Part shown: piece after piece, positions 1-60,809 of the stretch | How positions within the stretch are numbered: the first letter of the stretch is position 1 | Layout of the letters: every line of letters starts with the position of its first letter | Assembly: GCA_001723845.1 (NCBI GenBank) | Contig: MCBE01000217.1 | Coordinates: 1 to 60,809, forward strand | Origin: Candidatus Altarchaeales archaeon WOR_SM1_SCG | GTDB lineage: Archaea; Altiarchaeota; Altiarchaeia; IMC4; WOR-SM1-SCG | Direction of reading: 5' to 3' | DNA: 60,809 nucleotides | The notes under the pieces: model-generated | Told to the model about the DNA's origin: nothing | Databases searched by the model: none | Seen by the model: the letters and a program-made list of their open reading frames with translations, nothing else | Position numbers and translations under genes: made by a program

Positions 1-2
1 GT

Positions 3-602
3 AGAGGTAAAAAAATGATAGATGATGCGTTAGAGATTCCTGCCAGCGACTGGAAAGAAGTGAAACTTGATATACCAAAGAGAAAATATCCCACACCTTC
101 AGTTTACGAACATAGATTCCAACCAAAAGGGCACGATATGGACTTGCGGGAGGTCATCATAACGGATAACGGCAGGCAGAAGCCAACATTTGTGATAACC
201 AATAACGAGGATATTGAGCTCAAAGAACTTGTCACCCATTATGCCCGGCGATGGAGAATTGAAAACAAAATTGCAGAGTTAGTAAAGTTTTTCAATCTCA
301 ACGCATTAAGTTCTCCGCTTATGATTCGCATACAGTTTGATGTAGTGATGACGATGGTGGCAGACACGCTATACAAGATGTTGGCAAGTGATCTGAAAAG
401 ATTTGAGAACAACACAGCTAAAACACTATTTTCAAAATTTATAAACAGCCCAGGAGTTGTGGAAGTGGAAGGCAACAAAGCAGTCGTAAAAATGAGAAAA
501 AAGGCACATACGCCAGTATTGAAATCGAACGAAGTCTTTAAGAAATCCTGGGAGATACCATGGTTTGGGAATAAAAAGTTGGGTTACAAGTGGGTGTCTT
601 GA
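3..602 (+). CDS. Transposase, C-terminal part (IS4/IS1634-like), open at window edge
   Basis: The frame is open from base 3 to the stop at 602, so this is the 3' part of a gene starting outside the window. Near residue 78 it has Y-A-R-R-W-x-I-E-N-K-I, the tyrosine/arginine/glutamate signature around the third catalytic acid of IS4-superfamily DDE transposases. It would cut and rejoin DNA during IS transposition. It resembles the missing 3' half of the transposase that runs off the other end of the window, but the two do not overlap and cannot be compared directly. Whether the copy is intact is unknown. Confidence 0.75.
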   Translation, partial: RGKKMIDDALEIPASDWKEVKLDIPKRKYPTPSVYEHRFQPKGHDMDLREVIITDNGRQKPTFVITNNEDIELKELVTHYARRWRIENKIAELVKFFNLNALSSPLMIRIQFDVVMTMVADTLYKMLASDLKRFENNTAKTLFSKFINSPGVVEVEGNKAVVKMRKKAHTPVLKSNEVFKKSWEIPWFGNKKLGYKWVS

Positions 603-690
603 GGTAGGTGAAATTAAGGGATTTAAACGGGCTGTGAAACTCCCTGTTAAAGCAACAATTAGTTAACACTTCAAAAAAAGGATAGTAAAA

Positions 691-2085
691 ATGTTTTGCT
701 CAAAATTCGGCGGCGACTGCCCGCACACTGTAATCCCGGACGATAAATATGTATTCGTAATGATGCCTTTCAAGAATTTTGATTCTGTCTATGATGCGAT
801 AAAAATCGCGGTGGAAGGCATTGAAAACAAGGAATTCGTTTGCGAGCGGGCTGATGAAAGATACACAAGCCGTTCAATCTGGTGCAAACAGATTTGTAAA
901 AATATAAGAAAATCAAAATATCTTATTGTTGACACTACCGGCAGAAATCCTAATGTATTTTATGAACTTGGGTTTGCCCATGCCATGGGCGATAATACAA
1001 AGGCGATTATAATCACGCAGAATATAGAAGAAGCCCCATTTGATGTTAGAGACCTCGGGCATATCATCTATTCGGAGAAAAAACTCCCGAAACTGCGGGA
1101 GGATTTGAAAAATGCAATACTTGACCTTGAAAAAGAAGAGGAAGAAGAGAGTTATGAAAATAAGTCTCCTGAGGAACTCATCAATGAATTAAAATCACAA
1201 TTAAGAGCAGAAGAGGAAAGAGCATCTAAATTCAAAAAAGATCTGGTGGAAACAGAGAAAAGAGAAAGGAAACTTAAAGAGAGTATCAGGGAGATAGAAG
1301 CGATACGGGATAATCCTGTTGAAGAGGCGAAGGATAAAATTGCTGAACTTAAAGGAAATGTTGCCGAATTAGAATCAAAATTAAAACTTACTGAGAGAGA
1401 CAAGAAAGATAAGATTGAGCAATTAGAGAAACAGTTGAAGGAAAAAGGGGAAAAATTAAAAATTCTTGAGGAAAAATTTGAAAGTTATAAAGAAAGTAGA
1501 GAGATTAAACCTTTATCGGACTCGTTACTGGATGATTCCAGAAGGCGGGCTGAAGCAGAAAAATGGTTTAATAGAGCAGAGGATGAATATGAAAAGGAGA
1601 ATTATGAAAAGGCAATAAAATATCATACTAATGCGATAGAGTTAGATCCTGGATTTGCTCCAGCTTATCACAATAGAGGGCATTGTTACAGCCTGCTAAA
1701 GAATTATGAAAAGGCAATAATAGAACATACTAAAGCAATAAGGTTAAATCCTGAATATGCGGATAATTATAACAACCTTTCAGAGGTAAATATTATGGCA
1801 GGCAATTATAAAAGTACCTTAAAAACTATTGCAAAGGCATCATCTTTATCTTATGAAACAGATGATAAAGCAATATGCCTTTATCTTGAATGCATAGCAA
1901 AAAAGATGCTTGACATGGATACCTCTGGCTGCGAGAAAGAATTTAACGAAATCATTAAAAAGGACTTTACAACTATATGGTCATTTGACGAGATAGAATC
2001 CTGGCTCAAAGACGCCGACATCCCCGCCGACAAAAAATCCTTTATCATTGAGAAAACAGAGCAGTTGAAAAAACACAAAGGATAA
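691..2085 (+). CDS. TIR/deoxyribosyltransferase-like domain + coiled coil + TPR protein
   Basis: A 464-residue three-part protein. Residues about 17-125 form a Rossmann-like domain with V-F-V-M-M-P-F-K near the start and N-P-N-V-F-Y-E-L-G-F-A-H-A later. This pattern is seen in nucleoside deoxyribosyltransferase/TIR-like nucleotide-binding domains, several of which act in immune signalling. Residues about 140-275 are a highly charged coiled coil. Residues about 285-390 hold two clear TPR units (A-x-K-Y-H-T-N-A-I-E-L-D-P and A-I-R-L-N-P) and a weaker third. The start is an ATG preceded by an A-rich stretch without a ribosome site. It lies next to a transposase tail and a hypothetical gene, in an accessory setting. 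Function unproven; a defence or stress sensor is a guess. Confidence 0.6.
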   Translation: MFCSKFGGDCPHTVIPDDKYVFVMMPFKNFDSVYDAIKIAVEGIENKEFVCERADERYTSRSIWCKQICKNIRKSKYLIVDTTGRNPNVFYELGFAHAMGDNTKAIIITQNIEEAPFDVRDLGHIIYSEKKLPKLREDLKNAILDLEKEEEEESYENKSPEELINELKSQLRAEEERASKFKKDLVETEKRERKLKESIREIEAIRDNPVEEAKDKIAELKGNVAELESKLKLTERDKKDKIEQLEKQLKEKGEKLKILEEKFESYKESREIKPLSDSLLDDSRRRAEAEKWFNRAEDEYEKENYEKAIKYHTNAIELDPGFAPAYHNRGHCYSLLKNYEKAIIEHTKAIRLNPEYADNYNNLSEVNIMAGNYKSTLKTIAKASSLSYETDDKAICLYLECIAKKMLDMDTSGCEKEFNEIIKKDFTTIWSFDEIESWLKDADIPADKKSFIIEKTEQLKKHKG

Positions 2086-2103
2086 TTTTATCAAAATTCC
2101 TAA

Positions 2104-2145
2104 GTGGGCTAAAAAGCCCGCTCATTCTCGTCGGGAATTTCCGAC
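2104..2145. repeat. Double hairpin after stop codon (possible terminator / dispersed element)
   Basis: Two adjacent stem-loops follow the previous stop codon. One pairs GTGGGCT at 2104-2110 with AGCCCGC at 2115-2121 (one G-T pair); the other pairs GTCGG at 2130-2134 with CCGAC at 2141-2145. The arrangement (variable hairpin, short spacer ending CTC, GTCGG...CCGAC hairpin) recurs at 11.2 kb and 26.06 kb. It could be a terminator or a small dispersed element. Confidence 0.5.
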
Positions 2146-2186
2146 ATTTGAATTTGAATTTAATCAATAAAATAAAAAGAAATAAA

Positions 2187-2774
2187 ATGCCGGTAACACA
2201 CATAAACCGCAGTGGCGATACCTATTATCTTCACGAGGGAAAAACAAAAAAAGGAAATCCTAAATATTATCTTTCAAAGAAAAAAGACGGCGTTATATTG
2301 AACTCTATCCCAGAGGGTTACGAAATCTATGAAAACCCGAATGCTCAGGTCTTTTTAAGAAGGATTCCCCCCAAGATCATAACAGACGGGGAAATATCAA
2401 TAGTTGAAAAAGGCGTTAAAAAATACTCCGTGCTAAAGGAATTTAAGATTGATGTTAGGAAAAATAGTATTGTAATATTTACCCCGGATCAGGATCCGGA
2501 TGATTTAAAAGAGATACTTTCAGATTTTGCAGGATATATTAATCCCGATACTGATTCAAAATTAAGTCAATTTTTGAAAAGGAATCAGACTTACTCGCCT
2601 ATGATGCGTTTTGTGCTTACCGATAAAAAAACAAGGGAATTTAATGTTGAAAGATACTGCTTTCTTGGCTCAATAGATGATTGGATGGTCATTGACACTT
2701 CCTGCGACCTTGCAAAACTTGTAAAAAAATACACCCTGCATCTTGGTAAAGATTCGTTTTTTGAATTATTTTGA
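2187..2774 (+). CDS. Conserved hypothetical protein
   Basis: 195 residues from the ATG at 2187. This start is preferred over an upstream in-frame ATG at 2148 because it sits in the AAATAAAATG context common here and the protein then opens with P-V-T-H-I-N-R-x-G-D-T-Y-Y-L-H-E-G. I recognise this opening as typical of a scattered, uncharacterised family in bacteria and archaea. No catalytic motif, membrane segment or signal peptide is visible. It follows the TIR-like gene on the same strand after a double hairpin, so the two are probably separate units. Confidence 0.6.
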   Translation: MPVTHINRSGDTYYLHEGKTKKGNPKYYLSKKKDGVILNSIPEGYEIYENPNAQVFLRRIPPKIITDGEISIVEKGVKKYSVLKEFKIDVRKNSIVIFTPDQDPDDLKEILSDFAGYINPDTDSKLSQFLKRNQTYSPMMRFVLTDKKTREFNVERYCFLGSIDDWMVIDTSCDLAKLVKKYTLHLGKDSFFELF

Positions 2775-2837
2775 ATTATTGGGAAAATACGATCTTTTTT
2801 AAAATTTCCTTCATTTGATACTTATATTCCTTAAAAA

Positions 2838-3884
2838 TTATATCTTATGATATTTTGAAAATTGAATTTTCAATTTATTTACAAGTTCAACTGTTTCCTT
2901 TTTCGGCTTTCCCGTAACCTCTGCACACGGAAGCCCTATCAACGAATTGAGAATTTCAAGATTTGATTTTGCTAAAGATCCGGGCTCAAACCCGCCTTCA
3001 AGTTCAACAACAATTTTTCCTTTGCATAGTTTTTCCGCTGCACCTTTCATCAGTTTCGTCATTGCACCATAGCCCGCTTCTGTGAGGCACAAACCCGACA
3101 TCATATCGTCTTTATGCGAGTCCTGCCCTGCTGAAATAACGATAAGCTCGGGCTTAAAACTTTCTGCAACAGGTATAACAAAATTTTTCAAAATATAAAC
3201 ATAATCGGCATCAGATGTGCATTTTGAAACAGGAATGTTTATCGTATAACCTTCGCCTTCACCGGCTCCCGCCTGCCTCATAAATCCTGTTCCCGGAAAC
3301 GATTCATCCGGGTCCTCGTGTATTGAAATATTTAAAAGCCAGTTGTCGTTGTAAAATATTTCCATGGTGCCGTTTGCAGCGCGGGCGCCCCAGTTAAGAA
3401 TCAGAATTTTCTTTAAATTATATTTTTCCTTTAAGTACGCTGCCATAACAGAAACATTATTGAAATAACAAAAACCCATCCCCGTGTCTTTTGTCGCGTG
3501 ACTCCCCGGAGGTCTTATCAATGCAAAAGAATTCTTATATTTCCCGGAAACCACATATTCGCCCGCGAGCATTACACCTCCTGCCGCAAGTTTTGCAATT
3601 TCATAAGTCATTGTTTTTACTTCCGTATCCGCATCTATTGCACCTCCGCCGAAAAAAGAGAGGTCTTTTAAATAATCAACATATTTTTTTGAATGCACCC
3701 TTAATAAATCATCTTCGGTTGCTGGCTCTGGCGTTCGTATTTCTGCGCTTTTCAAAATATTTTTATCTATAAATAATTTCAAGGTCTTTACGATGCGGCT
3801 CATACGCTCCGGGCAACCGCTTGACGGGAAATGCTTCAGGTAATCCTTGTGATAAATTATCGCGGTACTTTTTTTATTTTTCAT
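2838..3884 (-). CDS. Histone-deacetylase-family protein, predicted inactive
   Basis: 348 residues with the whole arginase/deacetylase fold (AcuC/HdaH type): Y-H-K-D-Y-L near the start, R-P-P-G-S-H-A, G-F-C-Y-F-N-N-V, an S-A-G-Q-D-S-H-K-D-D strand and L-E-G-G-F. Active relatives use the Asp and first His of D-x-D-V-H-H-G-N-G-T as zinc ligands. Here the segment reads N-W-G-A-R-A-A-N-G-T, so both are gone, and the catalytic His pair in R-P-P-G-H-H is S-H. Only the third zinc Asp remains. The fold looks intact and the frame is clean, so it may be a binding protein for acetylated or polyamine ligands rather than an enzyme. ATG start preceded by TATA-like sequence. Confidence 0.85.
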   Translation of the reverse strand: MKNKKSTAIIYHKDYLKHFPSSGCPERMSRIVKTLKLFIDKNILKSAEIRTPEPATEDDLLRVHSKKYVDYLKDLSFFGGGAIDADTEVKTMTYEIAKLAAGGVMLAGEYVVSGKYKNSFALIRPPGSHATKDTGMGFCYFNNVSVMAAYLKEKYNLKKILILNWGARAANGTMEIFYNDNWLLNISIHEDPDESFPGTGFMRQAGAGEGEGYTINIPVSKCTSDADYVYILKNFVIPVAESFKPELIVISAGQDSHKDDMMSGLCLTEAGYGAMTKLMKGAAEKLCKGKIVVELEGGFEPGSLAKSNLEILNSLIGLPCAEVTGKPKKETVELVNKLKIQFSKYHKI

Positions 3885-4015
3885 TTTTCAATTATTATTT
3901 ATATTTATATATTTATATTTATCTTTTTAATTATTTTTTTTATTTATCTAATATCAATATATAAAACAAAAAATGTCAATTAAAAATTAAATTTAAAATT
4001 TTAGATAAAATAAAA

Positions 4016-4270
4016 ATGACAAGAAAATACATAATTGCAAGGCAGTTGGGTGGTAAAGCCGTTATAACCGCAAGCGGCGAGAAAATCGGACGATTGGACG
4101 ATGTTGTAGTGAACGAAGTTACAGGCGGTCTTGTTTCTATTCTTGTAGAGCCGGAGCCGAGCGCAAAGGCAAATATGCCCTACCCGAAGGATGAAAGAGG
4201 ATACTGCCAGATACCTTATGACCGGGTAAACGCAGTCGGTGAGATGGTTGTAATAAGGGATATTGATTAA
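4016..4270 (+). CDS. PRC-barrel domain protein
   Basis: 84 residues forming one PRC-barrel: V-I-T-A-S-G-E-K-I-G-R-L-D-D-V-V-V-N, then V-S-I-L-V-E-P and Q-I-P-Y-D-R-V at the end. Such single-domain proteins are common in Euryarchaeota. The fold is shared with RimM and the photosynthetic reaction-centre H subunit, and in archaea it is linked to RNA or cell-division partners. No more specific role can be read from the sequence. The start lies in AAATAAAAATG, leaderless style. Confidence 0.85.
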   Translation: MTRKYIIARQLGGKAVITASGEKIGRLDDVVVNEVTGGLVSILVEPEPSAKANMPYPKDERGYCQIPYDRVNAVGEMVVIRDID

Positions 4271-4344
4271 ATTTTAAAAAAATTTACAAAAAGAAAAAAT
4301 TTATAAAAAATTTCCCTGCTTCAATTTTAAAAAAATTACAAAAA

Positions 4345-5175
4345 ATGAGTTTAATGAACACTGCAAAAACAGGAATGCTTATGGCACTGCTCGGGGCAAT
4401 ACTCGTGGGAATGGGTTTTATGCTCGGAAGCGGCGACCCTTCGTTTGCATTTATTTTTTTGATAATTGCAATTATTTTGAATGTCGGTATTTATTTCTTC
4501 AGCGATAAACTTGTTATTGCATCAACCGGCGCGAAAAAAGCAGACCCGGTAATATATGCGAAACTCCATGCGATGGTTGAGCGTATTTCAAAAAAAGCAG
4601 GAATTCCAAAGCCGGGAGTTTATGTTATAAACAGGCGCGACCCGAACGCATTTGCAACAGGAAGAGGTCCGGGACATGCTGTTGTTGCAGTTCACACGGG
4701 ACTTCTTGAAATCTTAAACGACAACGAGGTTGAAGGAGTTCTTGCCCATGAAATCGCGCATGTTAAAAACAGGGACATACTAATAAGCACGATTGCAGCG
4801 GTATTTGCAACCGCCATATCCTATCTTGCATGGATGTTTCTTTTCTTTGATTCCGGAAGAAGAAGCTGGGTCGGGATTGTAGGAAGCATTCTTGTAATGA
4901 TTCTTGCACCGGTTGCAGCAATGCTAATACAGATGGCGATTTCAAGAACCCGCGAATACGGGGCTGATGCAGGGGGGGCAAAATACTCAAATCCGTTGTA
5001 TCTTGCAAGCGCTCTTGAAAAAATCAGCGGCAACTACCAGGTTCACCCGCAAAGAGAAGGCAATAAGTCAATGGCTCACATGTACATTTCAAACCCCTTT
5101 GGCGGGGACAATATTAAAAGTTTATTCAGTACGCATCCCCCGATGAAAGAGAGAGTTAAGAGGTTGAGAGGTTAA
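4345..5175 (+). CDS. htpX: HtpX-like zinc metalloprotease (M48)
   Basis: 276 residues. Two hydrophobic segments lie at the N-terminus (about 9-30 and 33-52). H-E-I-A-H, the zinc and catalytic motif, is at about residue 134, and two more membrane segments follow (about 147-167 and 177-197). R-E-Y-G-A-D-A contributes the third ligand region. HtpX proteases degrade misfolded membrane proteins from the cytoplasmic face. Length and order match the family. It sits 74 bases after the PRC-barrel gene on the same strand. Confidence 0.92.
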   Translation: MSLMNTAKTGMLMALLGAILVGMGFMLGSGDPSFAFIFLIIAIILNVGIYFFSDKLVIASTGAKKADPVIYAKLHAMVERISKKAGIPKPGVYVINRRDPNAFATGRGPGHAVVAVHTGLLEILNDNEVEGVLAHEIAHVKNRDILISTIAAVFATAISYLAWMFLFFDSGRRSWVGIVGSILVMILAPVAAMLIQMAISRTREYGADAGGAKYSNPLYLASALEKISGNYQVHPQREGNKSMAHMYISNPFGGDNIKSLFSTHPPMKERVKRLRG

Positions 5176-5258
5176 TGATTTTAATATTTATTTTAATTTT
5201 AAAGGGGTATAAATAATTTTGCAGAGTCCCGGAATTATTTCATTTTTTAGTTATTTTT

Positions 5259-5831
5259 CTATTTTGTTAATTTTTTCTTAAATTCCGGCTCGTAATTTGC
5301 ATTGTCTAAAAACTTCCCGATATACAGCAAATTTTCATTTGCCTTTAGCATCTGCTCTGCAATTGTTATATATTTTTGAAAAACAGGAATGTTTGTTTTT
5401 ATTGCTTCCGTTTCTTCAAATAAAAGCATACCCCCTGGATTCAACTGGTTGCCCCATTTTTTTATACACCCGACCGGATTTTTAAGATGCGTTAAAAGAA
5501 ACCTTGCGTAAATCACATCCCCGTTTTTGCAGGGGAATGGAATTTTTGTCACATCATGTAACCTGTATTTGATCTGCCTGTAATTTTTACTTAATTTTCT
5601 TGCCTCTTCAATGAAATAATTTGAATTATCCAGCCCGACGCATTCAGCAGGGCAGAGCCGGGATGTTAAGTCCCTTGTCGTATGCCCTGTCCCGCAGCCG
5701 AGGTCAATGCAAACATTAACTTTTCGTTTTGCAAAATTCCTGACAAAAAACCCGGATGATTTTGAAAAGACATCATTCAATTTGCAAAGCCGCTCTGCTG
5801 CCTTCTTTCCCCCGGCAAATAAATAATTCAT
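5259..5831 (-). CDS. SAM-dependent methyltransferase, class I
   Basis: 190 residues. V-C-I-D-L-G-C-G-T-G-H-T-T is the glycine-rich SAM loop (about residues 40-52), followed by G-L-D-N-S (motif II acid) and an R-F-L-L-T-H-L-K-N-P segment typical of UbiE/TAM-like enzymes. The substrate cannot be told. The protein stops soon after the core fold, so it is shorter at the C-terminus than many relatives. Its start lies 15 bases downstream of the tiny basic gene on the same strand, so the two may be co-transcribed. Confidence 0.8.
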   Translation of the reverse strand: MNYLFAGGKKAAERLCKLNDVFSKSSGFFVRNFAKRKVNVCIDLGCGTGHTTRDLTSRLCPAECVGLDNSNYFIEEARKLSKNYRQIKYRLHDVTKIPFPCKNGDVIYARFLLTHLKNPVGCIKKWGNQLNPGGMLLFEETEAIKTNIPVFQKYITIAEQMLKANENLLYIGKFLDNANYEPEFKKKLTK

Positions 5832-5846
5832 GTTAAATTAAAAAAT

Positions 5847-5936
5847 CTATTTCTTCCTGTGCCTCATCTTTTTTCTTCTTTTCTTGAGTTTATGGTTTCG
5901 CATCTTCTGTAGTTTTTTTTTCTTTCCGCAAGGCAT
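5847..5936 (-). CDS. 29-residue basic protein, mS38/AURKAIP1 (COX24)-like
   Basis: A very short ORF: ATG at 5936, TAG at 5847. The product opens M-P-C-G-K-K-K-K-L and ends R-K-K-M-R-H-R-K-K, with 16 of 29 residues Lys or Arg and the centre M-R-N-H-K-L-K-K-R-R. This is the pattern of the tiny COX24/AURKAIP1-type ribosomal proteins (mS38, bS22), especially the M-P-C-G-K-K-R-K-type bacterial forms; archaeal eL41 is the alternative. It probably lies in the ribosome and binds rRNA. The start context (AAAAAATG) is like that of neighbouring host genes. Confidence 0.7.
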   Translation of the reverse strand: MPCGKKKKLQKMRNHKLKKRRKKMRHRKK

Positions 5937-6098
5937 TTTTTAGTTATGGGTAAAAAATTTAAAAATTTTACAATGTTATAAATTAAATTCAGATTATAAA
6001 ATTAACCTCTTTATAAATGCACTTTAAAATGCACATCAACAGGAAATTTTTTGGGAGAGCGGGAAATAAATTAATAGAAAATTAATAACTATTATAAA

Positions 6099-6698
6099 AT
6101 GGAGAACATAAAATTTTACGAGATAAAAAAAGAAATAAGGATTCTTGGAATTGATGACGCTTCGTTCAACTTATACGAAGATAAAAAAACAATTTTAATC
6201 GGTGCGATTTTCAGGGGCGGTGAGTGGCTTGACGGCGTTTTAAAAACGGAAGTCACAATTGACGGAAATGATGCAACGGAAAAGATAGCCGGGATGGTTA
6301 AAAACACGAGGCATAAAGACCTGAGGGTTATAATGCTTGACGGCATCACATTCGGGGGCTTTAATGTCGCGAATATTAAAAAAATTTACGAGGAGACGGG
6401 GCTTGGAGTTATCGTTGTCGTAAGAAAGCTTCCCGATTTTGAGGAGATAGAAAAGGTGATTAAGAGATATGATTATTACGAGGAGCGAAAAGAAGGAATA
6501 AGGGCTGCGGGAATTCCAAGAAAGGTTGAGACAAGACCCGGAAATTTTATTTATATCCAGTGCAAGGGCATTAAATTTGAGGACGCAGAATATATTGTAA
6601 AATTATCTTCAACGAGAAGTTTGATTCCGGAACCGATACGGGTTGCGCATTTGATTGCATCGGGGGTTGCTCTGGGGGAGTCACGGGGTGGGGCGTGA
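6099..6698 (+). CDS. DUF99 / UPF0215 family (endonuclease dU-like)
   Basis: 199 residues with the conserved opening R-I-L-G-I-D-D-A-S-F, then L-I-G-A-I-F-R-G-G, V-I-M-L-D-G-I-T-F-G-G-F-N and P-I-R-V-A-H-L-I-A-S-G near the end. This is the near-universal euryarchaeal DUF99 family. A Pyrococcus member was described as an endonuclease acting at deoxyuridine, so a role in repair of deaminated DNA is plausible. It is a single gene with no operon partner; a TTATAAA-like box ends just before the ATG. Confidence 0.88.
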   Translation: MENIKFYEIKKEIRILGIDDASFNLYEDKKTILIGAIFRGGEWLDGVLKTEVTIDGNDATEKIAGMVKNTRHKDLRVIMLDGITFGGFNVANIKKIYEETGLGVIVVVRKLPDFEEIEKVIKRYDYYEERKEGIRAAGIPRKVETRPGNFIYIQCKGIKFEDAEYIVKLSSTRSLIPEPIRVAHLIASGVALGESRGGA

Positions 6699-6814
6699 AT
6701 TGAAATTAAATTCTTTATTTAGTGACATTTATACATCCATCAACAAAGCGAATTGTGTTATTATATTTGATAACTGTTAGGGTATACCAAAATTAGGGAC
6801 AGGTATATGAAAAA

Positions 6815-6853
6815 CCCGGGTTATCAATTTAGAAACCAACAAAATAACCCGGG
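6815..6853. repeat. 10-bp perfect inverted repeat, 19-base loop
   Basis: CCCGGGTTAT at 6815-6824 pairs perfectly with ATAACCCGGG at 6844-6853, between DUF99 and the aldolase. It could be a terminator for DUF99, an operator for the aldolase (ATG 73 bases downstream), or a small insertion remnant. Confidence 0.6.
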
Positions 6854-6925
6854 ATTCAGTTAAAGCAATGTTTGGTGAATTACAATAAATTTAATAAAAT
6901 TTAATATATAACATATAAAAAAACA

Positions 6926-8062
6926 ATGGACTACAACAACCCAATTTCCGGAAAATTAATTTTTGATGCACTGAAAGACAAAAACGTTATTGTAATGGCA
7001 GCGAACATCCGAATCCAGCACGGCTTTCGCGGCGTTATGGAAGCTGCAAAAGAGCTGGATGCGGCACTATTATTTGAAATCGCTAAATCGGAGGTAGGTT
7101 ACACCGACCAGCAGCCTGAGGAGTTTGCCCGCGTCTGCAGGGAAGTCGCGCATGAAATTGATTTTAACACGCCTTACTGTATTCACGGCGACCATACGAC
7201 CGTTTCTGAAAACACACCTGAGGCGATAGCATCAGCAGAAGACCTTCTCAGAAAAGAAGTTGAAGCAGGATTCACATCCTTTGCGATTGATGCATCCCAT
7301 AACTTTAACCTTGACGCGGAAACGACAAGAGAGCAGCTTGCAGACAACATTGAAATAACCGTTAGGCTTGCTAAATTAATAGAAAAATTAATGGCTGGGA
7401 AGGGCAAAACAAGAAAGGATTACGGGCTTGAAGTTGAAGTCGGGGAAATAGGAAGAATTGACCCGGAAACAGGAAAGCAGGAATTAACAACGGTTGATGA
7501 AGCGGTAACGTTTATAAAAGCACTGCATGAGGAAGGTATTTATCCGGATCTTCTTGCTACAAACAACGGGACAATCCACGGTAACGTTTACGACGCAGAA
7601 GGAAATGTAATCCCTCTTCTCGGGATTGATGATGCGCGCACAAGAGATGTTGCAAACGCAATAGCTCCTCTTGGCGTGAAAATAGCGCAGCACGGGATTA
7701 CCGGAACGCCTCTTGAACTTATGCACCGATTAATTGACGCGGGAATCGTTAAAGGAAACGTGGGAACAAACTGGCAGAACATCGCTCTTGAAAACATGCC
7801 CGCTGACCTTGTAAAGAAAATGGAGGACTGGACGATGGAAAAATACGCAGCAGCAGTTAAAGCAAAAACACCTGAAATGTCTGATAAGGAAATCATCGGG
7901 AAAAACATAAAGAACGCCATAAAGCCTTTCAAGCAGGAAATAGCAAACATTGATGAAGAACACAAGCAAAAGGTTTATGCGGCAAGCAAGAAATCAGCCC
8001 TTGAATTCATTGAAGCATTCAACGGGAAAGGCAGCGGCAAGGTTGTGAAATCGTTTTGTTAG
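6926..8062 (+). CDS. Class II fructose-bisphosphate aldolase-type enzyme
   Basis: 378 residues of the zinc-dependent class II aldolase family. H-G-D-H (about residue 91) supplies the catalytic Asp and a zinc His, E-V-E-V-G-E-I-G follows, N-N-G-T-I-H-G-N and Q-H-G-I-T-G carry later zinc and phosphate-binding residues, and N-V-G-T-N-W-Q-N replaces the usual N-x-D-T-D stretch. These enzymes split or form fructose 1,6-bisphosphate or related ketose phosphates in glycolysis/gluconeogenesis. The variant phosphate loop means another ketose substrate is possible. Single gene, AAAAAAACAATG start. Confidence 0.8.
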   Translation: MDYNNPISGKLIFDALKDKNVIVMAANIRIQHGFRGVMEAAKELDAALLFEIAKSEVGYTDQQPEEFARVCREVAHEIDFNTPYCIHGDHTTVSENTPEAIASAEDLLRKEVEAGFTSFAIDASHNFNLDAETTREQLADNIEITVRLAKLIEKLMAGKGKTRKDYGLEVEVGEIGRIDPETGKQELTTVDEAVTFIKALHEEGIYPDLLATNNGTIHGNVYDAEGNVIPLLGIDDARTRDVANAIAPLGVKIAQHGITGTPLELMHRLIDAGIVKGNVGTNWQNIALENMPADLVKKMEDWTMEKYAAAVKAKTPEMSDKEIIGKNIKNAIKPFKQEIANIDEEHKQKVYAASKKSALEFIEAFNGKGSGKVVKSFC

Positions 8063-8492
8063 GCATTAGCCGATAATCGTGTTTTAAAGTTTAACGAGAA
8101 ACTTGCACCGGGTGGTTTGACATTTAGATGGCGGTATATAAAGTCCGGGGTTGCCGTTGAATTTTCTAATTCTTTCGCCTATTCCGTTTATCCCATCCAT
8201 AGATATTTACGGATGTGTTAATTGATATACCCGGCGACCCCTTCGGCAGAATCTCGCTCATATCGTCGCTCGATGCTATCGCACTCCGGTAACAAGAGAT
8301 AAAAGACTCCATTTCATACACCCAAATTCGCTTATCAGCGAACTTCTTTTATTCCACTCAAGATAAAATCCCAAAACCCGATAATCAAAATTTTAATAAT
8401 ATTTTATTGAATTTTAATTTAAATCACCCATCACCCATTTTTGAGTAGAAAATCATTTTTGGGTATTTATTTATTTATATTTAATAATTAAG
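8063..8492. other. 430-base intergenic region, GC-richer patches with small hairpins
   Basis: No ORF with coding character was found on either strand. It contains a CATCC...GGATG stem around 8195-8216 and short stretches such as CTCGCTCATATCGTCGCTCGATG near 8256-8278, which look like the structured intergenic debris seen at 16.5 and 45.1 kb. The last 80 bases are AT-rich and probably hold the ribB promoter. Confidence 0.5.
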
Positions 8493-9646
<1,154 letters not shown>

Positions 9647-9720
9647 AAGTAAATTAATTTAGTTTTAATTATTAATAATAATTTTACACTAAATCAAATA
9701 TTTAAAAAATACATTTAAAA

Positions 9721-10038
9721 ATGATAACTCAAAAGCAGATAAATGAAGTGGTTGAGGTGATTGTAAGTAAATTTAAGCCCGAAAAGATAATTCTTTTTGG
9801 TTCCTATGCTTCCGGAACACCAACAGAAGAAAGCGACCTGGATTTACTGGTAATCAAAGACAGCGATGTTCCTTCGCGTTTACAGAACAGGGAGGTTCGG
9901 AAAGTAACATCCGGCTTAAAGATTCCAATAGATGTGATTGTAAAAACCAAAAATGACTTTGAGAAATATAAGGATATTGTCGGAACAATTATATATCCTG
10001 CAAATAAATTCGGGAGGGTTGTCTATGAATCAAGATAA
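9721..10038 (+). CDS. MNT-type minimal nucleotidyltransferase (antitoxin)
   Basis: 105 residues with the pol-beta nucleotidyltransferase core I-L-F-G-S-Y-A-S-G-T-P-x-E-x-S-D-L-D-L-L-V (about 25-45) and a third acid in I-D-V-I-V. In HEPN/MNT modules this protein neutralises the HEPN RNase, in characterised cases by AMPylating it. It overlaps the next gene by 14 bases. The pair sits between ribC and ribH and so interrupts the riboflavin cluster. Confidence 0.88.
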   Translation: MITQKQINEVVEVIVSKFKPEKIILFGSYASGTPTEESDLDLLVIKDSDVPSRLQNREVRKVTSGLKIPIDVIVKTKNDFEKYKDIVGTIIYPANKFGRVVYESR

Positions 10039-10459
10039 AATTATTAAAGATCTGGTTTGCAAATGGATCAAGAAGGCAAAAAACGATCTCTTGAGTGCGG
10101 AAAGGGAATTATCCTTTGAAGATCCAATTACAGATGTGGTGTGTTTTCACTGCCAGCAATCAGCAGAGAAGTACCTGAAAGCGTTTTTGGTGCATCACCA
10201 GGTTTATTTTCCTATGACACATAGGATACTGGAATTATTAGAACTATGCGCCACTATAGACCTTTCTTTCAGGGAAGAACTTGAGGACGCGGACATTCTC
10301 ACGGATTATGCTGTAGAACTTCGTTACCCTGACATCTGGCTTGAAACAGGCATAGAAGAGTCAAAAGAAGCCCTTGAAATAGCAAAGAAAGTGAAGGAGT
10401 TTGTGTTGAAAAAATTAGGGGTTGAAAGTGATAAAAATACTAAACAAAATCAAACATAA
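10025..10459 (+). CDS. HEPN-domain protein (toxin of HEPN/MNT pair)
   Basis: 144 residues from the ATG at 10025. This start is chosen because a GGGAGG sequence lies 7-12 bases upstream and it overlaps the MNT stop, a typical coupled arrangement; longer upstream starts would run deep into the MNT gene. C-F-H-C-Q-Q-S-A-E-K-Y-L-K-A-F is the family helix, followed by T-H-R-I-L-E-L-L and E-L-R-Y-P-D-I-W. HEPN proteins of this group are RNases or RNase-like toxins. Confidence 0.85.
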   Translation: MNQDKIIKDLVCKWIKKAKNDLLSAERELSFEDPITDVVCFHCQQSAEKYLKAFLVHHQVYFPMTHRILELLELCATIDLSFREELEDADILTDYAVELRYPDIWLETGIEESKEALEIAKKVKEFVLKKLGVESDKNTKQNQT

Positions 10460-10467
10460 ACAAGAAA

Positions 10468-10665
10468 GTGAACGAAAACGAATTTGTTCCGGAAGAGGTC
10501 TCAAAGGGATATATTTTGAGAGAATTGTATGGGAAAAAATCAGATTTAGATTTAGAATTGAAAACCACAACCGAAAAGAGAGAAATTGAAAAACGGATTG
10601 AAGAAATTGAAAAAGCAATAAAAGAAGTTGAAGGATATAAAGAGCCATCCGGTATAATACGATAA
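10468..10665 (+). CDS. Small coiled-coil hypothetical protein
   Basis: 65 residues, mostly one charged helix (E-K-R-E-I-E-K-R-I-E-E-I-E-K-A-I-K). It begins 8 bases after the HEPN stop and probably belongs to the same inserted module. No family recognised. The start codon could also be a GTG two codons earlier. Confidence 0.45.
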   Translation: MNENEFVPEEVSKGYILRELYGKKSDLDLELKTTTEKREIEKRIEEIEKAIKEVEGYKEPSGIIR

Positions 10666-10702
10666 AAAGGTTAAATTTAAAAAATAATCAAAAAAATAAA
10701 AA

Positions 10703-11125
10703 ATGAACCAGCAAAAAATAAACATAGGAATAGTTGCCGCGGAATTCAACTACGACATAACCTTTGCCATGGTTGAACTTGCAAAAGAGCATGCAAAGTT
10801 TCTTGACGTAAATATTTCAAAAATCGTTAAAGTTCCCGGCGTCTTTGACATGCCATTAGCGGTTAAAAAAATGATCTCCCGAGACGATGTTGACTGCATC
10901 GTAACCCTTGGAACAGTAATTGAAGGGCAAACCGGGCATGATGAAATTGTAATACAGCACGCATCAAGAAAAATCGCCGACCTCGGCGTGGAATATGAAA
11001 AGCCTGTTGCCCTTGGAATTGCAGGTCCCGGGATGAGCCGCCTTGAAGCACACAAAAGGGTTGAATACGCGAAGCGCGCGGTTGAAGCAGCCGTTAAGAT
11101 GGTGAAGGTTTTAAGGGAAGTTTAA
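10703..11125 (+). CDS. ribH: 6,7-dimethyl-8-ribityllumazine synthase
   Basis: 140 residues. I-G-I-V-A-A-E-F-N-Y-D-I-T (ribityl-binding Phe/Asn region), V-P-G-V-F-D-M-P-L-A, L-G-T-V-I-E-G-Q-T-G-H-D-E and G-P-G-M-S-R-L-E-A-H are all present; the His in G-H-D-E is the general acid/base. It condenses the ribB product with the pyrimidine intermediate to make lumazine, which ribC then uses. A second copy of its last 60 bases lies 105 bases downstream. Confidence 0.95.
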   Translation: MNQQKINIGIVAAEFNYDITFAMVELAKEHAKFLDVNISKIVKVPGVFDMPLAVKKMISRDDVDCIVTLGTVIEGQTGHDEIVIQHASRKIADLGVEYEKPVALGIAGPGMSRLEAHKRVEYAKRAVEAAVKMVKVLREV

Positions 11126-11175
11126 CCTTAAAAAACCATTGCAGAACAGGGCTACAAAATTTAATTAAAATTCAA

Positions 11176-11229
11176 AGTGTATTCCTGTAAAGGAATACGC
11201 TCCGCAATCGTCGGGGGGTGTTGCCCGAC
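11176..11229. repeat. Double hairpin directly before the second ribH tail
   Basis: GTATTCC at about 11179-11185 pairs with GGAATAC at 11192-11198; after a short spacer, GTCGGG at 11210-11215 pairs with CCCGAC at 11224-11229. The last base abuts the duplicated ribH 3' end at 11230. The loop sequence of the second hairpin (GGGTGTTG) is nearly the same as at 26077-26095. Confidence 0.65.
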
Positions 11230-11294
11230 TTGAGTATGCGAAGCGCGCGGTTGAAGCAGCCGTTAAGATGGTGAAGGTCATGCGGGAAGTTTAA
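11230..11294 (+). pseudogene. Second copy of the ribH 3' end
   Basis: Encodes E-Y-A-K-R-A-V-E-A-A-V-K-M-V-K-V-M-R-E-V and a TAA stop, the same as the ribH C-terminus except Leu to Met. DNA differences to 11064-11127 are few and mostly silent. It has no start of its own. It looks like a leftover terminus from a related ribH rather than a decayed duplicate. Confidence 0.85.
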
Positions 11295-11802
11295 TAAAAG
11301 TTTAATAAACTTTAAACGTGAATTAAAATGAACTACATTGGGGCAAGTTCCAATGTATCAAATAAATTTTATTTTTATTTTTTAATCTGGTTTTGGTGTC
11401 GTCCCGGTTGCCATGCCCCTTAATATTTATTTTTATTTTTTAATCTGGTTTTGGTGCCGTTCCTGTTTGACCCCGATGCTCTGCATCGGGGAATACTTGA
11501 TTTAACTGTCGTTTAAGTTCTTCATGAATTGTATCTATATTGTTCTCAATACTCTTTAATACTCTTTAATTCTTCATTTACCCCATTAGATGTCACTATT
11601 ACTTATTTTTAAGTTATTAACATTCAGAGATAAAAAAGGTTATTTTAACTTGTTTCACAATTTCATATAATGACCATTAACCAAACTTTTTACTCGTTCA
11701 ACCCATTATTCCAGAGTTAAATCAAACTTTCTGTAAATTAAATATATACATTATTTAAATATTAATACGAGATTTAAAAATAAAAATCTTTCACCTTAAA
11801 AA
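11295..11802. other. 508-base intergenic region with direct repeat and hairpin
   Basis: No coding ORF. A 39-base direct repeat occurs at 11366-11404 and 11425-11463 (T-rich block, AATCTGGTTTTGGTG, then CGTCC or CGTTCC). A perfect 9-bp hairpin CCCCGATGC-TCT-GCATCGGGG lies at 11471-11491. The repeat plus the ribH tail suggest recombination scars. AT-rich sequence at 11735-11800 may act as a promoter for the RuBisCO-head fragment. Confidence 0.6.
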
Positions 11803-11991
11803 ATGTACGACACCTACGCGAGACCAGAGGAACACATAATTGCCGATTATTATGTTGAAAGCACCTACCCGTTAATGAAAATCGGCAGGATGATTGCAGC
11901 AGAGGAATCAACCGGCTCATGGGTAATTTCAGAGCGCGAGACAAAGGAATTGATAGAAGAATTAAAAATCAATTTATTTTCTCAAAATTAA
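11803..11991 (+). pseudogene. Second copy of the 5' end of the RuBisCO-family gene
   Basis: The first 156 bases (11803-11958) match the start of the gene at 14025-14180 with only a handful of differences and no indels. After E-L-I-E the frame runs into unrelated sequence and stops at 11991. It could be translated to 62 residues but lacks the catalytic barrel. With the real gene it brackets a HEPN/MNT pair and a membrane protein, as expected if this 2.1-kb cargo entered at the gene's 5' end. Confidence 0.9.
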
Positions 11992-12012
11992 TAATAATTA
12001 TAATTTGAAATA

Positions 12013-12372
12013 ATGAAACAAGAGATTAAAAATTGGCTAAAAAAAGCAGAGCATGATTTTGTTACATCCAAGGTGAATTTTCAACAGGAAATTTACGACG
12101 CATCTGCCTTTTTCTGCCAGCAGGCAGTGGAGAAGGCACTAAAAGCGTTATACATCCGGAAATTTGAGAAACTCATCAGAACTCATGATCTGGTCTATCT
12201 CGGAAAGAAGGTTAACCTACCTGATGAATTATTGGAATTTTGCGATGAAATATCATCATTTTATATTGAAACAAGGTATCCCGACAGCTACGCTGAGTTT
12301 GAAAAGGACTATGTGGAGGATGCCATAAATAAAGCTGAGGAGGTGATAAAATGGGTGAAAGAAAACATTTAA
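12013..12372 (+). CDS. HEPN-domain toxin
   Basis: 119 residues: W-L-K-K-A-E-H-D-F near the start, A-F-F-C-Q-Q-A-V-E-K-A-L-K-A-L, R-T-H-D-L-V-Y-L and T-R-Y-P-D-S-Y, the standard PF05168-type HEPN signature. It is the putative ribonuclease partner of the nucleotidyltransferase whose start overlaps its 3' end by 22 bases. Gene order (HEPN first) is opposite to the 10-kb pair, so the two modules were acquired separately. Confidence 0.87.
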   Translation: MKQEIKNWLKKAEHDFVTSKVNFQQEIYDASAFFCQQAVEKALKALYIRKFEKLIRTHDLVYLGKKVNLPDELLEFCDEISSFYIETRYPDSYAEFEKDYVEDAINKAEEVIKWVKENI

Positions 12373-12665
12373 TAGAAAACATAAGAAAATTTAAAAACAA
12401 TTTAAACAGGGAAAAAAGAATTGATAAAATCATATTATTCGGTTCAAGAGCCACCGGCAGGTCCCAAAAAGACAGCGATGCGGACTTGATAATCGTTTCC
12501 CCGTTTTTCAGGGAAATGAAATCCGGGAGAGCAAGAGGACTCCACAAATACTGGAACCTTGACATGCCGGTGGATTTTATCTGCTACACGCCGGAGGAGT
12601 TTGAAGAGAAGAGAAAACAGGTGTCGCTTGTTAGATTAGCTGTTGAGGAGGGGATTGAGATATGA
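12351..12665 (+). CDS. MNT-type nucleotidyltransferase (antitoxin)
   Basis: 104 residues with I-L-F-G-S-R-A-T-G-R-S-x-K-D-S-D-A-D-L-I-I-V, the pol-beta core with both metal-binding Asp residues, and V-D-F-I-C for the third. A strong GAGGAGGTG lies 7 bases upstream of the ATG, inside the HEPN gene, so translation is SD-dependent and coupled. The pair lies between the two RuBisCO 5' ends. Confidence 0.88.
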   Translation: MGERKHLIENIRKFKNNLNREKRIDKIILFGSRATGRSQKDSDADLIIVSPFFREMKSGRARGLHKYWNLDMPVDFICYTPEEFEEKRKQVSLVRLAVEEGIEI

Positions 12666-12690
12666 GAAAAGTTTTGATAATAATATAACT

Positions 12691-12710
12691 CAATATATAT
12701 ATTTATAATT
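12691..12710 (+). promoter_or_regulatory. Putative TATA-box promoter for the membrane-protein gene
   Basis: An alternating AT run (AATATATATATTTATAATTA) centred about 35 bases before the ATG at 12736. With usual archaeal TATA spacing this would put the transcript start within about 10 bases of the start codon. There is no ribosome-binding site in between. Confidence 0.45.
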
Positions 12711-12735
12711 ACTAAGATAGTTATTTTGATAGAAT

Positions 12736-13866
12736 ATGGCACTAATTGATATATTAAAGGAACCTTGGAATCTACTTAATAAACATTCGGCGGTAGGTGT
12801 TTTGATTGGGATAGTGGGTGTTTTGGTAGCGATTATCTCGCTTGTCCTATACATATTGAATAGTACACCAATAGATCCAATTTATGCTACAAGCCCATCG
12901 GAACTAATAGCAAAGACAGGTGAGAATGCTCCTCGCATGACTATCCTATGGGATGGTTCAGAAGTTTCAGATGTTAGGTCTGTAAAAGTTGCCTTTTGGA
13001 ATTCGGGGTCTGAATATATAGATGTCAAGAATATTCCAAAAGATAATCCAATTCAATTTGTACCTTCAGAAAAAGTTGAAATACTATCTGTAGAGTTATT
13101 AAAGTCAAGTAGGGAAAATTTGAAATTTAACACTTCAATCAAAGATGACTCAACATTGGGGCGACAAGTAGTTCAAGTTGACATTGTGGGTGATGAGGCG
13201 ATTGAACGACTGGATGGTGGGCTTTTTAAAGTCTTGTATACTGGAAAAGAAGAAAATGTTGAGTTTTCTGTAAATGGACGCATAAAAGGCGCACCTGAGG
13301 GGTTTAAGAAAAAGGATTGGAACGAAATTCAAAGATCTAAATTTATTAATTTTGGCTTTAGTTTTGTTGCGGGTATTTTTGCTATAATTGGTATCTCTTG
13401 GTACATTATTAGCCCACTTAAAAACGAAATAGAAAAGGGGTTGGATTTGTTTAGCTGGGATGATGTCCCTGGAAACGATAGTGAACACATGATAGAATTT
13501 TTAAAATATGATATGAAAATAGAATGGGTGGAAAATGCAGAAATCAAAAAAAGCGATGATGACAAAGTCATAACTGTTACAAATAGAGAGAACTCCATCG
13601 CATTCAACCTTAAAAAAGAAGAAAACAAAGTAACTCTGAAAATCAATGGTGTGAAGAGTCATGAATACATTTTGAAAGAAGATAAAGGTAATCTAAATAT
13701 ATACAATGATTTCTCTCTTAAAAACATTAGAGATGATCAGGACACATTCGGAAGATTATTGATATCTGCCCTAATATTATTATTTTTCATATATTTATCT
13801 GGCTCAAATATTATTGAATACTTTCATTATTTGGACATTCCCACTTGGCTTATTCACTTGGTATAG
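12736..13866 (+). CDS. Membrane protein carrying the mobile 86-residue domain
   Basis: 376 residues, no known family. A membrane segment at about 20-40 is followed by a probably extracytoplasmic beta-rich part (about 45-200), a second membrane segment (about 205-227), then the 86-residue L-F-S-W...L-N-I-Y module at 238-323 on the other side, and a final membrane segment (about 339-356). The module also occurs in the gene at 41106 and inside the transposase at 59790. The gene is the last cargo item between the two RuBisCO 5' ends. Function unknown. Confidence 0.7.
   Translation: MALIDILKEPWNLLNKHSAVGVLIGIVGVLVAIISLVLYILNSTPIDPIYATSPSELIAKTGENAPRMTILWDGSEVSDVRSVKVAFWNSGSEYIDVKNIPKDNPIQFVPSEKVEILSVELLKSSRENLKFNTSIKDDSTLGRQVVQVDIVGDEAIERLDGGLFKVLYTGKEENVEFSVNGRIKGAPEGFKKKDWNEIQRSKFINFGFSFVAGIFAIIGISWYIISPLKNEIEKGLDLFSWDDVPGNDSEHMIEFLKYDMKIEWVENAEIKKSDDDKVITVTNRENSIAFNLKKEENKVTLKINGVKSHEYILKEDKGNLNIYNDFSLKNIRDDQDTFGRLLISALILLFFIYLSGSNIIEYFHYLDIPTWLIHLV
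13447..13704 (+). repeat. Mobile domain, copy A (86 codons)
   Basis: Codes for L-F-S-W-D-D-V-P-G-N-D at its start and G-N-L-N-I-Y at its end, with E-N-S-I-A and Y-I-L-K-E-D-K-G in between. One predicted helix is followed by about six short beta strands in hairpins. It has the same length as copy C (60393-60650) and is one residue shorter than copy B (41562-41822). Confidence 0.85.
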
Positions 13867-14024
13867 AGGTTCATACAAATTTATTAACTCATAAGATGGT
13901 GATTTATTCCAGCGACTTCTCAACATCTGGAAACTGATTAGTACTAATTCTGATGAGAAATAAACTTGTAATTTCAATTAAATTCAGATTCTTTATTTTT
14001 GTTTAAAATTAAATATATTAAAAA

Positions 14025-15239
14025 ATGTACGACACATACGCAGACCCCGAGGAACACATAATTGCCGATTATTATGTTGAAAGCACATACCCGTTAATGA
14101 AAATCGGCAGGATGATTGCAGCAGAGGAATCAACCGGCTCATGGGTAATTTCAGAGCGCGAGACAAAGGAATTGATAGAAAAATACGGTGCTAAAGTTGT
14201 GGAAACAAATGAAGAGAAAAGCACTGTAAAAATTGCATACCCGATTATAAATTTAAATCCCGATGACGGTGTTGCACTGCTTCTGTCAACTGCTGCCGGG
14301 AACATTTTCGGGATGTCGGCGATAAAAAATATAAAACTGCTCGATCTAAAATTTCCAGAAAATTATGTAAAGGAATTTAAAGGTCCGAATTTTGGAATTG
14401 ATGGAATAAGAAAACTCGTTGGAACGGAAAAGTCAGGGCGTCCGCATGTCGGGACAATCATAAAGCCGGATGTCGGTCTTGAACCAGAAGAATTTGCAGA
14501 GACCTGCTATGAAGCGGCAACCGGCGGGTGTGATTTCATAAAGGATGATGAACTGCTTGGAAGCCCGGTTTACTGCACGAGAGAGGAAAGGGTCGCAGCA
14601 GTTATGGAAAAACTTGACATTGTAAAAGAGGAAACAGGAAGGAATGTTCTTTACGCCTGCAACATCACGACACGGGTTGATAAAATTCTTGATGCAGCAG
14701 ATATTGTCATGGACAACGGCGGGAACTGCGTGATGCTTAATTTCGTGACAACCGGGTTTTCCGCTCTGCGAGTCCTTTCCGAAAATACAAAACTCCCTGT
14801 ACACTGCCACAGGGACATGCACGCTGCGTTCACAAGAAACCCCAGGCACGGGATTGAGATGATGGTTGTTTCAGAACTTGTGCGTCTGTGCGGCGGCGAC
14901 CAATTACATACGGGAACCGCAGCAGGTAAGATGAGTGCTTCCGAGTACGGCGTCTTGAATTATAATAAATTCCTAACACAGGAATGGTTTCACTTCAAAA
15001 CGGTTTTTCCTGTCGCATCAGGCGGCGTTCACCCGGGAGTTGTTGAAAATAATATTAAAATTCTTGGTAATGATATTGTGCTTCAGGCAGGCGGAGGAAT
15101 CCACGGGCATCCGAGAGGAACAAGAGCAGGAGCTGTTGCGATGAAGCAAGCGGTTGATGCGGCAATGAAAGGGATTAAAATTGAAGAATATGCGAAAAGT
15201 CATGAGGAGTTGAGGTTGTGGGTTGAGAAAATGAAATAA
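14025..15239 (+). CDS. RuBisCO large-subunit family protein (form III-like), K177D-type
   Basis: 404 residues. Most RuBisCO active-site blocks are present: A-A-E-E-S-T-G-S-W, A-A-G-N-I-F-G, G-G-C-D-F-I-K-D-D-E with the carbamylated Lys and metal Asp/Glu, H-C-H-R-D-M-H, H-T-G-T-A-A-G-K-M (loop 6), P-V-A-S-G-G-V-H-P-G and A-G-G-G-I-H-G-H-P. However, the K-P-K motif reads K-P-D-V-G-L, so the lysine that normally polarises the intermediate is Asp, and Ala of H-R-A-M-H is also Asp. It may be a form III RuBisCO of the AMP/nucleoside pathway or a RuBisCO-like enolase/isomerase. Its first 156 bases are duplicated 2.2 kb upstream. Confidence 0.85.
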   Translation: MYDTYADPEEHIIADYYVESTYPLMKIGRMIAAEESTGSWVISERETKELIEKYGAKVVETNEEKSTVKIAYPIINLNPDDGVALLLSTAAGNIFGMSAIKNIKLLDLKFPENYVKEFKGPNFGIDGIRKLVGTEKSGRPHVGTIIKPDVGLEPEEFAETCYEAATGGCDFIKDDELLGSPVYCTREERVAAVMEKLDIVKEETGRNVLYACNITTRVDKILDAADIVMDNGGNCVMLNFVTTGFSALRVLSENTKLPVHCHRDMHAAFTRNPRHGIEMMVVSELVRLCGGDQLHTGTAAGKMSASEYGVLNYNKFLTQEWFHFKTVFPVASGGVHPGVVENNIKILGNDIVLQAGGGIHGHPRGTRAGAVAMKQAVDAAMKGIKIEEYAKSHEELRLWVEKMK

Positions 15240-15284
15240 AATTTATAATTTAATTCTTAATCATAATTCTTAATATATACTAAA

Positions 15285-16259
15285 ATGGCAATGAACGAAC
15301 AGGAGGTCTATTCAAACGCGGGAAAAATTTATAAAATATTGCGAAATGAAATAGGAAAGGTTATTGTCGGGCAGGATGATGTCATGGAGCAGTTGATGAT
15401 TTCAATTATAACGGGAAGTCACGCGCTTGTTGAGGGTTTCCCCGGGCTTGGTAAGACAATGATTATAAGCACTATTTCAAAGGTAATGGATTTAAAATTT
15501 AAAAGAATTCAATGCACGCCGGACATCATGCCATCTGACATTACAGGGACATATATCGTTGAAGAAAGTGCGGACGGCAAAAAAAATTTCAGGTTTGAAA
15601 AGGGACCGATTTTTGCAAACATTATTCTTGCAGATGAAATAAATCGTGCGACTCCAAAAGCACAGTCCGCGCTTCTTGAGGCAATGCAGGAAAAGCAGGT
15701 TACGGTCGGGAACACAACCTATAAACTTGATATGCCCTTTTTTGTGCTTGCAACCCAGAACCCGATAGAAATGGAAGGTACATACCCGCTGCCTGAGGCG
15801 CAGGTTGACAGGTTCCTCCTTAAAATTTTAATTGATTACCCGACCCCGGCAGAAGAGGAAAAAATTGTTGATTTATACACGGGTGAGGAGAAACATGAGG
15901 TTAAAAAAATCCTTGACCGTGAGCGTCTTCTGGTTTTGCAGGGGCTTACAAGAAAAATGCCTATCGCAAATGATGTTAAAAATTATGCCTTAAAAATTAT
16001 CACCGCAACAAGACCTGCAAACAGCAGCACTGCAAAAAAGTACCTTGAATACGGCGCATCCCCGAGAGCGTCAATAGGAATAATTCTTGCTGCAAAAGCA
16101 AGTGCATTGGTTAACGGCAGGAATTATGTCGGCAAAGAAGACATCAAAAAAATGGCGTATCCTGTCCTGAGGCACAGGATTATATTGAATTTTGAGTCCG
16201 AGAGAAAGGGGGTTTCTGCTGATAAAATAATAAGGGAAATTATTGAAGGGGTGAAGTAA
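15285..16259 (+). CDS. MoxR-family AAA+ ATPase
   Basis: 324 residues. Walker A G-F-P-G-L-G-K-T, Walker B I-L-A-D-E-I-N-R-A, sensor A-T-Q-N-P-I-E-M-E-G-T-Y-P-L-P-E-A-Q-x-D-R-F, and a C-terminal lid ending near 324. MoxR ATPases act as chaperones for metal or cofactor loading and usually sit with DUF58 and VWA genes, which are absent here: downstream are 700 non-coding bases and a broken transporter. It starts 45 bases after the RuBisCO-family gene, so co-transcription is possible; it could serve as an activase, but only position suggests this. Confidence 0.9.
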   Translation: MAMNEQEVYSNAGKIYKILRNEIGKVIVGQDDVMEQLMISIITGSHALVEGFPGLGKTMIISTISKVMDLKFKRIQCTPDIMPSDITGTYIVEESADGKKNFRFEKGPIFANIILADEINRATPKAQSALLEAMQEKQVTVGNTTYKLDMPFFVLATQNPIEMEGTYPLPEAQVDRFLLKILIDYPTPAEEEKIVDLYTGEEKHEVKKILDRERLLVLQGLTRKMPIANDVKNYALKIITATRPANSSTAKKYLEYGASPRASIGIILAAKASALVNGRNYVGKEDIKKMAYPVLRHRIILNFESERKGVSADKIIREIIEGVK

Positions 16260-16973
16260 TTTTAATGAAATTCTTTTAATTGTTCGTGTATTAAATTTTG
16301 AAATTAAATTTTAATTGAATCAAAATTTAGTGAGTGGTATTAGTTAAAAAGTCCTGTTGCAATCCTGATTATGATGTTTCGGTTGTTTGGCGTTATTTGA
16401 ATTGAATGAAATTAAATGTTCCGTATGTTCCATAAAAAACATAAAAATTTCAAATAACTTTTAAAGATGTAATTTATTTATAATCTGTAACTAAAAAATT
16501 AAAAATTTTAATATCTGCTCGTATATGCTTCACTATCGTTCGCTATATCTCATCGTGTGACTCTGAGATGGCTCGCAGATGAGCAACTCATTAAGGAACG
16601 AAAAGGTCCGTAAAATTTTCCATTAAATTTTGATAAAATTTAAGGATCCTAAAAGGATAGTAAAATTTTGGGCTCCCGGAGGATGTAAGGATATGTTTGA
16701 CAACCACTTAGATGTGTATGCTACAATAATCTGATACGGATTAATTCAGGATTGACTATAAAAACAAAGAAAGGCGAGAGGAATATTAAAAGGACACCAT
16801 GTATGGCGGAGGGAATCACGAAACATGTATGGTCCTGGAGAGAATTACTAATGTTTAAGATTTTACCAACTATGGATTAGGACACTACCTAATTGCGGGA
16901 CTGAACAATAATCTTAAAAATCAAAATTTTAATTTTAATTCTAAAGTTATTTCCTTCAAATCTAAATTTTAAC
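16260..16973. other. 714-base region without a convincing gene
   Basis: AT-rich flanks enclose about 400 bases of higher GC (16505-16905). Complementary pieces such as TGCTC...GAGCA (about 16517 and 16578) and CTCATCGTG...GATGAGC occur, and the word ATGTATGG appears twice (about 16799 and 16825). I compared it mentally with tRNA, 7S and RNase P RNA landmarks and saw none. Both-strand reading gave only short broken frames. It may be a structured RNA or a decayed mobile element. Confidence 0.4.
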
Positions 16974-17246
16974 ATGAATTGGGAACTTCCCGGATTACTC
17001 ACAGGAGCAATAACCGCGTCCGGTTTTTTACCTCAAATATGCATGGGTTACAAAACAAAACATCTAAATGACCTGTCGTAATTCATGTTAATCCTAATTT
17101 CTGTCGGAATGTCGCTCTGGTTTTTATATGGAATCCACCCGAACTCACTCCCGATTATTCTTGCAAATATTGCAGGAATCACATTTACAACAACCCTGAT
17201 TTTAATGAAATTTAAGTATGGTAATTCCAAAAATAAAAAGGCATAA
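16974..17246 (+). pseudogene. SemiSWEET-like sugar transporter with one in-frame TAA
   Basis: The 91-codon frame from ATG 16974 to TAA 17244 reads as a complete three-helix SemiSWEET/PQ-loop protein: A-S-G-F-L-P-Q-I at the first helix, K-T-K-H-L-N-D-L-S, then G-M-S-L-W-F-L-Y-G-I and a third helix. One codon after D-L-S is TAA, where relatives have an aromatic or aliphatic residue. Everything else is in frame. Either a recent nonsense mutation or a sequencing error; an ATG three codons later could only give two helices. Confidence 0.8.
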
Positions 17247-17298
17247 TTTAATTTCTAATTAATTGTATTGAAATCTAATTTTTAAAAATTAATGCACG

Positions 17299-18681
17299 AT
17301 GAGAACACACTATTCAAAACAGGTGACGCCTGATTTAGCCGGTGAAAAAGTAACGCTCTGCGGCTGGGCGCATGAATCAAGAGACATGGGAAAAATAAAA
17401 TTTTTAATTTTGCGAGACCGGGAGGGCGTAATACAGGTGCTCGGTAAAAAAGGCGAGACAAAAGAAGAGATGCTTTCAGCAATTGACAGCATTTCAAGGG
17501 AGTCGGTTGTGAAGGTTACGGGAATCGTTAAAGCCAGCAAAATGGCACCGGGAGGTGTTGAAGTCCTGCCGGAGTCAATTGAAGTAATAAGCGAAGCACT
17601 CTCGCCGCTGCCGCTTGATGTTACGGGAAAAGTCCAGGCAGATCTTGACACACGGCTCAACATGCGGTTTATGGACATCCGAAAGCCGGAAATTACCGCG
17701 ATATTCAGGATTAAAGATAAAATTCTAACAGCAGGAAGGGAATATTTTGAAAAACAGGATGATGAATTTATTGAAATTCACAGCCCGAAGATTATTGCAT
17801 CCGCATCCGAGGGAGGCACGGAATTGTTCCCGATCGCCTACTTTGACAAAGAAGCATTCCTTGCACAGTCGCCGCAGTTATACAAGCAGATGATGATGGC
17901 AACCGGATTTGACCGGGTTTATGAGGTCACAAATTATTTCAGGGCGGAAGAACACGACACATTCAGGCACTTGAACGAGGTTACTGCGTTTGATTCGGAG
18001 CAGGCATTCATCAATGATGAAAACGATGTCATGCAAACGGTTGAAGGGCTTGCGAGAGCCATGCTAACATGCGCCGCGGGATGCGAAAATGAGATTGAAA
18101 TTATAAATAATTATTATAAAAGAGCAAAAATTAAAGATAAAAACGGGCAGACAAAGAAACTTGAAATTAACGCCCCAAAAAAGAATTTTAGAAAAATTAC
18201 CTACGACGAAGCACTTGACCTTCTTTCAGCGGAAGGAAAAGAACTCCCGTGGGGCGAAGACCTTGACACTGAAAGCGAGAAAATATTAGGCAGAATAATC
18301 AGGGAAAAATTCAAAGACGATATTTATTTTATAACAAAATACCCTCTAAAAATTAAGCCGTTTTACACGATGCCTGGTAAAGCCCTTGATGACGAATGCG
18401 CCGATGATTCATATTCCCGCGCGTTTGACCTTGAATACAGGGGTGTTGAAGTGGTTTCCGGGAGCCAGAGGATTCATGATTACAATTTATTGAGCAGGCG
18501 ACTTGAGTATCACAACCTGAACCCGGAGAATTTTAAATCATATTTAAATTCATTCAGGTACGGGATGCCTCCGCACGGCGGATTCGGGCTTGGGATTGAC
18601 AGGATTTTAATGCAGATGTTTGAGGTGAATGTCAGGGAGGTTGTGCTGTTCCCGAGAGACAGGCACCGGCTGACGCCTTGA
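17299..18681 (+). CDS. aspS: Aspartyl-tRNA synthetase (archaeal, possibly non-discriminating)
   Basis: 460 residues. The N-terminal OB-fold anticodon domain (about 1-110, with L-C-G-W-A-H-E-S-R-D) is followed by the class II core: motif 2 in F-R-A-E-E-H-D-T-F-R-H-L-N-E and motif 3 in G-F-G-L-G-I-D-R-I-L-M. There is no bacterial GAD insertion, as expected for archaea. It may charge both tRNA-Asp and tRNA-Asn, which cannot be decided here. A second copy of the last 54 bases is found 0.7 kb downstream. Confidence 0.95.
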   Translation: MRTHYSKQVTPDLAGEKVTLCGWAHESRDMGKIKFLILRDREGVIQVLGKKGETKEEMLSAIDSISRESVVKVTGIVKASKMAPGGVEVLPESIEVISEALSPLPLDVTGKVQADLDTRLNMRFMDIRKPEITAIFRIKDKILTAGREYFEKQDDEFIEIHSPKIIASASEGGTELFPIAYFDKEAFLAQSPQLYKQMMMATGFDRVYEVTNYFRAEEHDTFRHLNEVTAFDSEQAFINDENDVMQTVEGLARAMLTCAAGCENEIEIINNYYKRAKIKDKNGQTKKLEINAPKKNFRKITYDEALDLLSAEGKELPWGEDLDTESEKILGRIIREKFKDDIYFITKYPLKIKPFYTMPGKALDDECADDSYSRAFDLEYRGVEVVSGSQRIHDYNLLSRRLEYHNLNPENFKSYLNSFRYGMPPHGGFGLGIDRILMQMFEVNVREVVLFPRDRHRLTP

Positions 18682-18734
18682 TCATTCACAAAACATTTTT
18701 TAAACTTGTAATTTAATTTTTAATATAGAAATGT

Positions 18735-18932
18735 ATGATGAAAAAATTCTGGGTTCACAAGGCAGATTCATTTAAGGAAGCCGAGGAATTTGACGGGAAA
18801 TATTATTCGGCAATGTCAGGGGAAGAGCGATTAGAGACAATGCAGTTTTTAAGGGAAATATACTATAAAATAAAAGGAGTTGAGAATGAAAGTAGAAAAG
18901 GACTACGAAGAGTTATTAGGGTTGTTCAATAA
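18735..18932 (+). CDS. Putative antitoxin paired with nucleotidyltransferase
   Basis: 65 residues: D-S-F-K-E-A-E-E-F-D, Y-Y-S-A-M-S-G-E-E-R-L-E, F-L-R-E-I-Y-Y-K-I-K and a basic tail R-K-G-L-R-R-V-I-R-V. Small proteins of this pattern regularly precede DUF6036/AbiEii-like nucleotidyltransferases. Several ATGs crowd the start (18731, 18735, 18738); 18735 or 18738 gives this frame. It overlaps the next gene by 47 bases. Confidence 0.65.
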   Translation: MMKKFWVHKADSFKEAEEFDGKYYSAMSGEERLETMQFLREIYYKIKGVENESRKGLRRVIRVVQ

Positions 18933-19338
18933 GAATAAGGTGAGGTATTGCATTGTCGGCGCTTATGCCGTGGCTTTTCATGCTGTTCCCAGATATTCAA
19001 AAGATATGGATATTCTAATTGAACCCGATGTAGAAAACGCTAAAAGAATTATTAAAGCACTCAATGAATTCGGGTTTGGAAGTTTAGATTTAACGGAAAA
19101 GGACTTTATTCAGGAAGGCAAAATTATTCAATTAGGTTATGAACCTGTTAGAATTGATATTTTAACATCTATAGAAGGATGCGGCTTTAAAGAGGTCTGG
19201 GAGAACAAAACTTGCGGCATGTATGGAAAACAAAAAGTGTTTTTTGTCGGAATAGATGAGTTGATAAAAAATAAGAAAGTTTCAGGGCGTAAGCAGGATG
19301 AAATAGATCTGGATATTTTATTATCTGGTAAAAAATAA
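18886..19338 (+). CDS. DUF6036-like nucleotidyltransferase (toxin-antitoxin component)
   Basis: 150 residues from ATG 18886, preferred over a TTG at 18880 because of AAAGGAG 6-10 bases upstream. Y-C-I-V-G-A-Y-A-V-A-F-H and R-Y-S-K-D-M-D-I-L-I form the nucleotidyltransferase core, with V-R-I-D-I-L giving the third acid and a C-terminal helix K-Q-D-E-I-D-L-D. Together with the overlapping 65-residue protein it forms an abortive-infection or toxin-antitoxin type pair inserted between aspS and its second 3' end. Confidence 0.8.
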   Translation: MKVEKDYEELLGLFNKNKVRYCIVGAYAVAFHAVPRYSKDMDILIEPDVENAKRIIKALNEFGFGSLDLTEKDFIQEGKIIQLGYEPVRIDILTSIEGCGFKEVWENKTCGMYGKQKVFFVGIDELIKNKKVSGRKQDEIDLDILLSGKK

Positions 19339-19392
19339 ATAAGATGAAGACATACAGATAAGAGTATGTGTCCAAAACAATTACTGCCATGT

Positions 19393-19446
19393 AATGTCGG
19401 GGAAGTTGTGCTGTTCCCGGGGGATCGGCACCGTCTGACGCCTTAA
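19393..19446 (+). pseudogene. Second copy of the aspS 3' end
   Basis: Encodes G-E-V-V-L-F-P-G-D-R-H-R-L-T-P and a stop, against R-E-V-V-L-F-P-R-D-R-H-R-L-T-P at 18628-18681. Most DNA changes are silent (CGG/CGT, AAG/GAG). No start codon. With the real aspS it brackets the nucleotidyltransferase module. Confidence 0.85.
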
Positions 19447-19501
19447 AAATTTTAAAAGCCGATTAAATCACGCCAAATAATGTGATAACAGAATCAATAA
19501 A

Positions 19502-21229
19502 ATGAACCTATCAAAAATCATAAAAAAATTCGCGGTCCAGAACCGGCTGAAGCACGGCACGGCAAATGAAAAGGCAGTTATTGGAAAGGTTCTTGGCGAG
19601 ATTCCCGAAGCAAGAAAAAACATACCTGAAGTTATGCGGGAAATAGGGGAAGTGGTTTTCCAGGTAAATAACATGCAGGATGCGGAATTAAAAAATTACG
19701 AACTCGTAGAAACCGTGAAAAAAGAAAAATCAGAAATTCAGTTAAAAAATCCAAAGGAAGTTGTCATGCGTTTCGCACCGAACCCTTCGGGACCCCTGCA
19801 TATCGGGCATGCAAGAGCGGCAATCCTTAATAATGAACTCGTGAAAAAATATAAAGGAAAATTAATTCTCCGGGTTGAGGATACCGATCCGAAGAGGGTT
19901 GATGCTGAAGCGTACGGGATGATTGAGGATGACCTGAAACTTCTTGGAGTTGTTTGGCATGATAAGGTTCTTCAAAGCGACAGGATGGAAATTTATTATA
20001 AATTTTGCAGAAAATTAATTGAGCAGGGGAATGCTTATGTCTGCTGCTGCAATGAGGATGAATTTAAAAAATTAAAATTAAAATCACTTCCATGCCCTCA
20101 CAGGAATACATCTCCCGGCAAAAATTTAAAACTCTGCGATGAAATGAAATCATGGGCTGAAGGTCAGGGTTCCGTGAAATTGAAGACGGATTTGAATCAT
20201 AAAAACCCTGCTGTTCGCGACTTTCCGATTATGCGGATTGTTGAGAAAAAACACCCGAAATTGCAGGGCTGTAAAATTTATCCTTTAATGAACTTTTCCG
20301 TTGCCGTGGATGACCACCTGCTTGGAGTGACGCATGTATTAAGAGGGAAAGACCATATCATAAATACCGAGCGGCAGAGATACATTTATAAATATCTCCT
20401 GTGGAAAGAGCCGGAGTTCATTCACTACGGCTTGATGAAGGTTAAAGAGGTTTTAAGTACCAGCGAAATGCGAAAAGGAATTGAAGCCGGGAAATTTCGC
20501 GGCTGGGATGATCCCGCGTTGTGGACAATCAAAGCACTTATAAAAAAGGGCATCAGGGCTGATGCAATTAAAAATTATATTATAAATCTTGGAATGAAGG
20601 AAAAGGATATTGAATTCTCGCCTGAAAATTTGTATGCGGAAAATAAAAAGATTGTTGAGCCGACCGCTGACCGCTACTATTTTGTCCCGGAGCCAATTGA
20701 ACTTATCGTTGAGAATGTTCCTAAATTGAAGTTGAAAATACCTCTTCACAAGGATTTCCGGGAGCGCGGCAAGAGAGAATTTAATTTTAAATTTCGCGAA
20801 AGTTACGGGAATTTAAATTTTTACATTTCAAAAGAAGATGCCAGGGGATTAAAGGTCGGCGATTGCATAAGGTTGATGAATTTTATCGGGGTTAGGATTA
20901 CGGAAGTAACGGTTGAAAATAATGAAAATAAAAAATTAATTTCGGGATATATCAGAAATTCCGCGGGACCCATGGTTGAATTTGTTAATGAGGAAAAGGA
21001 CACGACAGAGGAGAGAGAACATATCGCCGGTGCAAAAAAAATCCAGTGGGTTTATGCCGACGGTGCGGTTGGGGCTGAAATCCGGACGGCGGGTAAAACC
21101 CTGGAGGGAGTGTGCGAGTCGGCATGCGGTAAATTGAGGGTTGATGATGTCATCCAGTTTGAGAGGATTGGGTTCTGCCGGCTTGATGAAATTAATGAAA
21201 AATTAATTTTCTGCTTCGGGCATAGGTAG
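19502..21229 (+). CDS. gltX: Glutamyl-tRNA synthetase, archaeal type
   Basis: 575 residues with an N-terminal extension of about 95 residues, then F-A-P-N-P-S-G-P-L-H-I-G-H-A-R-A (HIGH motif) and L-S-T-S-E-M-R-K-G-I in place of KMSKS, both typical of the archaeal/eukaryotic GlnS-like GluRS. The beta-barrel anticodon domain ends in R-I-G-F-C-R-L-D and F-C-F-G-H-R. It would supply Glu-tRNA and, in archaea, misacylated Glu-tRNA-Gln. About 270 bases of its 3' end recur at 22501-22772. Confidence 0.95.
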   Translation: MNLSKIIKKFAVQNRLKHGTANEKAVIGKVLGEIPEARKNIPEVMREIGEVVFQVNNMQDAELKNYELVETVKKEKSEIQLKNPKEVVMRFAPNPSGPLHIGHARAAILNNELVKKYKGKLILRVEDTDPKRVDAEAYGMIEDDLKLLGVVWHDKVLQSDRMEIYYKFCRKLIEQGNAYVCCCNEDEFKKLKLKSLPCPHRNTSPGKNLKLCDEMKSWAEGQGSVKLKTDLNHKNPAVRDFPIMRIVEKKHPKLQGCKIYPLMNFSVAVDDHLLGVTHVLRGKDHIINTERQRYIYKYLLWKEPEFIHYGLMKVKEVLSTSEMRKGIEAGKFRGWDDPALWTIKALIKKGIRADAIKNYIINLGMKEKDIEFSPENLYAENKKIVEPTADRYYFVPEPIELIVENVPKLKLKIPLHKDFRERGKREFNFKFRESYGNLNFYISKEDARGLKVGDCIRLMNFIGVRITEVTVENNENKKLISGYIRNSAGPMVEFVNEEKDTTEEREHIAGAKKIQWVYADGAVGAEIRTAGKTLEGVCESACGKLRVDDVIQFERIGFCRLDEINEKLIFCFGHR

Positions 21230-21286
21230 GAGAGGGAAGGTGAATTTTTAACCTGATTATTAACGATTTTGGTTTGTTTGTTGATG

Positions 21287-22069
21287 CTATGATTTTGATT
21301 TTGCGAGGGCGAGGATTGCTTTGGTTAACCCGTTCACTGCCTGTGTGAAGTTTTCCTGTTGCGCGGTCAGCGTCTCAAGTATTTTCTCTGTTTTCTTTGA
21401 GGTGTTGTCCATGCTTGCAAGTATGTCTTTCATGGTGTCGGAGATTTTGTCGTATTTCATGTCAAGATGCCGGAAGTTTTCGTTCATCTCCGTTCGCATG
21501 CCCTTCGTCTCGTTTTTGACTTCGGCAACGCCTGTGTTCAACCTGGCAAAGTTTTCACCACTTTCTGTTCTGAATTCGTGCATTTCAGTTCGCATGCCCT
21601 TCGTCTCGTTTTTGACTTCGGCAACGCCTGTGTTCAACCTGGCAAAGTTTTCACCACTTTCTGTTCTGAATTCGTGCATTTCAGTTCGCATACCTTTCGT
21701 TTCTGTTTTGACACCTTTCATCTCATTCAACATTCCATGCCCGACATTGACGAATTTATACTGCTGCTCTGCCATAAACCCCGTCCTAAAGGATTCAAAA
21801 GATTTAATCTCGTCCGTATAATCTTGAATATCAACAGAATCAACATTTGCATGTTCCGGGCGGTTTTCTTTATCTTTTGCGAAATCAATAAATCTATTTA
21901 CATTGTCTTCTGATGATTCAATCAAAACTTTGACGCATTGTTTTCCGTCCTGTTTTATGTTCTTTGCGTCAAAGTTTTCAATCCCTAAATCCTCGGCTGA
22001 ATTCATCAAAAACAGTCGGTATCCGATATCATGGACTTTCATACCTTTGATAAAAATTTTCTTTTTCAT
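21287..22069 (-). CDS. Acylphosphatase-like domain fused to a repetitive coiled coil
   Basis: 260 residues. Residues 1-92 resemble acylphosphatase (G-M-K-V-H-D-I-G-Y-R-L-F-L with the catalytic Arg). The rest is a long coiled coil with identical 32-residue units starting N-E-T-K-G-M-R-T-E-M, in two full copies plus partials. Such a coil would oligomerise or extend the enzyme domain, much as in phage-fibre or t-SNARE-like stalks. The DNA units are 96 bases long and almost identical, so copy number may vary. It lies on the opposite strand inside the gltX duplication. I know of no described function for this fusion. Confidence 0.65.
   Translation of the reverse strand: MKKKIFIKGMKVHDIGYRLFLMNSAEDLGIENFDAKNIKQDGKQCVKVLIESSEDNVNRFIDFAKDKENRPEHANVDSVDIQDYTDEIKSFESFRTGFMAEQQYKFVNVGHGMLNEMKGVKTETKGMRTEMHEFRTESGENFARLNTGVAEVKNETKGMRTEMHEFRTESGENFARLNTGVAEVKNETKGMRTEMNENFRHLDMKYDKISDTMKDILASMDNTSKKTEKILETLTAQQENFTQAVNGLTKAILALAKSKS
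21492..21683. repeat. Tandem 96-bp repeat (2 copies) in the coiled-coil gene
   Basis: Units at 21492-21587 and 21588-21683, apparently identical base for base, with a diverged third start at 21684. Because 96 is divisible by three, gain or loss keeps the frame and adds or removes 32 residues. Confidence 0.85.
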
Positions 22070-22076
22070 GATCTTT

Positions 22077-22304
22077 TTAAGATATTATACTTATGGGAAT
22101 AATAATGGTGCCTGTGCAATTGCGGCAGTTTAAATCGTTAGATACATCCAGGTAGGTGTTCACACCCCTGCTCAAACCAAGAATTAAAGAAAAAATTAAT
22201 AACCCATATACAAATCCTTTAAACCCGCAATTTTGTTTAAATTCCCCCTCCCCGACGGATTGGGGTTCGTTTTTGTTCCCGGTTTTATTAATTATTGTTG
22301 CCAT
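22077..22304 (-). CDS. Small membrane protein, unknown
   Basis: 75 residues with one membrane segment (G-F-V-Y-G-L-L-I-F-S-L-I-L-G-L, about 29-43) and a C-R-N-C pair near the end. It lies just upstream of the acylphosphatase-coil gene on the same strand, so the two may form a transcription unit. Translation is plausible but not certain. Confidence 0.4.
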   Translation of the reverse strand: MATIINKTGNKNEPQSVGEGEFKQNCGFKGFVYGLLIFSLILGLSRGVNTYLDVSNDLNCRNCTGTIIIPISIIS

Positions 22305-22500
22305 TTTTCGTTTAAACTTTCGTTTAATTTTTATTTAAAACATATCCGGGGTCTCCGGCATGCTCACCTATCGCATAGAAATATTACGCAACAGGTCCGG
22401 CACTAAAATCCCTTGTTATATGTAATTTATAGGAATTTAAAGTAATTAAATTAATAATGAGTTAATGATGTGATAAATTAATTTTTGAATACATTAAAAA

Positions 22501-22772
22501 TTCCGCGGGACCCATGGTTGAATTTGTTAATGAGGAAAAGGACACGACAGAGGAGAGAGAACATATCGCCGGCGCCAGGAAAATCCAGTGGGTTTATGCC
22601 GACGGCGCAATTGAGGCGGAAATCCGGACGGCGGGAAAAAACCTGCACGGATTCTGCGAATCGGAATGCAGTAATCTTAAAGAATATGATGTTATCCGGT
22701 TTGAACGACTCGGCTTCTCCCGGCTTGACAAAAATGAATAATAAATTAATTTTCCGCTTCGGGCACCGGTGA
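22501..22772 (+). pseudogene. Second copy of the gltX 3' end
   Basis: Reads P-M-V-E-F-V-N-E-E-K-D-T-T-E-E-R-E-H-I-A then further matching residues, and, after a small frameshift near 22735, K-L-I-F-R-F-G-H-R and TGA. Compared with 20959-21229, changes are mainly silent or conservative, so it derives from a diverged functional gltX. It has no start codon. Together with gltX it encloses the two minus-strand cargo genes. Confidence 0.9.
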
Positions 22773-22861
22773 ATTTATTAACAAACCCCGTATAAAATCT
22801 TTATCCCTGTTTCATGATTCATGCCTTAATTTTACCTTAAATTTAATATTTAATAATAGAA

Positions 22862-25315
22862 ATGGCTTCTGATTCAAATAATTCCGACGGTGAGGAAAAC
22901 AACGAGAAAATCATCCCCCGCAACATTGAAGACGAGATGAAGAAATCCTATATTGATTATTCAATGTCCGTTATTGTCGGAAGGGCACTTCCTGATGTCA
23001 GGGACGGCTTAAAGCCGGTTCACAGGAGAATTCTTTACGCGATGCACGAAGCAGGTATAACTGCAAGTAAGCCGCATAAAAAATCAGCAAGAATTGTCGG
23101 TGATGTTCTTGGGAAATATCATCCTCACGGCGATGCGGCTGTTTATGACACAATGGTTCGTATGGCACAGGACTTCTCACTGCGGTATCCGTTAATTGAC
23201 GGGCAGGGAAATTTCGGAAGCGTTGACGGAGATGCCGCAGCAGCAATGCGTTATACGGAATCCCGGATGGCAAAAATTGCCGAGGAATTACTTGCGGATA
23301 TTGAAAAAGAAACAGTAAATTTTATGCCGAATTACGATGCCTCATTAAATGAACCTGTTGTTCTTCCGGGAAAACTGCCAAATTTATTAATCAACGGCTC
23401 ATCAGGGATTGCAGTCGGTATGGCAACCAACATTCCGCCTCATAATTTAAGTGAAATTATTGACGGAATTATAAAAATCATTGACGAGCCGGAAATAGCA
23501 ATCTCGGAATTAATGGAAATTATTAAAGGTCCTGACTTCCCGACAGCAGGAATCATTCAAGGAACATCCGGGATTATGTCTTATTATGCAACCGGCAGGG
23601 GAAGAATACGACTTCGGGCAAAAGCAGACACAGAAAGTGAGGAGGGAAGAATCATTGTCACAGAACTCCCATACCAGGTGAACAAGGCAAATTTAATTGA
23701 AAATATCGCGCATCTTGTAAAAGACAAAAAGATTGAAGGGATAAGAGACCTAAGAGACGAGAGCGATAGGGAAGGAATGCGAATTGTTATTGAATTAAAA
23801 AGGGATGCTCAGGAAGAAGTTGTTTTAAATCAATTATTTAAACATACTATGATGCAGACAACCTTTGGTGTGATTATGTTAGCACTTGTTGATAACCAGC
23901 CAAAGATTATGGGTCTGATTGAAATAATAAATCACTATTTAGAACACCGGAAAGTTGTTGTTCGTAGGCGAACCGAGTATGAACTAAAAAAGGCAGAAGA
24001 GCGCGCCCATATACTTGAGGGACTGATTATTGCACTTGATAATATTGAGGAAGTCATTAAAATTATCCGCAGTTCAAAAACAGTAGAAATTGCAAAAAAT
24101 GAATTAATGATTAATTTTGAACTCTCGGAAATCCAGGCAAAGGCAATTCTTGACGTGCGGCTTTCAAAACTCACCGGGCTTGAAATTGAAAATGTCAAAA
24201 AAGAATATAATGAACTTCTTGAATTAATTAAAAAATTAAAAGAAATTTTAGCGAGCGAGGAGAAAATTTTAAATATAATAAAGGAGGAACTCGCGGAAAT
24301 TAAAGAAAAATATTGTAAAAAAGATGCGAGAAGAACAAGAATTGATGAATTCTCGGATGATGATGACATTGATGATGAAGATTTAATTCCCGATGAGGAT
24401 GTTGTTGTGACAACCACAAACACCGGATACATCAAGAGAATCCCGATAGACACTTACACAATACAGAAAAGAGGCGGCAAGGGCTTGATCGGCATGAAAA
24501 CAAAAGAAGAGGATTTCATTGTTGACCTTTTCATTGCATCAACCCACGATTATATTTTATTCTTTACAAACAAAGGACAGGTATTCTGGCTGAAAACATA
24601 TAAAATCCCGGCAAGCGGAAGGCATGCGAAAGGCAAAGCAATAATCAATTTAATTCCCCGTCTTGAGGATGATGAAAAAATTAATGCAACAATTCCCGTA
24701 AAGGTCTTTGATGACGAGCATTATCTTATTTTTGCAACAAAGAAGGGAGTTGTAAAAAAGACCGCACTCTCGCAATTCCGGCACCCGAGAATTAACGGGA
24801 TTCGCGCGATAAAACTTGACGAGGGCGACGAAGTTATTGCGACCCTTATGTCAGACGGAACCCGCGAGGTAATAATCGCAACGAAAAACGGGCAGGCATG
24901 TAGGTTTAGAGAGCAGGACACAAGACCAATCGGGAGAAGCACAAGGGGAGTTCGCGGAATACGGCTCAATAAAGGTGATGAAGTTGTCGGTATGGCGGTT
25001 GTTAATGAATCACAAAATTTACTGACAATTACTGAAAAAGGATACGGGAAGCAGTCAATGGTTTCTGCTTACAGGAAGACAAAGAGGGGTGGAAAAGGCG
25101 TTAAAACGATAATTACAAATGAAAGAAACGGTGGAGTTATTTCAATAATTCCTTCATCTGATGCTAATGATGAATTTATTATTATGAGCGAGCAGGGGAT
25201 GGTTATAAGAATTGATGCGAGTAATATCCGTGTTATGGGGAGAAATACGATGGGCGTTCGGATAATGCGGATGAATGAAGGGGATAAGGTTGTTAGTGTT
25301 GCGAAGTTGGATTGA
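22862..25315 (+). CDS. gyrA: DNA gyrase subunit A
   Basis: 817 residues. N-terminal breakage-reunion domain with A-A-M-R-Y-T-E-S-R (active-site Tyr) and G-Y-x-K-R-I-P later; the C-terminal beta-pinwheel starts with the GyrA box Q-K-R-G-G-K-G, which marks gyrase rather than topoisomerase IV. An acidic stretch (D-D-D-D-I-D-D-E-D) links the two. With GyrB (not in the window) it introduces negative supercoils. Gyrase in archaea is mainly a euryarchaeal trait of bacterial origin. The last 117 bases recur at 26096-26212. Confidence 0.96.
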
Positions 25316-25319
25316 AATT

Positions 25320-25793
25320 TTAATTTACATTTTTATCTTCTGTTAGCAATTTCATCTGTTGAGTTCCTATTTTATTTATTTCAATTTTATGTTTTATTTC
25401 AATTTTATATGTTTTATCTTCAAATATCGTATTATATGTTTTATCTTCAAATATCTTACCAAACTGTTGGGGGTTCAGATATGCTCTTACTTTTTTAGTT
25501 AGTCCAAAAATTTCGGTGATTCTCGAAGGATCTATCGGCTCTGGCGTATAAAAAGATTGATCTTGTTCGTGTTGGGTGTCTGGATCAGGTAATACATTTA
25601 ATCTCCTTACATTTATTTTTAAAATAACAAATATAGAACTACTGCTTTTCGGTCTCTTTTTTTGTAGATAAACACCTTTAGGAAAACGGTGGTCTACTTC
25701 CTTTTTATCCTTTGGTCTTTTTGGAATTAAACCCTTAACCATAATAGATGGAAGGTTTTCATACTCCGTTTCGTGATATAAATACCTTTCCAT
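25320..25793 (-). CDS. ADP-ribosyltransferase-fold protein, putative toxin
   Basis: 157 residues. Y-L-Y-H-E-T-E-Y-E-N-L-P-S-I, V-K-G-L-I-P-K, P-K-G-V-Y-L-Q-K and the ending S-F-Y-T-P-E-P-I-D-P-S-R-I-T-E-I match the order of elements in small ART-like proteins (DarT / RNA 2'-phosphotransferase-like: Y-H-x-T, G-L, V-Y-L, I-x-P). The C-terminal 60 residues contain a duplicated F-E-D-K-T-Y and lack other landmarks. It lies between gyrA and the second gyrA tail, opposite strand, tail to tail with gyrA. Fold assignment is from motif order only. Confidence 0.5.
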   Translation of the reverse strand: MERYLYHETEYENLPSIMVKGLIPKRPKDKKEVDHRFPKGVYLQKKRPKSSSSIFVILKINVRRLNVLPDPDTQHEQDQSFYTPEPIDPSRITEIFGLTKKVRAYLNPQQFGKIFEDKTYNTIFEDKTYKIEIKHKIEINKIGTQQMKLLTEDKNVN

Positions 25794-25921
25794 TTTAGAT
25801 ATTTTTTATTGGTCTCATTTTATTTATAAAATGTTGATTTATTTTGACAATTTGGGAAACTCTATAATAATTTAGAGATATACTATATTAAACATAGATT
25901 TAATTAAAATTCACAGTGCGG

Positions 25922-26095
25922 TATAATGGAGTATTTCAGAGCCATACGATGAAATCTTTGAACGAAACGCAGTGGAGTGAAATGATCTGATTTTCTTGTT
26001 ATACTCCATAATTCCTCGCTCCGTTTCCGAGTCATACGAGGAAATCCTTTGAGACGAATGTCTCAAACGGACACTCGTCGGGGGTGTTGCCCGAC
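25922..26095. repeat. Cluster of hairpins ending in the GTCGGG...CCCGAC element
   Basis: In order: ATGGAGTAT at 25926-25934 pairs with ATACTCCAT at 26001-26009; CCTCG...CGAGG around 26013-26041; a perfect TTTGAGAC-GAAT-GTCTCAAA at 26048-26067; and GTCGGG at 26077-26082 with CCCGAC at 26090-26095. The last hairpin abuts the duplicated gyrA tail at 26096, exactly as in the ribH case. Confidence 0.65.
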
Positions 26096-26212
26096 ATGGT
26101 GATAAGGATTGATGCAAGCAATATTAGAGTGATGGGGAGAAATACTATGGGAGTTCGGATAATGCGGATGAATGAAGGGGATAAAGTTGTTAGTGTTGCG
26201 AAGCTGGATTGA
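26096..26212 (+). pseudogene. Second copy of the gyrA 3' end
   Basis: 117 bases aligned without gaps to 25199-25315. It encodes [20 protein letters not shown] and the rest of the GyrA C-terminus with nearly all differences silent (for example CGT/AGA, GCG/GCA). It lacks a start and promoter. Confidence 0.93.
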
Positions 26213-26460
26213 AGTTTGAGTTCAAGAATTTGTTTTTTCAGTTCTTCGTTTTCCTTTTTGAGTTCAAAAATTTCATTTCCCTGTTGTTTGTTTTCTTCTT
26301 TCAGTTCAAGATTCTCTTTTTTCACTTCAACTGATTTTCTGGCAAGTTTCTTTTGCTCATAGACATCATCTGTCCACCATTGGTTTTGCCTTCCGACTTT
26401 TTTAAGATACAATTTTCCTTCACCTTTCAGTTTGTCAAGATATTTTTTACCTTTATGTCG
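26213..26460 (-). pseudogene. 5'-truncated coiled-coil gene fused to antisense gyrA tail
   Basis: The minus-strand frame reads G-K-L-Y-L-K-K-V-G-R-Q-N-Q-W-W followed by a coiled coil (E-E-N-K-Q-Q-G-N-E-I-F-E-L-K-K-E-N-E-E). It has no ATG and is preceded by a TAA a few codons upstream. The frame continues past 26212 into antisense gyrA sequence, so any product would end in junk. This is a fragment whose real 3' end was lost at the gyrA-tail junction. Confidence 0.55.
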
Positions 26461-26525
26461 GACTTATTCCCCGAATCGGACAAAGTTTAATTTCTTGATT
26501 CTAATCCTCTCATAAAATATTAAAA

Positions 26526-26900
26526 ATGAGAGGAGTTAATAAAAATACAATTTACGGACATCTAAAAAAGTTCCAAGAAAAAGCAGGCGGATATACAGGA
26601 AATGACATCTTCAAATTAGCCAAAGAATTTAATGTTAATAGGAAGACGTTAAACAGAAATATAGAAAAATGGGCTGAAACTGACACACGATTTTTGGATA
26701 TTAAATATCTTGGAAAGCGTTATATTTCATTAACTCTGGATGAGGCATTTGAAATAGAACGCAATCTTATGGACAATCCGCTAATGGTCAAAAAATATTT
26801 GCTTGAAAGCATCAACGCAAATAGAGTTCGTAATGATTTGGTGCCTTTGCCAAAGACATCATTCTATGAGGGAAGTTTAAAAAATTATTCTGCAACATGA
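26526..26900 (+). CDS. HTH-containing protein, possibly a transposase N-terminal fragment
   Basis: 124 residues. F-K-L-A-K-E-F-N-V-N-R-K-T-L-N-R-N-I is a good helix-turn-helix (about 36-53), and the end V-P-L-P-K-T-S-F-Y-E-G-S-L-K-N-Y resembles the start of a transposase/integrase linker. The stop overlaps an ATG of a tiny ORF (ATGA). It may be the surviving N-terminal domain of a mobile-element protein, or a small regulator of the neighbouring toxin modules. Confidence 0.45.
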   Translation: MRGVNKNTIYGHLKKFQEKAGGYTGNDIFKLAKEFNVNRKTLNRNIEKWAETDTRFLDIKYLGKRYISLTLDEAFEIERNLMDNPLMVKKYLLESINANRVRNDLVPLPKTSFYEGSLKNYSAT

Positions 26901-26989
26901 ATCACTGGCTTGAGCAGTTAGGTGTTAAGCCCCGGGTGCATTGGTCAGGGAATCGTGTCATAGTCTTTAAATTTAAAGATTTGAAGTAA
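26897..26989 (+). CDS. 30-residue ORF overlapping the HTH gene
   Basis: ATG at 26897 overlaps the TGA of the HTH gene; TAA at 26987. The product begins M-N-H-W-L-E-Q-L-G-V-K-P and ends V-F-K-F-K-D-L-K. It could be a decayed continuation of the HTH gene in another frame. Low confidence that it is an independent gene. Confidence 0.3.
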   Translation: MNHWLEQLGVKPRVHWSGNRVIVFKFKDLK

Positions 26990-27041
26990 ATTGGATTATG
27001 TCATCAAAAACTCTGCTAATAAATTATGAATTATTATAAAA

Positions 27042-27182
27042 ATTAAATTTTTTAATCACGGATGCCCCCCAACCACCCCAAGCCCCTCTTTCTCCCGAAA
27101 CCCGCACATTAGATTCATATTCTGCACCGCCTGCCCTGATGCACCCTTAATTAAATTATCAATTGCTGACATCACAAGAATT
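27042..27182 (-). pseudogene. Copy 1 of the argC 3' end
   Basis: 141 bases aligned without gaps to 31771-31911. On the minus strand it encodes [20 protein letters not shown] and the remaining ArgC C-terminus with the same stop codon, protein-identical to argC; all differences are silent. It lies 4.7 kb from the real argC end. Confidence 0.93.
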
Positions 27183-27236
27183 TACCAGATATTTTTATAA
27201 TTATTTGTAATATATTATATAATACACAGATAAAAA

Positions 27237-27455
27237 ATGGTATACAAAACAATAAGCATCTCAGGTGAGGTTTATTCAAAACTTCTGGCATTAAAGAGAA
27301 GCAATGAATCTTTTTCGGATTTATTTTTAAGGGTTACAAAAAAGGAAAAACCGAAGTTGAGAAATTTTTACGGAAAATGGAAGATGAGTGACAAAGAAGA
27401 GGAGAGTATCTTAAAGGACATAAATAGTTTGTGGAGCAGTTGGGAAATGGATTAA
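27237..27455 (+). CDS. VapB-type antitoxin
   Basis: 72 residues: K-T-I-S-I-S-G-E-V-Y-S-K-L-L-A-L-K forms the ribbon-helix-helix strand and first helix, then S-F-S-D-L-F-L-R-V. The tail S-D-K-E-E-E-S-I-L would occupy the toxin active site. Seven bases separate it from the VapC gene. A TATA-like AATATATTATATAA at 27209-27222 precedes the ATG. The pair is flanked by argC tail copies. Confidence 0.85.
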   Translation: MVYKTISISGEVYSKLLALKRSNESFSDLFLRVTKKEKPKLRNFYGKWKMSDKEEESILKDINSLWSSWEMD

Positions 27456-27462
27456 TAAAAAG

Positions 27463-27852
27463 ATGAAAATTTTAGACACCGATATTTTAATCAGTATTTT
27501 GAGAGGAAAGAAAGATGCAGAGGATGTTTTGGATTATTTAAGCGGAGAGGATATTGCAATAAGTTCCATCACCGCATTTGAACTATATTACGGTGCATTT
27601 AAGTCAGAAAGAACATCCGAGAATATCAAAGAGGTTGACAGTTTGCTTTCCTCTTACCAGGTTATCAATTTTGATAAGAATGCTTCAAAAGAGGCAGGAA
27701 AAATTCATTCAAAATTAGAAAAATCGGGGAAAGGTATCGGAATAAGAGATGTCATGATCGGGGCAATCTGCCTGTTGAACGATGCGGGTCTGATAACCAG
27801 AAATGTGAGGCATTACAGCAGGATTGAAGGGTTGAGGATTGAGAAGTGGTGA
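27463..27852 (+). CDS. VapC-type PIN-domain RNase toxin
   Basis: 129 residues: I-L-D-T-D-I-L-I (first acid), I-T-A-F-E-L-Y-Y-G (Glu), G-I-G-I-R-D-V-M-I-G-A-I-C (third acid) and T-R-N-V-R-H-Y at the end. All PIN catalytic acids are present, so it is probably active against tRNA or rRNA when not bound by its antitoxin just upstream. Confidence 0.9.
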   Translation: MKILDTDILISILRGKKDAEDVLDYLSGEDIAISSITAFELYYGAFKSERTSENIKEVDSLLSSYQVINFDKNASKEAGKIHSKLEKSGKGIGIRDVMIGAICLLNDAGLITRNVRHYSRIEGLRIEKW

Positions 27853-27867
27853 TTTCGCAGCGATACT

Positions 27868-28054
27868 TTAAAGCGACTCTTTATGCCTTTCAGCAATACC
27901 TTTTTTAATCAAGTTACCGATTTCTTCCGCACCCATATCGGTAAGTTCGCTTTTGCCTGTGATTTCATCCATCATTTTAATTTTCTGTGCATACTCAAGC
28001 ATCGCCTGTCGTGCGACCTCACTCCATTTTATTTCAGGGTGTGTTTTTATTCTA
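27868..28054 (-). pseudogene. Remnant of a VapB-like antitoxin
   Basis: The minus-strand frame reads P-E-I-K-W-S-E-V-A-R-Q-A-M-L-E-Y then T-D-M-G-A-E-E-I-G-N-L-I-K and TAA. It matches the middle and end of the antitoxin at 31472-31711 (I-N-W-S-E-V-A-R-Q-S-F), but the N-terminal ribbon with the start codon is missing. No toxin partner follows. Confidence 0.65.
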
Positions 28055-28074
28055 ATATTGTCTTTTCAGGTTAT

Positions 28075-28407
28075 TTATCTTTCTTCAGCACCCCATTTGA
28101 GTTTAAATATACCTAAATTTAACTCTACACCAAAATGTCGCTTATAATTATCTTTATTTTCTAATATATCAAAACCAGGATTTGTTAGTCTAATATCTTT
28201 CCAATTTGATCTTGGAGTTTCGGGAGGAATTGCATCTATAAGCCTTTCATTATAGAGCTTATTCAATGCATTATTTGTCCTTGACCTATTTAATTTTAGC
28301 TTTTTGCGAAGAGCAATACTACTATCCACACTCGAATATTCTTCTCTTATATAATACAACCAAGCCAATATCTTGCCTGCATCCCTACCAGTTAGTTTAT
28401 TTGCCAT
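28075..28407 (-). CDS. Winged-helix protein
   Basis: 110 residues from the ATG at 28407 (CTAAAATG context; a GTG-type start 12 bases upstream is less likely). S-I-A-L-R-K-K-L-K-L-N-R-S-R-T-N-N-A-L-N-K-L is a helix-turn-helix followed by a wing (E-R-L-I-D-A...W-K-D-I-R-L-T-N-P-G). A DNA-binding regulator is likely. It is downstream of, and on the same strand as, the large PIN membrane protein and may belong to the same module. Confidence 0.6.
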   Translation of the reverse strand: MANKLTGRDAGKILAWLYYIREEYSSVDSSIALRKKLKLNRSRTNNALNKLYNERLIDAIPPETPRSNWKDIRLTNPGFDILENKDNYKRHFGVELNLGIFKLKWGAEER

Positions 28408-28512
28408 TTTAGATACCAAATTTTATGTGTGTTATTTATATATTTGATTATGCATGAAAATATTGAAACAAAAAATTTAAAGATGATAGAGATTTATGAT
28501 AGATACGCATTT

Positions 28513-30837
28513 TTATTTACTATTCTTTTTTAACTTAGTATAGTAATAATAAATTCCAATAACATAAAATAAAAAGCTTAATACACCCATCCCTATCTTG
28601 TACATTATATCGAGGGGTATATAATATAAAACAACAGAAGTGCACAACATAAGAATAGTAGCAAGTAAGCACAAATTTTTATTTCTTTTTATCTTATTAG
28701 ATATTCGCTTCATTTGATCGTAAAATAATAAATTAATAACCCAAAAAATAATAAGGAGTTCAAGTATTATAATCATTATAAAGGCATTGGTGTTAAGACC
28801 CTGTAAGAAAACTATACAATCAAAAAATATGATTACTAAAAGTAATAAACCAATCTTTAATAAATCTGTTGTTCGTGTTAAGTTATCTAATTTCTTATGA
28901 AAATCGTTAATTGTTTTATCTTTTTCACTTAACTTACCTGCTTGATCACCAATTGTTTTATCTTTTTCACTTAACTTACCTGCTTGATCACCAATTGTTT
29001 TATCTTTTTCACTTAACTTACCTTCTTGATCACTAATTGTTTTATCTTTTTCACTTAACTTACCTTCTTGATCACTAATTGTTTTATCTTTTTCTTTCAA
29101 TTTTGATTTAAGTTTTTCATCTTTTTTTACTTTATTTTTGATTTCTTCCATTATTTCATTAGATCCTTCAGGATATTTTTCCAAATCAAAAGCATCGTCA
29201 TCAGGTTTATCAGACTCTTTAGTTATAAGTTCCATGACATAATGGCTACCCATTGTTTTTGCAATTTCTTCGGTGGTTAAGTCTTCGTCATCCATCCAAG
29301 GTCCAATTAACTTTAATTTATCAAAGGTTATAACAGGAGGTACCCTCGTTAATCTGCGGATTAGCAAATCATTAAAAACTTCCATACAATCCTTATTAGC
29401 AATATCTGGAGCTAATAACGTGGAAATCATTTCTATCCATTTTTGAAAGTATATACTCATATGAACGGATCCTTCCCCAAAATATTCTCGGTTTACATAA
29501 TATAAACTTCTATCACAGGTTATAAACCAGTAGTTAGGAATCACAGAGGATTCTTCTTCCTTTTCCCTTAATTTTTCCATTAATAATAAATGATATGCAT
29601 CATGTTCTGCTGTTTTTTTGTTTTTCTTACTTCCCTGCGCTATCACCAATGACGTGAGTTCGTCCATTTCAGATTCTGTATACATACCCTCATAGGATTT
29701 TTCATCAATTGAGATATTGTAAACGTTTTTCAAAATTGATCTGGTTTGTTGCTTTAGTTTCATATAATAAGCATCCCATTTTAATGTTGGATTTTCATAT
29801 TTTTTACTAAAAAAATCCGTAAAAAAAATTGAGGGGAATATCTTTTCAAGTTTGTGATATGTTCTATTATGTAACTTATTTATTTTTGTTTTATATTCTT
29901 GATAAGAATTATTAGAGTGATCTAGAACATCAAAATATTCCTCTTCAGTCCTTTTTGTATATAATACATTTATTCCTAAATCCTTCGTTAATTCTATTAA
30001 TTTTTTGATTCCGAGATGAAAATCGTTATTGATTAATAGCGAAATTGTAACATTTGTATCCAAATATACCACATTTTTTGAAAAGTTCTCTTTTAGAAGC
30101 ATATTACATTCAGGATCAAAATTCAATATCTCAAGTATATAATAACTCTGAGCCAGTGAATATAAATATTTGGACATTTCTATGTTCTGATTGAGAATTA
30201 AATCTTTGATAACACCCATTTCTATATTTTTTAATTCTTCATTTTCAGAACTTACAACTATTTTTTCCAATAATAATTGAAAATCCATACCAACAAAGTA
30301 ATCATAATCATCAGTTTTATGATTTAATATCTTTCCTGCAAAACCAATATCTCTGATATTTGGCCCAATACCTTGCTCGCGAAATAGAATCCCCAATACA
30401 TTTCGAAAATCTGATATAATCCCTCTTTTTTCTTTCATGTCTAATTTTCCGAATCGTTCTTTGATATTTGAAATTAATTTTTGCTCAATATCCATTCTAT
30501 TCGTTTCATATTCCTCTTCATGTTCATCTAATTCTGTTTGTTTATTAGCAGATAACGAATATTTAACTCCACTATATGTTTGATTAGGATTTATATATTC
30601 CCTCTCTTCTAATCTTTTTAGTGCCTCTTTTATTTTGTCTTTGGAAACTTTTTTGATGCCGAGGTTATTCTCGATATTAGATATAATTTCGTTCTCACTT
30701 AGCTTCTCATCCGCACTTTTTAATGCAATCATTAGTAAATAGTCATATAACTCATCTCTTATCTCATCAGTCTCTCGGTTTAAAACAAAAACTTGTAATT
30801 TCATCAACGCCCTTTTGGTTTGCTCCACATCATACAT
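28513..30837 (-). CDS. Large PIN-domain protein with coiled-coil repeats and membrane anchor
   Basis: 774 residues. The N-terminus (about 1-100) looks like a winged helix. A PIN-like nuclease domain starts near residue 255 with V-V-Y-L-D-T-N-V-T-I-S-L-L, continues with Y-T-K-R-T-E-E-E-Y, A-E-H-D-A-Y-H-L-L and ends near W-F-I-T-C-D-R-S-L-Y-Y-V, giving four acids in the right order. Residues about 575-650 hold a 14-residue repeat, L-S-E-K-D-K-T-I-(S/G)-D-Q-(E/A)-G-K, about four times. Four membrane segments occupy the last 130 residues. The layout suggests a membrane-tethered RNase with a stalk, plausibly a defence effector. It is embedded between two copies of the argC 3' end. Confidence 0.65.
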   Translation of the reverse strand: MYDVEQTKRALMKLQVFVLNRETDEIRDELYDYLLMIALKSADEKLSENEIISNIENNLGIKKVSKDKIKEALKRLEEREYINPNQTYSGVKYSLSANKQTELDEHEEEYETNRMDIEQKLISNIKERFGKLDMKEKRGIISDFRNVLGILFREQGIGPNIRDIGFAGKILNHKTDDYDYFVGMDFQLLLEKIVVSSENEELKNIEMGVIKDLILNQNIEMSKYLYSLAQSYYILEILNFDPECNMLLKENFSKNVVYLDTNVTISLLINNDFHLGIKKLIELTKDLGINVLYTKRTEEEYFDVLDHSNNSYQEYKTKINKLHNRTYHKLEKIFPSIFFTDFFSKKYENPTLKWDAYYMKLKQQTRSILKNVYNISIDEKSYEGMYTESEMDELTSLVIAQGSKKNKKTAEHDAYHLLLMEKLREKEEESSVIPNYWFITCDRSLYYVNREYFGEGSVHMSIYFQKWIEMISTLLAPDIANKDCMEVFNDLLIRRLTRVPPVITFDKLKLIGPWMDDEDLTTEEIAKTMGSHYVMELITKESDKPDDDAFDLEKYPEGSNEIMEEIKNKVKKDEKLKSKLKEKDKTISDQEGKLSEKDKTISDQEGKLSEKDKTIGDQAGKLSEKDKTIGDQAGKLSEKDKTINDFHKKLDNLTRTTDLLKIGLLLLVIIFFDCIVFLQGLNTNAFIMIIILELLIIFWVINLLFYDQMKRISNKIKRNKNLCLLATILMLCTSVVLYYIPLDIMYKIGMGVLSFLFYVIGIYYYYTKLKKNSK
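28910..29077. repeat. Four tandem 42-bp units in the PIN-membrane gene
   Basis: Units start at 28910, 28952, 28994 and 29036, with a partial unit from 29078, each beginning ATTGTTTTATCTTTTTCACTT. Two have ...GCTTGATCACC and two ...TCTTGATCACT. Each encodes 14 coiled-coil residues. Confidence 0.9.
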
Positions 30838-31000
30838 TTTAAGTGATTTTCAAAATATTTAGGGAATGTTTGTATTTTACGTTAAATTTTGATTTGAATG
30901 AACTCGCTATTTTTCTGTTCCCCTAAACTATTAAAGTCCATTAATTAAATATTGAAAATCAAAGTAAAAATATACTCACCAAATGAATAACTCAGTAATT

Positions 31001-31069
31001 AAAATTCACGGATGCTCCTCAACCATCCAAAGTCCTTCTTTCTCGCGAAACCCGCGCATCAAATTCACA
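31001..31069 (-). pseudogene. Copy 2 of the argC 3' end (more diverged)
   Basis: The minus strand reads [19 protein letters not shown] and TGA, against [19 protein letters not shown] for argC. It directly abuts the stop codon of the PIN toxin at 31070. This copy is clearly older than copy 1 because it carries amino-acid changes. Confidence 0.85.
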
Positions 31070-31471
31070 TCACAATTCTGCAATCTCATGAGTAGGATAA
31101 ACTTTTACAATATTTTGTTTCTTTTTAATGGGTCCGTCATTAGACCAGACCGCAATATTCAATTTCAATGCAAGTGCAATGTAAGGCACATCTTTAACAT
31201 CCGGAGAGATCGCTTTTGCTTTCTCTATAAATGGTTCAATCTCTTCAAATGGTACAAGCACAATTCGTCTCTGGAATAATTCCAATAGTTCATCAAATTC
31301 TCCATCAGTTCTTTCTGTCTTCTTTTTGATAAGTTCTCTGTATTTTTCAAATTAAATGAAAATAAATTCTGGCGCATAGAGATGTAAATCATTCCTGAAC
31401 AGAAGTTCAGATGTAATACCCCTCTTGATTAGTGCTGCAAAAAGTATATTTGCGTCAACAACAAGATCCAT
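31070..31471 (-). pseudogene. PIN-domain toxin with one in-frame TAA
   Basis: The 134-codon frame from ATG 31471 to TGA 31070 starts M-D-L-V-V-D-A-N-I-L-F-A-A-L and carries D-V-P-Y-I-A-L-A-L and W-S-N-D-G later, so all PIN motifs are present. One codon after A-P-E-F-I-F-I is TAA, where E would be expected before F-E-K-Y-R-E. The ATG follows the antitoxin's stop directly (TAAATG). Probably an inactivated toxin, which the linked antitoxin gene has outlived. Confidence 0.8.
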
Positions 31472-31711
31472 TTACTCCACCTCGCCTGAAACTGAAACAT
31501 ATCTTTTAGTAAGTTTTTTATTTAAATCCGCACCCAACTTCAATGCTTCTTCTTCCGTGAGTGTGCTTTTTGCCTTAAACTTTCTTAAAAATTCCAAATC
31601 ATCTATTTTTTGCATAAATGATTGTCTTGCTACCTCAGACCAGTTAATTCCAGAGAATGACTCCATCCTGTGTTTTAGTTCACCCGGAACTGCTAATGTT
31701 ATTGTCGCCAT
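31472..31711 (-). CDS. VapB-like antitoxin
   Basis: 79 residues: M-A-T-I-T-L-A-V-P-G-E-L-K ribbon, I-N-W-S-E-V-A-R-Q-S-F helix, then A-K-S-T-L-T-E-E-E-A-L-K-L-G. It precedes the interrupted PIN toxin with no gap. The start context (AAAAATG) is leaderless-like. Confidence 0.85.
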   Translation of the reverse strand: MATITLAVPGELKHRMESFSGINWSEVARQSFMQKIDDLEFLRKFKAKSTLTEEEALKLGADLNKKLTKRYVSVSGEVE

Positions 31712-31784
31712 TTTTAATATATTTGTTTAAATTATGTGTATATAAATAAATTATGTGTGAATATATAAATATTAAATTTTTTAA

Positions 31785-32819
31785 TCACGGATGCCCCCCA
31801 ACCACCCCCAGCCCCTCTTTCTCCCTAAACCCGCACATCAAATTCATGTTCTGCACCGCCTGCCCTGATGCACCCTTAATCAAATTATCAATCGCAGACA
31901 TCACAAGGATTCTTCTGCCGTGCAAATCAAAATCAATACCAATATCGCAGTAATTCGTGTTCACGACATTCTTCACATAAGGCACATCGGTAAGTCGTAT
32001 AAACGGTTCATCCTTATAAAATTTTTCATAAATTTCAATTAATTTTTCTTTTTCAAAATTATCCTCCTCGTTTACAAAAACATGAATGTTATTTAAAATT
32101 CCTCTTACAATCGGCATTAATGTCGGCGTGAATGAGACCTTTAAGTCAATATTTGAATATCTTTTAAGCGCGCTTTCTATTTCAGGTCTGTGCCTGTGGT
32201 CTGTTGTCTTGTACGGTTTTAAGTTTTCATATACTTCCGAGAAATGGAGAAAATTGCTTAAAGCCGCTCCCGCACCTGATGTTCCTGACTTTGCGTCAAC
32301 CACAATTTTATTTAAATCAAATTTACCTTTAAATTTTTCACTCAAAAGCGGGGCAATTCCAAGAACCGCTGCCGTGACATAGCATCCCGGATTTGCGACA
32401 AGAATTGAATTTTTTATTTTATCCCTGAAAAGTTCAGGCAAGCCGTAAGCTGCTTTATTCAAGAGTTCCGGGCATTTGTGAACGAGTTTATAAACCTTCT
32501 CATAAATTTCTTTTTCAAGCCGGAAGTCGGCACTCATATCAATAACCTTAATCCCCCGCTCAAGCAGCCCGGGGATAATTTCCATTGCTTTACCGTTTGG
32601 CGTGCAGGTGAAAACAACATCCGAATCAATTTCCTTGATTTTCGGGTTTACAAATTTTTCACCGTAAATATTTTTTAAATTCTCATGTACGGAGGAAACC
32701 GGTTTTCCTTTATACACTCTTGATGTGGGAATTATTTTTTCAATTTCATTATGATTCACCAGAAGCCGTAAAAGTTCGCTTCCCGTATAGCCCGATGCCC
32801 CGATAATTGTAACTTTCAT
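31785..32819 (-). CDS. argC: N-acetyl-gamma-glutamyl-phosphate reductase
   Basis: 344 residues. I-I-G-A-S-G-Y-T-G-S-E-L is the NADP-binding loop, V-A-N-P-G-C-Y-V-T-A has the catalytic Cys, and T-T-D-H-R-H-R-P-E-I and P-T-L-M-P-I-V-R-G-I are conserved. It reduces N-acetylglutamyl phosphate in arginine synthesis (or the LysW-linked analogue). Its last 141 bases are found again at 27042 and, more diverged, its last 70 bases at 31001, so the island downstream consists of modules each ending in an argC terminus. Confidence 0.95.
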   Translation of the reverse strand: MKVTIIGASGYTGSELLRLLVNHNEIEKIIPTSRVYKGKPVSSVHENLKNIYGEKFVNPKIKEIDSDVVFTCTPNGKAMEIIPGLLERGIKVIDMSADFRLEKEIYEKVYKLVHKCPELLNKAAYGLPELFRDKIKNSILVANPGCYVTAAVLGIAPLLSEKFKGKFDLNKIVVDAKSGTSGAGAALSNFLHFSEVYENLKPYKTTDHRHRPEIESALKRYSNIDLKVSFTPTLMPIVRGILNNIHVFVNEEDNFEKEKLIEIYEKFYKDEPFIRLTDVPYVKNVVNTNYCDIGIDFDLHGRRILVMSAIDNLIKGASGQAVQNMNLMCGFREKEGLGVVGGHP

Positions 32820-32830
32820 TTTTAATTATA

Positions 32831-33154
32831 TCAATCATCTTTTTTAAAGCCGTAAGCAATTCCGATTCGTTTTGCATAAACCGCTGTTCTTGTTATTATC
32901 ATGAAAAATATCGCGATAAATACGCCGTTTAGAATCCTGTAAAGTTCAACATCCAGTTCAATTATCCCGACAGACACGCAAAAAGTCCATACCGCATAAG
33001 AAAAGGCATATCCTGCAATTGCGAATACATGCATAAAAAGCGTCCTTATAAGACCTTCGGTAAGATTTTTTATCCCCTGGTATATCCAGATTAAAGATAA
33101 AAGCCCCATACCTGCTATGATATAAATTACGATGTAGTATATTGTGTCTATCAT
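32831..33154 (-). CDS. Small integral membrane protein
   Basis: 107 residues with three membrane segments (about 5-25, 37-61 and 72-92) and a charged C-terminus F-K-K-D-D. No family recognised. It is separated from the next upstream gene by a single base or so, so it is co-transcribed with the RecA-like gene. Similar pairs are known in archaeal signal-transduction gene sets. Confidence 0.6.
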   Translation of the reverse strand: MIDTIYYIVIYIIAGMGLLSLIWIYQGIKNLTEGLIRTLFMHVFAIAGYAFSYAVWTFCVSVGIIELDVELYRILNGVFIAIFFMIITRTAVYAKRIGIAYGFKKDD

Positions 33155-33155
33155 T

Positions 33156-33734
33156 TTATTCTACTATTATAATTTTATCGCAGAATTGTGCAAGGAATGG
33201 AATAATTTTTTCCTCTGTTCCTGCGTTTAATGACATTAAAATTCCTTTTAAATTACTGATTCGCATTCTTATTGTTAAGAAATGCTGGAATTTTTTGGCG
33301 GTTCCCGAGGAATTGTAAATATATAATGCGGATACCGAGTCAACAAATAAAAATCCCTTCTTGTTTTTTGATGCCCGGATGGACTCATCTATCGCAACAC
33401 CCAGGTCGCTTATTTCCTTCGGCGAGGGAATAAATAAACAATTTTTTGTTCGCTCATGATTGCCCTTTTTTGTTTTTGTCACAAGGTCAATAAAAAACAA
33501 CTTACCCGTATCTACGCCTGCATCGTGCAGTGCATTTGAAATCAAATCAAAGGGTTTATCAAAAGTGATATAAAGACCTGAATTTTTCTCTTCATTACAT
33601 AATAATTTTAAAATTTTAATGTTCGTGCTTTCATACCTGTCTTCCGGCGAGACGATTAAAACTATAAAGTCATCAGGAAGGTCTTTCAGGTGCTTCCCTA
33701 AATCCGCTAAATTAATTTTATCTTTACAACCCAT
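33156..33734 (-). CDS. RecA-like fold protein without P-loop (copy 1)
   Basis: 192 residues. F-I-V-L-I-V-S-P-E-D-R-Y-E-S-T-N takes the place of the Walker A strand-loop, L-F-F-I-D and F-L-F-V-D-S-V-S-A-L are later core strands, and R-M-R-I-S-N-L-K-G-I-L-M-S-L follows. The family (RAD55/KaiC-like, near DUF835) occurs beside archaeal signalling proteins. The lack of G-x-x-x-x-G-K argues against normal ATP hydrolysis. It is about 80% identical to the next gene. Confidence 0.65.
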   Translation of the reverse strand: MGCKDKINLADLGKHLKDLPDDFIVLIVSPEDRYESTNIKILKLLCNEEKNSGLYITFDKPFDLISNALHDAGVDTGKLFFIDLVTKTKKGNHERTKNCLFIPSPKEISDLGVAIDESIRASKNKKGFLFVDSVSALYIYNSSGTAKKFQHFLTIRMRISNLKGILMSLNAGTEEKIIPFLAQFCDKIIIVE

Positions 33735-33798
33735 CTTATAATTATAATTATTTAGGTTTTAATATTGTTATATTGCAGTGAAAAATTAAATATAATTT

Positions 33799-34377
33799 TT
33801 ATTGAACACTTATGGTTTTATCGCAGAATTGTGCAAGGAACGAAACGATTTCTTTTTCCGTTTCCCCGGGCAGTGACATTAAAATTCCTTTTAAATTACC
33901 GATCCGCATTCTTATTGTTAAGAAATGCTGGAATTTTTTGGCGGTTCCCGCGGAATTGTAGAAGTATAATGCGGATACTGAGTCAACAAATAAAAATTTT
34001 TTATTATTCATTGAAGCATGAATGGACTCATCTATCGCAATACCCAGGTCGCTTATTTCCTTCGGCGAGGGAATAAACAAACAATTTTCTGTTCGCTCGT
34101 AGCTGCCTTTTTTTGTTTTTGTCACAAGGTCAATAAAAAACAACTTACTCGTATCTACGCCTGCATCGTGCAGTGTCTTTGAAACCAGATCATAGGGTTT
34201 ATCAAAAGTGATATAAAGACCCGGACTTTTCTCCTCATTGCATAATAATTTTAAAATTTCAATGTTCGTGCTTTCATATTTATCTTCCGGCGAGACAATT
34301 AAAACTATAAAATTATCCGGGATATTTTTTAAATGTTTTCCTAACTCCGAAAGATTAATTTTATCATCATGTATCAT
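33799..34377 (-). CDS. RecA-like fold protein without P-loop (copy 2)
   Basis: 192 residues from the ATG at 34377, chosen because the homologous copy starts at the same place (K-M-I-H-D-D-K-I-N-L-S-E-L versus M-G-C-K-D-K-I-N-L-A-D-L); a longer frame from 34440 would add a hydrophobic 21-residue leader. It keeps F-L-F-V-D-S-V-S-A-L and lacks a P-loop. A tandem duplicate of 33156-33734. Confidence 0.65.
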   Translation of the reverse strand: MIHDDKINLSELGKHLKNIPDNFIVLIVSPEDKYESTNIEILKLLCNEEKSPGLYITFDKPYDLVSKTLHDAGVDTSKLFFIDLVTKTKKGSYERTENCLFIPSPKEISDLGIAIDESIHASMNNKKFLFVDSVSALYFYNSAGTAKKFQHFLTIRMRIGNLKGILMSLPGETEKEIVSFLAQFCDKTISVQ

Positions 34378-34536
34378 CTTATTAATATATGGTAATATTA
34401 TTAAATTTAGAATTATTGGAATATATAAACAATTTAACAATTTTATTTCTTAATAAATAATTGAATAATTTGTGATCGCTTAATCTTGTGATAAGGATTC
34501 GTTGTTTAAATACTGTTTTAGGGCACACAACAAAAA

Positions 34537-34605
34537 AACCACAGGATTAAGACGCTCCCCCGGTAAGCACCGCAGCAGAAGATGTATTGAACCAGGAGTT
34601 CTAAA
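34537..34605 (-). pseudogene. Second copy of an internal K+ channel gene segment
   Basis: 69 bases align without gaps to 35623-35691. The minus strand reads E-L-L-V-Q-Y-I-F-C-C-G-A-Y-R-G-S-V-L-I-L-W, against E-L-P-V-Q-Y-I-F-G-Y-G-T-Y-W-W-G-V-L-I-L-W in the channel. It has diverged more than the gene-end copies elsewhere and lies upstream of the thioredoxin-like gene. Confidence 0.8.
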
Positions 34606-34651
34606 TCAAACTTGATAAATTTGAATATCAATTAAATTTAATAGTTAATTT

Positions 34652-35368
34652 ATGTGCTTAAAAATTAAAAAACAAATTATTGCAGCCGGGATTATCTCCG
34701 CTCTTGTAATCTTTTCAGGTTGTATTTCCGATGATTCAAAAAAACTGCAAGACACCGAATTTGAACCTGCAAAAAAAGATAATCTGACAGGGTATGTGAA
34801 TGTAAGTAACACAAACACGGAGATTGAACCAATTCCCGGTAAAGAAGAAAATTTTACGGGTGAGAATGACACCTTGTTTACAGACGAAGAGAATCTTTCG
34901 GAAAGCCAGCCCGCATCAAAACAAAAACCCTACGGCGAAGATGCAATTTATATCAATTACGACCCTGTTATAATATACGGCTCCTTGCCCGGATCACGGG
35001 AGATTGAATATATAAAAGAAGATAAAGTCATATTCAAATTTTTATATTCCGAAAGATGCCCTGTTTGTAAAAGCGCGCTTCCTTCTGTCCCGGAAATAAA
35101 AGAAGAATTCGGCGAGCGAGTTATCGTTGAAGAGATAGACATTTACAGCAAAGACGCAGAAATCTGGAGGAACGGTGCTAAAGAATATATTGATGCCGAG
35201 AGATTCCCGTTCACGCTGTCAATCGGGATGAACAGTTTGATTGATGATGAGGTAGAATTGTATTTAGTTTCATACACGCAAGGATTTAACGCAGGAACTT
35301 ACGAGCATTGGAAGAGAAACATCTGCGGGCAATTCCGGGATAAACCGGGGAATTGTGAAGGATTATAA
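34652..35368 (+). CDS. Thioredoxin-fold lipoprotein
   Basis: 238 residues. A signal peptide with lipobox-like V-I-F-S-G-C (Cys about 25) is followed by a low-complexity acidic linker to about 115, then a thioredoxin-like domain: F-L-Y-S-E-R-C-P-V-C-K-S-A-L (redox CPVC), V-E-E-I-D-I-Y and R-F-P-F-T-L near the cis-Pro position. It is probably an extracytoplasmic, membrane-anchored disulfide or thiol oxidoreductase. It is inserted between the K+ channel gene and a copied segment of it. Confidence 0.78.
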   Translation: MCLKIKKQIIAAGIISALVIFSGCISDDSKKLQDTEFEPAKKDNLTGYVNVSNTNTEIEPIPGKEENFTGENDTLFTDEENLSESQPASKQKPYGEDAIYINYDPVIIYGSLPGSREIEYIKEDKVIFKFLYSERCPVCKSALPSVPEIKEEFGERVIVEEIDIYSKDAEIWRNGAKEYIDAERFPFTLSIGMNSLIDDEVELYLVSYTQGFNAGTYEHWKRNICGQFRDKPGNCEGL

Positions 35369-35390
35369 AAATTAAAATTCAAGAACAAAA

Positions 35391-36419
35391 TTACCTCATA
35401 TATTTCCTTGCAAATATAGCAATGAACGCCGCCCACATGAAAGTTCCGAAGACGGCTTCAGAGGCAGCTAATAATTGATAAATTCCCTTGACTGGTTCGT
35501 AATCGCCGTATCCAAGTGTGGTGATTGTGACAATGCTGAAATAAACACATTCTTGAAAGGAAGACGCACCCACGACGGCATTTCCCTGCCAGTAGAGAAA
35601 AGCACAACCGAATACAACAGAAAACCATAAGATTAAGACGCCCCACCAGTAAGTGCCGTAGCCAAATATGTATTGAACCGGGAGTTCTAAAGTTCTTATG
35701 ATTGTGTTCTTTTGTTTTCTTTTTGCTTCCATTTCACGGTAGAAATAGTAATCTGCTTCTTCTTGGTCCCTTAATTTTTCACAGATTATTTTTGCTTTTC
35801 TGCACGCTTCTTCTTGAGTTTTTGGAATTTTGAACTTTGTGTCTTTAAAAATCAATTTTCCTTTTATTTTGAGCCCTTCAAAAGAAGCATATTCTTTTAT
35901 ACTGGCTCTTTCAAACCAAGCATCTCCCCTGATATTTATTCCTTTAAACCAAGCACACCCCTTTATATTGGTTTCTTCAAACGAAATACCCCCACCGATA
36001 TTAGCTCTTTCAAACGAAATACCCCCTCCGAGATTAGCCCCTTTAAACCAACTAAATCCCCCGATATTAGCTCTTTCAAACGAAGCTTTTCCACTAATAT
36101 TGGCTCTTTCAAACCAAACTCCTCTACTTATATTCGTTCCCCTAAATAAAGCATTTTTTCTAATATCTGCATATTGAAAATTCAAATCACCTTCAATTTC
36201 CATCCCGGAAAAATCAACTTCAAATAATCTCGCCCCATCAAAATTAAAATCCTTGTCCTTTACTTTCTTTTTAACTTTCTCCTCTTTCAACTCATTTATC
36301 CTCTTGAATTCCTCGCTTCCTTCAGCTTCCGGCAGTTCAATATGAAGTATGCAGTATTTTGACTTTTCAAACGCCTCTTCCTCGCATTTTCTCCCGTTTC
36401 TAAATTTATACTCGCACAT
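35391..36419 (-). CDS. Pentapeptide-repeat potassium channel with zinc-binding N-terminus
   Basis: 342 residues. The N-terminus C-E-Y-K-F-R-N-G-R-K-C-E-E-E-A-F...Y-C-I-L-H is a C-C-C-H metal site. Residues about 60-190 are pentapeptide repeats (A-x-F-x-x motifs such as F-E-R-A-N-I, F-K-G-A-N-L). The C-terminal 110 residues are a two-helix ion channel with T-T-L-G-Y-G-D, the K+ filter. The quadrilateral beta helix is cytoplasmic and may gate the pore. An internal 69-base segment is also found at 34537. Confidence 0.88.
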   Translation of the reverse strand: MCEYKFRNGRKCEEEAFEKSKYCILHIELPEAEGSEEFKRINELKEEKVKKKVKDKDFNFDGARLFEVDFSGMEIEGDLNFQYADIRKNALFRGTNISRGVWFERANISGKASFERANIGGFSWFKGANLGGGISFERANIGGGISFEETNIKGCAWFKGINIRGDAWFERASIKEYASFEGLKIKGKLIFKDTKFKIPKTQEEACRKAKIICEKLRDQEEADYYFYREMEAKRKQKNTIIRTLELPVQYIFGYGTYWWGVLILWFSVVFGCAFLYWQGNAVVGASSFQECVYFSIVTITTLGYGDYEPVKGIYQLLAASEAVFGTFMWAAFIAIFARKYMR

Positions 36420-36492
36420 ATTACCTGAATGAATTGAATTATAATTTTAATTAAAATCGCATTCAAAAAAAGAATTCATAAACATTCAGTAA

Positions 36493-36831
36493 TTACTTCA
36501 CTCTCCTTGCCATAAAAGTAGAATCATCCCCCAGGTGGAGTCGGATTTCACCCTCTAACAAATCCTTGTCTTTCTCATTTATTTTAACCCAGCCGCTGCC
36601 GCTTGCAGGGTCGCATTCATCATTCCCATCCCATGTAAATTCAAACCTTTTCCCGTCGGCGTAATCAACAACTTTCCCGTCTATGCCGCCTGAAACCAAA
36701 CCGAACTGGAATTTTCCAATGCCGTCTGGTTTTATCCGGATGTATGCCTGAACTTCCATGTTAAAATAGTCCTCATCCCACATTTCCATTTCATAGATAT
36801 GCCAGGTTCCTGTAAATTCATTTTTATCCAT
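36493..36831 (-). CDS. Conserved hypothetical, small beta-barrel
   Basis: 112 residues: F-T-G-T-W-H-I-Y-E-M-E-M-W-D at the start, then I-D-G-K-V-V-D and F-E-F-T-W-D-G-N-D-E-C-D-P-A-S-G-S-G-W. The alternating strands suggest a lipocalin-like or jelly-roll barrel. I recognise the pattern from hypothetical proteins in many bacteria, without a known function. It ends the strand run with VapBC upstream, only 4 bases away. Confidence 0.6.
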   Translation of the reverse strand: MDKNEFTGTWHIYEMEMWDEDYFNMEVQAYIRIKPDGIGKFQFGLVSGGIDGKVVDYADGKRFEFTWDGNDECDPASGSGWVKINEKDKDLLEGEIRLHLGDDSTFMARRVK

Positions 36832-36835
36832 CTTT

Positions 36836-37240
36836 TTAATAACTCCAATTTTGTAGTTTCAATCCTTCAATTCGTTTAAAGTGTTTCTCATTGCCGGTCA
36901 CCAGAACAAGATCGTTAGCCAACGCAATGCCTGCTATAAGTATGTCAATATCATCTATTAATTCTCCTTGCTTTCGCAGGTTATTGTAAATATCGGCGGA
37001 GATTGTAACTGATTGGGTTGTTAAAGGCAAAATGCTATTGTAGCCGGCAAATTTTAAAAAAGAGCCAATCTGCTTACGAGCATCTCTGTACTTTAAACCG
37101 CTTACAATCTCGTAATAAGTGATAATGCTAAAATTGAGAGTTTCATACTCTTTGAGATATTCTTTAAACCTGGCTACTACGCCTGGATGTTCCTTGAAAA
37201 ATAGTGATAAAATGTCTGTATCAACCAATACTTGTTTCAT
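36836..37240 (-). CDS. VapC-type PIN toxin
   Basis: 134 residues: V-L-V-D-T-D-I-L-S-L-F-F, I-T-Y-Y-E-I-V-S-G-L, D-D-I-D-I-L-I-A-G-I-A-L and T-G-N-E-K-H-F at the end, with all PIN acids in place. It overlaps the antitoxin gene by 4 bases (ATGA-type). A modest AGGAAAAG precedes the ATG. Confidence 0.9.
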   Translation of the reverse strand: MKQVLVDTDILSLFFKEHPGVVARFKEYLKEYETLNFSIITYYEIVSGLKYRDARKQIGSFLKFAGYNSILPLTTQSVTISADIYNNLRKQGELIDDIDILIAGIALANDLVLVTGNEKHFKRIEGLKLQNWSY

Positions 37241-37482
37241 CTTTTCCTGTCTAAAAATGCTTGTCTGCGGCGGCTTTTTACATCTTCGGTAAAACTATTG
37301 AATTTTTCATCCGGCATATCTTTCCAGCAGCCTGCAAATGATAGTATTTCAGTATCGTCTGCTCTTGATCTCATTAACCCTACTCTGAAAAAATGGAGGA
37401 TATCATAGACCTCCGGCAATTTCTCTGAAGGAATGAGGTCAACTTCATTTATAATCCTTTCTTGTAATATGTGTTTTTCCAT
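37237..37482 (-). CDS. Antitoxin of the VapC pair
   Basis: 81 residues from the ATG at 37482 (TTTAAAATG context); the longer frame from 37599 has no supporting start context. P-S-E-K-L-P-E-V-Y-D-I-L-H-F-F-R-V-G-L and F-A-G-C-W-K-D-M-P-D-E are typical of the antitoxin family that accompanies VapC in cyanobacteria and archaea (DUF2281-like). It would bind the toxin and autoregulate the operon. Confidence 0.78.
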   Translation of the reverse strand: MEKHILQERIINEVDLIPSEKLPEVYDILHFFRVGLMRSRADDTEILSFAGCWKDMPDEKFNSFTEDVKSRRRQAFLDRKR

Positions 37483-37747
37483 TTTAAACCATCTAAATTT
37501 ACAAAGCACATCTCGCTCGCAGATTACGGGCACCTCAAAGTATAGTGATTTTATTAACGATGAGGGAGATGTGCGTTTTTTCCTCACCGACCCCGGCAAT
37601 TTGCCTCTGGGCAGGGTCCAGCCCTTCTATCACAGGGAAAATAAATTAAAATTTAATTATTTATAATACCCTGTTAATAATAATTATTTAAATTTCAAAA
37701 ATAAATTGTTTTTTAATTTTTTAACCACCCGAAAGAATTTAAACAAT

Positions 37748-38305
37748 CTACATTTCACTTACATCCCCGTAATCGGATGCAGTCCTTCTGCTCTCTTTTG
37801 AACCGCAGTTTTTGCATTCCAGTAAATTTAAATTTTCACCGGATTTTATCAGGGGGTGCCTGCATTTCTTACAAAATGCCTTAACCACGCCAAAATTTCC
37901 CTTGGTTGTTAAATCAACCATTCCAGGTATGATTTTAATAACCTTTGCCTTTACAATATCGCCGATACCGAAGTTATCTCCTGCATTTTCCACATACTCA
38001 TCGGCAATATTTGAAATATGAATACCTGTCTTAACATCAATCTTTCTTGAACTGCCCATAATTTTTTTAACAATTATCTGCACAACGCTTTCTCTTACAG
38101 TAAAAACTTCTCCAAAGACAACATCACCGACAGAAATATCGTCCTGTGATTTTCCCAGAACTTTTGCAACATGTTCCTTGCTGTCTAAAATTTTTTCACC
38201 CGAAATTGATGCATAAATTTTCCCCTCATCCGTGTAAGTTCCCTTCCCCGGGAGAAATTCTTCTGTTGTTCCTAAATAATCCCCTACTAATTTAATATCC
38301 TTCAT
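37748..38305 (-). CDS. csl4: Exosome subunit Csl4
   Basis: 185 residues. N-terminal domain with V-G-D-Y-L-G-T-T-E-E-F-L-P-G-K-G-T-Y, S1 RNA-binding domain (about 60-135), and C-terminal zinc ribbon C-K-K-C-R-H-P-L-I...C-K-N-C. This is the cap protein of the archaeal RNA exosome that guides RNA into the Rrp41/42 ring. It is upstream of and divergent in role from tuf, which precedes it on the same strand. Confidence 0.92.
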   Translation of the reverse strand: MKDIKLVGDYLGTTEEFLPGKGTYTDEGKIYASISGEKILDSKEHVAKVLGKSQDDISVGDVVFGEVFTVRESVVQIIVKKIMGSSRKIDVKTGIHISNIADEYVENAGDNFGIGDIVKAKVIKIIPGMVDLTTKGNFGVVKAFCKKCRHPLIKSGENLNLLECKNCGSKESRRTASDYGDVSEM

Positions 38306-38394
38306 TTTTTCATTTATATAAATTATACTGATAAAAATCTTTTTTTAATTACTAACTCTTACAGTTCGCAAAAGCAATAAAATAATTATTTAAA

Positions 38395-39663
38395 TTATTT
38401 TTTCGGTGTCACGCTGAGCGTCATCCCTGCTGCAACCGTCTGACCCATATCCCTGATTGCGAATCTTCCAAGCTGCGGGAATTCCTTTGCCGCTTCAATA
38501 CATAATGGTTTCGTGGGCTTTATTTTTACAATCGCAACATCGCCTGTTTTCAGGAACTGGGGATTTTCTTCCTTAACCTGCCCTGTTTTCGGGTCCATCT
38601 TTTTCTGCAGCTCAATAAATGTGCATGCAACCTGAGCTGTATGAAGATGAAACACCGGCGTATAGCCGACAGTTAGAGCGCTTGGGTGCTGCAATACAAC
38701 AATCTGTGCTGTGAACTCTTCGGCAACCGTCGGGGGATTGTCAACAGGACCTAAAACATCTCCTCTTTTTACATCTTTTTTCCCGAGTCCCCTGACATTG
38801 AATCCGACATTGTCTCCCGGCTCTGCTCTTGGCAGCTGCTCATGGTGCATCTCTATTGTTTTAACTTCGCCTGTTGCTCCGCCGGGCATGACAATTACCT
38901 TCTGTCCCGGAGTCATGACCCCTGTTTCAACTCTCCCGACAGGAACGGTTCCGATTCCTGTTATCGTGTAAGCATCCTGGATAGGAAGCCGTAATGGTTT
39001 ATCTGTCGGCTTTGGAGGCGCAACAAAATTATCCAGTGCGTCAAGGAATGTCTTTCCTTTATACCATGGTGTGTTTTCACTCTTTTTTGTAACATTATCG
39101 CCCACAAATGCAGAAATCGGGATGAAAGGAATTTCATCTACCTTATAACCGATTGGCTTTACTAATTTTATAAGTTCTTCTTTAACTTCATTATACCTGT
39201 CCTCGCTGTATTTCGCAGCATCCATCTTGTTTATTGCAAATATGAACTGGCTTATCCCAAGTGTCCTTGCAAGGAATGCGTGCTCCTTTGTCTGGGGCAT
39301 AACGCCTTCGGGGGCTGCAACAACGATAACGGCTGCATCCGCCTGGCTTGTACCTGTGATCATGTTTTTAACAAAGTCCCTGTGACCCGGTGCGTCAATA
39401 ATTGTAAAATAATTTTTATTTGTCTGGAATTTTTTATGCGCGATATCAATTGTCACACCCCTTGCCCTTTCCTCCTTCAAGGAATCCATAACCCATGCAA
39501 ATTCAAAACTGCCCTTTCCGATTTTTGCTGCTTCGTCTCTGTACTTCTTCATGGTCTGCTCCGTAACTTCCCCTAATTCATATAACATTCGTCCTACCAG
39601 CGTGGACTTCCCTGCATCTACGTGTCCTATAAACACCATATTGATGTGTGGTTTTTCTGCCAT
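38395..39663 (-). CDS. tuf: Translation elongation factor 1-alpha
   Basis: 422 residues. G-H-V-D-A-G-K-S-T (P-loop), D-A-P-G-H-R-D (G3), N-K-M-D (G4) and the two C-terminal beta-barrels with [12 protein letters not shown]. It delivers aminoacyl-tRNA to the ribosome. Codon use is more GC-rich and regular than that of the accessory genes, as expected for a highly expressed gene. A single gene, not linked to rps10 as in many archaea. Confidence 0.97.
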
Positions 39664-39800
39664 TTTTCTTATTTTTTCTTATTTGATTTTTATTAATTAA
39701 ATTTACTTAAAATTTAAATTATTTTGTTTATCTTTATTTGTTTATCTTTGTTTTTATATATTAGAAATATTTAAATAAAAATTAAATTGAAAATTAAATC

Positions 39801-40484
39801 ATGATTCTGACAGAGCAAAAACCATTCCCGGAAATTCTTGAAATGCTAAAGGATGCGGGAAAAATCGCGATAATAGGATGCGGCGGCTGTGCAACGATAG
39901 TGCGAACGGGAGGCGAGCGGCAGGTTGAGGAGATGGCAAAAAAACTTAAAGGTTTTAAAAAGGAAATTAAATATAAATTTGTTGTTGATGCGGGGGTATG
40001 TTATACAACGGAATCAAAAAAAATCGTTGCAAAAGTCGCGGATGTTGATGCCGTGCTTGTCCTTTCATGCGGTTCGGGGGTGCAGGCAGTTTCGGAAATA
40101 ATTTCAGGATTAAATTTAAATTTTACCGCGCTCCCCGGTCTGGATTCAAAGCATGAGGGAATAGGTCCCATAAAGGGAGTTATCTATGAAAAATGCACCG
40201 GCTGCGGGGAATGCGTGCTGCACCTGACCGGTGGTTTATGCCCCGTTACATTATGCCCTAAAAACAAGATAGGCACCTGCGGGGATGAAGTCGGGGGGAA
40301 ATGCCAGGCAGTTCCTGGGAAGAAAGATTGTGTCTGGACATTAATTTATAAAAAATTAAAAGAGATTGACAGGGTTGAATTGATGGATAAATTGTATGCT
40401 ACGGAAGGAAAAGATTGGTCAAAAGAAAGATTGAGGGAGATTGATTTGATGGAAAAGCAAAAGAAGAGGATTAGGAAAAATTGA
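39801..40484 (+). CDS. metV: MetV-like zinc protein (methylene-THF reductase C-terminal family)
   Basis: 227 residues of the MTHFR_C family: I-I-G-C-G-G-C-A-T near the start, V-L-S-C-G-S-G-V-Q-A-V, K-C-T-G-C-G-E-C-V-L, G-L-C-P-V-T-L-C-P-K and a C-terminal C-Q-A-V-P-G-K-K-D-C. Many Cys suggest zinc and possibly an FeS site. In acetogens and some archaea it is the partner of MetF in the acetyl-CoA (Wood-Ljungdahl) pathway. metF is not adjacent here. It reads divergently from tuf. Confidence 0.85.
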   Translation: MILTEQKPFPEILEMLKDAGKIAIIGCGGCATIVRTGGERQVEEMAKKLKGFKKEIKYKFVVDAGVCYTTESKKIVAKVADVDAVLVLSCGSGVQAVSEIISGLNLNFTALPGLDSKHEGIGPIKGVIYEKCTGCGECVLHLTGGLCPVTLCPKNKIGTCGDEVGGKCQAVPGKKDCVWTLIYKKLKEIDRVELMDKLYATEGKDWSKERLREIDLMEKQKKRIRKN

Positions 40485-40876
40485 ATTATAATTATAGTAC
40501 ACGACACAATTAGTTAGAACTAAAATTAATAATTAATACCTGCACGGTTGAATAAATCCGCCAGTGTTTATTATTAAGATAAAATTTAAAATTAATTGAT
40601 GTTGAAATTATATTTATTGATTGAAATTTAAATTATCAATAAGGATATAAGAAATGGGTTAATTTAAAGATGGGTGTGGGGGAACTTAGGGTTTTGATAT
40701 AACCTTGTTATACGAAATTGCTAATTGAAAAATGTAGATACCTAAATACAAAAAATAAATTCAATACATATTTTATTAATTTTAAAATCTAAAATAATAA
40801 GGGATAACGAGATTATAACAATATTTAAAGATTAAAAACAAAAATAATAATATAACTGTGTTAATTATCCTTTAAA
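40485..40876. other. 392-base AT-rich intergenic region
   Basis: No ORF, hairpin or RNA landmark seen apart from long A/T runs. AAATTAATTGATG and TATATTTATTG-like stretches around 40590-40625 and an AATATTTAAAG at about 40831 could serve as promoters for the operon that begins at 40877. Confidence 0.45.
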
Positions 40877-41095
40877 ATGGTAAATGTTATACATTGCCCC
40901 CATTGTGGAGTTGAACTTGGATTGAATGCCAATAACGACAATTTTTTTAACGGTGAGAAAAGAATAACTCTGATGTGCCCAAAGCCAAAATGTAAAAGTG
41001 TATTTTCTACGGATGGAACAGATGAGGGTACAAAATTTGTCAGATTACGACAACGACATTGTGATCCCATGAGAGCACTGGCTTTGCATTATTAA
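40877..41095 (+). CDS. Small zinc-ribbon protein
   Basis: 72 residues: C-P-H-C-G-V-E-L at the start and M-C-P-K-P-K-C-K-S later, two Cys pairs that would bind one zinc. The tail R-Q-R-H-C-D-P-M is unassigned. First gene of a five-gene unit of unknown function; 10 bases separate it from the next. Confidence 0.55.
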   Translation: MVNVIHCPHCGVELGLNANNDNFFNGEKRITLMCPKPKCKSVFSTDGTDEGTKFVRLRQRHCDPMRALALHY

Positions 41096-41105
41096 AACTA
41101 CTAAA

Positions 41106-42038
41106 ATGTACAATGAAGATGAAAAACCTATAACAAAGGATTTTAAGATAGGTGAGGAAACTTACGGTCTTGTTTTGACTTTGAGCAACGATTATTCTTA
41201 CATTGAAAGAGATTTTGATAAGTTAAAAAATAAAATTGAAAAATATGGGGGTGCAAAGATTATATGGGTGAACTCTCTTTTTGGCATACAAGACTCGGTA
41301 ATTCTTCTACGCGCAACAGGAGATATGGACAAAGCAGTACATGTTTTTGATGAATGGGTCGTTACCAATTATAAAAACGCTAAAACCCCTGCAATTCCTT
41401 TACCATTTAAACATCTTAGTTATACTGCGGAAAAAGATATGTTAGAAGATGTGTTTAATGCGATAGAATCGCCTAAAAGCGTTGCAAAGTTTGGTCAAAA
41501 AGATCCTAAATTAGGATATGTAAATATTATGGGGGAGTGGGGAAGAATGACAAAGAGATATTTATTTAGCTTGAATGAGCTATCTGGAGAAAACAAAAAT
41601 CAGTTTCTAAAATTCATTGAGAAAGAGTTAGACATACCTGTAGCGAAAAATCCAAAAATCATTAAATCTGATAACAAGGAAATAATTATAAGGGATGATA
41701 AAAACTGGATTAACCTTAAACTTGATATCAACACAGATGAGAAAAAGATAAATATAACAGTCTCTGGCGGAAAAACTTATGAATACGTTTTAGAAAAAGA
41801 AAGTGGCAAGCTAAACATATATACAAAAGGTGAAATAAGGAAAAAATTTGAAGTTTTTGAGTACTGGGTAGATCCACTAATTCCTATTTTTGTTAATGAA
41901 CCGATATTAAAAGAAAATAATTCTCCTTTTGTAATAATCTATTTGAGATTTGATAAAAGAAAGGGATACTCTTTAAAAGATACGTATTCTGCGTTTAACA
42001 CTCATGAAAATCTAAAATCTATGGACTTTTGGAAATGA
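41106..42038 (+). CDS. Unknown protein containing the mobile domain
   Basis: 310 residues with no recognised family outside residues 153-239, where the 87-residue mobile module sits (L-F-S-L-N-E-L-S-G-E-N to K-L-N-I-Y). The N-terminal 145 residues are mixed alpha/beta (L-V-L-T-L-S-N-D-Y, V-I-L-L-R-A-T-G-D), and the C-terminal 65 residues contain F-V-I-I-Y-L-R-F-D. The module is internal, so either it was inserted in frame or it links two halves. Second gene of the operon. Confidence 0.6.
   Translation: MYNEDEKPITKDFKIGEETYGLVLTLSNDYSYIERDFDKLKNKIEKYGGAKIIWVNSLFGIQDSVILLRATGDMDKAVHVFDEWVVTNYKNAKTPAIPLPFKHLSYTAEKDMLEDVFNAIESPKSVAKFGQKDPKLGYVNIMGEWGRMTKRYLFSLNELSGENKNQFLKFIEKELDIPVAKNPKIIKSDNKEIIIRDDKNWINLKLDINTDEKKINITVSGGKTYEYVLEKESGKLNIYTKGEIRKKFEVFEYWVDPLIPIFVNEPILKENNSPFVIIYLRFDKRKGYSLKDTYSAFNTHENLKSMDFWK
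41562..41822 (+). repeat. Mobile domain, copy B (87 codons)
   Basis: Same helix plus beta-hairpin pattern as copies A and C: L-F-S-L opening, then I-I-K-S-D-N-K-E-I-I-I, K-K-I-N-I-T-V-S-G-G-K-T-Y-E-Y-V-L and G-K-L-N-I-Y. The W and P-G-N-D of the opening are replaced by L and S-G-E-N, so this copy is the most diverged. Confidence 0.8.
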
Positions 42039-42045
42039 GAACATT

Positions 42046-42420
42046 TTGTTAAATTCCTCATCTTTGATAACTTTTCCACAGAATAGCAAAGGACAGATAG
42101 ATGATGAAGAATGTTTCTGCTTTTCCACGATGTTAAAAATCAGTACTATATCCGAAAGAGAGGGTATATGGAAAAATATAGAGAACTTTGGAAAAAGTAT
42201 TGGGCTTGAGAATGTTCATATAGAAAAAGATAAAAATCTTCATGAAAATCCTTTGATTAGGCTTGGGCAAGGGATTATTGATATTCACATTTATTATAAG
42301 GCAAAAATATCTAAAATGAAAGAATTTGTGGATGTCATAAATACCTTTCCATTTGTTGAAGATACATCAACTGTAATCCTTTACGATATCGAATGCCTAT
42401 CTCAGAAATTTAATTCATAA
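42046..42420 (+). CDS. Hypothetical protein, third gene of the unknown operon
   Basis: Open frame of 124 codons from a TTG at 42046; the first ATG in frame is at 42130 and would give 96 residues (M-L-K-I-S-T-I-S-E-R-E-G-I-W). No family recognised. The C-terminus (F-V-D-V-I-N-T-F-P-F-V-E-D) looks like a ferredoxin-like alpha/beta fold. The preceding gene stops 8 bases before the TTG, and no gap would favour the longer form. Confidence 0.5.
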   Translation: MLNSSSLITFPQNSKGQIDDEECFCFSTMLKISTISEREGIWKNIENFGKSIGLENVHIEKDKNLHENPLIRLGQGIIDIHIYYKAKISKMKEFVDVINTFPFVEDTSTVILYDIECLSQKFNS

Positions 42421-42435
42421 TCTATTATTTTTAAA

Positions 42436-44199
42436 ATGGAAAAAGTTGGAGTAACGCCATTTAACAACGCTATAGATACCTTAAAGCGATTGAAGATAGC
42501 AGCGAAACATATGGAAACGAAGTGGAAAATTTATGAGAGTAATGGTTATCTTCCACATACAGAGGTGTTTGATAAAATATTGAGGACCTTTCTTTTCGAA
42601 TTGGAAAACAGGGAAAGTAAAGGAGTAGAGGAACAATTAAGAGCTTCAGAAATAGAAAGCAACAAAACGATTAAGAAATCCATAGAGAGTATATTTGGGG
42701 AACCATTAATCCCGCTCCTCAAAGATACAATGACGATGGAAGAAGGAAAAAGGTATGACTTTCTTGAATTTTTTGATGAGGATAATCGGTATGTAGAGTA
42801 TTTTCAAATGTTGGTGAAAGATTACGAAGATATATCAGAAGAAGCTGTTCAATATTTTCAACAAATAAGTAAAGAGGAAGATGATGCTAATTATATTGGG
42901 GGGTTGACCAGTATTCATGCCCACATATATACTGGTGTAAAGATATGTTACGATATGATAAATGCTACAGAACATATATTTAGGAACAGATTAGTGGGTG
43001 TGTTTTCTTCTGATGTTATATATGGTAGGGAAAATTCAGTAAGGAAGTTTGGAGGTTTACAATTGATGTACAATGCATCAGAGTCTCTATTAAAGGATTA
43101 TACTAAAAGTATAAACTGGCAAAAAACTAAAGTAAAGAGTACAGATTTTGAGGAGATATTGGGGAACGATTATACGGGTCTTGTCGGATTTGGGTTTAGG
43201 AACAGGGCATTAACATACTCTATACCTCAATTAATCATTCTTCCTCATTATGCATTAAGGAAGGTTAACTATTTTCCTATACTAGCTCATGAAGCGTTTC
43301 ATATTTTGGACGCGTTCAATTTTAAAAGATTAACAAAGAGGAAAGAAGAGAGAAATATAGTAATAAAAGGAGAAATACAAAACCTTTTAGAGAATTCTAT
43401 ATTGGTTAAGGTATATGGGTCTGAAGAGAATCCAGATAGGAATACTCCAAAAAATGTAAGAGCACATGAATTAGCGAAAGAGATAATGGCAGATATATTT
43501 GCTGTGTGTGTTGCTGGAGACGCTTATGCCATAACAATGAGTAAGTATTATCTGCCCTTATTAGTTGATATGGAATGTGGAGATAGATTGGATAAAACAT
43601 ATGCAGAGTTTAGGATAGGTTCACTTAGGTTGAGAATAATATTGTCTGCAACAGAACATATATGGGGTAAAGTTTTATCTGAACCTGAAAAAGAAGCCAT
43701 AAAAAGAATCAGAGAAGATATAAATAGGTGGGAAAATTTAAGTCTAAATATTCCAAGATTAGTTTTCGAAGAGAAAAAACTTAAAAAATATAAATTATTG
43801 AAGAATAATAAAAAAGAAAAATGGGATATACAAGACAAGATAGAGAAATTAGAAAAAGATATAAAGAATATGACTATTTCAATTAAAAAACAAGAAAGAT
43901 TACAAATATACGATTACTTTTTTCACAGAGTTATAAATACCCCTTATTTGTACATTTCCGATGGCAAAATATTAAAGGAACAAAAAGATAGCATTAAAGA
44001 AGCCAAGGATGTGTTAACGTCTTCTCCAGACCCACTTGAAGTTTCAAAATTGTTTGATAAAAATGAATATCCTTACCTCATGCCAAGACACATTATTTCA
44101 TTATTTGTCAAAGACGATAAAAAAATAAATGTAAACTCTGTTTTAATGTATTTAGCACATCATAAAAATATTTTAGATAGATTTGAAAATGGGAAATGA
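42436..44199 (+). CDS. Predicted zinc metallopeptidase, unknown family
   Basis: 587 residues, mainly helical. F-P-I-L-A-H-E-A-F-H-I-L-D (His pair at about residue 284) is an HExxH zinc site, and about 65 residues later A-H-E-L-A-K-E-I-M-A-D-I-F-A-V supplies the E-x-x-x-D of a gluzincin-like third ligand. Flanking regions match nothing I know. Residues about 440-490 are a coiled coil. It overlaps the next gene by 11 bases. Peptidases in such orphan operons often activate a partner by cleavage, but that is inference. Confidence 0.6.
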   Translation: MEKVGVTPFNNAIDTLKRLKIAAKHMETKWKIYESNGYLPHTEVFDKILRTFLFELENRESKGVEEQLRASEIESNKTIKKSIESIFGEPLIPLLKDTMTMEEGKRYDFLEFFDEDNRYVEYFQMLVKDYEDISEEAVQYFQQISKEEDDANYIGGLTSIHAHIYTGVKICYDMINATEHIFRNRLVGVFSSDVIYGRENSVRKFGGLQLMYNASESLLKDYTKSINWQKTKVKSTDFEEILGNDYTGLVGFGFRNRALTYSIPQLIILPHYALRKVNYFPILAHEAFHILDAFNFKRLTKRKEERNIVIKGEIQNLLENSILVKVYGSEENPDRNTPKNVRAHELAKEIMADIFAVCVAGDAYAITMSKYYLPLLVDMECGDRLDKTYAEFRIGSLRLRIILSATEHIWGKVLSEPEKEAIKRIREDINRWENLSLNIPRLVFEEKKLKKYKLLKNNKKEKWDIQDKIEKLEKDIKNMTISIKKQERLQIYDYFFHRVINTPYLYISDGKILKEQKDSIKEAKDVLTSSPDPLEVSKLFDKNEYPYLMPRHIISLFVKDDKKINVNSVLMYLAHHKNILDRFENGK

Positions 44200-45088
44200 A
44201 AATAAAAAACAGAAAGGAAAACTTGAGAAATTTGAAGAAGGAAAACTGAAGAAGAAACTCGAAAAAAAGGAAAAAGCAAAACATAAGAAAAGAGAAAAAG
44301 CAAAGGAGGAACCGAAAAAAGAATCCTTGAGAGAAACTAAAAAAGAGGTTTCTAATAATCCAAATAAGAAAGTTGGAGAGAAACCAAAAGATGTTGAAGA
44401 GAAGTCTGAGGAAAAGAAAAATGAAACTGAAAGATATTATGTGCAAGTAGGAGAAAAAAGAATTTGGAAATGTTCAAAATGTGGGAATGAAATATTTACT
44501 GGAACAGATATTCCGGGAATATGCTCAAGATGCGGATATATGGAGGAAGCTGAATTTTCGCCAAAAAGATTAAATATAGAGATCCTTGAAGGGATAATAT
44601 TTAGATTACCTTATCTTTTTGCAATATGTTTTTACTATTTGTTGATACTTGCAATCGTGTTTTTTATTTCCCACGATATTTTTGACCATTGGAATTCTGA
44701 CCCTTGCAAAAATGTAATAATTCTTGTCACGTATGCAGTTATATTTATAGGTTTGATAGATTTGACCCATGCCGTGACTGATTATCACACAAAACCTTTA
44801 CTTATCACTATGTATTTCTCTTGGCGGCCAACATCAAAAAAAGAAATGAAAGAATTCGGCGAAAAAACAAAACAAAATCTTAAAGATTATCCTTTACATT
44901 CATTAAAAATAGCATCTCTTATGATTATCATGGAGATTTTTATAATAATATTTGGAACATTTAAATCTAAAGAAAATCCACAAATTACTTTGGAATTTGG
45001 TCTGTTTATTTTATTTTCGCTTTTAGGTGTTGCTGCGATATTGTTTGTATTAAATAGATATAGATTTCCTGAAAAAATAAAAAATTAA
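44189..45088 (+). CDS. Membrane protein with charged coil and zinc ribbon
   Basis: 299 residues from the ATG at 44189 (a TTG two codons earlier is less likely). Residues 1-80 are an extremely Lys/Glu-rich coil, residues about 88-112 a zinc ribbon (W-K-C-S-K-C-G-N-E...C-S-R-C-G), followed by four membrane segments (about 137-160, 172-195, 245-262, 270-290). The start overlaps the peptidase gene, so the two are translationally coupled and the proteins probably work together at the membrane. Confidence 0.65.
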   Translation: MGNENKKQKGKLEKFEEGKLKKKLEKKEKAKHKKREKAKEEPKKESLRETKKEVSNNPNKKVGEKPKDVEEKSEEKKNETERYYVQVGEKRIWKCSKCGNEIFTGTDIPGICSRCGYMEEAEFSPKRLNIEILEGIIFRLPYLFAICFYYLLILAIVFFISHDIFDHWNSDPCKNVIILVTYAVIFIGLIDLTHAVTDYHTKPLLITMYFSWRPTSKKEMKEFGEKTKQNLKDYPLHSLKIASLMIIMEIFIIIFGTFKSKENPQITLEFGLFILFSLLGVAAILFVLNRYRFPEKIKN

Positions 45089-45405
45089 TGAGTATCAAAA
45101 CAATTTAAATAACTTAAAACGCAATGCTATATAACAAGCAGGTATCTATCTTCGTGCTTTCAGCGCTACGCTCAAATCCTCACTTCGCCTGGACTTCAGA
45201 TACCTACCCTCCGTTATCTAAACCCCCAATTTAAACAAGAACATTATAAACCAATCCCCAATTAATCAAAACCAACAAATAACATAAAACCAGAATACAC
45301 AAACAATTTTTTGATTAATTCTTATAATTTTAATTTTATTATATCCACCCGAATTTAATTTTATAATTTATTTTCGTCTGATTTGTTATGACATCAACTA
45401 TAATT
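45089..45405. other. Intergenic region with an imperfect long hairpin
   Basis: AGGTATCT at 45140-45147 pairs perfectly with AGATACCT at 45198-45205, and ATAAC at 45131-45135 can pair with GTTAT at 45213-45217. The enclosed loop contains CAGCGCTACGCTC. It lies between the stop of the unknown operon and the end of thyA on the opposite strand, so it may terminate transcription from either side. No gene seen. Confidence 0.5.
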
Positions 45406-46083
45406 TTAGTCCTCTCCCGTCTCCTTCCACCACGCATCAGGGCGGTCTGTCTTCCCATACACCAATTGTTCTGCAAGTTTAAACTGCCTCTCGTAAAGAT
45501 GAATGTTTTTTGAAAAGCAAATCGTCTTTCCCGGTTCAACGCCGATTTCTCCTGCCATATATTCCTTCAGCAGCTGGAGTCCTGCAATGTTTGCGGGAAA
45601 CCCGCCGTATGCGTCCCATGACCTGAAATAGACAAGAAAATGTAATTTATTATTTAAAATTTCCGTGTCAAGAACAGTTAAGCAGGGAGGATCAAGCGTG
45701 TTTAAATCCTCCGGTCTTCTTATGACCATTGTGTTCTGCCGGTCTTCAGGGCATTCTTTGTATTTTTCTATTACTGTTTCAATCTGGTCTATGGGCTTTC
45801 TCAGCCGTTCGCCGTAAGTGTATTCCTCGCCCTCGTGTTTGTCCCCGATAAAAAGATATTCAAGGGCATACTGCTCAACATACTTCATTGTAAAAGGAGC
45901 GTCTTTATGTCCCAGGGGGCGTGTTTCGGGATTTGTGATTTCCAGCCCGAGAGAAATTTTCTTTGTTGTCGTGATTTCAGAACCTCTCCCGACCTTAAAT
46001 TCGTCGCCTTCTTCAAGGATTTTTTCTACAATCTGGAGCCAGGCATCGGGAATGTCAAATGCAGTGAGTGAGATGTATTTCAT
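45406..46083 (-). CDS. thyA: Thymidylate synthase, archaeal ThyA type
   Basis: 225 residues. R-R-P-E-D-L...D-P-P-C-L-T-V-L-D has the catalytic Cys, then F-R-S-W-D-A-Y-G-G-F-P-A-N-I-A-G-L-Q and F-S-K-N-I-H-L-Y-E bind dUMP. The protein is shorter than bacterial ThyA, as in methanogens. It makes dTMP from dUMP with a folate or methanopterin C1 donor. Single gene. Confidence 0.92.
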   Translation of the reverse strand: MKYISLTAFDIPDAWLQIVEKILEEGDEFKVGRGSEITTTKKISLGLEITNPETRPLGHKDAPFTMKYVEQYALEYLFIGDKHEGEEYTYGERLRKPIDQIETVIEKYKECPEDRQNTMVIRRPEDLNTLDPPCLTVLDTEILNNKLHFLVYFRSWDAYGGFPANIAGLQLLKEYMAGEIGVEPGKTICFSKNIHLYERQFKLAEQLVYGKTDRPDAWWKETGED

Positions 46084-46183
46084 TGTGAATTTTAATATAA
46101 TTTAATATACTTAAAAGTGCGTATGATAATTTAATTAGAATTCAATAGAAATATTAATTGATTATTTAGTGTTTGGGATGTTG

Positions 46184-46266
46184 ATAACAGAGGGTAGATA
46201 TGTGAAGTTTGTCCGTTAGGACAAATTTTGATGGAGCGATAGCGGAATCGCATATCTGTCTGTTAT
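46184..46266. repeat. Four-arm cruciform-like structure
   Basis: Outer stem ATAACAGA (46184-46191) with TCTGTTAT (46259-46266), continued by AGATATG (46196-46202) with CATATCT (46251-46257). Inside are two hairpins: TTTGTCC (46208-46214) with GGACAAA (46219-46225), and GCGAT (46236-46240) with ATCGC (46247-46251). The stems are perfect. It lies upstream of thyA and next to the end of the protease gene. Could be an RNA element, terminator or non-autonomous mobile element. Confidence 0.65.
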
Positions 46267-46292
46267 GTGAACATTGACGAAGAGACATTAAA

Positions 46293-46685
46293 TTATCTTT
46301 CAAATAGTTTGGTGTATTCTTCTTTTGATAATTTATCCAAAAATGTTTTACCAATAATCACTCTGTTTGTCAGTGGGTGTGGAGATTCTGGTCTTGTGCA
46401 TTCCTCTTCTGACAACATTGGACGCTTATAACTCCCCCTGATCTCAACAATTAGTCCATCCACTGCATATTCTTTCTTTCTATATCTACACCTTAATCCG
46501 GTTAAAGGAACATTTAACGGCTCACCCATCTGCCAAAGATGTAGAATACCATTTGCATCTAAACCAAGAGCATCTGCTATGGATTTTTCTATGACGCAAT
46601 AACTTGATCCCGTATCTACCAACGCTTCAAACAACTCGTATTCTTTCTTTACTTCATTCCACAAATTAACATCTATCAGGATCAT
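46293..46685 (-). CDS. Retropepsin-like aspartic protease
   Basis: 130 residues: E-A-L-V-D-T-G-S-S-Y-C-V-I is the single-domain retropepsin active site with flap region further on, and N-R-V-I-I-G-K-T-F-L-D is the typical I-I-G strand. It would work as a homodimer. It overlaps the preceding DUF5678 gene by 4 bases and uses a GAGGAGG site in that gene. Substrate unknown. Confidence 0.8.
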   Translation of the reverse strand: MILIDVNLWNEVKKEYELFEALVDTGSSYCVIEKSIADALGLDANGILHLWQMGEPLNVPLTGLRCRYRKKEYAVDGLIVEIRGSYKRPMLSEEECTRPESPHPLTNRVIIGKTFLDKLSKEEYTKLFER

Positions 46686-46891
46686 AGTAGGTATTCCTCC
46701 TCACTTTCCGGAAAATATGTATAACACCATTTTTCTTTGCATATCTCTCTTGCCACTTCATTTATTTTTAATGGATCTACCGGTCCGCCATAAGCTTTTA
46801 TCACTTTGTTATCACAGACGATGATGGTCTTTCCAATAAACTTACTTCTCAATTCCTTTATGTGTTTATTTATCCAGTTTCGTGGTTCCAT
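46682..46891 (-). CDS. DUF5678-like small protein
   Basis: 69 residues: L-R-S-K-F-I-G-K-T-I-I-V-C-D-N-K-V-I is the core strand-loop seen in DUF5678 proteins, ending F-P-E-S-E-E-E-Y. In archaea and bacteria this family commonly pairs with retropepsin-like proteins, as here, and may be a substrate, inhibitor or targeting partner. Confidence 0.68.
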   Translation of the reverse strand: MEPRNWINKHIKELRSKFIGKTIIVCDNKVIKAYGGPVDPLKINEVAREICKEKWCYTYFPESEEEYLL

Positions 46892-47033
46892 TTCTTATTA
46901 TTTATTTTTAATCTTATAAAATTAGATTTTGAAAATACACGGCAAAAATTCTGGATATGCCTCCTATAAATCCCAAATATTAATTAATCATCAGATTAAT
47001 ATTGATTGAATATTAAAATTTTATTTCTATTTC

Positions 47034-47462
47034 TTATTTCCTTTCAACAAACATTGACGACCTTGTAGCACCAACGCCCGGAGCACTGTGTTTTACAATG
47101 CCTCTTGTCATTGCAAATTCTCCGAGGTAGTGTCCTATCATCTCAGGGGTTATTTCAACAGGCGTAAATGCCTTTTTTCCTTTTTCAGCCCCGCCGTTAT
47201 AAATCTCAAAGTTAAGACCGACCATCTCGGGAAGTATCGGCATGTTTCTCCTGTGTGTTTTTATCGGCTTTGCCCTGCCGCCCTTATCAAGAGTTTTCCT
47301 TGCCGTTCTTATCCTGGTCATTAAATTTGCCTGTGAATCACTAAAGCCGCGCATCAAACTTCTTCTTATTCTGGAAGGCATTATTTTTACAAGTTCATCC
47401 ATGGACATTGCCTGTAATTCTTCAATCGGCATTCCTCTGTATTCAAATTTTTTTCTTGCCAT
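47034..47462 (-). CDS. rps19: 30S ribosomal protein uS19
   Basis: 142 residues. E-Y-R-G-M-P-I-E-E-L at the start, T-H-R-R-N-M-P-I-L-P-E-M-V-G and E-I-T-P-E-M-I-G-H-Y-L-G-E-F, then K-H-S-A-P-G-V-G-A-T. Length and N-terminal extension match archaeal S19. It is normally in the L2-S19-L22-S3 operon; here it is a single gene between unrelated genes. Confidence 0.95.
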   Translation of the reverse strand: MARKKFEYRGMPIEELQAMSMDELVKIMPSRIRRSLMRGFSDSQANLMTRIRTARKTLDKGGRAKPIKTHRRNMPILPEMVGLNFEIYNGGAEKGKKAFTPVEITPEMIGHYLGEFAMTRGIVKHSAPGVGATRSSMFVERK

Positions 47463-47544
47463 TTTATATATAATATTTACTTTGATTTTTATTAAATCAA
47501 AAATATAAAATATTATTCTGAATTTTTATTTTTATTTATTTTTT

Positions 47545-48579
47545 TTATTTATTATTGCCGCCGTCATACCTGATATTCAGATACATCAAACACAGGTATC
47601 CCATGCCAAGCGCAAAGAAATAAAATATAAACCTGTCCGCAAGAGATACCATTGTTGCGATATTTACATCAATTCCCGATACCGTATAAAGGGCAATCAT
47701 TGATATCTCCGTTGACCCGATGCCTCCCGGAACAATCATAAGCGAACTTAAAAGCACAGATAAAGTCACGACAATTACAACAATAACAAATCCCGGGTTA
47801 AAGCCGATGCTTAAGAACAGCAGGTAAGTTTTAAAATAAATCAAAAAGCACATAAAAAACGCGAGTACGAGGTCTTTGTGCAGCAGTTCCCTGTCCCTTG
47901 CTAACTTTTCAAGCGAGTCCGCAAAATTCCCGAGTTTCTGGATTACATAGTCCTCAAAAACACTGTATTTGTGAAATTTTTTCCTGATAATTTCAAACAG
48001 GTGAAAATGATATATTCCCGGCAGGAATCTCATAATATAATATTTATTCATTTTTTTTTCTATCTCCTTTCTTATAAAAAATCCTGAAAGAACAACGGCT
48101 GCAAGTATTAAAACAACCGCTTCAAAGATGAGTTTCATGTGCTCAGGTATGTTAAGGAACAGGAATACAAAAAGTATTGAAAATATTGTAAAAGAAGTTA
48201 TTGCTATCGTATTTGTCACATTATCAACCGTAACGGAAGCATAACACTCGGATTTATACCTTGATGTCATTTTTGACAGGAAATACGCCTTAACAGGTCC
48301 CCCCCCGGTTCTTACGCCGGGTGTTGTGTTGGTTACAAATTCCCCTGCAAGAAGAACGGGAAACAGGGGCAAATAAGAAACCTTTTTTATTTTTCCGACC
48401 AGTGATTTAAATTTGAAATTCCAGACAAGAAGCTGCGCGAGGTTAAGTAAGAACGCCGCAAACAACAATTTTGGGTCTGCCTGCTTTAAAACGACAATTA
48501 CCTCTTCTATGCCTATGTAATAAACCACACCTGCAAGCAGTATTACGCCTATAATTAAAAATATAATGTTTTTATTCAT
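47545..48579 (-). CDS. UPF0104 / lysylphosphatidylglycerol-synthase-type membrane protein
   Basis: 344 residues with about eight membrane segments and the family motif T-N-T-T-P-G-V-R-T-G-G-G-P (about 85-97) and V-P-G-G-I-G-S-T-E (near 280). Members are linked to polar-lipid modification or flipping in archaea, but the exact reaction is not known. The gene ends the strand run with the lipid-kinase-like gene 12 bases upstream, so they are probably co-transcribed. Confidence 0.8.
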   Translation of the reverse strand: MNKNIIFLIIGVILLAGVVYYIGIEEVIVVLKQADPKLLFAAFLLNLAQLLVWNFKFKSLVGKIKKVSYLPLFPVLLAGEFVTNTTPGVRTGGGPVKAYFLSKMTSRYKSECYASVTVDNVTNTIAITSFTIFSILFVFLFLNIPEHMKLIFEAVVLILAAVVLSGFFIRKEIEKKMNKYYIMRFLPGIYHFHLFEIIRKKFHKYSVFEDYVIQKLGNFADSLEKLARDRELLHKDLVLAFFMCFLIYFKTYLLFLSIGFNPGFVIVVIVVTLSVLLSSLMIVPGGIGSTEISMIALYTVSGIDVNIATMVSLADRFIFYFFALGMGYLCLMYLNIRYDGGNNK

Positions 48580-48591
48580 TTTTATGCCTCA

Positions 48592-49218
48592 TCACCCCCC
48601 CGTAAATTTAAATAATATCACTAAAATTTCCCCCGCCCCGCCTGCAAAAATAGGAATTATCAAATTATCGTCAATTTTATTTATCGCCGTCTCAACCGCG
48701 GTTGCGGTAAGTGCCATAATTATTATAATTATTCCGGGGTGCAGTAATCCTTGCGTGAAATGTATAAGCACAAGATAGCCGATGAGAAGATTAACAAAAA
48801 ATTCTGCTGTTGAGCCCTCAATCGTCTTCTTTTCAAGTTTCGGTATTTTATGCTTTCCAAACATTTTTCCAAACAACGCTCCTGCCATATCACCGAATGT
48901 TGTCATAAGTATTGCTGCAATTGCAATTTCTTTTGTAAATACCGCTATTGCGATAAACGCTCCTGTCATAAAAAATATTTCCCCGCCTAAAACATGTTTC
49001 TCGTGCGCCCTTAAGAATCTGTCAAGCACAGGTAATTTAAACCCCCATTCTATCCTGAAATATTCAACAATCAAAAACACGGAAAGGACAAAAGCCATGA
49101 AAGAAAGCACAATTTCTTTTCCGTAATAAACATACACTAAGATAATTACAATGGATGTCAGGTGTATTGCTTTTCTTCCGAGCTCGTGTTTCAGGTCAAG
49201 TTTGTCAGGGTCATGCAT
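48592..49218 (-). CDS. CTP-dependent polyprenol/dolichol kinase family (SEC59-like)
   Basis: 208 residues with six or seven membrane segments. L-K-H-E-L-G-R-K-A-I-H-L near the start, F-G-D-M-A-G-A-L-F-G-K-M-F-G and E-G-S-T-A-E-F are the family signatures. Bacterial and archaeal members phosphorylate dolichol, phytol or similar lipid alcohols. Neighbours (UPF0104 and a glycosyltransferase) fit a role in membrane lipid or lipid-linked sugar formation. Confidence 0.8.
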   Translation of the reverse strand: MHDPDKLDLKHELGRKAIHLTSIVIILVYVYYGKEIVLSFMAFVLSVFLIVEYFRIEWGFKLPVLDRFLRAHEKHVLGGEIFFMTGAFIAIAVFTKEIAIAAILMTTFGDMAGALFGKMFGKHKIPKLEKKTIEGSTAEFFVNLLIGYLVLIHFTQGLLHPGIIIIIMALTATAVETAINKIDDNLIIPIFAGGAGEILVILFKFTGG

Positions 49219-49304
49219 TTTAAATTTTAAGATAATGAATTAAAAATAATGAATTAATTAAAAATTAAATTTCGGGTTTATTTACATGCCGGGAAAATTT
49301 TAAA

Positions 49305-50525
49305 CTAATTCCGATTCAAAGAACTTTCATAGATTTCAATAATTTTATCAACGCTTTTTTCAATATCGTGCCGCTTCACCATCTCCAAACCGTTTTTCGC
49401 CATCTTTTCGCGAACAGCGGGATTTGCAAGAAGTTCAATTGCCCGTTCGGAAAGGTGTTTGACATTATGCGGCTCAAACAAAAATCCTGTCTCGTTTTCT
49501 ATTACGATTTCGGGAAGGGCTTTTGCGCCTGCGGCAACAACAGGTGTTTCGCAGGCAAACGATTCTAAAACCACCAGCCCCTGCGTATCAATTGTTGAGG
49601 GCGTGACAAAAATGTCTGCTGCCGTGTAAGACGAGATAAGTTCGTGCTGCTCAACCCTTCCCGTAAAAATAATAATAGTATTTAAATTTAAATCAGATGC
49701 CAGTTCCTTTAATTTTTCAAGGGAAGGTCCTCCCCCGACGACTAAAAATTTTGCTTCCGGGATTTTATTTAAAATAAGAGGGGCTGAGCGAACAAATTCA
49801 TCAACATTCCTCTCCGCGGAAATCCTGCCCACATGAAGAATCAAGGGGTTGTTATTTATTTTGTAATTTTTCCTGAGAATTTCCGCCCCCTTCCTATCCG
49901 GCTTGAATAAGTCCAGATCTATTCCGTTACTTAAAACATGAATCGGCTTCTCAACGCCGTATTTTTTTAAAAGTCCTCTTGTGTGCTCGCTTGGTGTAAT
50001 GACCAGGTCCATCCGGTTGTAAAATTTCGTGCCGAATTTTTCGGCGACTTTGCCTGTAAGCCGCTCAGGAACCGGTTTTAAGACATGACCGAAATCGGAA
50101 ATTACCGTGTGAAATGTCCCTACAAGAGCTATTCTTTTGAATTCCGGTGACCTCTTTCGTATCCTGTTCAATTTAGAAGAAATCCTCTTTTTTGCATTCA
50201 AACTTTTTGCGATAAATAATCCCGACAGACCCATTGAAAAGGGAGTGTGGCAGTGTATTATATCAAAGTTGCCCTGTGAAATGTAACTTTGAATTTTCGG
50301 GATCCACGGGAATGCTATATCATAATCGGGGTACGGTCTGAATCTAATGGATTTAAACCTGTGGGTCGGAATTTCATTATCAAGTTCATAAGGTTCTTTT
50401 GATTTCGGTGCGAATATCTCAACTTCATGACCCCTCTCAATAAGCTTTTTCGCGTGATTTCCGACAACGAAACTGACACCGTTTATTTGAGGGAAATATG
50501 TGTCCGTAAATAGTGCTATTTTCAT
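49305..50525 (-). CDS. GT4 family glycosyltransferase
   Basis: 406 residues, two Rossmann halves. I-N-G-V-S-F-V-V-G-N-H at the start, I-H-C-H-T-P-F-S-M-G (acceptor side), L-H-V-G-R-I-S-A-E-R-N-V (donor start), and L-V-V-L-E-S-F-A-C-E-T-P-V-V-A with the E-x7-E region. It resembles 1,2-diacylglycerol glucosyltransferases and could make glycolipids together with the downstream lipid genes. Confidence 0.88.
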   Translation of the reverse strand: MKIALFTDTYFPQINGVSFVVGNHAKKLIERGHEVEIFAPKSKEPYELDNEIPTHRFKSIRFRPYPDYDIAFPWIPKIQSYISQGNFDIIHCHTPFSMGLSGLFIAKSLNAKKRISSKLNRIRKRSPEFKRIALVGTFHTVISDFGHVLKPVPERLTGKVAEKFGTKFYNRMDLVITPSEHTRGLLKKYGVEKPIHVLSNGIDLDLFKPDRKGAEILRKNYKINNNPLILHVGRISAERNVDEFVRSAPLILNKIPEAKFLVVGGGPSLEKLKELASDLNLNTIIIFTGRVEQHELISSYTAADIFVTPSTIDTQGLVVLESFACETPVVAAGAKALPEIVIENETGFLFEPHNVKHLSERAIELLANPAVREKMAKNGLEMVKRHDIEKSVDKIIEIYESSLNRN

Positions 50526-50653
50526 GGTAAATTCAGGGTAAATAATAATTTAATTTTTTATTTTTTTAAAATTTATGTTTTAATAATAATTGTTTGTTTT
50601 AATTAAATTTACTTTAAAAGAATTTATTTTGTTGAACTTTCTTTTTAATCACT

Positions 50654-52150
50654 CTAATCACTCCCGAAATGCAGCACCATAACATCCTGGTTGCTTAAAT
50701 TCATAACAGGAACTCTTGCAGGTGTCGGGTGATGCCCTAACCTTTCCTGGTATTTCGTCTGTGCCTGCCATGTTCCCGCGTTTATCAGATGAACGCCCCT
50801 GTATTTAGCGTAACCGTTTGCATGAACATGCCCCCCGTGGAAAATGTCGGGAATATCCCTGATTAGCATGTAATCCTTATTCTCTGGCGATATGTCATGG
50901 TAAAGCGGCGCAAGATGCCTTCTCTTCAGGTATTCGGTCATTGCCTTTTCAGGAGCAGTGTAACTCAAGCCGCTTAAATGCCCTATAACGCCGTCCATTG
51001 AATCCCCGTGATAAATTAATGTTTTAATTCCGTGCGCAGAAACCATTGCAGGATTCCCGACAACATGAACATTCGGTATTTCGTAAAGAGGGGCGCCTAT
51101 GTCTTTATCAAGCGTCGGCTCTGGTTCTGCTCTTCTTACAGCATCATGGTTCCCGACAACCATGACAACTTCAATGTAGTCCGGGATCTGCTCAATCATG
51201 CTGCCAAGAAAATCATACTGCTTGTAGATGTCGGGAATTGAAAGTTCACCTTCCTGGTCCGGGTAGATGCCGATGCCGTCAACAAGGTCGCCTGCAACAA
51301 ATATATATTTAATTTTCTCTGCAACATCTCTCCTGTTCCCTGATTTCAGGTTCAGCCAGTCAATGAATTTTTGAAATTCTTTTTCAAGGAAAAGATAACT
51401 CCCGACATGAAAGTCAGATAGAAACGCGGCATGTACCGGCTCATCAGTTGTTTTCGGCGCCTTTGTTATCGGCAAATCCGGCTGCACAATCTCGCGGGCA
51501 ATAAATAAATTATTTCTTAATTCACCTCTAATTCCTATAACTTCATCTAATAAAACCCGGCTGTAAATTTCATTTAATTCCTCGTTATCCTTTGATATAA
51601 AAACCGTTGCATCGCCTGTAGGGTCCTCAACATCAAGGAATCTAAAGCCCCTCCTGCTTTCCCGCTTCTCGGTAACCATCGCAACAATACTTGCCGCACC
51701 TCCCGACTTTTTTAAATTGTTTATTGCGACGGTTCCTATAAAATTTTCCCTTCTCCTTATTATTTTTTCAATTCCCCTGTACTTCTGGTTAAAATACTCT
51801 ACAAAGTCCTCAAGTTTTCCCTCGCATGTTGATTTTCCCGTCACATCCCACGAATCGTCAATCTTTAACTCGGAATCAATTTCCTTTGCAAAAATATGAC
51901 TTCCCTTCCTGACTTCTACTTCCGGTTTTTGCGCAGGCTCATGTTTCTCTTCCTTTACCTCAATAAATTCCTTTAAAAATTCATCGGAAATTAAAAAAAT
52001 CCCCTTGTCTTTTGCAGTGGAAATTACTCTGTCAACATCAATCCCGTTTTTTATTAAGTCATCAAAGCCGTGCGATGTTACAAGTAAGCCGCTGGCTGTG
52101 AATTTTTTTATTATTTGTTTTTTGAGTTGGTCGGTTATTTCGCCTGTCAT
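50654..52150 (-). CDS. polB: DNA polymerase D small subunit (DP1)
   Basis: 498 residues. N-terminal helical region, OB-fold (about 150-235), and a calcineurin-type phosphodiesterase: F-L-S-D-F-H-V-G-S, V-A-G-D-L-V-D-G, V-V-G-N-H-D and G-G-H-V-H-A-N-G. It supplies the 3'-5' exonuclease of the replicative polymerase D; the catalytic DP2 is not in the window. PolD excludes Crenarchaeota. Confidence 0.95.
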   Translation of the reverse strand: MTGEITDQLKKQIIKKFTASGLLVTSHGFDDLIKNGIDVDRVISTAKDKGIFLISDEFLKEFIEVKEEKHEPAQKPEVEVRKGSHIFAKEIDSELKIDDSWDVTGKSTCEGKLEDFVEYFNQKYRGIEKIIRRRENFIGTVAINNLKKSGGAASIVAMVTEKRESRRGFRFLDVEDPTGDATVFISKDNEELNEIYSRVLLDEVIGIRGELRNNLFIAREIVQPDLPITKAPKTTDEPVHAAFLSDFHVGSYLFLEKEFQKFIDWLNLKSGNRRDVAEKIKYIFVAGDLVDGIGIYPDQEGELSIPDIYKQYDFLGSMIEQIPDYIEVVMVVGNHDAVRRAEPEPTLDKDIGAPLYEIPNVHVVGNPAMVSAHGIKTLIYHGDSMDGVIGHLSGLSYTAPEKAMTEYLKRRHLAPLYHDISPENKDYMLIRDIPDIFHGGHVHANGYAKYRGVHLINAGTWQAQTKYQERLGHHPTPARVPVMNLSNQDVMVLHFGSD

Positions 52151-52171
52151 CTTTAGTTTTGATTTAATTTT

Positions 52172-52344
52172 TTAATTATTTTCCAATTCATCTATCGCAA
52201 AAATTACTACTTCTTCCCAGCAATCAAGCCCCCATTCCACTCCTTTTTTAACCCTGTCTAATTCTTCGGCGGTTAATTCCCTGTTTAATTTTTATATGCC
52301 TTTTCAAGTATCCTGCTATAATCTTTTTTAGTTATATTATCCAT
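52172..52344 (-). pseudogene. Small frameshifted gene overlapping the DNA methylase end
   Basis: Starting at ATG 52344 the minus strand reads M-D-N-I-T-K-K-D-Y-S-R-I-L-E-K-A-Y-K-N, then hits a stop; in the next frame L-N-R-E-L-T-A-E-E-L-D-R-V-K-K-G continues to I-D-E-L-E-N-N and TAA. One missing base near 52290 explains the break. It is probably a helical accessory protein of the methylase, recently inactivated or mis-sequenced. Confidence 0.6.
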
Positions 52345-53366
52345 TCTGTTATCGCGTTATTTATTTTAATTTCTTTTAGATTATTAACTGCACTTTTACA
52401 ATAATTCTGGTTTATGTCAAATCCGATGTAATTTCTTCTTAATTTTTTGCATGCAAAAGCAGTAGTCCCTGACCCCATGAAAGGGTCTAAAACAATGTCT
52501 CCCTCCCGCGTTAATAATTTTAATAACTCCTGTATTATGTACTCAGGATAAATTGCAGGATGTTTAGCGCCTTTTATGGTTTCTACCGGGCTTTCAATTA
52601 CATCTCTTTTTATGGAGTTGCCGTGTAATTTTATAATGGTAAATCCCTTTTTTAATATCTGTGTTTTTCTTCCGCCTTCCTGCCCGCCAAAAGGTAAGGA
52701 GTGAATACCCTTTATTTTCATACGAAAACTATATAATTTCCCGCTTTTGACTTCTTCTATCACTTCCTCAAGTTCTTTTATAGCCCTTCTTTTCTGTTCT
52801 TCTAACAACTCAGAGTTTTCTATTAGTCCAAAATATTTTTTACCAAGGTTATTTCCGTTTCCGTTTCTTTTGGTTCTGGATTTATCTAACAAATTCATAA
52901 ATTCATCAATGTTATAATAGTAATCATCACTTTTAACAAAATGGAAAAATGGCTCGGTGCTGCTCACCAATCTTCTTCTAAATTGTCTTGGAGTCGGGTT
53001 TAATTTAACCCATGTAATGTCATTTACAAGTTTTACCGGCAGTTTGTTTAAAACTTCTATGGCAAACCTGTAAGGTACCAACAACAAACTGCTGTTTTCA
53101 TATTTATCTCCTATGTTAAAAACAATACTGCCGTCGTTTTTAATCACCCTGAAACATTCATAAAACAGTTTCAGGAGGTTCTCAACATACTCTTCCGCCC
53201 GGTTTTCATTTCCAATTTCTTTTTCGTATCCGCCATAATCTCTTTGCTTGAAATACGGCGGCGAGGTTATGATAAGATTCACGGAACTGCTTGGAATTTC
53301 TTTTATTAATTCCAAACAATTGCCGCAAATTATTTTATTTACGAACTCGTTAATTGGTTTTGCCAT
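52332..53366 (-). CDS. DNA (N4-cytosine or N6-adenine) methyltransferase
   Basis: 344 residues. Motif IV T-S-P-P-Y-F near residue 34, then motif I D-P-F-M-G-S-G-T-T-A-F-A near 295: beta-class order. It modifies DNA at a sequence that cannot be told. No intact restriction nuclease is visible, only the small frameshifted gene overlapping its 3' end, so it may be solitary and regulatory. Confidence 0.9.
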   Translation of the reverse strand: MAKPINEFVNKIICGNCLELIKEIPSSSVNLIITSPPYFKQRDYGGYEKEIGNENRAEEYVENLLKLFYECFRVIKNDGSIVFNIGDKYENSSLLLVPYRFAIEVLNKLPVKLVNDITWVKLNPTPRQFRRRLVSSTEPFFHFVKSDDYYYNIDEFMNLLDKSRTKRNGNGNNLGKKYFGLIENSELLEEQKRRAIKELEEVIEEVKSGKLYSFRMKIKGIHSLPFGGQEGGRKTQILKKGFTIIKLHGNSIKRDVIESPVETIKGAKHPAIYPEYIIQELLKLLTREGDIVLDPFMGSGTTAFACKKLRRNYIGFDINQNYCKSAVNNLKEIKINNAITEWII

Positions 53367-53434
53367 ATTCTATTCTTATTATTTGAATTAATTAAAATTT
53401 GAGGATTTATTTTTTACTTTAATCTTTCACTTTT

Positions 53435-53818
53435 TCACCTCTCCCTCTTCTCAATAACCCTCGCCCTTCCTCCGAATTCAACATAAGTAACATCATCGCC
53501 TTCATTGACTTCATTTAAAAGTTCTGGCGTGATGTCCGCATCAAGCATTTCATAATTATCCATTGACATTACCTGAACTTCATTACCCGTCTTTGCAATC
53601 AGCTGCCCGTGCCTTTTTATTATTTCAATATCTTCAACCCTCTCATGAGACGACATTGTTAATGACTCTTTTTTTCCTGAAAATAAACCCGCCATTTCAA
53701 CCTTTGTTTTTGTATGGCTGTGCGTTCCGACAACAACCAGACCTATTTTTTTAATCCTGTACGGCTCGCCCTTGTGTGCTATGTAACTTCCTCTTGACAG
53801 TTTTTTAATTTCAATCAT
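53435..53818 (-). CDS. eif5A: aIF5A, with Thr at the hypusine site
   Basis: 127 residues. N-terminal SH3-like barrel, then an OB-fold. It aligns without gaps to archaeal IF5A: Y-R-I-K-K-I is followed by V-G-T-H-S-H-T-K where the family has P-G-K-H-G-x-A-K. The Lys between G and H that is turned into hypusine (or deoxyhypusine) is therefore Thr (ACG). The rest is normal (A-G-L-F-S-G-K-K-E-S-L). aIF5A helps peptide-bond formation at hard sequences and needs the modified Lys for that. The protein may be a hypusine-free version or one of two paralogues. Confidence 0.9.
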   Translation of the reverse strand: MIEIKKLSRGSYIAHKGEPYRIKKIGLVVVGTHSHTKTKVEMAGLFSGKKESLTMSSHERVEDIEIIKRHGQLIAKTGNEVQVMSMDNYEMLDADITPELLNEVNEGDDVTYVEFGGRARVIEKRER

Positions 53819-53873
53819 TTTTTAATTTTTTTTCAGTTAAATACAAAGAAATAGTTTTTTAATCAAATTCAAT

Positions 53874-54809
53874 TCAATTTTCCATGAGTTCGGGCTTAAC
53901 ACCCTTTGCCAGGTCATCGTACATTCTTCTTATTGTTGCCTCAGGAATTCCTGCAAAAGCGATAATGTCTGACGGCGCATTCTCATCCCCGGTTAATTCA
54001 CCGGCAATGTGAAGTGCTGCCATTGCAGCCCCGACAGGTGCTTTTCCTGATGTGATTCCCTTATCTCTTGCAATTTCAAGTACTTCTTTTGCTTTATTCT
54101 GGGTGTTGCCTGAAATCTTTAACTCGCTTGCAAGCCGCTCAACATAATCCATCGCGGTAATTACAGGCATTCTTAAGCCGAGTCCTCTATAGACCGTCCT
54201 GTAACTCCTGCCTATATCTTTCTTTTTTATGCCCGATGCTTCTTCAAGTTCCTCAAGTGTTTTCGGCAGGCGGTGCTGTCTTGAAACAAGATAAATTATT
54301 GCCGCGACAACCGACTCAATACTTCTCCCGCGAACAACGCCTTTACTTACGGCTTTTCTGTATGTCTGGGCACATTCCTCTTTAATGTTATTCGGGATAT
54401 TCAGGTGCGCACACATCCTGTCAAGTTCCGGCAGTGCCATTGATAAATTCCTGTGCACTGAATCGGACATCCTTGTTCTTTTCTGCCATTTCCTGAGACG
54501 ATATATCTGGGCTTTGCTTTCCGGCGGAATTGCACCGCCCCTGATGTCGCGATCGTAGCGGTCAATTTCAGTTGTCAGACCTTTATTGAGTTTTGCAAAT
54601 TTTAGAGGACCTCCCGCCCTTGCACGCTTTGCTTCCTGCTCATCGTCAAATGCCCTCCACTCCGGACCGTGGTCAAACATTTTTTCTTCCATAACAAGAC
54701 CGCACCCGGCACAGATTCTCTCACCGTGTTTGTAATCGGTTATTATCTCTGTTCCGTTGCATTCAGAACACATCTCCTTTCCGTTATTTTCATTTAACGC
54801 TTCATTCAT
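53874..54809 (-). CDS. tfb: Transcription initiation factor B (TFB)
   Basis: 311 residues. Zinc ribbon C-S-E-C-N-G-T-E-I-I...C-A-G-C-G, B-finger region E-W-R-A-F-D-D-E-Q, then two cyclin folds, each with A-x-x-Y-x-x-x-R-x-x-x (A-A-I-I-Y-L-V-S-R and the second with A-A-L-H-I-A-G-E). It recruits RNA polymerase to TBP-bound promoters. Confidence 0.97.
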   Translation of the reverse strand: MNEALNENNGKEMCSECNGTEIITDYKHGERICAGCGLVMEEKMFDHGPEWRAFDDEQEAKRARAGGPLKFAKLNKGLTTEIDRYDRDIRGGAIPPESKAQIYRLRKWQKRTRMSDSVHRNLSMALPELDRMCAHLNIPNNIKEECAQTYRKAVSKGVVRGRSIESVVAAIIYLVSRQHRLPKTLEELEEASGIKKKDIGRSYRTVYRGLGLRMPVITAMDYVERLASELKISGNTQNKAKEVLEIARDKGITSGKAPVGAAMAALHIAGELTGDENAPSDIIAFAGIPEATIRRMYDDLAKGVKPELMEN

Positions 54810-54925
54810 TTTTTACCTGTGTTTTTTATCTATATCTTTAATATTTTTCTGCTTAATAGTAATTATTTAATTATTTACTTTTCAGGTTTAAATACCTGCA
54901 CAAAATTTTTTTATAATTTTATAAA

Positions 54926-55702
54926 TTATTGAAACAAACACGATGCAATATACTTATGATATTTCCGGGAAATATTTTTTATATTAATTTCCATTCCCCT
55001 GTCCTTTGCTATCAATAAAATCATTACGGCGTCCGTGCAAACAGGTAAATCGCCTGTTTTCGGGAGGGACCTGCAAAATGATGATAAAATTTTGTTGATT
55101 CCCTTAAAAAATTTTTCCTTGTTATTTTCCGAAAGCCCGGCTAATACATCTTTTGTACCTTTGTAATACCCTGAAACATTACCCTTTTGCTTTTTTTCGG
55201 ACTCGGAAAGTTTTTTTACCTGTTGAATTAGATGTTTATGCTTGTATTTACCTGAATTTTTACTGCAAATTATAAACAGGGATAATGCAAGAACATAGTT
55301 GTATATTAAATCCGAACCGAAAGCTTCCGGTCTGTTTTCAATGATATAATCAGTTATTTTATTTATTGATTTTTTATTTATTGACAGGACACAACTTTTA
55401 ATTACCTGGAGTGCGGCGGTTTCGGTAAATGTTTTATTGATCCCGAAGTATTGTTTTGTTTGAAGATGCAAATCAGCGCACCTTAAATAAAACCCGGAGG
55501 ACTTATTAAACCAGGACACTGCATTCTTTTTGTCATTTAACACCAGATAACCTAATGAAACAGCGTACGCACTTGTGCCAAAGCCCCACAACCACCTGGA
55601 CTTTAATTTTTTATCATGGGTTTTTATTTTTTCACTGTTTTCGTCAATAAATTTTTTATGAAAATTTATAAAATTTATAATTTCTTCTCCTGTTTTTAAC
55701 AT
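54926..55702 (-). CDS. Unknown helical protein
   Basis: 258 residues, all helical by pattern, with W-L-W-G-F-G-T-S-A-Y-A-V-S-L-G-Y-L and A-V-S-W-F-N-K-S-S that look like TPR/Imm49-type repeats. No catalytic signature. It reads toward aIF5A/TFB on the same strand but with a 116-base gap, so it is likely independent. I would not assign a function. Confidence 0.5.
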   Translation of the reverse strand: MLKTGEEIINFINFHKKFIDENSEKIKTHDKKLKSRWLWGFGTSAYAVSLGYLVLNDKKNAVSWFNKSSGFYLRCADLHLQTKQYFGINKTFTETAALQVIKSCVLSINKKSINKITDYIIENRPEAFGSDLIYNYVLALSLFIICSKNSGKYKHKHLIQQVKKLSESEKKQKGNVSGYYKGTKDVLAGLSENNKEKFFKGINKILSSFCRSLPKTGDLPVCTDAVMILLIAKDRGMEINIKNISRKYHKYIASCLFQ

Positions 55703-55770
55703 TTTTAACCTGCCGCTCTTAACATATTAAAATTTACATTTTGAAATTTAATTAACTAATTAATTAGAAA

Positions 55771-56403
55771 ATGTCAAAACAAAAAATAAAACTTGTTGCA
55801 TTTGACCTTGACGGCGTTTTGGTTGATTCAAAAGGCAGCTGGAGGGAAGTGCATGAAGCATTGGGTACTGTTAAGCAGGCTGAGCCGCATGAACGGCTTT
55901 TCTATGAAGGTAAAATAAGTTTTGATGATTGGGCGGAACTTGACACGAAATTATGGGCGGGAACAGACATTGAGAAAATAAAGGAAATTTTATATGAAAT
56001 TCGCCCGATGCGTGGCATAACTTACACACTCAATAAATTAAGGAAAAATTATAAACTTGCAATTATTTCCGGGGGCTTGCAGATACTTGCGGATAAAATT
56101 AAAAATGATTATGGAATGCATCATGCGGTCGGCAACGAAATATTGACAAACGGCGGGAAGGTTTGCGGGATAAAGCAGGTTGTTGGGTTCAAAGACAAAA
56201 GTGAATTTTTAAGAAAATTTGCAAAAGAAGAAGGGATAACAACCGATGCGTGTGCCGCCGTCGGCGATTATATCAATGACATCCCGATGTTCAAAGAAGC
56301 GGGCTTAAGTATCGCTTTCAACCCGAAACACGCGGATGTTGTTGACCATGTTGACGAAATCGTTTATGAAAAAAATTTAATTAAAATTCTTGAGTTTTTA
56401 TGA
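55771..56403 (+). CDS. HAD-family phosphatase (phosphoserine phosphatase-like)
   Basis: 210 residues. V-A-F-D-L-D-G-V-L (nucleophile Asp), I-I-S-G-G-L-Q-I-L (motif II Ser), K-D-K-S-E-F (motif III Lys) and V-G-D-Y-I-N-D-I-P-M-F (motif IV acids). The cap is small, as in SerB. Serine synthesis is a reasonable guess, but related enzymes act on other phosphates. Confidence 0.82.
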   Translation: MSKQKIKLVAFDLDGVLVDSKGSWREVHEALGTVKQAEPHERLFYEGKISFDDWAELDTKLWAGTDIEKIKEILYEIRPMRGITYTLNKLRKNYKLAIISGGLQILADKIKNDYGMHHAVGNEILTNGGKVCGIKQVVGFKDKSEFLRKFAKEEGITTDACAAVGDYINDIPMFKEAGLSIAFNPKHADVVDHVDEIVYEKNLIKILEFL

Positions 56404-56433
56404 GGCAGGAGAAATTGTTGAAAAAATTTTAAA

Positions 56434-57321
56434 TCACCGAAACAGAATTTTCTCAACCTCTTCTAACTTTTCAAGCCCTTTTATTTCATAAGAAAAAGAC
56501 GGGATTTTCGTGACCTCTATATCAATTTTATCTTTTATTTCATCAATTCTTTTTATGTTCCCCTCTTGCATTAACATTCTCTGCCTGTGAAATTCGCAGC
56601 ACGCCTCATGTATTACATTATTTATTACAATATAATTTATATTCATATTATTTTCATGCAATTCAAAAACAAGCCGTTCTGTCTGCATTGTACTTAATGT
56701 CTCGGGAATTGTCACCGCGACAATCTCTGTTTCATTTTTCAAAAATTCCACGATTTCTTCTGCAAGTTTCTTCCAGGAATCAATTATATCAAAAATTGAC
56801 CTTTTGCCCCATTTGATGTTAAATTTCATATAGACCTTTACTGCCTGGTTCAGGTGGTCAATGAACCGGGACGGCAGGTTTAAAAGCCGGAGCGTGTGTC
56901 CCATCGGCGCGCTGTCCCAGATGATTCTTTCGTATTTTTTCCGCATCACGAGTTCATGAATGTAATATAACATAAATTCCTCGTCAATCCCGGGAGCGGT
57001 TCCGATATAATCAACTATTGATTTCTCTGTATCAACAAACGAGGAAATCACTTCATAGATTTCATCGCCGAATTTTTGTTTCCAGAGACGAAGAACTTCC
57101 CCGGAACTCAATTCAAGAGCATATAAATTTTCAGCTAATTTTTTCTCCTTATCCCCGATTTTCGTTTCAAATATGTCTGAAAGAGACGGGGCAGGGTCTG
57201 TGGAAATAACAAGTGTTTTTTCACCCTGCAGTGCAAAATGAACAGCGGTTGCGCATGATACGGTCGTTTTCCCGACACCGCCCTTTCCTGCGAACATGAC
57301 GACTTTTTTATTGATTTTCAT
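56434..57321 (-). CDS. arsA: ArsA/Get3-family ATPase
   Basis: 295 residues. G-K-G-G-V-G-K-T-T (deviant Walker A), I-S-T-D-P-A-P-S-L-S-D-I-F, and D-S-A-P-M-G-H-T-L-R-L-L (switch II). No arsenite Cys triad is visible and only one ATPase half is present, so a Get3-like targeting or a metal-insertion role is more likely than arsenite export. It reads toward the convergent HAD gene (31 bases). Confidence 0.88.
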   Translation of the reverse strand: MKINKKVVMFAGKGGVGKTTVSCATAVHFALQGEKTLVISTDPAPSLSDIFETKIGDKEKKLAENLYALELSSGEVLRLWKQKFGDEIYEVISSFVDTEKSIVDYIGTAPGIDEEFMLYYIHELVMRKKYERIIWDSAPMGHTLRLLNLPSRFIDHLNQAVKVYMKFNIKWGKRSIFDIIDSWKKLAEEIVEFLKNETEIVAVTIPETLSTMQTERLVFELHENNMNINYIVINNVIHEACCEFHRQRMLMQEGNIKRIDEIKDKIDIEVTKIPSFSYEIKGLEKLEEVEKILFR

Positions 57322-57348
57322 GGTTATTTGAAAAATATTCTAAATATT

Positions 57349-57493
57349 ATTTAAATTTAGAATTCAGAGTAAATTATTAATCCACTGCTCCTCTCTCCTT
57401 TAAAAATTTAATCTGAATTCTATTTAAATTTAGAATTCAGAGTAAATTATTAATCCACTGCTCCTCTCTCCTTTAAAAATTTAATCTGAATTC
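57349..57493. repeat. Perfect 72-bp direct repeat at a WD40-gene 3' end
   Basis: 57349-57420 and 57422-57493 are identical over 72 bases, separated by one T. On the minus strand each ends a reading frame K-F-L-K-E-R-G-A-V-D plus stop. The absence of any difference means a very recent duplication. Confidence 0.92.
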
Positions 57494-57650
57494 CACTTAA
57501 ACCTTTCGCACCTTTTATTTTCATTCCCCTGCATTTTAGTTTCTGCTTTATTCTTCTTATGTAGTCTCCACTATCAAAATCCCATATTTTTATCACACCA
57601 CCCTTACTTCCAGATACAAGGGTAATTTGCGGCTTAAAGTTTCGGATCAT
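57450..57650 (-). pseudogene. C-terminal fragment of a WD40/STAND-like protein
   Basis: 66 codons: L-V-S-G-S-K-G-G-V-I-K-I-W-D-F-D-S-G is one WD40 blade, followed by K-C-R-G-M-K-I-K-G-A-K-G-L-S-G and L-K-E-R-G-A-V-D, a tail seen in archaeal WD40 proteins of the STAND type. The 5' part is missing, cut by the IS1595 remnant just upstream. Confidence 0.7.
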
Positions 57651-57689
57651 GCCGATTCAAACAGTATTTGTGCGTTCCTTTTATGCATC

Positions 57690-58148
57690 ATGGCAAACTT
57701 ATCTGATTTATTTACGGTACTCACAGATGATTTCACAGCATATCGTTTTTTAGATAAAACATGGATACCACACGAGACGGTAAATCATAGTAAAAAAGAA
57801 TATATGTAAAATTTTAATAAAATTTTGATATTTCCTCGCATGCTCGGAAATGCAAGAGGTGAAGTGCATAATAATACAATTGAAGGTTACTGGTCTGTCT
57901 TCAGGCACTGGGTGGACACATACGGGGGAGTATCCAAAAAATATCTTGCCGAGTATGTACTCTTTTTTGAGTTTGTGGAAAACAACAAAAAGGCGGGCTG
58001 GATTCCGATGTTTCATAAAATAATTTTTTTGCCCTGGGTAAGAATTGGGTCAACAAGCAATTATGTGCTTCATAATATGCTAAAAAACATAAAATCACAA
58101 TTAATAAACAGTAATCAAATGCTCATAGCAACGGTTTCGTTCACATGA
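57690..58148 (+). pseudogene. IS1595/ISXO2-type transposase remnant
   Basis: V-L-T-D-D-F-T-A-Y-R-F-L, then H-E-T-V-N-H-S-K-K-E-Y-M and a TAA; after an AT-rich stretch, in the same frame, H-N-N-T-I-E-G-Y-W-S-V-F-R-H-W-V and S-K-K-Y-L-A-E-Y-V-L. These are the second Asp and third Asn/His/Glu regions of ISXO2-like transposases. The N-terminal domain with the first Asp is missing. Not active. Confidence 0.8.
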
Positions 58149-58328
58149 GCGTTTATTTTAATTATTTAAGTAGTTTGAAGCATGGTGCGCGGCTAAGTCG
58201 GCTAAGTTATGCCGTGTCCTGCAAACGGTTGGAATACCTGCCCGCATAACATGCAGATTGCCTCTTATGATTATTCCAGGGGGTTGCAATGATTAAATAT
58301 GATTTAATTCTAATTTTATTATTAATAA

Positions 58329-59588
58329 TTGAAAATGAAAGGAACACTTGTTGAAAAAATATTTGGTAAGAAAACCGGCAAGAATGTATCTGCAGGGGAC
58401 TTAATCGTATCGGATATTGATTTTATCATGGGTCAGGACGGAACAACACCTCTTGCAATTTCCGCTTTTAAAAAGATGGGTGATAAGGTTAAATGCCCGG
58501 ACAGAATTGCTCTTGTAATTGACCACAGCGCACCTTCCCCGAATGAAGGCGTATCAAAACTTCATAAGATGATGTATGATTTTGGCAGGGAGCAGGGGAT
58601 TGAAAATTTTTATGATATCGGCGACGGCGTGTGCCACCAGGTAATGGCTGAAAATCATGTATCTCCCGGTGATGTTGTTGTCGGCTCTGACTCGCATACC
58701 TGCACTTACGGGGCATTGGGCGCGTTTTCAACGGGTATCGGAAGCACGGATGCTGCGGCGGTCTATAAAACACAGAAATTATGGTTCCGGGTTCCTGAGA
58801 CCTACAAATTCAATATTTCGGGCGACCTTCAAAAAGGGGTCTATTCAAAGGACATGATTTTGCATATCATTAAGGAAATGACCTCTGATGGTGCAACATA
58901 TAAGTCATGCGAGTTTCACGGGGATGCAATTAAAAAGATGAGTGTTGATGCAAGAATGACTATCACGAACATGGCAGTTGAGATGGGCGCAAAAAACGGG
59001 GTAATTGAGCCGGATCCTGCTATCGCCACATACATAAACAAGCACAGGAGAGGCAAGACATCGGATATGAATTTCAGGCACCTCAAAAGTGACGGCGAGT
59101 ATGAAGAAGAATTTGTGTTTGAAATTAATGAACTTGAACCGCAGATTGCATGCCCCCATACCGTTGATAATGTATGCGGCGTGTCCGAAATCCAGGGGCA
59201 TGAAATTGACCAGGCATTTATCGGGACATGCACAAACGGCAGGCTTGAGGACTTGAAAATTGCAGCGGAAATCCTGCGGGGCAATAAAGTTAAATCGCGG
59301 CTTATAATTGCTCCCGCCTCGCGGAGAATTTTCATGGAAGCAATAAATGAAGGAATTATTCAAATATTTATGAAATCCGGCGCCTGTGTCGTGAACCCTG
59401 GATGCGCATGCTGCGTCGGAACACACCAGGGCGTACCCTCGGATAATGAAATTATAATTTCGTCCGCGAACAGGAATTTCAAGGGGAGGATGGGCAACTC
59501 GTCAGCCGAGATTTACCTTGCGAGTCCCGCAACGGTTGCCGCAAGCGCGGTTGAAGGTAAAATTACAGACCCGAGAGATATTTTATAG
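58329..59588 (+). CDS. leuC: 3-isopropylmalate / homoaconitate dehydratase large subunit
   Basis: 419 residues of the archaeal LeuC/AksD type. D-S-H-T-C-T-Y-G-A-L-G (Fe-S Cys and substrate), F-I-G-T-C-T-N-G-R (second Cys), G-C-A-C-C-V-G (third Cys in G-C-A) and S-S-A-N-R-N-F-K-G-R-M-G. It carries the 4Fe-4S cluster; the small subunit is elsewhere. Leucine synthesis or coenzyme B/lysine-type chain elongation cannot be separated by sequence alone. Confidence 0.92.
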   Translation: MKMKGTLVEKIFGKKTGKNVSAGDLIVSDIDFIMGQDGTTPLAISAFKKMGDKVKCPDRIALVIDHSAPSPNEGVSKLHKMMYDFGREQGIENFYDIGDGVCHQVMAENHVSPGDVVVGSDSHTCTYGALGAFSTGIGSTDAAAVYKTQKLWFRVPETYKFNISGDLQKGVYSKDMILHIIKEMTSDGATYKSCEFHGDAIKKMSVDARMTITNMAVEMGAKNGVIEPDPAIATYINKHRRGKTSDMNFRHLKSDGEYEEEFVFEINELEPQIACPHTVDNVCGVSEIQGHEIDQAFIGTCTNGRLEDLKIAAEILRGNKVKSRLIIAPASRRIFMEAINEGIIQIFMKSGACVVNPGCACCVGTHQGVPSDNEIIISSANRNFKGRMGNSSAEIYLASPATVAASAVEGKITDPRDIL

Positions 59589-59789
59589 TATTTATACTTG
59601 AGTTTCAAAGATATTAGATTTCTAACATAATAAATTTTATTTACCCCATTTACTGATGTTGGTTTTTGTTATCTCACTTTTTGTATTTTGTTGCCATGTC
59701 AAAATTTTAAATAAAATCAGTGTGCTTTAATACTTTAACTAACAAATGTTGCCATGTCATTTAATTTATTTAATATCTAATACAATAAC

Positions 59790-60809
59790 ATGGAACTAAC
59801 AACTAAAGAAATAATGGCAATAAAACCCTACATTGAAATCATTAGAAAAAAAGGTAGAATGCCTCAATATACTCTTGTAAGAAAAAAACGGGTAAATGGA
59901 GAAGTAAAAAGAGTGTGGAGTAAGTATCTGGGCACAGCAGAAACGATCGAGAAATTCTATAAAAACTGTGAAGAATGCACTGATATGAAACTCAAAAGTT
60001 TTGAGTATGGAAGAACGGCAGCACTAATGAAAATAGCAGAAGAACTAAATTTTGTTGAGATCGTAAATAAACACACAACCAAAAAGAAGATTGAAGGGCT
60101 GACAGTTGGTGAATACATGCTATTGATTATCCTTAGCAGAGCCGATGAACCAATAAGCAAAAACGGAATCTCCGACTGGTTTGACGATTCTTTTCTCGAT
60201 TTAATGTGGGTATTTTCGCACAAACTGAACACTCAAAATTTTACGAACCACATGGATTATCTCACAGATGAAGTAATGCGAAAAATCGGGGATGACCTGG
60301 GAAAAAGACTTGTTGAGCTTGGTGTGGCACCAACAAAGTTATATATTGATATGAGCAATGTCTTCACATATATGGAAAATGGGGGAACGTATTTGTTTAG
60401 CTGGAATAATATTCCCGGAAACGACAGCAAGCGACTCATAAACCATCTTTTGGATAATCTAAAAATAGGTTGGGTAAAAAACGCAACAATCAATAAAAAC
60501 AATGACTGTAAAATAATAACAGTTACGGAAGGGGAAAACTCAGTTGAACTAAAACTTAACGAGAAAGAAAACAAAGTAGTCTTAAAAATCAGTGGCGGTA
60601 AAACCTATGAATATATCTTAAAAGAGAAGAAGGGTAAGCTAAAGGTATACGGCGGGGAGATGCCTAAAAAAGGTAGGGGTAAAGAGAAACGATATGATAA
60701 AAATATAATCGGCATAGGAATAGTAACAAGTGATGAAAACATCCCAATGCTTCACGAGTCATATCCCGGAAACAAGCACGATTCACAAATATTTGCCGGG
60801 ATTTTTATG
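59790..60809 (+). CDS. IS1634-like transposase, 5' part, with the mobile domain inserted
   Basis: 340 codons from ATG 59790 to the window end, no stop. The N-terminus V-W-S-K-Y-L-G-T-A and later G-L-T-V-G-E-Y-M-L match IS1634 transposases. L-Y-I-D-M-S-N-V-F-T-Y-M contains the first catalytic Asp (residue 187), and G-R-G-K-E-K-R-Y-D, P-M-L-H-E-S-Y-P-G-N-K-H-D come from the second-Asp region. Between them residues 202-287 are the foreign 86-residue module. The frame is intact, so the host protein may still be made, but the spacing of the catalytic acids is altered. Confidence 0.85.
   Translation, partial: MELTTKEIMAIKPYIEIIRKKGRMPQYTLVRKKRVNGEVKRVWSKYLGTAETIEKFYKNCEECTDMKLKSFEYGRTAALMKIAEELNFVEIVNKHTTKKKIEGLTVGEYMLLIILSRADEPISKNGISDWFDDSFLDLMWVFSHKLNTQNFTNHMDYLTDEVMRKIGDDLGKRLVELGVAPTKLYIDMSNVFTYMENGGTYLFSWNNIPGNDSKRLINHLLDNLKIGWVKNATINKNNDCKIITVTEGENSVELKLNEKENKVVLKISGGKTYEYILKEKKGKLKVYGGEMPKKGRGKEKRYDKNIIGIGIVTSDENIPMLHESYPGNKHDSQIFAGIFM
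60393..60650 (+). repeat. Mobile domain, copy C (86 codons, inside transposase)
   Basis: L-F-S-W-N-N-I-P-G-N-D opens it and G-K-L-K-V-Y closes it, with E-N-S-V-E-L-K-L and Y-E-Y-I-L-K-E in the same places as copies A and B. It is flanked by G-G on both sides (E-N-G-G-T-Y before, Y-G-G-E-M after), which may mark the insertion joint. Confidence 0.88.

Follow-up and report, generated by a model that had tools for sequence, protein, structure and literature searches.

Borg elements of Methanoperedens contain in-frame tandem repeats that give rise to disordered protein regions, and inteins reside in frame in RNA polymerase, ATPases and other conserved proteins, as does the element described here, which is shorter than mini-inteins. 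The nearest precedent for the latter is provided by Rickettsia palindromic elements (RPEs), short mobile open-frame elements located in frame in unrelated genes. As outlined in PMC10969869, which refers to Ogata et al. (2000, 2002), in-frame insertion of RPEs lengthens the gene products and several families occur per genome; the elements are of ~150 bp, and almost half of the copies in the first reports, members of three of ten families, are located within genes. Prokaryotic MITEs are small, non-autonomous in appearance and multicopy, with terminal inverted repeats (TIRs) and target-site duplications (TSDs) (PMC10969869). Transposons normally destroy the genes that they enter, whereas the element analysed in this work keeps the frame and brings in a predicted folded domain.

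The window, i.e. the whole stretch of 60,809 nucleotides analysed, derives from Candidatus Altarchaeales archaeon WOR_SM1_SCG (contig MCBE01000217.1) and harbours five same-strand ORFs running head to tail at 40877-45088. Gene 2 of this operon has very probably been entered by a short, non-autonomous, MITE-like in-frame element. In the literature covered, which includes few subscription papers and preprints, neither the inset peptide strings nor an archaeal in-frame element were found.

An in-frame element in gene 2

Gene 2 (41106..42038, plus strand) encodes a 310-aa orphan host protein, interrupted at residues ~152-239 by an 88-residue inset domain. The corresponding element (41558..41822, plus strand) was delimited by family alignment, borders, TIRs and TSD, and is 265 bp long at this site, the canonical length being 262 bp. 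Family comparison placed its left TIR, ATATTTATTTAGCT (consensus GTATTTGTTTAGCT), at 41558..41571 on the plus strand and the right one, ATATATGTTTAGCT when read inward, at 41809..41822 on the minus strand, with 14 of 16 terminal bases matching between the two ends. The element is flanked by an 8-bp TSD, the left copy of which (ACAAAGAG, 41550..41557) agrees with the right copy (ACAAAAGG, 41823..41830) in six positions out of eight. This imperfect duplication, together with replacement of the family residues W5 and W28, marks the gene 2 copy as old. The element is open from end to end in the frame of the host gene, and its ends are read as the peptides YLFSW... on the left and ...KLNIY on the right. 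As the canonical element and duplication add up to 270 bp (262 + 8), a multiple of three, the reading frame is kept.

All confident genome-search matches of gene 2 fell within the inset; the host part, taken without it, had no match in Pfam, and no uninterrupted homologue that would represent a direct empty site was found. Weak matches of residues 3-77 to carbamoyl-phosphate synthase ORFs were rejected as chance. The sequence-only reading had described gene 2 as a mobile-domain protein, which proved to be apt: the domain corresponds to the transposable element, the in-frame nature of which had gone unseen. Two further copies were located in the window by genome search and alignment, both on the plus strand. 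One (13443..13704) lies inside a 376-aa putative membrane-protein ORF (12736-13866); the other (60389..60650), in a transposase-like ORF at the contig end, has identical copies on five other contigs.

Spread, coding and fold of the element family

More than 150 matches to the element were revealed in Altiarchaeota, Methanoperedens, ANME-1, ANME-2 and Methanosarcina. The genome from which the window derives accounted for 22 matches of this family (family 1), gene 2 included, and the four genomes of genus g19 for 7-14 each; at least 126 loci were recorded in the GTDB scan, and 49 of the 392 Halobacteriota genomes were positive. No relatives of the inset were found in viral contigs. The hosts are unrelated proteins, among them RNA polymerase A', LonB, CDC48, RadC, Cas3 and TraB, and recognised domains of hosts are interrupted by the element. 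In addition, 157 residues of the RNA polymerase A' host are absent from 8cro_A, and the inset segment of the CDC48 host is absent from PDB 5g4f.

Among 128 distinct copies, taken from contigs that are mostly metagenome assemblies, 110 were read through on both sides, 18 were terminal fusions and none was isolated; low-scoring or stop-interrupted copies are possibly under-counted here, and the genome searches, which read through stops, found few of them. The frame stayed open for 20 or more codons on either side in 110/128 copies vs 15/256 for shifted frames. The length plus 8 was divisible by three in all copies, a regularity due in part to the placing of borders on codons.

It could be argued that the inset is an ordinary domain, spread by recombination or gene fusion and having in each host a cellular role, such as regulation or partner binding. 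The compact predicted fold, the purifying selection described below, the persistence of the inset in conserved proteins and the 18 terminal fusions among 128 copies all fit such a domain. The DNA around the inset points in another direction. Many copies have 11-14 of 16 TIR positions matching, and the flanking octamers agree on average in 4.31 of 8 positions, vs 2.82 for re-paired flanks (maximum of 3.39 in 5000 shuffles), with a perfect 8/8 duplication in four copies. Elements nest within one another, one such nest being situated in RNA polymerase. Furthermore, a second in-frame family (~68 aa, about 200 bp) has the same terminal repeats and an unrelated coding sequence. Terminal repeats, 8-bp duplications found independently at many sites, nesting and common ends are hallmarks of transposition, and the canonical length of 262 bp and the interruption of recognised domains likewise speak against an ordinary domain, which we therefore consider very improbable.

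The dN/dS ratios were 0.12-0.58 for orthologous insets, and a median of 0.39 (maximum 0.66) was obtained between insets in unrelated hosts; an inset pair from ANME-1 and Altiarchaeota shared 82.6% DNA identity. Values below 1 imply that the inset is translated. AlphaFold2 predicted it to be a compact domain (pLDDT 92.5, pTM 0.81) with no clear match in PDB: Foldseek returned no hit below E 0.17 (PDB) or 0.074 (viral), and the best VIA-align score, Z 4.9 to an actin capping protein, was not distinctive.

Removal of the inset after transcription or translation, by a mini-intein, an intron or translational bypass, would leave the host protein normal and would account for the tolerance of insertion by essential proteins, e.g. 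RNA polymerase A'. The complementary ends of the element can indeed pair in RNA, but the fold is not unusual (z -1.24); an Rfam search around the operon gave no hit. Moreover, the frame is stop-free in nearly all copies, dN/dS of the inset is below 1, and the ends read Y...Y, with no N-terminal Cys/Ser, no C-terminal Asn and variable neighbours. We thus regard removal as very improbable, and intein, intron and domain-shuffling readings of the inset were all ranked low.

Under the favoured explanation, a MITE-like element with 13-14-bp TIRs and an 8-bp TSD entered gene 2, and the host protein would have been lengthened by an autonomously folding inset of about 87-88 residues placed in a tolerant loop. 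Insertions in a wrong frame, in a wrong orientation or at intolerant sites would be lost, leaving the in-frame copies. An insertion sequence with matching ends may provide, in trans, the transposase that moves the element, which is likely to spread between archaeal phyla. We infer that mobilisation relies on a co-resident insertion sequence: contig ends of the same genome share an IS-like 126-bp end carrying the TIR of the element, and a 195-bp element in this genome likewise has these termini and is flanked by a perfect 8-bp duplication. A complete insertion sequence with the matching ends GTGTTTGTTTAGCT was not recovered.

The orphan operon and its putative metallopeptidase

The sequence-only reading had reported an unrecognised five-gene run with gaps of 7-15 bases or overlaps, and the ORFs bear this out: genes 1 to 4 are separated by 10, 7 and 15 bases, and genes 4 and 5 overlap. 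The operon is AT-rich (G+C 31.0% vs 36.6% in the window, ranking 15th lowest among 283 equal-sized windows) and orphan; outside the element it is an orphan accessory unit. The peptidase and genes 2 and 3 indeed gave no credible family match in Pfam, NCBIfam, PADLOC or PHROGs.

Gene 1 (40877..41095, plus strand) encodes a 72-aa zinc-ribbon-like protein (CPHC...CPKPKC) with sub-threshold zinc-ribbon matches and no relatives found in its phylum. Gene 3 (42046..42420, plus strand) codes for a small protein of about 124 aa counted from TTG, or a shorter one from the first ATG, and had no credible relative in the phylum. Gene 5 (44183..45088, plus strand) starts at 44183 or 44189 and accordingly encodes a zinc-ribbon membrane protein of 301 or 299 aa, for which only sub-threshold rubredoxin/zinc-ribbon matches and no full-length relative were found. 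Profile matches of the zinc ribbons in the operon thus all lie below the curated cut-offs.

Gene 4 (42436..44199, plus strand) encodes a 587-aa zincin-like putative metallopeptidase, which had been called new-looking on the basis of HExxH...ExxxD. Both motifs are present: HEAFH at residues 285-289 (43288..43302, plus strand) and EIMAD (E349xxxD353; 43480..43494, plus strand), a candidate third zinc ligand. HExxH with a downstream glutamate ligand is characteristic of zincins and constitutes weak evidence by itself; among shuffled gene 4 proteins, HExxH arose in 3.0%, and in 0.8% it was accompanied by a downstream ExxxD. The signature is therefore suggestive rather than proof, and gene 4 probably encodes a zinc-dependent peptidase. 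Its unfamiliar character is supported by the searches: no family profile matched in Pfam, NCBIfam, PADLOC or PHROGs, and no sequence matched in PDB. Relatives were absent from 29 genomes of its phylum, 392 Halobacteriota genomes, 398 genomes of one bacterial phylum, and viral, plasmid and phage collections. Six weak matches (E 0.004-0.01) were rejected, none covering the catalytic region: five fell in the coiled region 411-550 and one at 111-184. The AlphaFold model from the single sequence was unreliable (pLDDT 37) and uninformative.

It was also proposed that the whole operon is an antiviral or stress system, in which the zinc peptidase would be activated or anchored by the zinc-ribbon membrane protein. 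The HExxH and ExxxD motifs of gene 4, a zinc-ribbon membrane protein as the last gene, the low G+C content and the tight head-to-tail packing agree with such a system. Against it, no defence model was matched (the weak PADLOC matches, none better than E 0.0098, were confined to zinc-ribbon or charged regions in genes 1 and 5), no defence neighbour occurs in the operon, and no relatives were found in which the association could be tested. As the peptidase had no relative in the genomes searched, a conserved pair of peptidase and membrane protein, the lack of which elsewhere had been named as counting against the proposal, cannot be shown. A defence role is hence unsupported, and we consider it unlikely. 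Such a role would belong to the operon rather than to the inset, and does not conflict with an in-frame element in gene 2.

Significance and relation to known elements

In uncultured archaea of the methane cycle and the deep subsurface, the element persists within RNA polymerase, Lon, CDC48, RadC and Cas3, and it represents a way, open to testing, in which proteins can acquire internal domains. It explains odd insertions in archaeal proteins, a potential source of error in annotation and structure prediction; the naturally selected insertion-tolerant sites, along with a benign inset domain, are useful for protein engineering. More tentatively, and leaning slightly against it at present, we consider that these elements may form a distinct class of transposons adapted to life inside proteins, with end-coded strands closing a self-folding cargo, element plus TSD being a multiple of three, at least two cargo families sharing one type of end, nested insertion, and horizontal spread between archaea. 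If so, core proteins would continually receive new domains from this class, and the inset domain itself would possibly have a selected function.

With the Borg repeats the element shares in-frame additions and overlapping archaeal hosts, but its copies are dispersed, TIR-bounded and predicted to fold. It differs from inteins in having no splice residues and no sign of excision, and in the DNA inverted repeats at its ends. In gene 4, the order of HExxH and ExxxD is that of M48-type gluzincin peptidases, although the protein has no sequence match in Pfam, NCBIfam or PDB.

The features common to MITEs are small size (262 bp), TIRs, a TSD and multiple copies with no transposase of their own, and the resident IS-like end has the same TIR. 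In-frame fusion is occasional in other MITEs, whereas here a conserved, selected domain is in frame in nearly all copies. As with RPEs, insertion is in frame in protein genes, with the inset open on both sides or terminal in the copies surveyed; in contrast to RPEs, the whole element is neither a palindrome nor a stable RNA hairpin, only its ends being clear inverted repeats. The archaeal elements are also distinguished from RPEs by their length of ~262 bp (about 200 bp in family 2), short TIRs and 8-bp duplication, as well as by the predicted compact domain that they encode, their mutual nesting and the retention of frame in nearly all copies.

The operon and its genome

Contig C217, which holds the window, belongs to a 2.55-Mb genome that is 74% complete. 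Five ORFs run head to tail at 40877-45088, as the sequence-only reading had described, and the operon is AT-rich (G+C of 31.0% vs 36.6%). Gene 1 is zinc-ribbon-like and gene 5 encodes a zinc-ribbon membrane protein, while genes 2, 3 and 4, considered unfamiliar in that reading, were indeed covered by no catalogued family. The zincin-like product of gene 4 (587 aa) carries the motifs HEAFH and E349xxxD353. From its motifs it is likely, though not established, to be a zinc peptidase, because HExxH arose by chance in 3% of shuffled gene 4 sequences and HExxH together with ExxxD in 0.8%; the structure predicted from the one sequence was uninformative (pLDDT 37). Relatives of gene 4 were found in none of 29 genomes of its phylum, Altiarchaeota, 392 Halobacteriota genomes and 398 genomes of one bacterial phylum, nor were any detected among viral contigs, plasmids and phages or by a limited pattern search in GTDB contigs. 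Genes 1, 3 and 5 had no full-length relative within the phylum. Taken by itself, the operon is a modest orphan, and the defence role proposed for it is a guess.

Elsewhere in the window, a small nucleotidyltransferase-like gene was seen by eye to be paired with a small HEPN-like one at two places (9721-10459 and 12013-12665), both resembling MNT/HEPN toxin-antitoxin modules. Likewise by eye, adjacent and closely similar KaiC/RecA-like ATPase genes (33156-33734 and 33799-34440) are apparently a recent tandem duplication.

The in-frame element of gene 2

The finding worth pursuing is the in-frame element in gene 2 (41106-42038). This gene had been called a mobile-domain protein, which was borne out: its residues ~152-239 gave 22 matches in the own genome, that in gene 2 among them, with 7-14 further matches per genome in four genomes from another genus of the same class. 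The ~87-residue inset lies within unrelated hosts, namely RadC, Cas3, LonB, DNA methyltransferases, an HD-domain protein, a pentapeptide protein and a transposase, and two or three residues are often duplicated where the host sequence restarts past it.

The DNA borders of this family (family 1; window copy at 41558-41822) are sharp, with GTATTTGTTTAGCTGG on the left and GCTAAACATATAC on the right, mutually inverted repeats. Their 8-bp flanks matched on average at 4.31 of 8 positions vs 2.82 for randomly re-paired flanks (5000 re-pairings, maximum 3.39). The duplication was perfect in four copies (L047, L050, L051 and L081, all retrieved loci) and 7/8 in five (L056, L057, L064, L069 and L070), and the signal vanished in other registers. 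In the window copy the target duplication reads ACAAAGAG at 41550-41557 and ACAAAAGG at 41823-41830. At the canonical length of 262 bp, element and duplication together add 270 bp, or 90 whole codons; for copies of other lengths the sum is likewise a multiple of three, partly as a result of codon-placed borders.

Of 128 distinct insets, 110 had a host frame that stays open for 20 codons or more to either side, vs 15 of 256 shifted-frame controls; the other 18 insets were terminal fusions and none was isolated. Genome searches reading through stops revealed stops in very few inset copies, and none in the matches of the 49 positive Halobacteriota genomes. Where defined, dN/dS was 0.12-0.58 between orthologous insets and usually lower in their hosts; insets in unrelated hosts showed a median of 0.39 (maximum 0.66; 40 pairs). 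Selection therefore acts on the inset protein sequence, which argues for its translation. In CDC48, amino-acid change in the inset runs at over three times the host's rate, as expected of a tolerated passenger. That the gene 2 element is a transposable, translated inset is firmly supported.

For the window inset, the predicted structure (pLDDT 92.5, pTM 0.81) comprises a single helix and some seven short strands. Strands lie close to each end, and adjacent termini are plausible in this model. Fold searches with the predicted inset returned no clear match.

Hosts, distribution and proposed mobilisation

RadC, Cas3, TraB and LonB hosts were identified by their own family models. ANME-2-type CDC48 (L115, L128 and L141) can be aligned on either side of the inset with 5g4f, a VCP-like ATPase; between the two aligned parts 5g4f has nine chain residues and the query 94. 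An inset-bearing ORF of ~1050 residues occurs in several Halobacteriota genomes, about nine; the two that were read, L184 (2562-5708) and L185, from genomes G139 and G113, encode RNA polymerase subunit A'. Against 8cro_A, query residues 10-156 correspond to chain 5-151 and 314-1042 to chain 149-895, leaving 157 extra residues in the query. In L144 (Methanosarcina UBA11020), the inset occupies one and the same position in all five genes of a tandem set of lipoprotein-like paralogues, which indicates its duplication together with the host gene.

Searching the own genome for the inverted repeat revealed further elements with the same ends and another cargo of ~65-75 residues (YLFSL...YKKYL...LNIY). 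This family 2 has 11 copies in long ORFs and one doubtful copy; copies lie at L170:5726-5932, L171:4948-5143, L172:2822-3048 and L050:5885-6089, and further ones in ORFs of L058, L176, L047 and L052. In a PQQ-type propeller a family-2 inset sits after a repeat. In RNA polymerase A' family 1 is nested inside family 2, near the second zinc-binding region: the family-2 model scored 23.5 bits across the joined flanks once family 1 was removed in silico, and at most 7.4 bits before. In some other ORFs a family-1 element lies in or next to another of its own family, and L073 has family 2 within family 1. It should be added that some Altarchaeum proteins (L082, L086, L087, L101 and L112) hold stacks of two to four partial insets, as though elements had been invaded time and again by others at one and the same site.

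The GTDB scan returned at least 126 inset relatives, 79 loci being retained, from Altiarchaeota, ANME-1/Methanophagales, ANME-2, Methanoperedens, Methanosarcina and Methanothrix; among sampled Halobacteriota genomes the inset was present in 49 of 392. One ANME-1 copy is 82.6% identical at the DNA level to one from Altiarchaeota, their hosts being unrelated, which points to horizontal transfer. The loci retained from the GTDB scan also include single bacterial-labelled copies, in an Ignavibacteria bin (L146) and a Pelotomaculum bin (L160), which may be binning errors or horizontal transfers.

A transposase-like ORF with the inset (window 59781-60809) is identical at six contig ends, that of the window and those of C19, C41, C46, C281 and C292; probably, therefore, an insertion sequence (IS) that bears the element was spreading, and it breaks the assembly. 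On C52 and C53, 125 bp and 60 bp are identical to the ends of this transposase-borne copy in different surroundings, which suggests recent movement. Three contigs share, at their ends, the same 126 bp of an IS-like terminus with the repeat, and in one of them it interrupts a family-1 copy. At C66:24368-24562 (L169:4369-4563) lies a 195-bp element that shares the inverted repeats and is flanked by a perfect 8-bp duplication (CAAAATGA). Its interior differs, and it is perhaps an internally deleted IS. Since no complete IS with these ends was recovered, we only infer that the element was mobilised in trans.

Comparison with Rickettsia palindromic elements

The nearest kind are the Rickettsia palindromic elements (RPEs), which PMC10969869 summarises as short elements that fuse with genes in frame. 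The present element belongs to another domain of life and is set apart by its size, end structure, duplication, cargo domain, nesting and breadth; unlike RPEs it is not palindromic as a whole. Going by that summary, the likeness is in the mode of working.

Follow-up and report, generated by a model that had tools for sequence, protein, structure and literature searches.

As judged from sequence, the window, a 60,809-nucleotide contig of Candidatus Altarchaeales archaeon WOR_SM1_SCG, encodes an old, conserved paralog of the archaeal translation factor IF5A (aIF5A) that lacks the hypusine lysine; the Lys-less copies make up one clade and occur beside canonical aIF5A. An earlier, sequence-only reading of the locus had not foreseen this old clade, which has its own H-x-H loop and spans four archaeal phyla. 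The features of the locus are listed in Table 1.

Table 1. Features of the Lys-less aIF5A locus, in window coordinates.
Feature	Position	Strand	Remarks
Lys-less aIF5A paralog	53435..53818	(-)	127 aa; N-terminal KOW/SH3-like domain and C-terminal OB fold
Loop GTHSHTK, residues 31–37	53708..53728	(-)	H33 and H35 present in every one of the 40 paralogs
Codon ACG (Thr32), hypusine position	53723..53725	(-)	K in 84/84 canonical aIF5A; T/R/N in 40 paralogs
Transcription factor B (TFIIB)	53874..54809	(-)	Upstream neighbour, 55 bp off, same strand as paralog
N6/N4 DNA methylase	52332..53366	(-)	Downstream neighbour

The open reading frame starts with ATG, and its product is a full-length IF5A. The loop codons GTC GGA ACG CAC AGC CAT give V-G-T-H-S-H, within the longer stretch VVGTHSHTKTK. 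The best named family was archaeal IF5A (PRK03999, NCBIfam), which matched nearly end to end with an E value of 9e-27 and 93.3 bits, below the equivalog cut-off of 138 bits. The scores against TIGR00037 (70.6, cut-off 75.45) and Pfam IF5A-like_N (20.8, cut-off 27.1) were likewise below threshold. Derivation from bacterial EF-P was ruled out, because the IF5A models score far higher.

The sequence-only reading had claimed that the loop lysine was replaced by threonine, and had allowed that a structural alignment might move a nearby lysine into the tip. When the protein was aligned by profile with the solved aIF5A structures 1iz6 (Pyrococcus), 8put and 1eif (Methanocaldococcus), there was no gap across the loop, so that T32 occupies the position of the hypusine lysine and K37 corresponds to the second lysine of GKHGxAK. 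The AlphaFold model (mean pLDDT 91.5) showed a complete two-domain fold, with residues 31–34 forming the turn between strands 18–30 and 35–44. The replacement by threonine at the tip was thus borne out, and a shift of K37 to the tip was ruled out by the gapless match together with the model. The top solved match of the predicted structure was the archaeal aIF5A 1bkb (Z 15.1, 126 residues aligned, rmsd 2.8), with EF-P also among the best solved matches; the predicted fold matched aIF5A and EF-P end to end, ribosome-bound structures included. The protein therefore has the KOW/SH3-like and OB folds of canonical aIF5A over about 130 aa, as far as the predicted structure goes, with Thr32 where canonical aIF5A has lysine.

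The same reading had proposed that the organism either lives with an unmodified factor alone or has a second aIF5A, and had suggested a search for the latter and for deoxyhypusine synthase. The search found both, which bore out the second alternative, though the canonical copy may be incomplete in this organism. The window's genome (G000), a MAG that is 74% complete, carries on contig C231 a canonical aIF5A whose loop is PGKHGEAK, and on contig C245 an intact gene for deoxyhypusine synthase with the motif GGGISKHH. Tetranucleotide usage in the window and in C231 is closely similar (r = 0.989). The acceptor lysine for deoxyhypusine synthase is absent from the paralog, though the gene for the enzyme is present in the genome.

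On C231, the canonical reading frame runs as aIF5A to about residue 104 and then passes into transposase-like sequence; its C-terminal end, about 20 residues, is missing at the contig end, which may be a true disruption or a break in the assembly. A 42-aa C-terminal fragment of aIF5A was found on C33:22190–22315 (L167:1185–1313), just after a transposase-like ORF. The 3′ end of the aIF5A gene may be a repeated insertion site (C231:1–500, L003; C33:22190–22315). On C245, about 50 codons from the start of the deoxyhypusine synthase gene are repeated almost identically at 24065–24244 (L002), 3.7 kb upstream of the intact copy, and the repeat runs on into unrelated sequence.

The Lys-less paralog is present in 22 genomes from four archaeal phyla; nearly all of the sequences come from MAGs. 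In the window's phylum, the extra copy was found in 3 of 29 genomes (G000, G007 and G009), and canonical aIF5A in nearly all. The loop reads GTHSHS in G007 and GNHSHT in G009. The N-terminal part of the G009 paralog (C6, L056:120–200) is out of frame at the contig start, and the copy is possibly a pseudogene or the result of a poor contig end. Profile searches placed the paralog in at least 16 of 236 genomes of a second phylum (Woesearchaeota/Nanoarchaeota by named records), in 2 of 23 genomes of a third, where the tip residue is arginine, and in 1 of 10 genomes of a fourth. A sample of 394 archaea included 8 with the paralog. When named records were scanned with a four-sequence alignment as query, 27 loci were recovered, nearly all from Woesearchaeota/Nanoarchaeota; a scan of genome contigs with the single protein as query gave no match. 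No relatives of the paralog were found in viral contigs or in plasmids, which ruled out a viral or plasmid origin.

Profile scores were bimodal: complete Lys-less copies scored 156–183 bits and the partial G009 copy about 103, while the next matches reached 103 bits or less (canonical aIF5A at most 103) and carried lysine wherever the loop was read. Deoxyhypusine synthase was present in every one of the 22 paralog genomes, and a PGKHG-type canonical aIF5A above the equivalog cut-off in 20 of them; the other two are incomplete MAGs. None of the Lys-less copies in these 22 genomes scored above the PRK03999 cut-off. More than one match to the deoxyhypusine synthase family was seen in each of four paralog carriers, G183 (C112 and C126), G577, G556 and G431.

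Among the 40 paralogs, the tip residue at position 32 is threonine in 37, arginine in 2 and asparagine in 1, and never lysine. A sequencing error at this codon, which the earlier reading had named as a possible refutation, was excluded by the 39 further sequences with the same type of loop. H33 and H35 are invariant (40/40), with S, M or T between them at position 34. All 84 canonical sequences have glycine at position 34 and proline at position 64; no paralog has glycine at 34, and proline 64 is mostly replaced by V, I or L. Because membership of the canonical set was decided by the GKH motif, its lysine count holds by construction; the tree is not affected in this way. In the tree, the paralogs formed one side of a branch with support of 100/100, or 100/99 after the loop columns were removed, and grouped separately from canonical aIF5A. 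The window protein falls within this clade and has its loop, [GS][TRN]H[SMT]H[TSA]. The ratio dN/dS was 0.04–0.18 in close paralog pairs; the Lys-less family is under purifying selection.

Compared with canonical aIF5A (PRK03999/TIGR00037; 1iz6, 1bkb, 1eif, 8put), the paralog retains the full-length two-domain fold (as predicted), the loop length, the first loop histidine, the second lysine of GKHGxAK, and M84, Q72 and Y89. It differs in the missing hypusine lysine, the change of G34 to S, M or T, the fixed H35, the loss of Pro64, its separate clade and its scores below the equivalog cut-off.

The genes beside the paralog vary. The pairing with TFB and the DNA methylase was not kept at the other paralog loci compared, and clustering of neighbourhoods revealed no neighbour common to the window and the other loci. 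The only strongly recurrent context was a pseudouridine synthase gene (PseudoU_synth_2), found after the paralog on the same strand at 12 Woesearchaeota loci, mostly at a distance of −1 to about 50 bp; it is confined to part of that lineage and absent from the window. Loci with this arrangement include L112, L113, L116, L117, L118, L123, L124, L128 and L129, and RNase HII commonly follows next after the synthase in Woesearchaeota. The pairing hints at a role in ribosome biology, in this one lineage.

We consider that the paralog is probably a second archaeal IF5A that acts on the ribosome without hypusine, through its fixed H-x-H loop, and that it would have its own target motifs or control a ribosome state. 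The explanation we favour, to which we give a slightly better than even chance and which follows the example of bacterial EfpL (YeiP), is that of an unmodified E-site translation factor that would serve a subset of stalled ribosomes beside a canonical aIF5A that is presumably hypusinated. The family has lost the hypusine lysine to T, R or N and fixed an H-x-H loop; the paralog would still bind the ribosomal E site, and its unmodified, histidine-containing tip might contact the P-site tRNA end or the peptidyl-transferase centre differently. EfpL has an Arg tip that works unmodified and, alongside EF-P, supports the translation of proline motifs (PMC11611912). Like EfpL, the paralog coexists with a modified factor and has a non-lysine tip, which is arginine in two members of the family. 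Unlike EfpL, the window protein has 127 residues and no third domain, its loop is as long as that of aIF5A, its tip is threonine, and it derives from aIF5A rather than EF-P (93 bits with the IF5A model, 18 with the EfpL model). An unmodified E-site factor is the best reading because the predicted fold is complete, the loop is strongly constrained, canonical aIF5A is present in the same genomes and EfpL provides a precedent. The paralog-specific changes outside the tip, the loss of Pro64 and the change of Gly34 to Ser, could also reflect lost ribosome binding.

The main rival, which we regard as possible if rather unlikely, is that the paralog plugs the E site in ribosome assembly or dormancy and does not promote peptide bonds. 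The eIF5A-like domain of Nmd3 occupies the E site (PMC5536393), the titles of PDB entries 9rvu and 8y0u refer to eIF5A on dormant ribosomes, and the Woesearchaeota pairing with pseudouridine synthase would fit such a role. The paralog has the eIF5A-type fold of that NMD3 domain but stands alone, with no match to PF04981 (NMD3 N-terminal region). Moreover, an NMD3 homologue is already encoded in the window's genome by a separate gene on C291 (L168:670–1620), the C-terminal part of which matches the IF5A model, and the sporadic occurrence of the paralog fits a core assembly role poorly.

It is more doubtful that the paralog has acquired a function off the ribosome, such as RNA binding or RNA turnover. 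Ribonucleolytic activity has been reported for Sulfolobus aIF5A (PMC9599864), and the fungal Woronin body protein HEX-1, which has a role outside translation, shares the eIF5A domain and was among the structural matches (Z about 10.8). However, identity between HEX-1 and the paralog is only 10–12%, and the likeness seen is that of the shared fold alone. The invariant H-x-H and unchanged loop length also count against this reading, since they suggest continued contact of the tip with a conserved partner.

That the Lys-less copy has replaced a transposon-broken canonical aIF5A, so that this cell lives with an unmodified factor, is very unlikely: the transposase-like sequences on C231 and C33 would agree with it, but the break sits at a contig end of an incomplete MAG, deoxyhypusine synthase is kept intact, and nearly all other paralog genomes keep canonical aIF5A. 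A different modification on the loop Thr, Arg or His in place of hypusine is the least probable of all; varied modifications on the tips of bacterial EF-P are well established (PMC11611912), but the tip residue varies between T, R and N, and the clustered neighbourhoods held no conserved gene for a modifying enzyme beside the paralog.

IF5A itself is a known kind of protein; what is new is an archaeal IF5A paralog unable to carry hypusine, of which we found no description in the literature searched, most subscription journals being outside its reach. According to the 2024 EfpL paper, eukaryotes and archaea have only lysine as the tip residue (PMC11611912), and a conserved archaeal clade with T, R or N at the tip breaks this rule. 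If the paralog does act on the ribosome as proposed, it would represent a class of translation factor undescribed in archaea or eukaryotes. The results suggest separate origins of unmodified IF5A/EF-P paralogs in bacteria, as EfpL, and in archaea. Since both forms are kept within the same cells, nature here provides a test of the purpose of hypusine.

Follow-up and report, generated by a model that had tools for sequence, protein, structure and literature searches.

The protein module that recurs in the window (the whole stretch analysed, 60,809 nt from Candidatus Altarchaeales archaeon WOR_SM1_SCG), here called module A, is read as a non-autonomous archaeal transposon of the MITE type that is mobilised by IS66 and has become fully translatable, a "transposable protein domain", with a probability of roughly 0.88. 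The original prediction was of a genetic element that moves from one coding sequence to another and leaves them intact; the spreading was borne out by terminal inverted repeats, an 8-bp target duplication and empty sites, and we infer that the host proteins stay unbroken and active. The present analysis goes beyond that proposal in recognising the element as a transposon by its inverted repeats and its duplicated target, and in pointing to IS66 as its probable mover and to a second module with the same ends.

Three homologous copies of module A were confirmed in unrelated open reading frames of the window, all on the forward strand. Copy 1 (60389..60650, +; 262 bp, a G followed by 87 codons) lies inside an IS1634-family transposase (59790..60809, +) that is cut off by the contig end; copy 2 (13443..13704, +) lies in a membrane protein (12736..13866, +) for which Pfam gave nothing above the cut-off; and copy 3 (41558..41822, +; 88 codons) lies in a protein of unknown family (41106..42038, +). 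Identity to the copy at 60390 was 55% for the copy at 13444 and 38-40% for that at 41559, with E-values in the own genome of 3.5e-26 and 1.8e-10, respectively, from a search with one sequence and of 2.3e-39 and 1.7e-29 from a profile search. The lengths of 86, 86 and 87 codons first given for copies 1, 2 and 3 had to be revised, as the true start is slightly earlier, at YLFSW, and the translated units span 87, 87 and 88 codons (60390-60650, 13444-13704 and 41559-41822); the mobile DNA unit consists of the translated unit plus one base before the first codon, which in copy 2 is GAT instead of TAT. The left terminal inverted repeat of copy 1 is an exact GTATTTGTTTAGCT (60389..60402, +), its right repeat (60637..60650, -) is diverged, reading AGCTAAAGGTATAC on the + strand against a family consensus of AGCTAAACATATAC, and the right repeat of copy 3 (41809-41822) has one mismatch. 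The target duplications of the window copies are individually diverged: GGGGGAAC (60381..60388) and GGCGGGGA (60651-60658) around copy 1 match at 4/8 positions, which is weak alone, and the flanks are 5/8 identical for copy 2 (AAGGGGTT / AATGATTT) and 6/8 identical for copy 3 (ACAAAGAG / ACAAAAGG).

The anatomy of the element emerged from the family as a whole. The commonest form of module A is 262 bp long with 14-bp terminal inverted repeats, GTATWTGTTTAGCT; the left end of the 138 full copies reads G TAT TTG TTT AGC TGG and the right end ...CTA AAC ATA TAC, with synonymous positions in the end codons biased toward the inverted-repeat sequence (ATA for Ile, TAT for the first Tyr). The inverted-repeat pattern gave 13-51 matches per Altiarchaeota genome, compared with 0-2 for a reversed control. 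Flanking positions -9..-2 and +1..+8 matched each other above shuffled pairs with z = 12.7, all other registers having |z| < 3, and position -1 showed no match across the element, so the leading G belongs to the element; since 262 + 8 = 270 bp, an insertion adds exactly 90 codons. Perfect or near-perfect duplications were seen at loci L010, L155, L144, L085 and L031. Sixteen non-coding elements with the same ends were found between genes or at a gene edge; their lengths vary, and the reading frame would be kept in six of them. Terminal inverted repeats, a fixed 8-bp duplication and autonomous elements with the same ends were all recovered, and module A fits the testable parts of the MITE definition. 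Non-coding MITEs of 100-325 bp with these ends, often with perfect 8-bp duplications, lie between genes or at gene edges in Altiarchaeota genomes (L210-L222, L224, L228).

The autonomous elements belong to the IS66 family. In Methanoperedenaceae, complete elements of this family share the module's ends and are flanked by perfect 8-bp duplications, namely one of 1615 bp (L331) with GTATTTGTTTAGCT, the left end of the module, at both ends and the duplication AAAAAAAC twice, one of 1466 bp (L332) with GATTTTTT twice, and one of 1464 bp (L282/L333) with GCCTTATT twice; an 8-bp target duplication has been reported for IS66 elements such as ISPpa5a and ISPpa7 (PMC3281130). IS66 fragments also adjoin similar repeats in ANME-2 and ANME-1, but six of the nine Methanoperedenaceae IS66 loci have no such ends, and thus only some IS66 lineages are candidate movers. 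A search of the own-genome assembly found no complete IS66 element, only a fragment at the end of contig C53. There, 60 bp into a module copy that is identical to the one in the window, the repeat GTGTTTGTTTAGCT has been inserted with an IS66 C-terminus behind it (37 aa aligned at 51% identity, E 2.6e-9). Module A shares both ends and duplication length with the complete Methanoperedenaceae IS66 elements (PF03050), but it encodes no transposase, and the protein-coding sequence between its ends is unrelated to theirs; an IS66-type transposase most likely moves it in trans. IS630 was considered as a mover and rejected, as the IS630 element at L209 is bounded by ends of its own with a TA duplication, and 23 IS630 loci were without module ends. 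The L209 element itself is nested within a 1381-bp inverted-repeat non-coding MITE (L209:1969-3349, contig C3 of G028).

By sequence searches, the own genome (300 contigs, 74% complete) contains 25-26 matches to module A, corresponding to ∼20 distinct copies, every one of them in an open frame, and many more occur in other archaea. A profile search of GTDB species genomes recovered 93 encoding stretches, in ANME-1, ANME-2, Methanoperedens, Methanosarcina, Methanothrix, Altiarchaeales and one cyanobacterial MAG. The four Altarchaeum genomes (G025-G028), representing one other genus in the same class as the window organism, had 10-17 matches each, only three of the 23 further genomes in the order to which the window belongs had any match, and 33 of 34 Methanoperedenaceae genomes had between 1 and 29. 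Close pairs across phyla, such as an ANME-1 copy (L027) and an own-genome copy (L007) with dN 0.15 and dS 0.48, suggest horizontal spread. A viral route was unsupported, as a search of viral contigs yielded no relative. Phage-tail-like operons (baseplate J, Tail_P2_I) of several archaea repeatedly carry the module (L046, L069, L076, L078, L104, L105); L104, from a Pseudanabaenales MAG (JAKSDM010000612.1; GC 50%), holds a divergent copy of the module in a baseplate-J-like gene, and this cyanobacterial copy may reflect either a real transfer or a binning error.

Sites with and without the module were found in closely related genes. The N6-methyltransferases L014 and L170 (70% identical) are reciprocal, either one bearing a module at a position that is empty in its partner, the PRPP synthetase L171 has a module where L141 has an empty site, and further filled and empty pairs are L172/L145 vs L153, L161 vs L169, and L078 vs L076; in CDC48 the module occupies one site in ANME-2 (L035, L036, L042) and another in Methanoperedens (L100). 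The clearest case is the RadC gene L155, in which a second copy is nested in an older copy with an exact 8-bp duplication, GCAAAAAA, and the orthologues L140 and L169 (87-89% nucleotide identity) have the older copy uninterrupted. Nested copies were also found at L011, L074, L079 and L146/L151/L162.

All 138 full copies of module A lie in frame inside open reading frames, none has an internal stop, and all of their lengths are divisible by three, including those of copies with indels; a decayed partial copy (L150) does have stops. In each of 1512 usable pairs dN/dS was <1 (median 0.38), with values of 0.12-0.5 for same-site copies in related genomes, so that module A is under purifying selection. 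AlphaFold predicted, with high confidence for copy 1 (pLDDT 95.2, pTM 0.84), a compact alpha/beta fold of two helices and six strands, in which a short first strand (residues 3-4) and the last strand (83-86) suggest that the termini are adjacent; a model of CDC48 with its module was of low confidence. Searches of Pfam and NCBIfam gave no significant family match, leaving the module nameless in both, and Foldseek against the PDB returned nothing significant; the best hit, frataxin (E 0.054, TM about 0.4), was too weak a likeness and was set aside. Literature searches, whose coverage of subscription papers was mostly lacking, found no description of the module.

These features suggest how a MITE could come to behave as a protein domain. 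Translation would turn the 14-bp inverted repeats into the conserved YLFS... and ...LNIY termini of the peptide and the interior into the compact alpha/beta domain, so that insertion in one of the six combinations of phase and orientation would add 90 codons, keep the frame and leave the host protein bearing the module as an extra domain. Forms of the MITE that were translatable and self-folding would have survived inside genes and other insertions would have been lost, with out-of-frame and intergenic copies purged or decayed and in-frame copies trapped, as a host gene would be disrupted if the copy in it decayed. Essentially no intergenic copies of the coding module were found, even among young copies, although some would be expected to remain after random transposition and subsequent decay, and the restriction to in-frame sites is therefore not fully explained; purging and decay offer the simplest reading, in which strict in-frame occurrence would reflect selection, and benefit to the hosts is the main rival.

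According to that rival, the module is a useful domain, for interaction, localisation or regulation, kept because host proteins benefit from it, with transposition supplying copies and positive selection for function keeping the frame. The in-frame occurrence in 138/138 copies, purifying selection at fixed sites, the conserved fold and the retention of same-site copies across species are all as it would expect; however, selection merely to fold without harming the host yields the same signals, module-free orthologues are common, copies nest within each other, and the identified hosts, including PRPP synthetase, CDC48, Cas3, methyltransferases, S-layer, rhomboid, RadC and tail proteins and the IS1634 transposase, have no common theme. 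We regard host benefit as unlikely, though the strongest of the alternatives. Removal of the element after transcription or translation, as for an intron or intein, so that host proteins never carry it, would account for modules within or beside catalytic domains (methyltransferases, IS1634, CDC48), but a spliced element needs neither lengths in multiples of three, nor freedom from stops, nor dN/dS well under 1, and the ends YLFSW and KLNIY, with no Cys/Ser start and no His-Asn end, agree with the earlier observation that intein ends are absent; we consider removal highly improbable. An ancient domain shuffled by ordinary recombination, with no transposition, could be imagined from some copies whose position in orthologues has long been unchanged, as in Methanosarcina proteins (L044/L051/L063/L082), but it is contradicted by 8-bp duplications at a single register, by exact empty sites, and by inverted repeats common to non-coding elements and complete IS66 transposons, and we give it very little credence.

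The host of copy 1 matched the IS1634 model NF033559 of NCBIfam with E 2.4e-20 and 73 bits, a score short of the curated threshold of 100, in line with the IS1634-like assignment of the original prediction; the gene is split by the module and shortened by the contig end at 60809. The motif LYIDMSN before the module probably contains the first catalytic Asp. Host alignment revealed an IS1634 relative without the insert, the 66% identical transposase L148, and the joints bear the 14-bp inverted repeats and the 8-bp duplication described above; matches to Rhodococcus (bacterial) IS1634 end just before the module. The least credible of the alternatives, that the module is an IS1634 domain that spread outward, has in its favour an identical copy in the multicopy IS1634 transposase of the own genome, but is contradicted by the empty site in L148 and by the Rhodococcus matches, and the other identified hosts are not IS1634 transposases. 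In the window and five other own-genome contigs (C19, C41, C46, C281, C292) an identical stretch of ∼790 bp lies upstream of the module, and each of the six ends in the identical transposase copy, as is expected of a multicopy IS; the IS1634 of the window is a multicopy IS with recent activity, and the module now travels with it.

A second module, B, of ∼68 residues with the ends YLF...KLNIY, has the same inverted repeats as module A, and the two modules have no evident sequence similarity yet share IS66-type ends. Examples are L227:949-1144 (G000:C33), L223:1727-1933 (G000:C241), L010 and L038; there were 14 matches in the own genome (G000) and fewer in Altarchaeum and ANME-1. Its 8-bp duplication was detected with z = 4.5, with a weaker z = 3.0 at another register, the set being small. 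That module B shares both the ends and the 8-bp rule argues for a general element class over the peculiarity of one sequence. A protein conserved in Altarchaeum (475-488 aa; L139, L152, L165, L174) opens with an A-like and then a B-like module, which may be an old insertion that became fixed, or else a source.

The nearest precedent for module A, as selfish DNA residing within protein genes, is the Rickettsia palindromic elements (RPEs), described as bacterial elements of ∼150 bp, nearly half of them in open reading frames (Ogata et al. 2000, 2002, in review PMC10969869). By that description, RPEs and module A are both short mobile repeats, in frame in unrelated genes, with a conserved peptide that is apparently tolerated by the host; module A differs in its length of 262 bp, its globular 87-aa domain, its occurrence in several archaeal lineages and the location of all full copies in open reading frames. 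Module A further differs in having defined inverted repeats, 8-bp duplications and a probable mover, IS66; to our knowledge, no mover of RPEs has been recognised. ERIC/RU and the QMITE of Coxiella (PMC2759123, PMC5896051) are likewise non-autonomous elements with terminal inverted repeats, but in-frame fusion is occasional in these, whereas in module A it is the rule and its product is a conserved predicted fold. PARCEL repeat-coding elements (PMC2996958) resemble module A in that DNA coding for a protein domain has spread both horizontally and within genomes; they consist of tandem 25-residue repeats with DNA dyad symmetry, and a single inserted domain with a target duplication is not among the features given in the abstract.

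For annotation, this means that a module nameless in the family databases searched is present in many archaeal proteins, CDC48, PRPP synthetase and Cas3 among them. Module A and its relatives may represent a class of archaeal transposons that is selected mainly for the folding of the protein it adds and survives by being harmless when translated in almost any protein, a view toward which we lean slightly. The full anatomy is visible, comprising ends, duplication, probable transposase, empty sites, predicted fold and selection, and the idea of transposon-built protein domains is thereby directly testable. Given at least two modules, the class of transposable domains may be a general and continuing source of new multidomain proteins.
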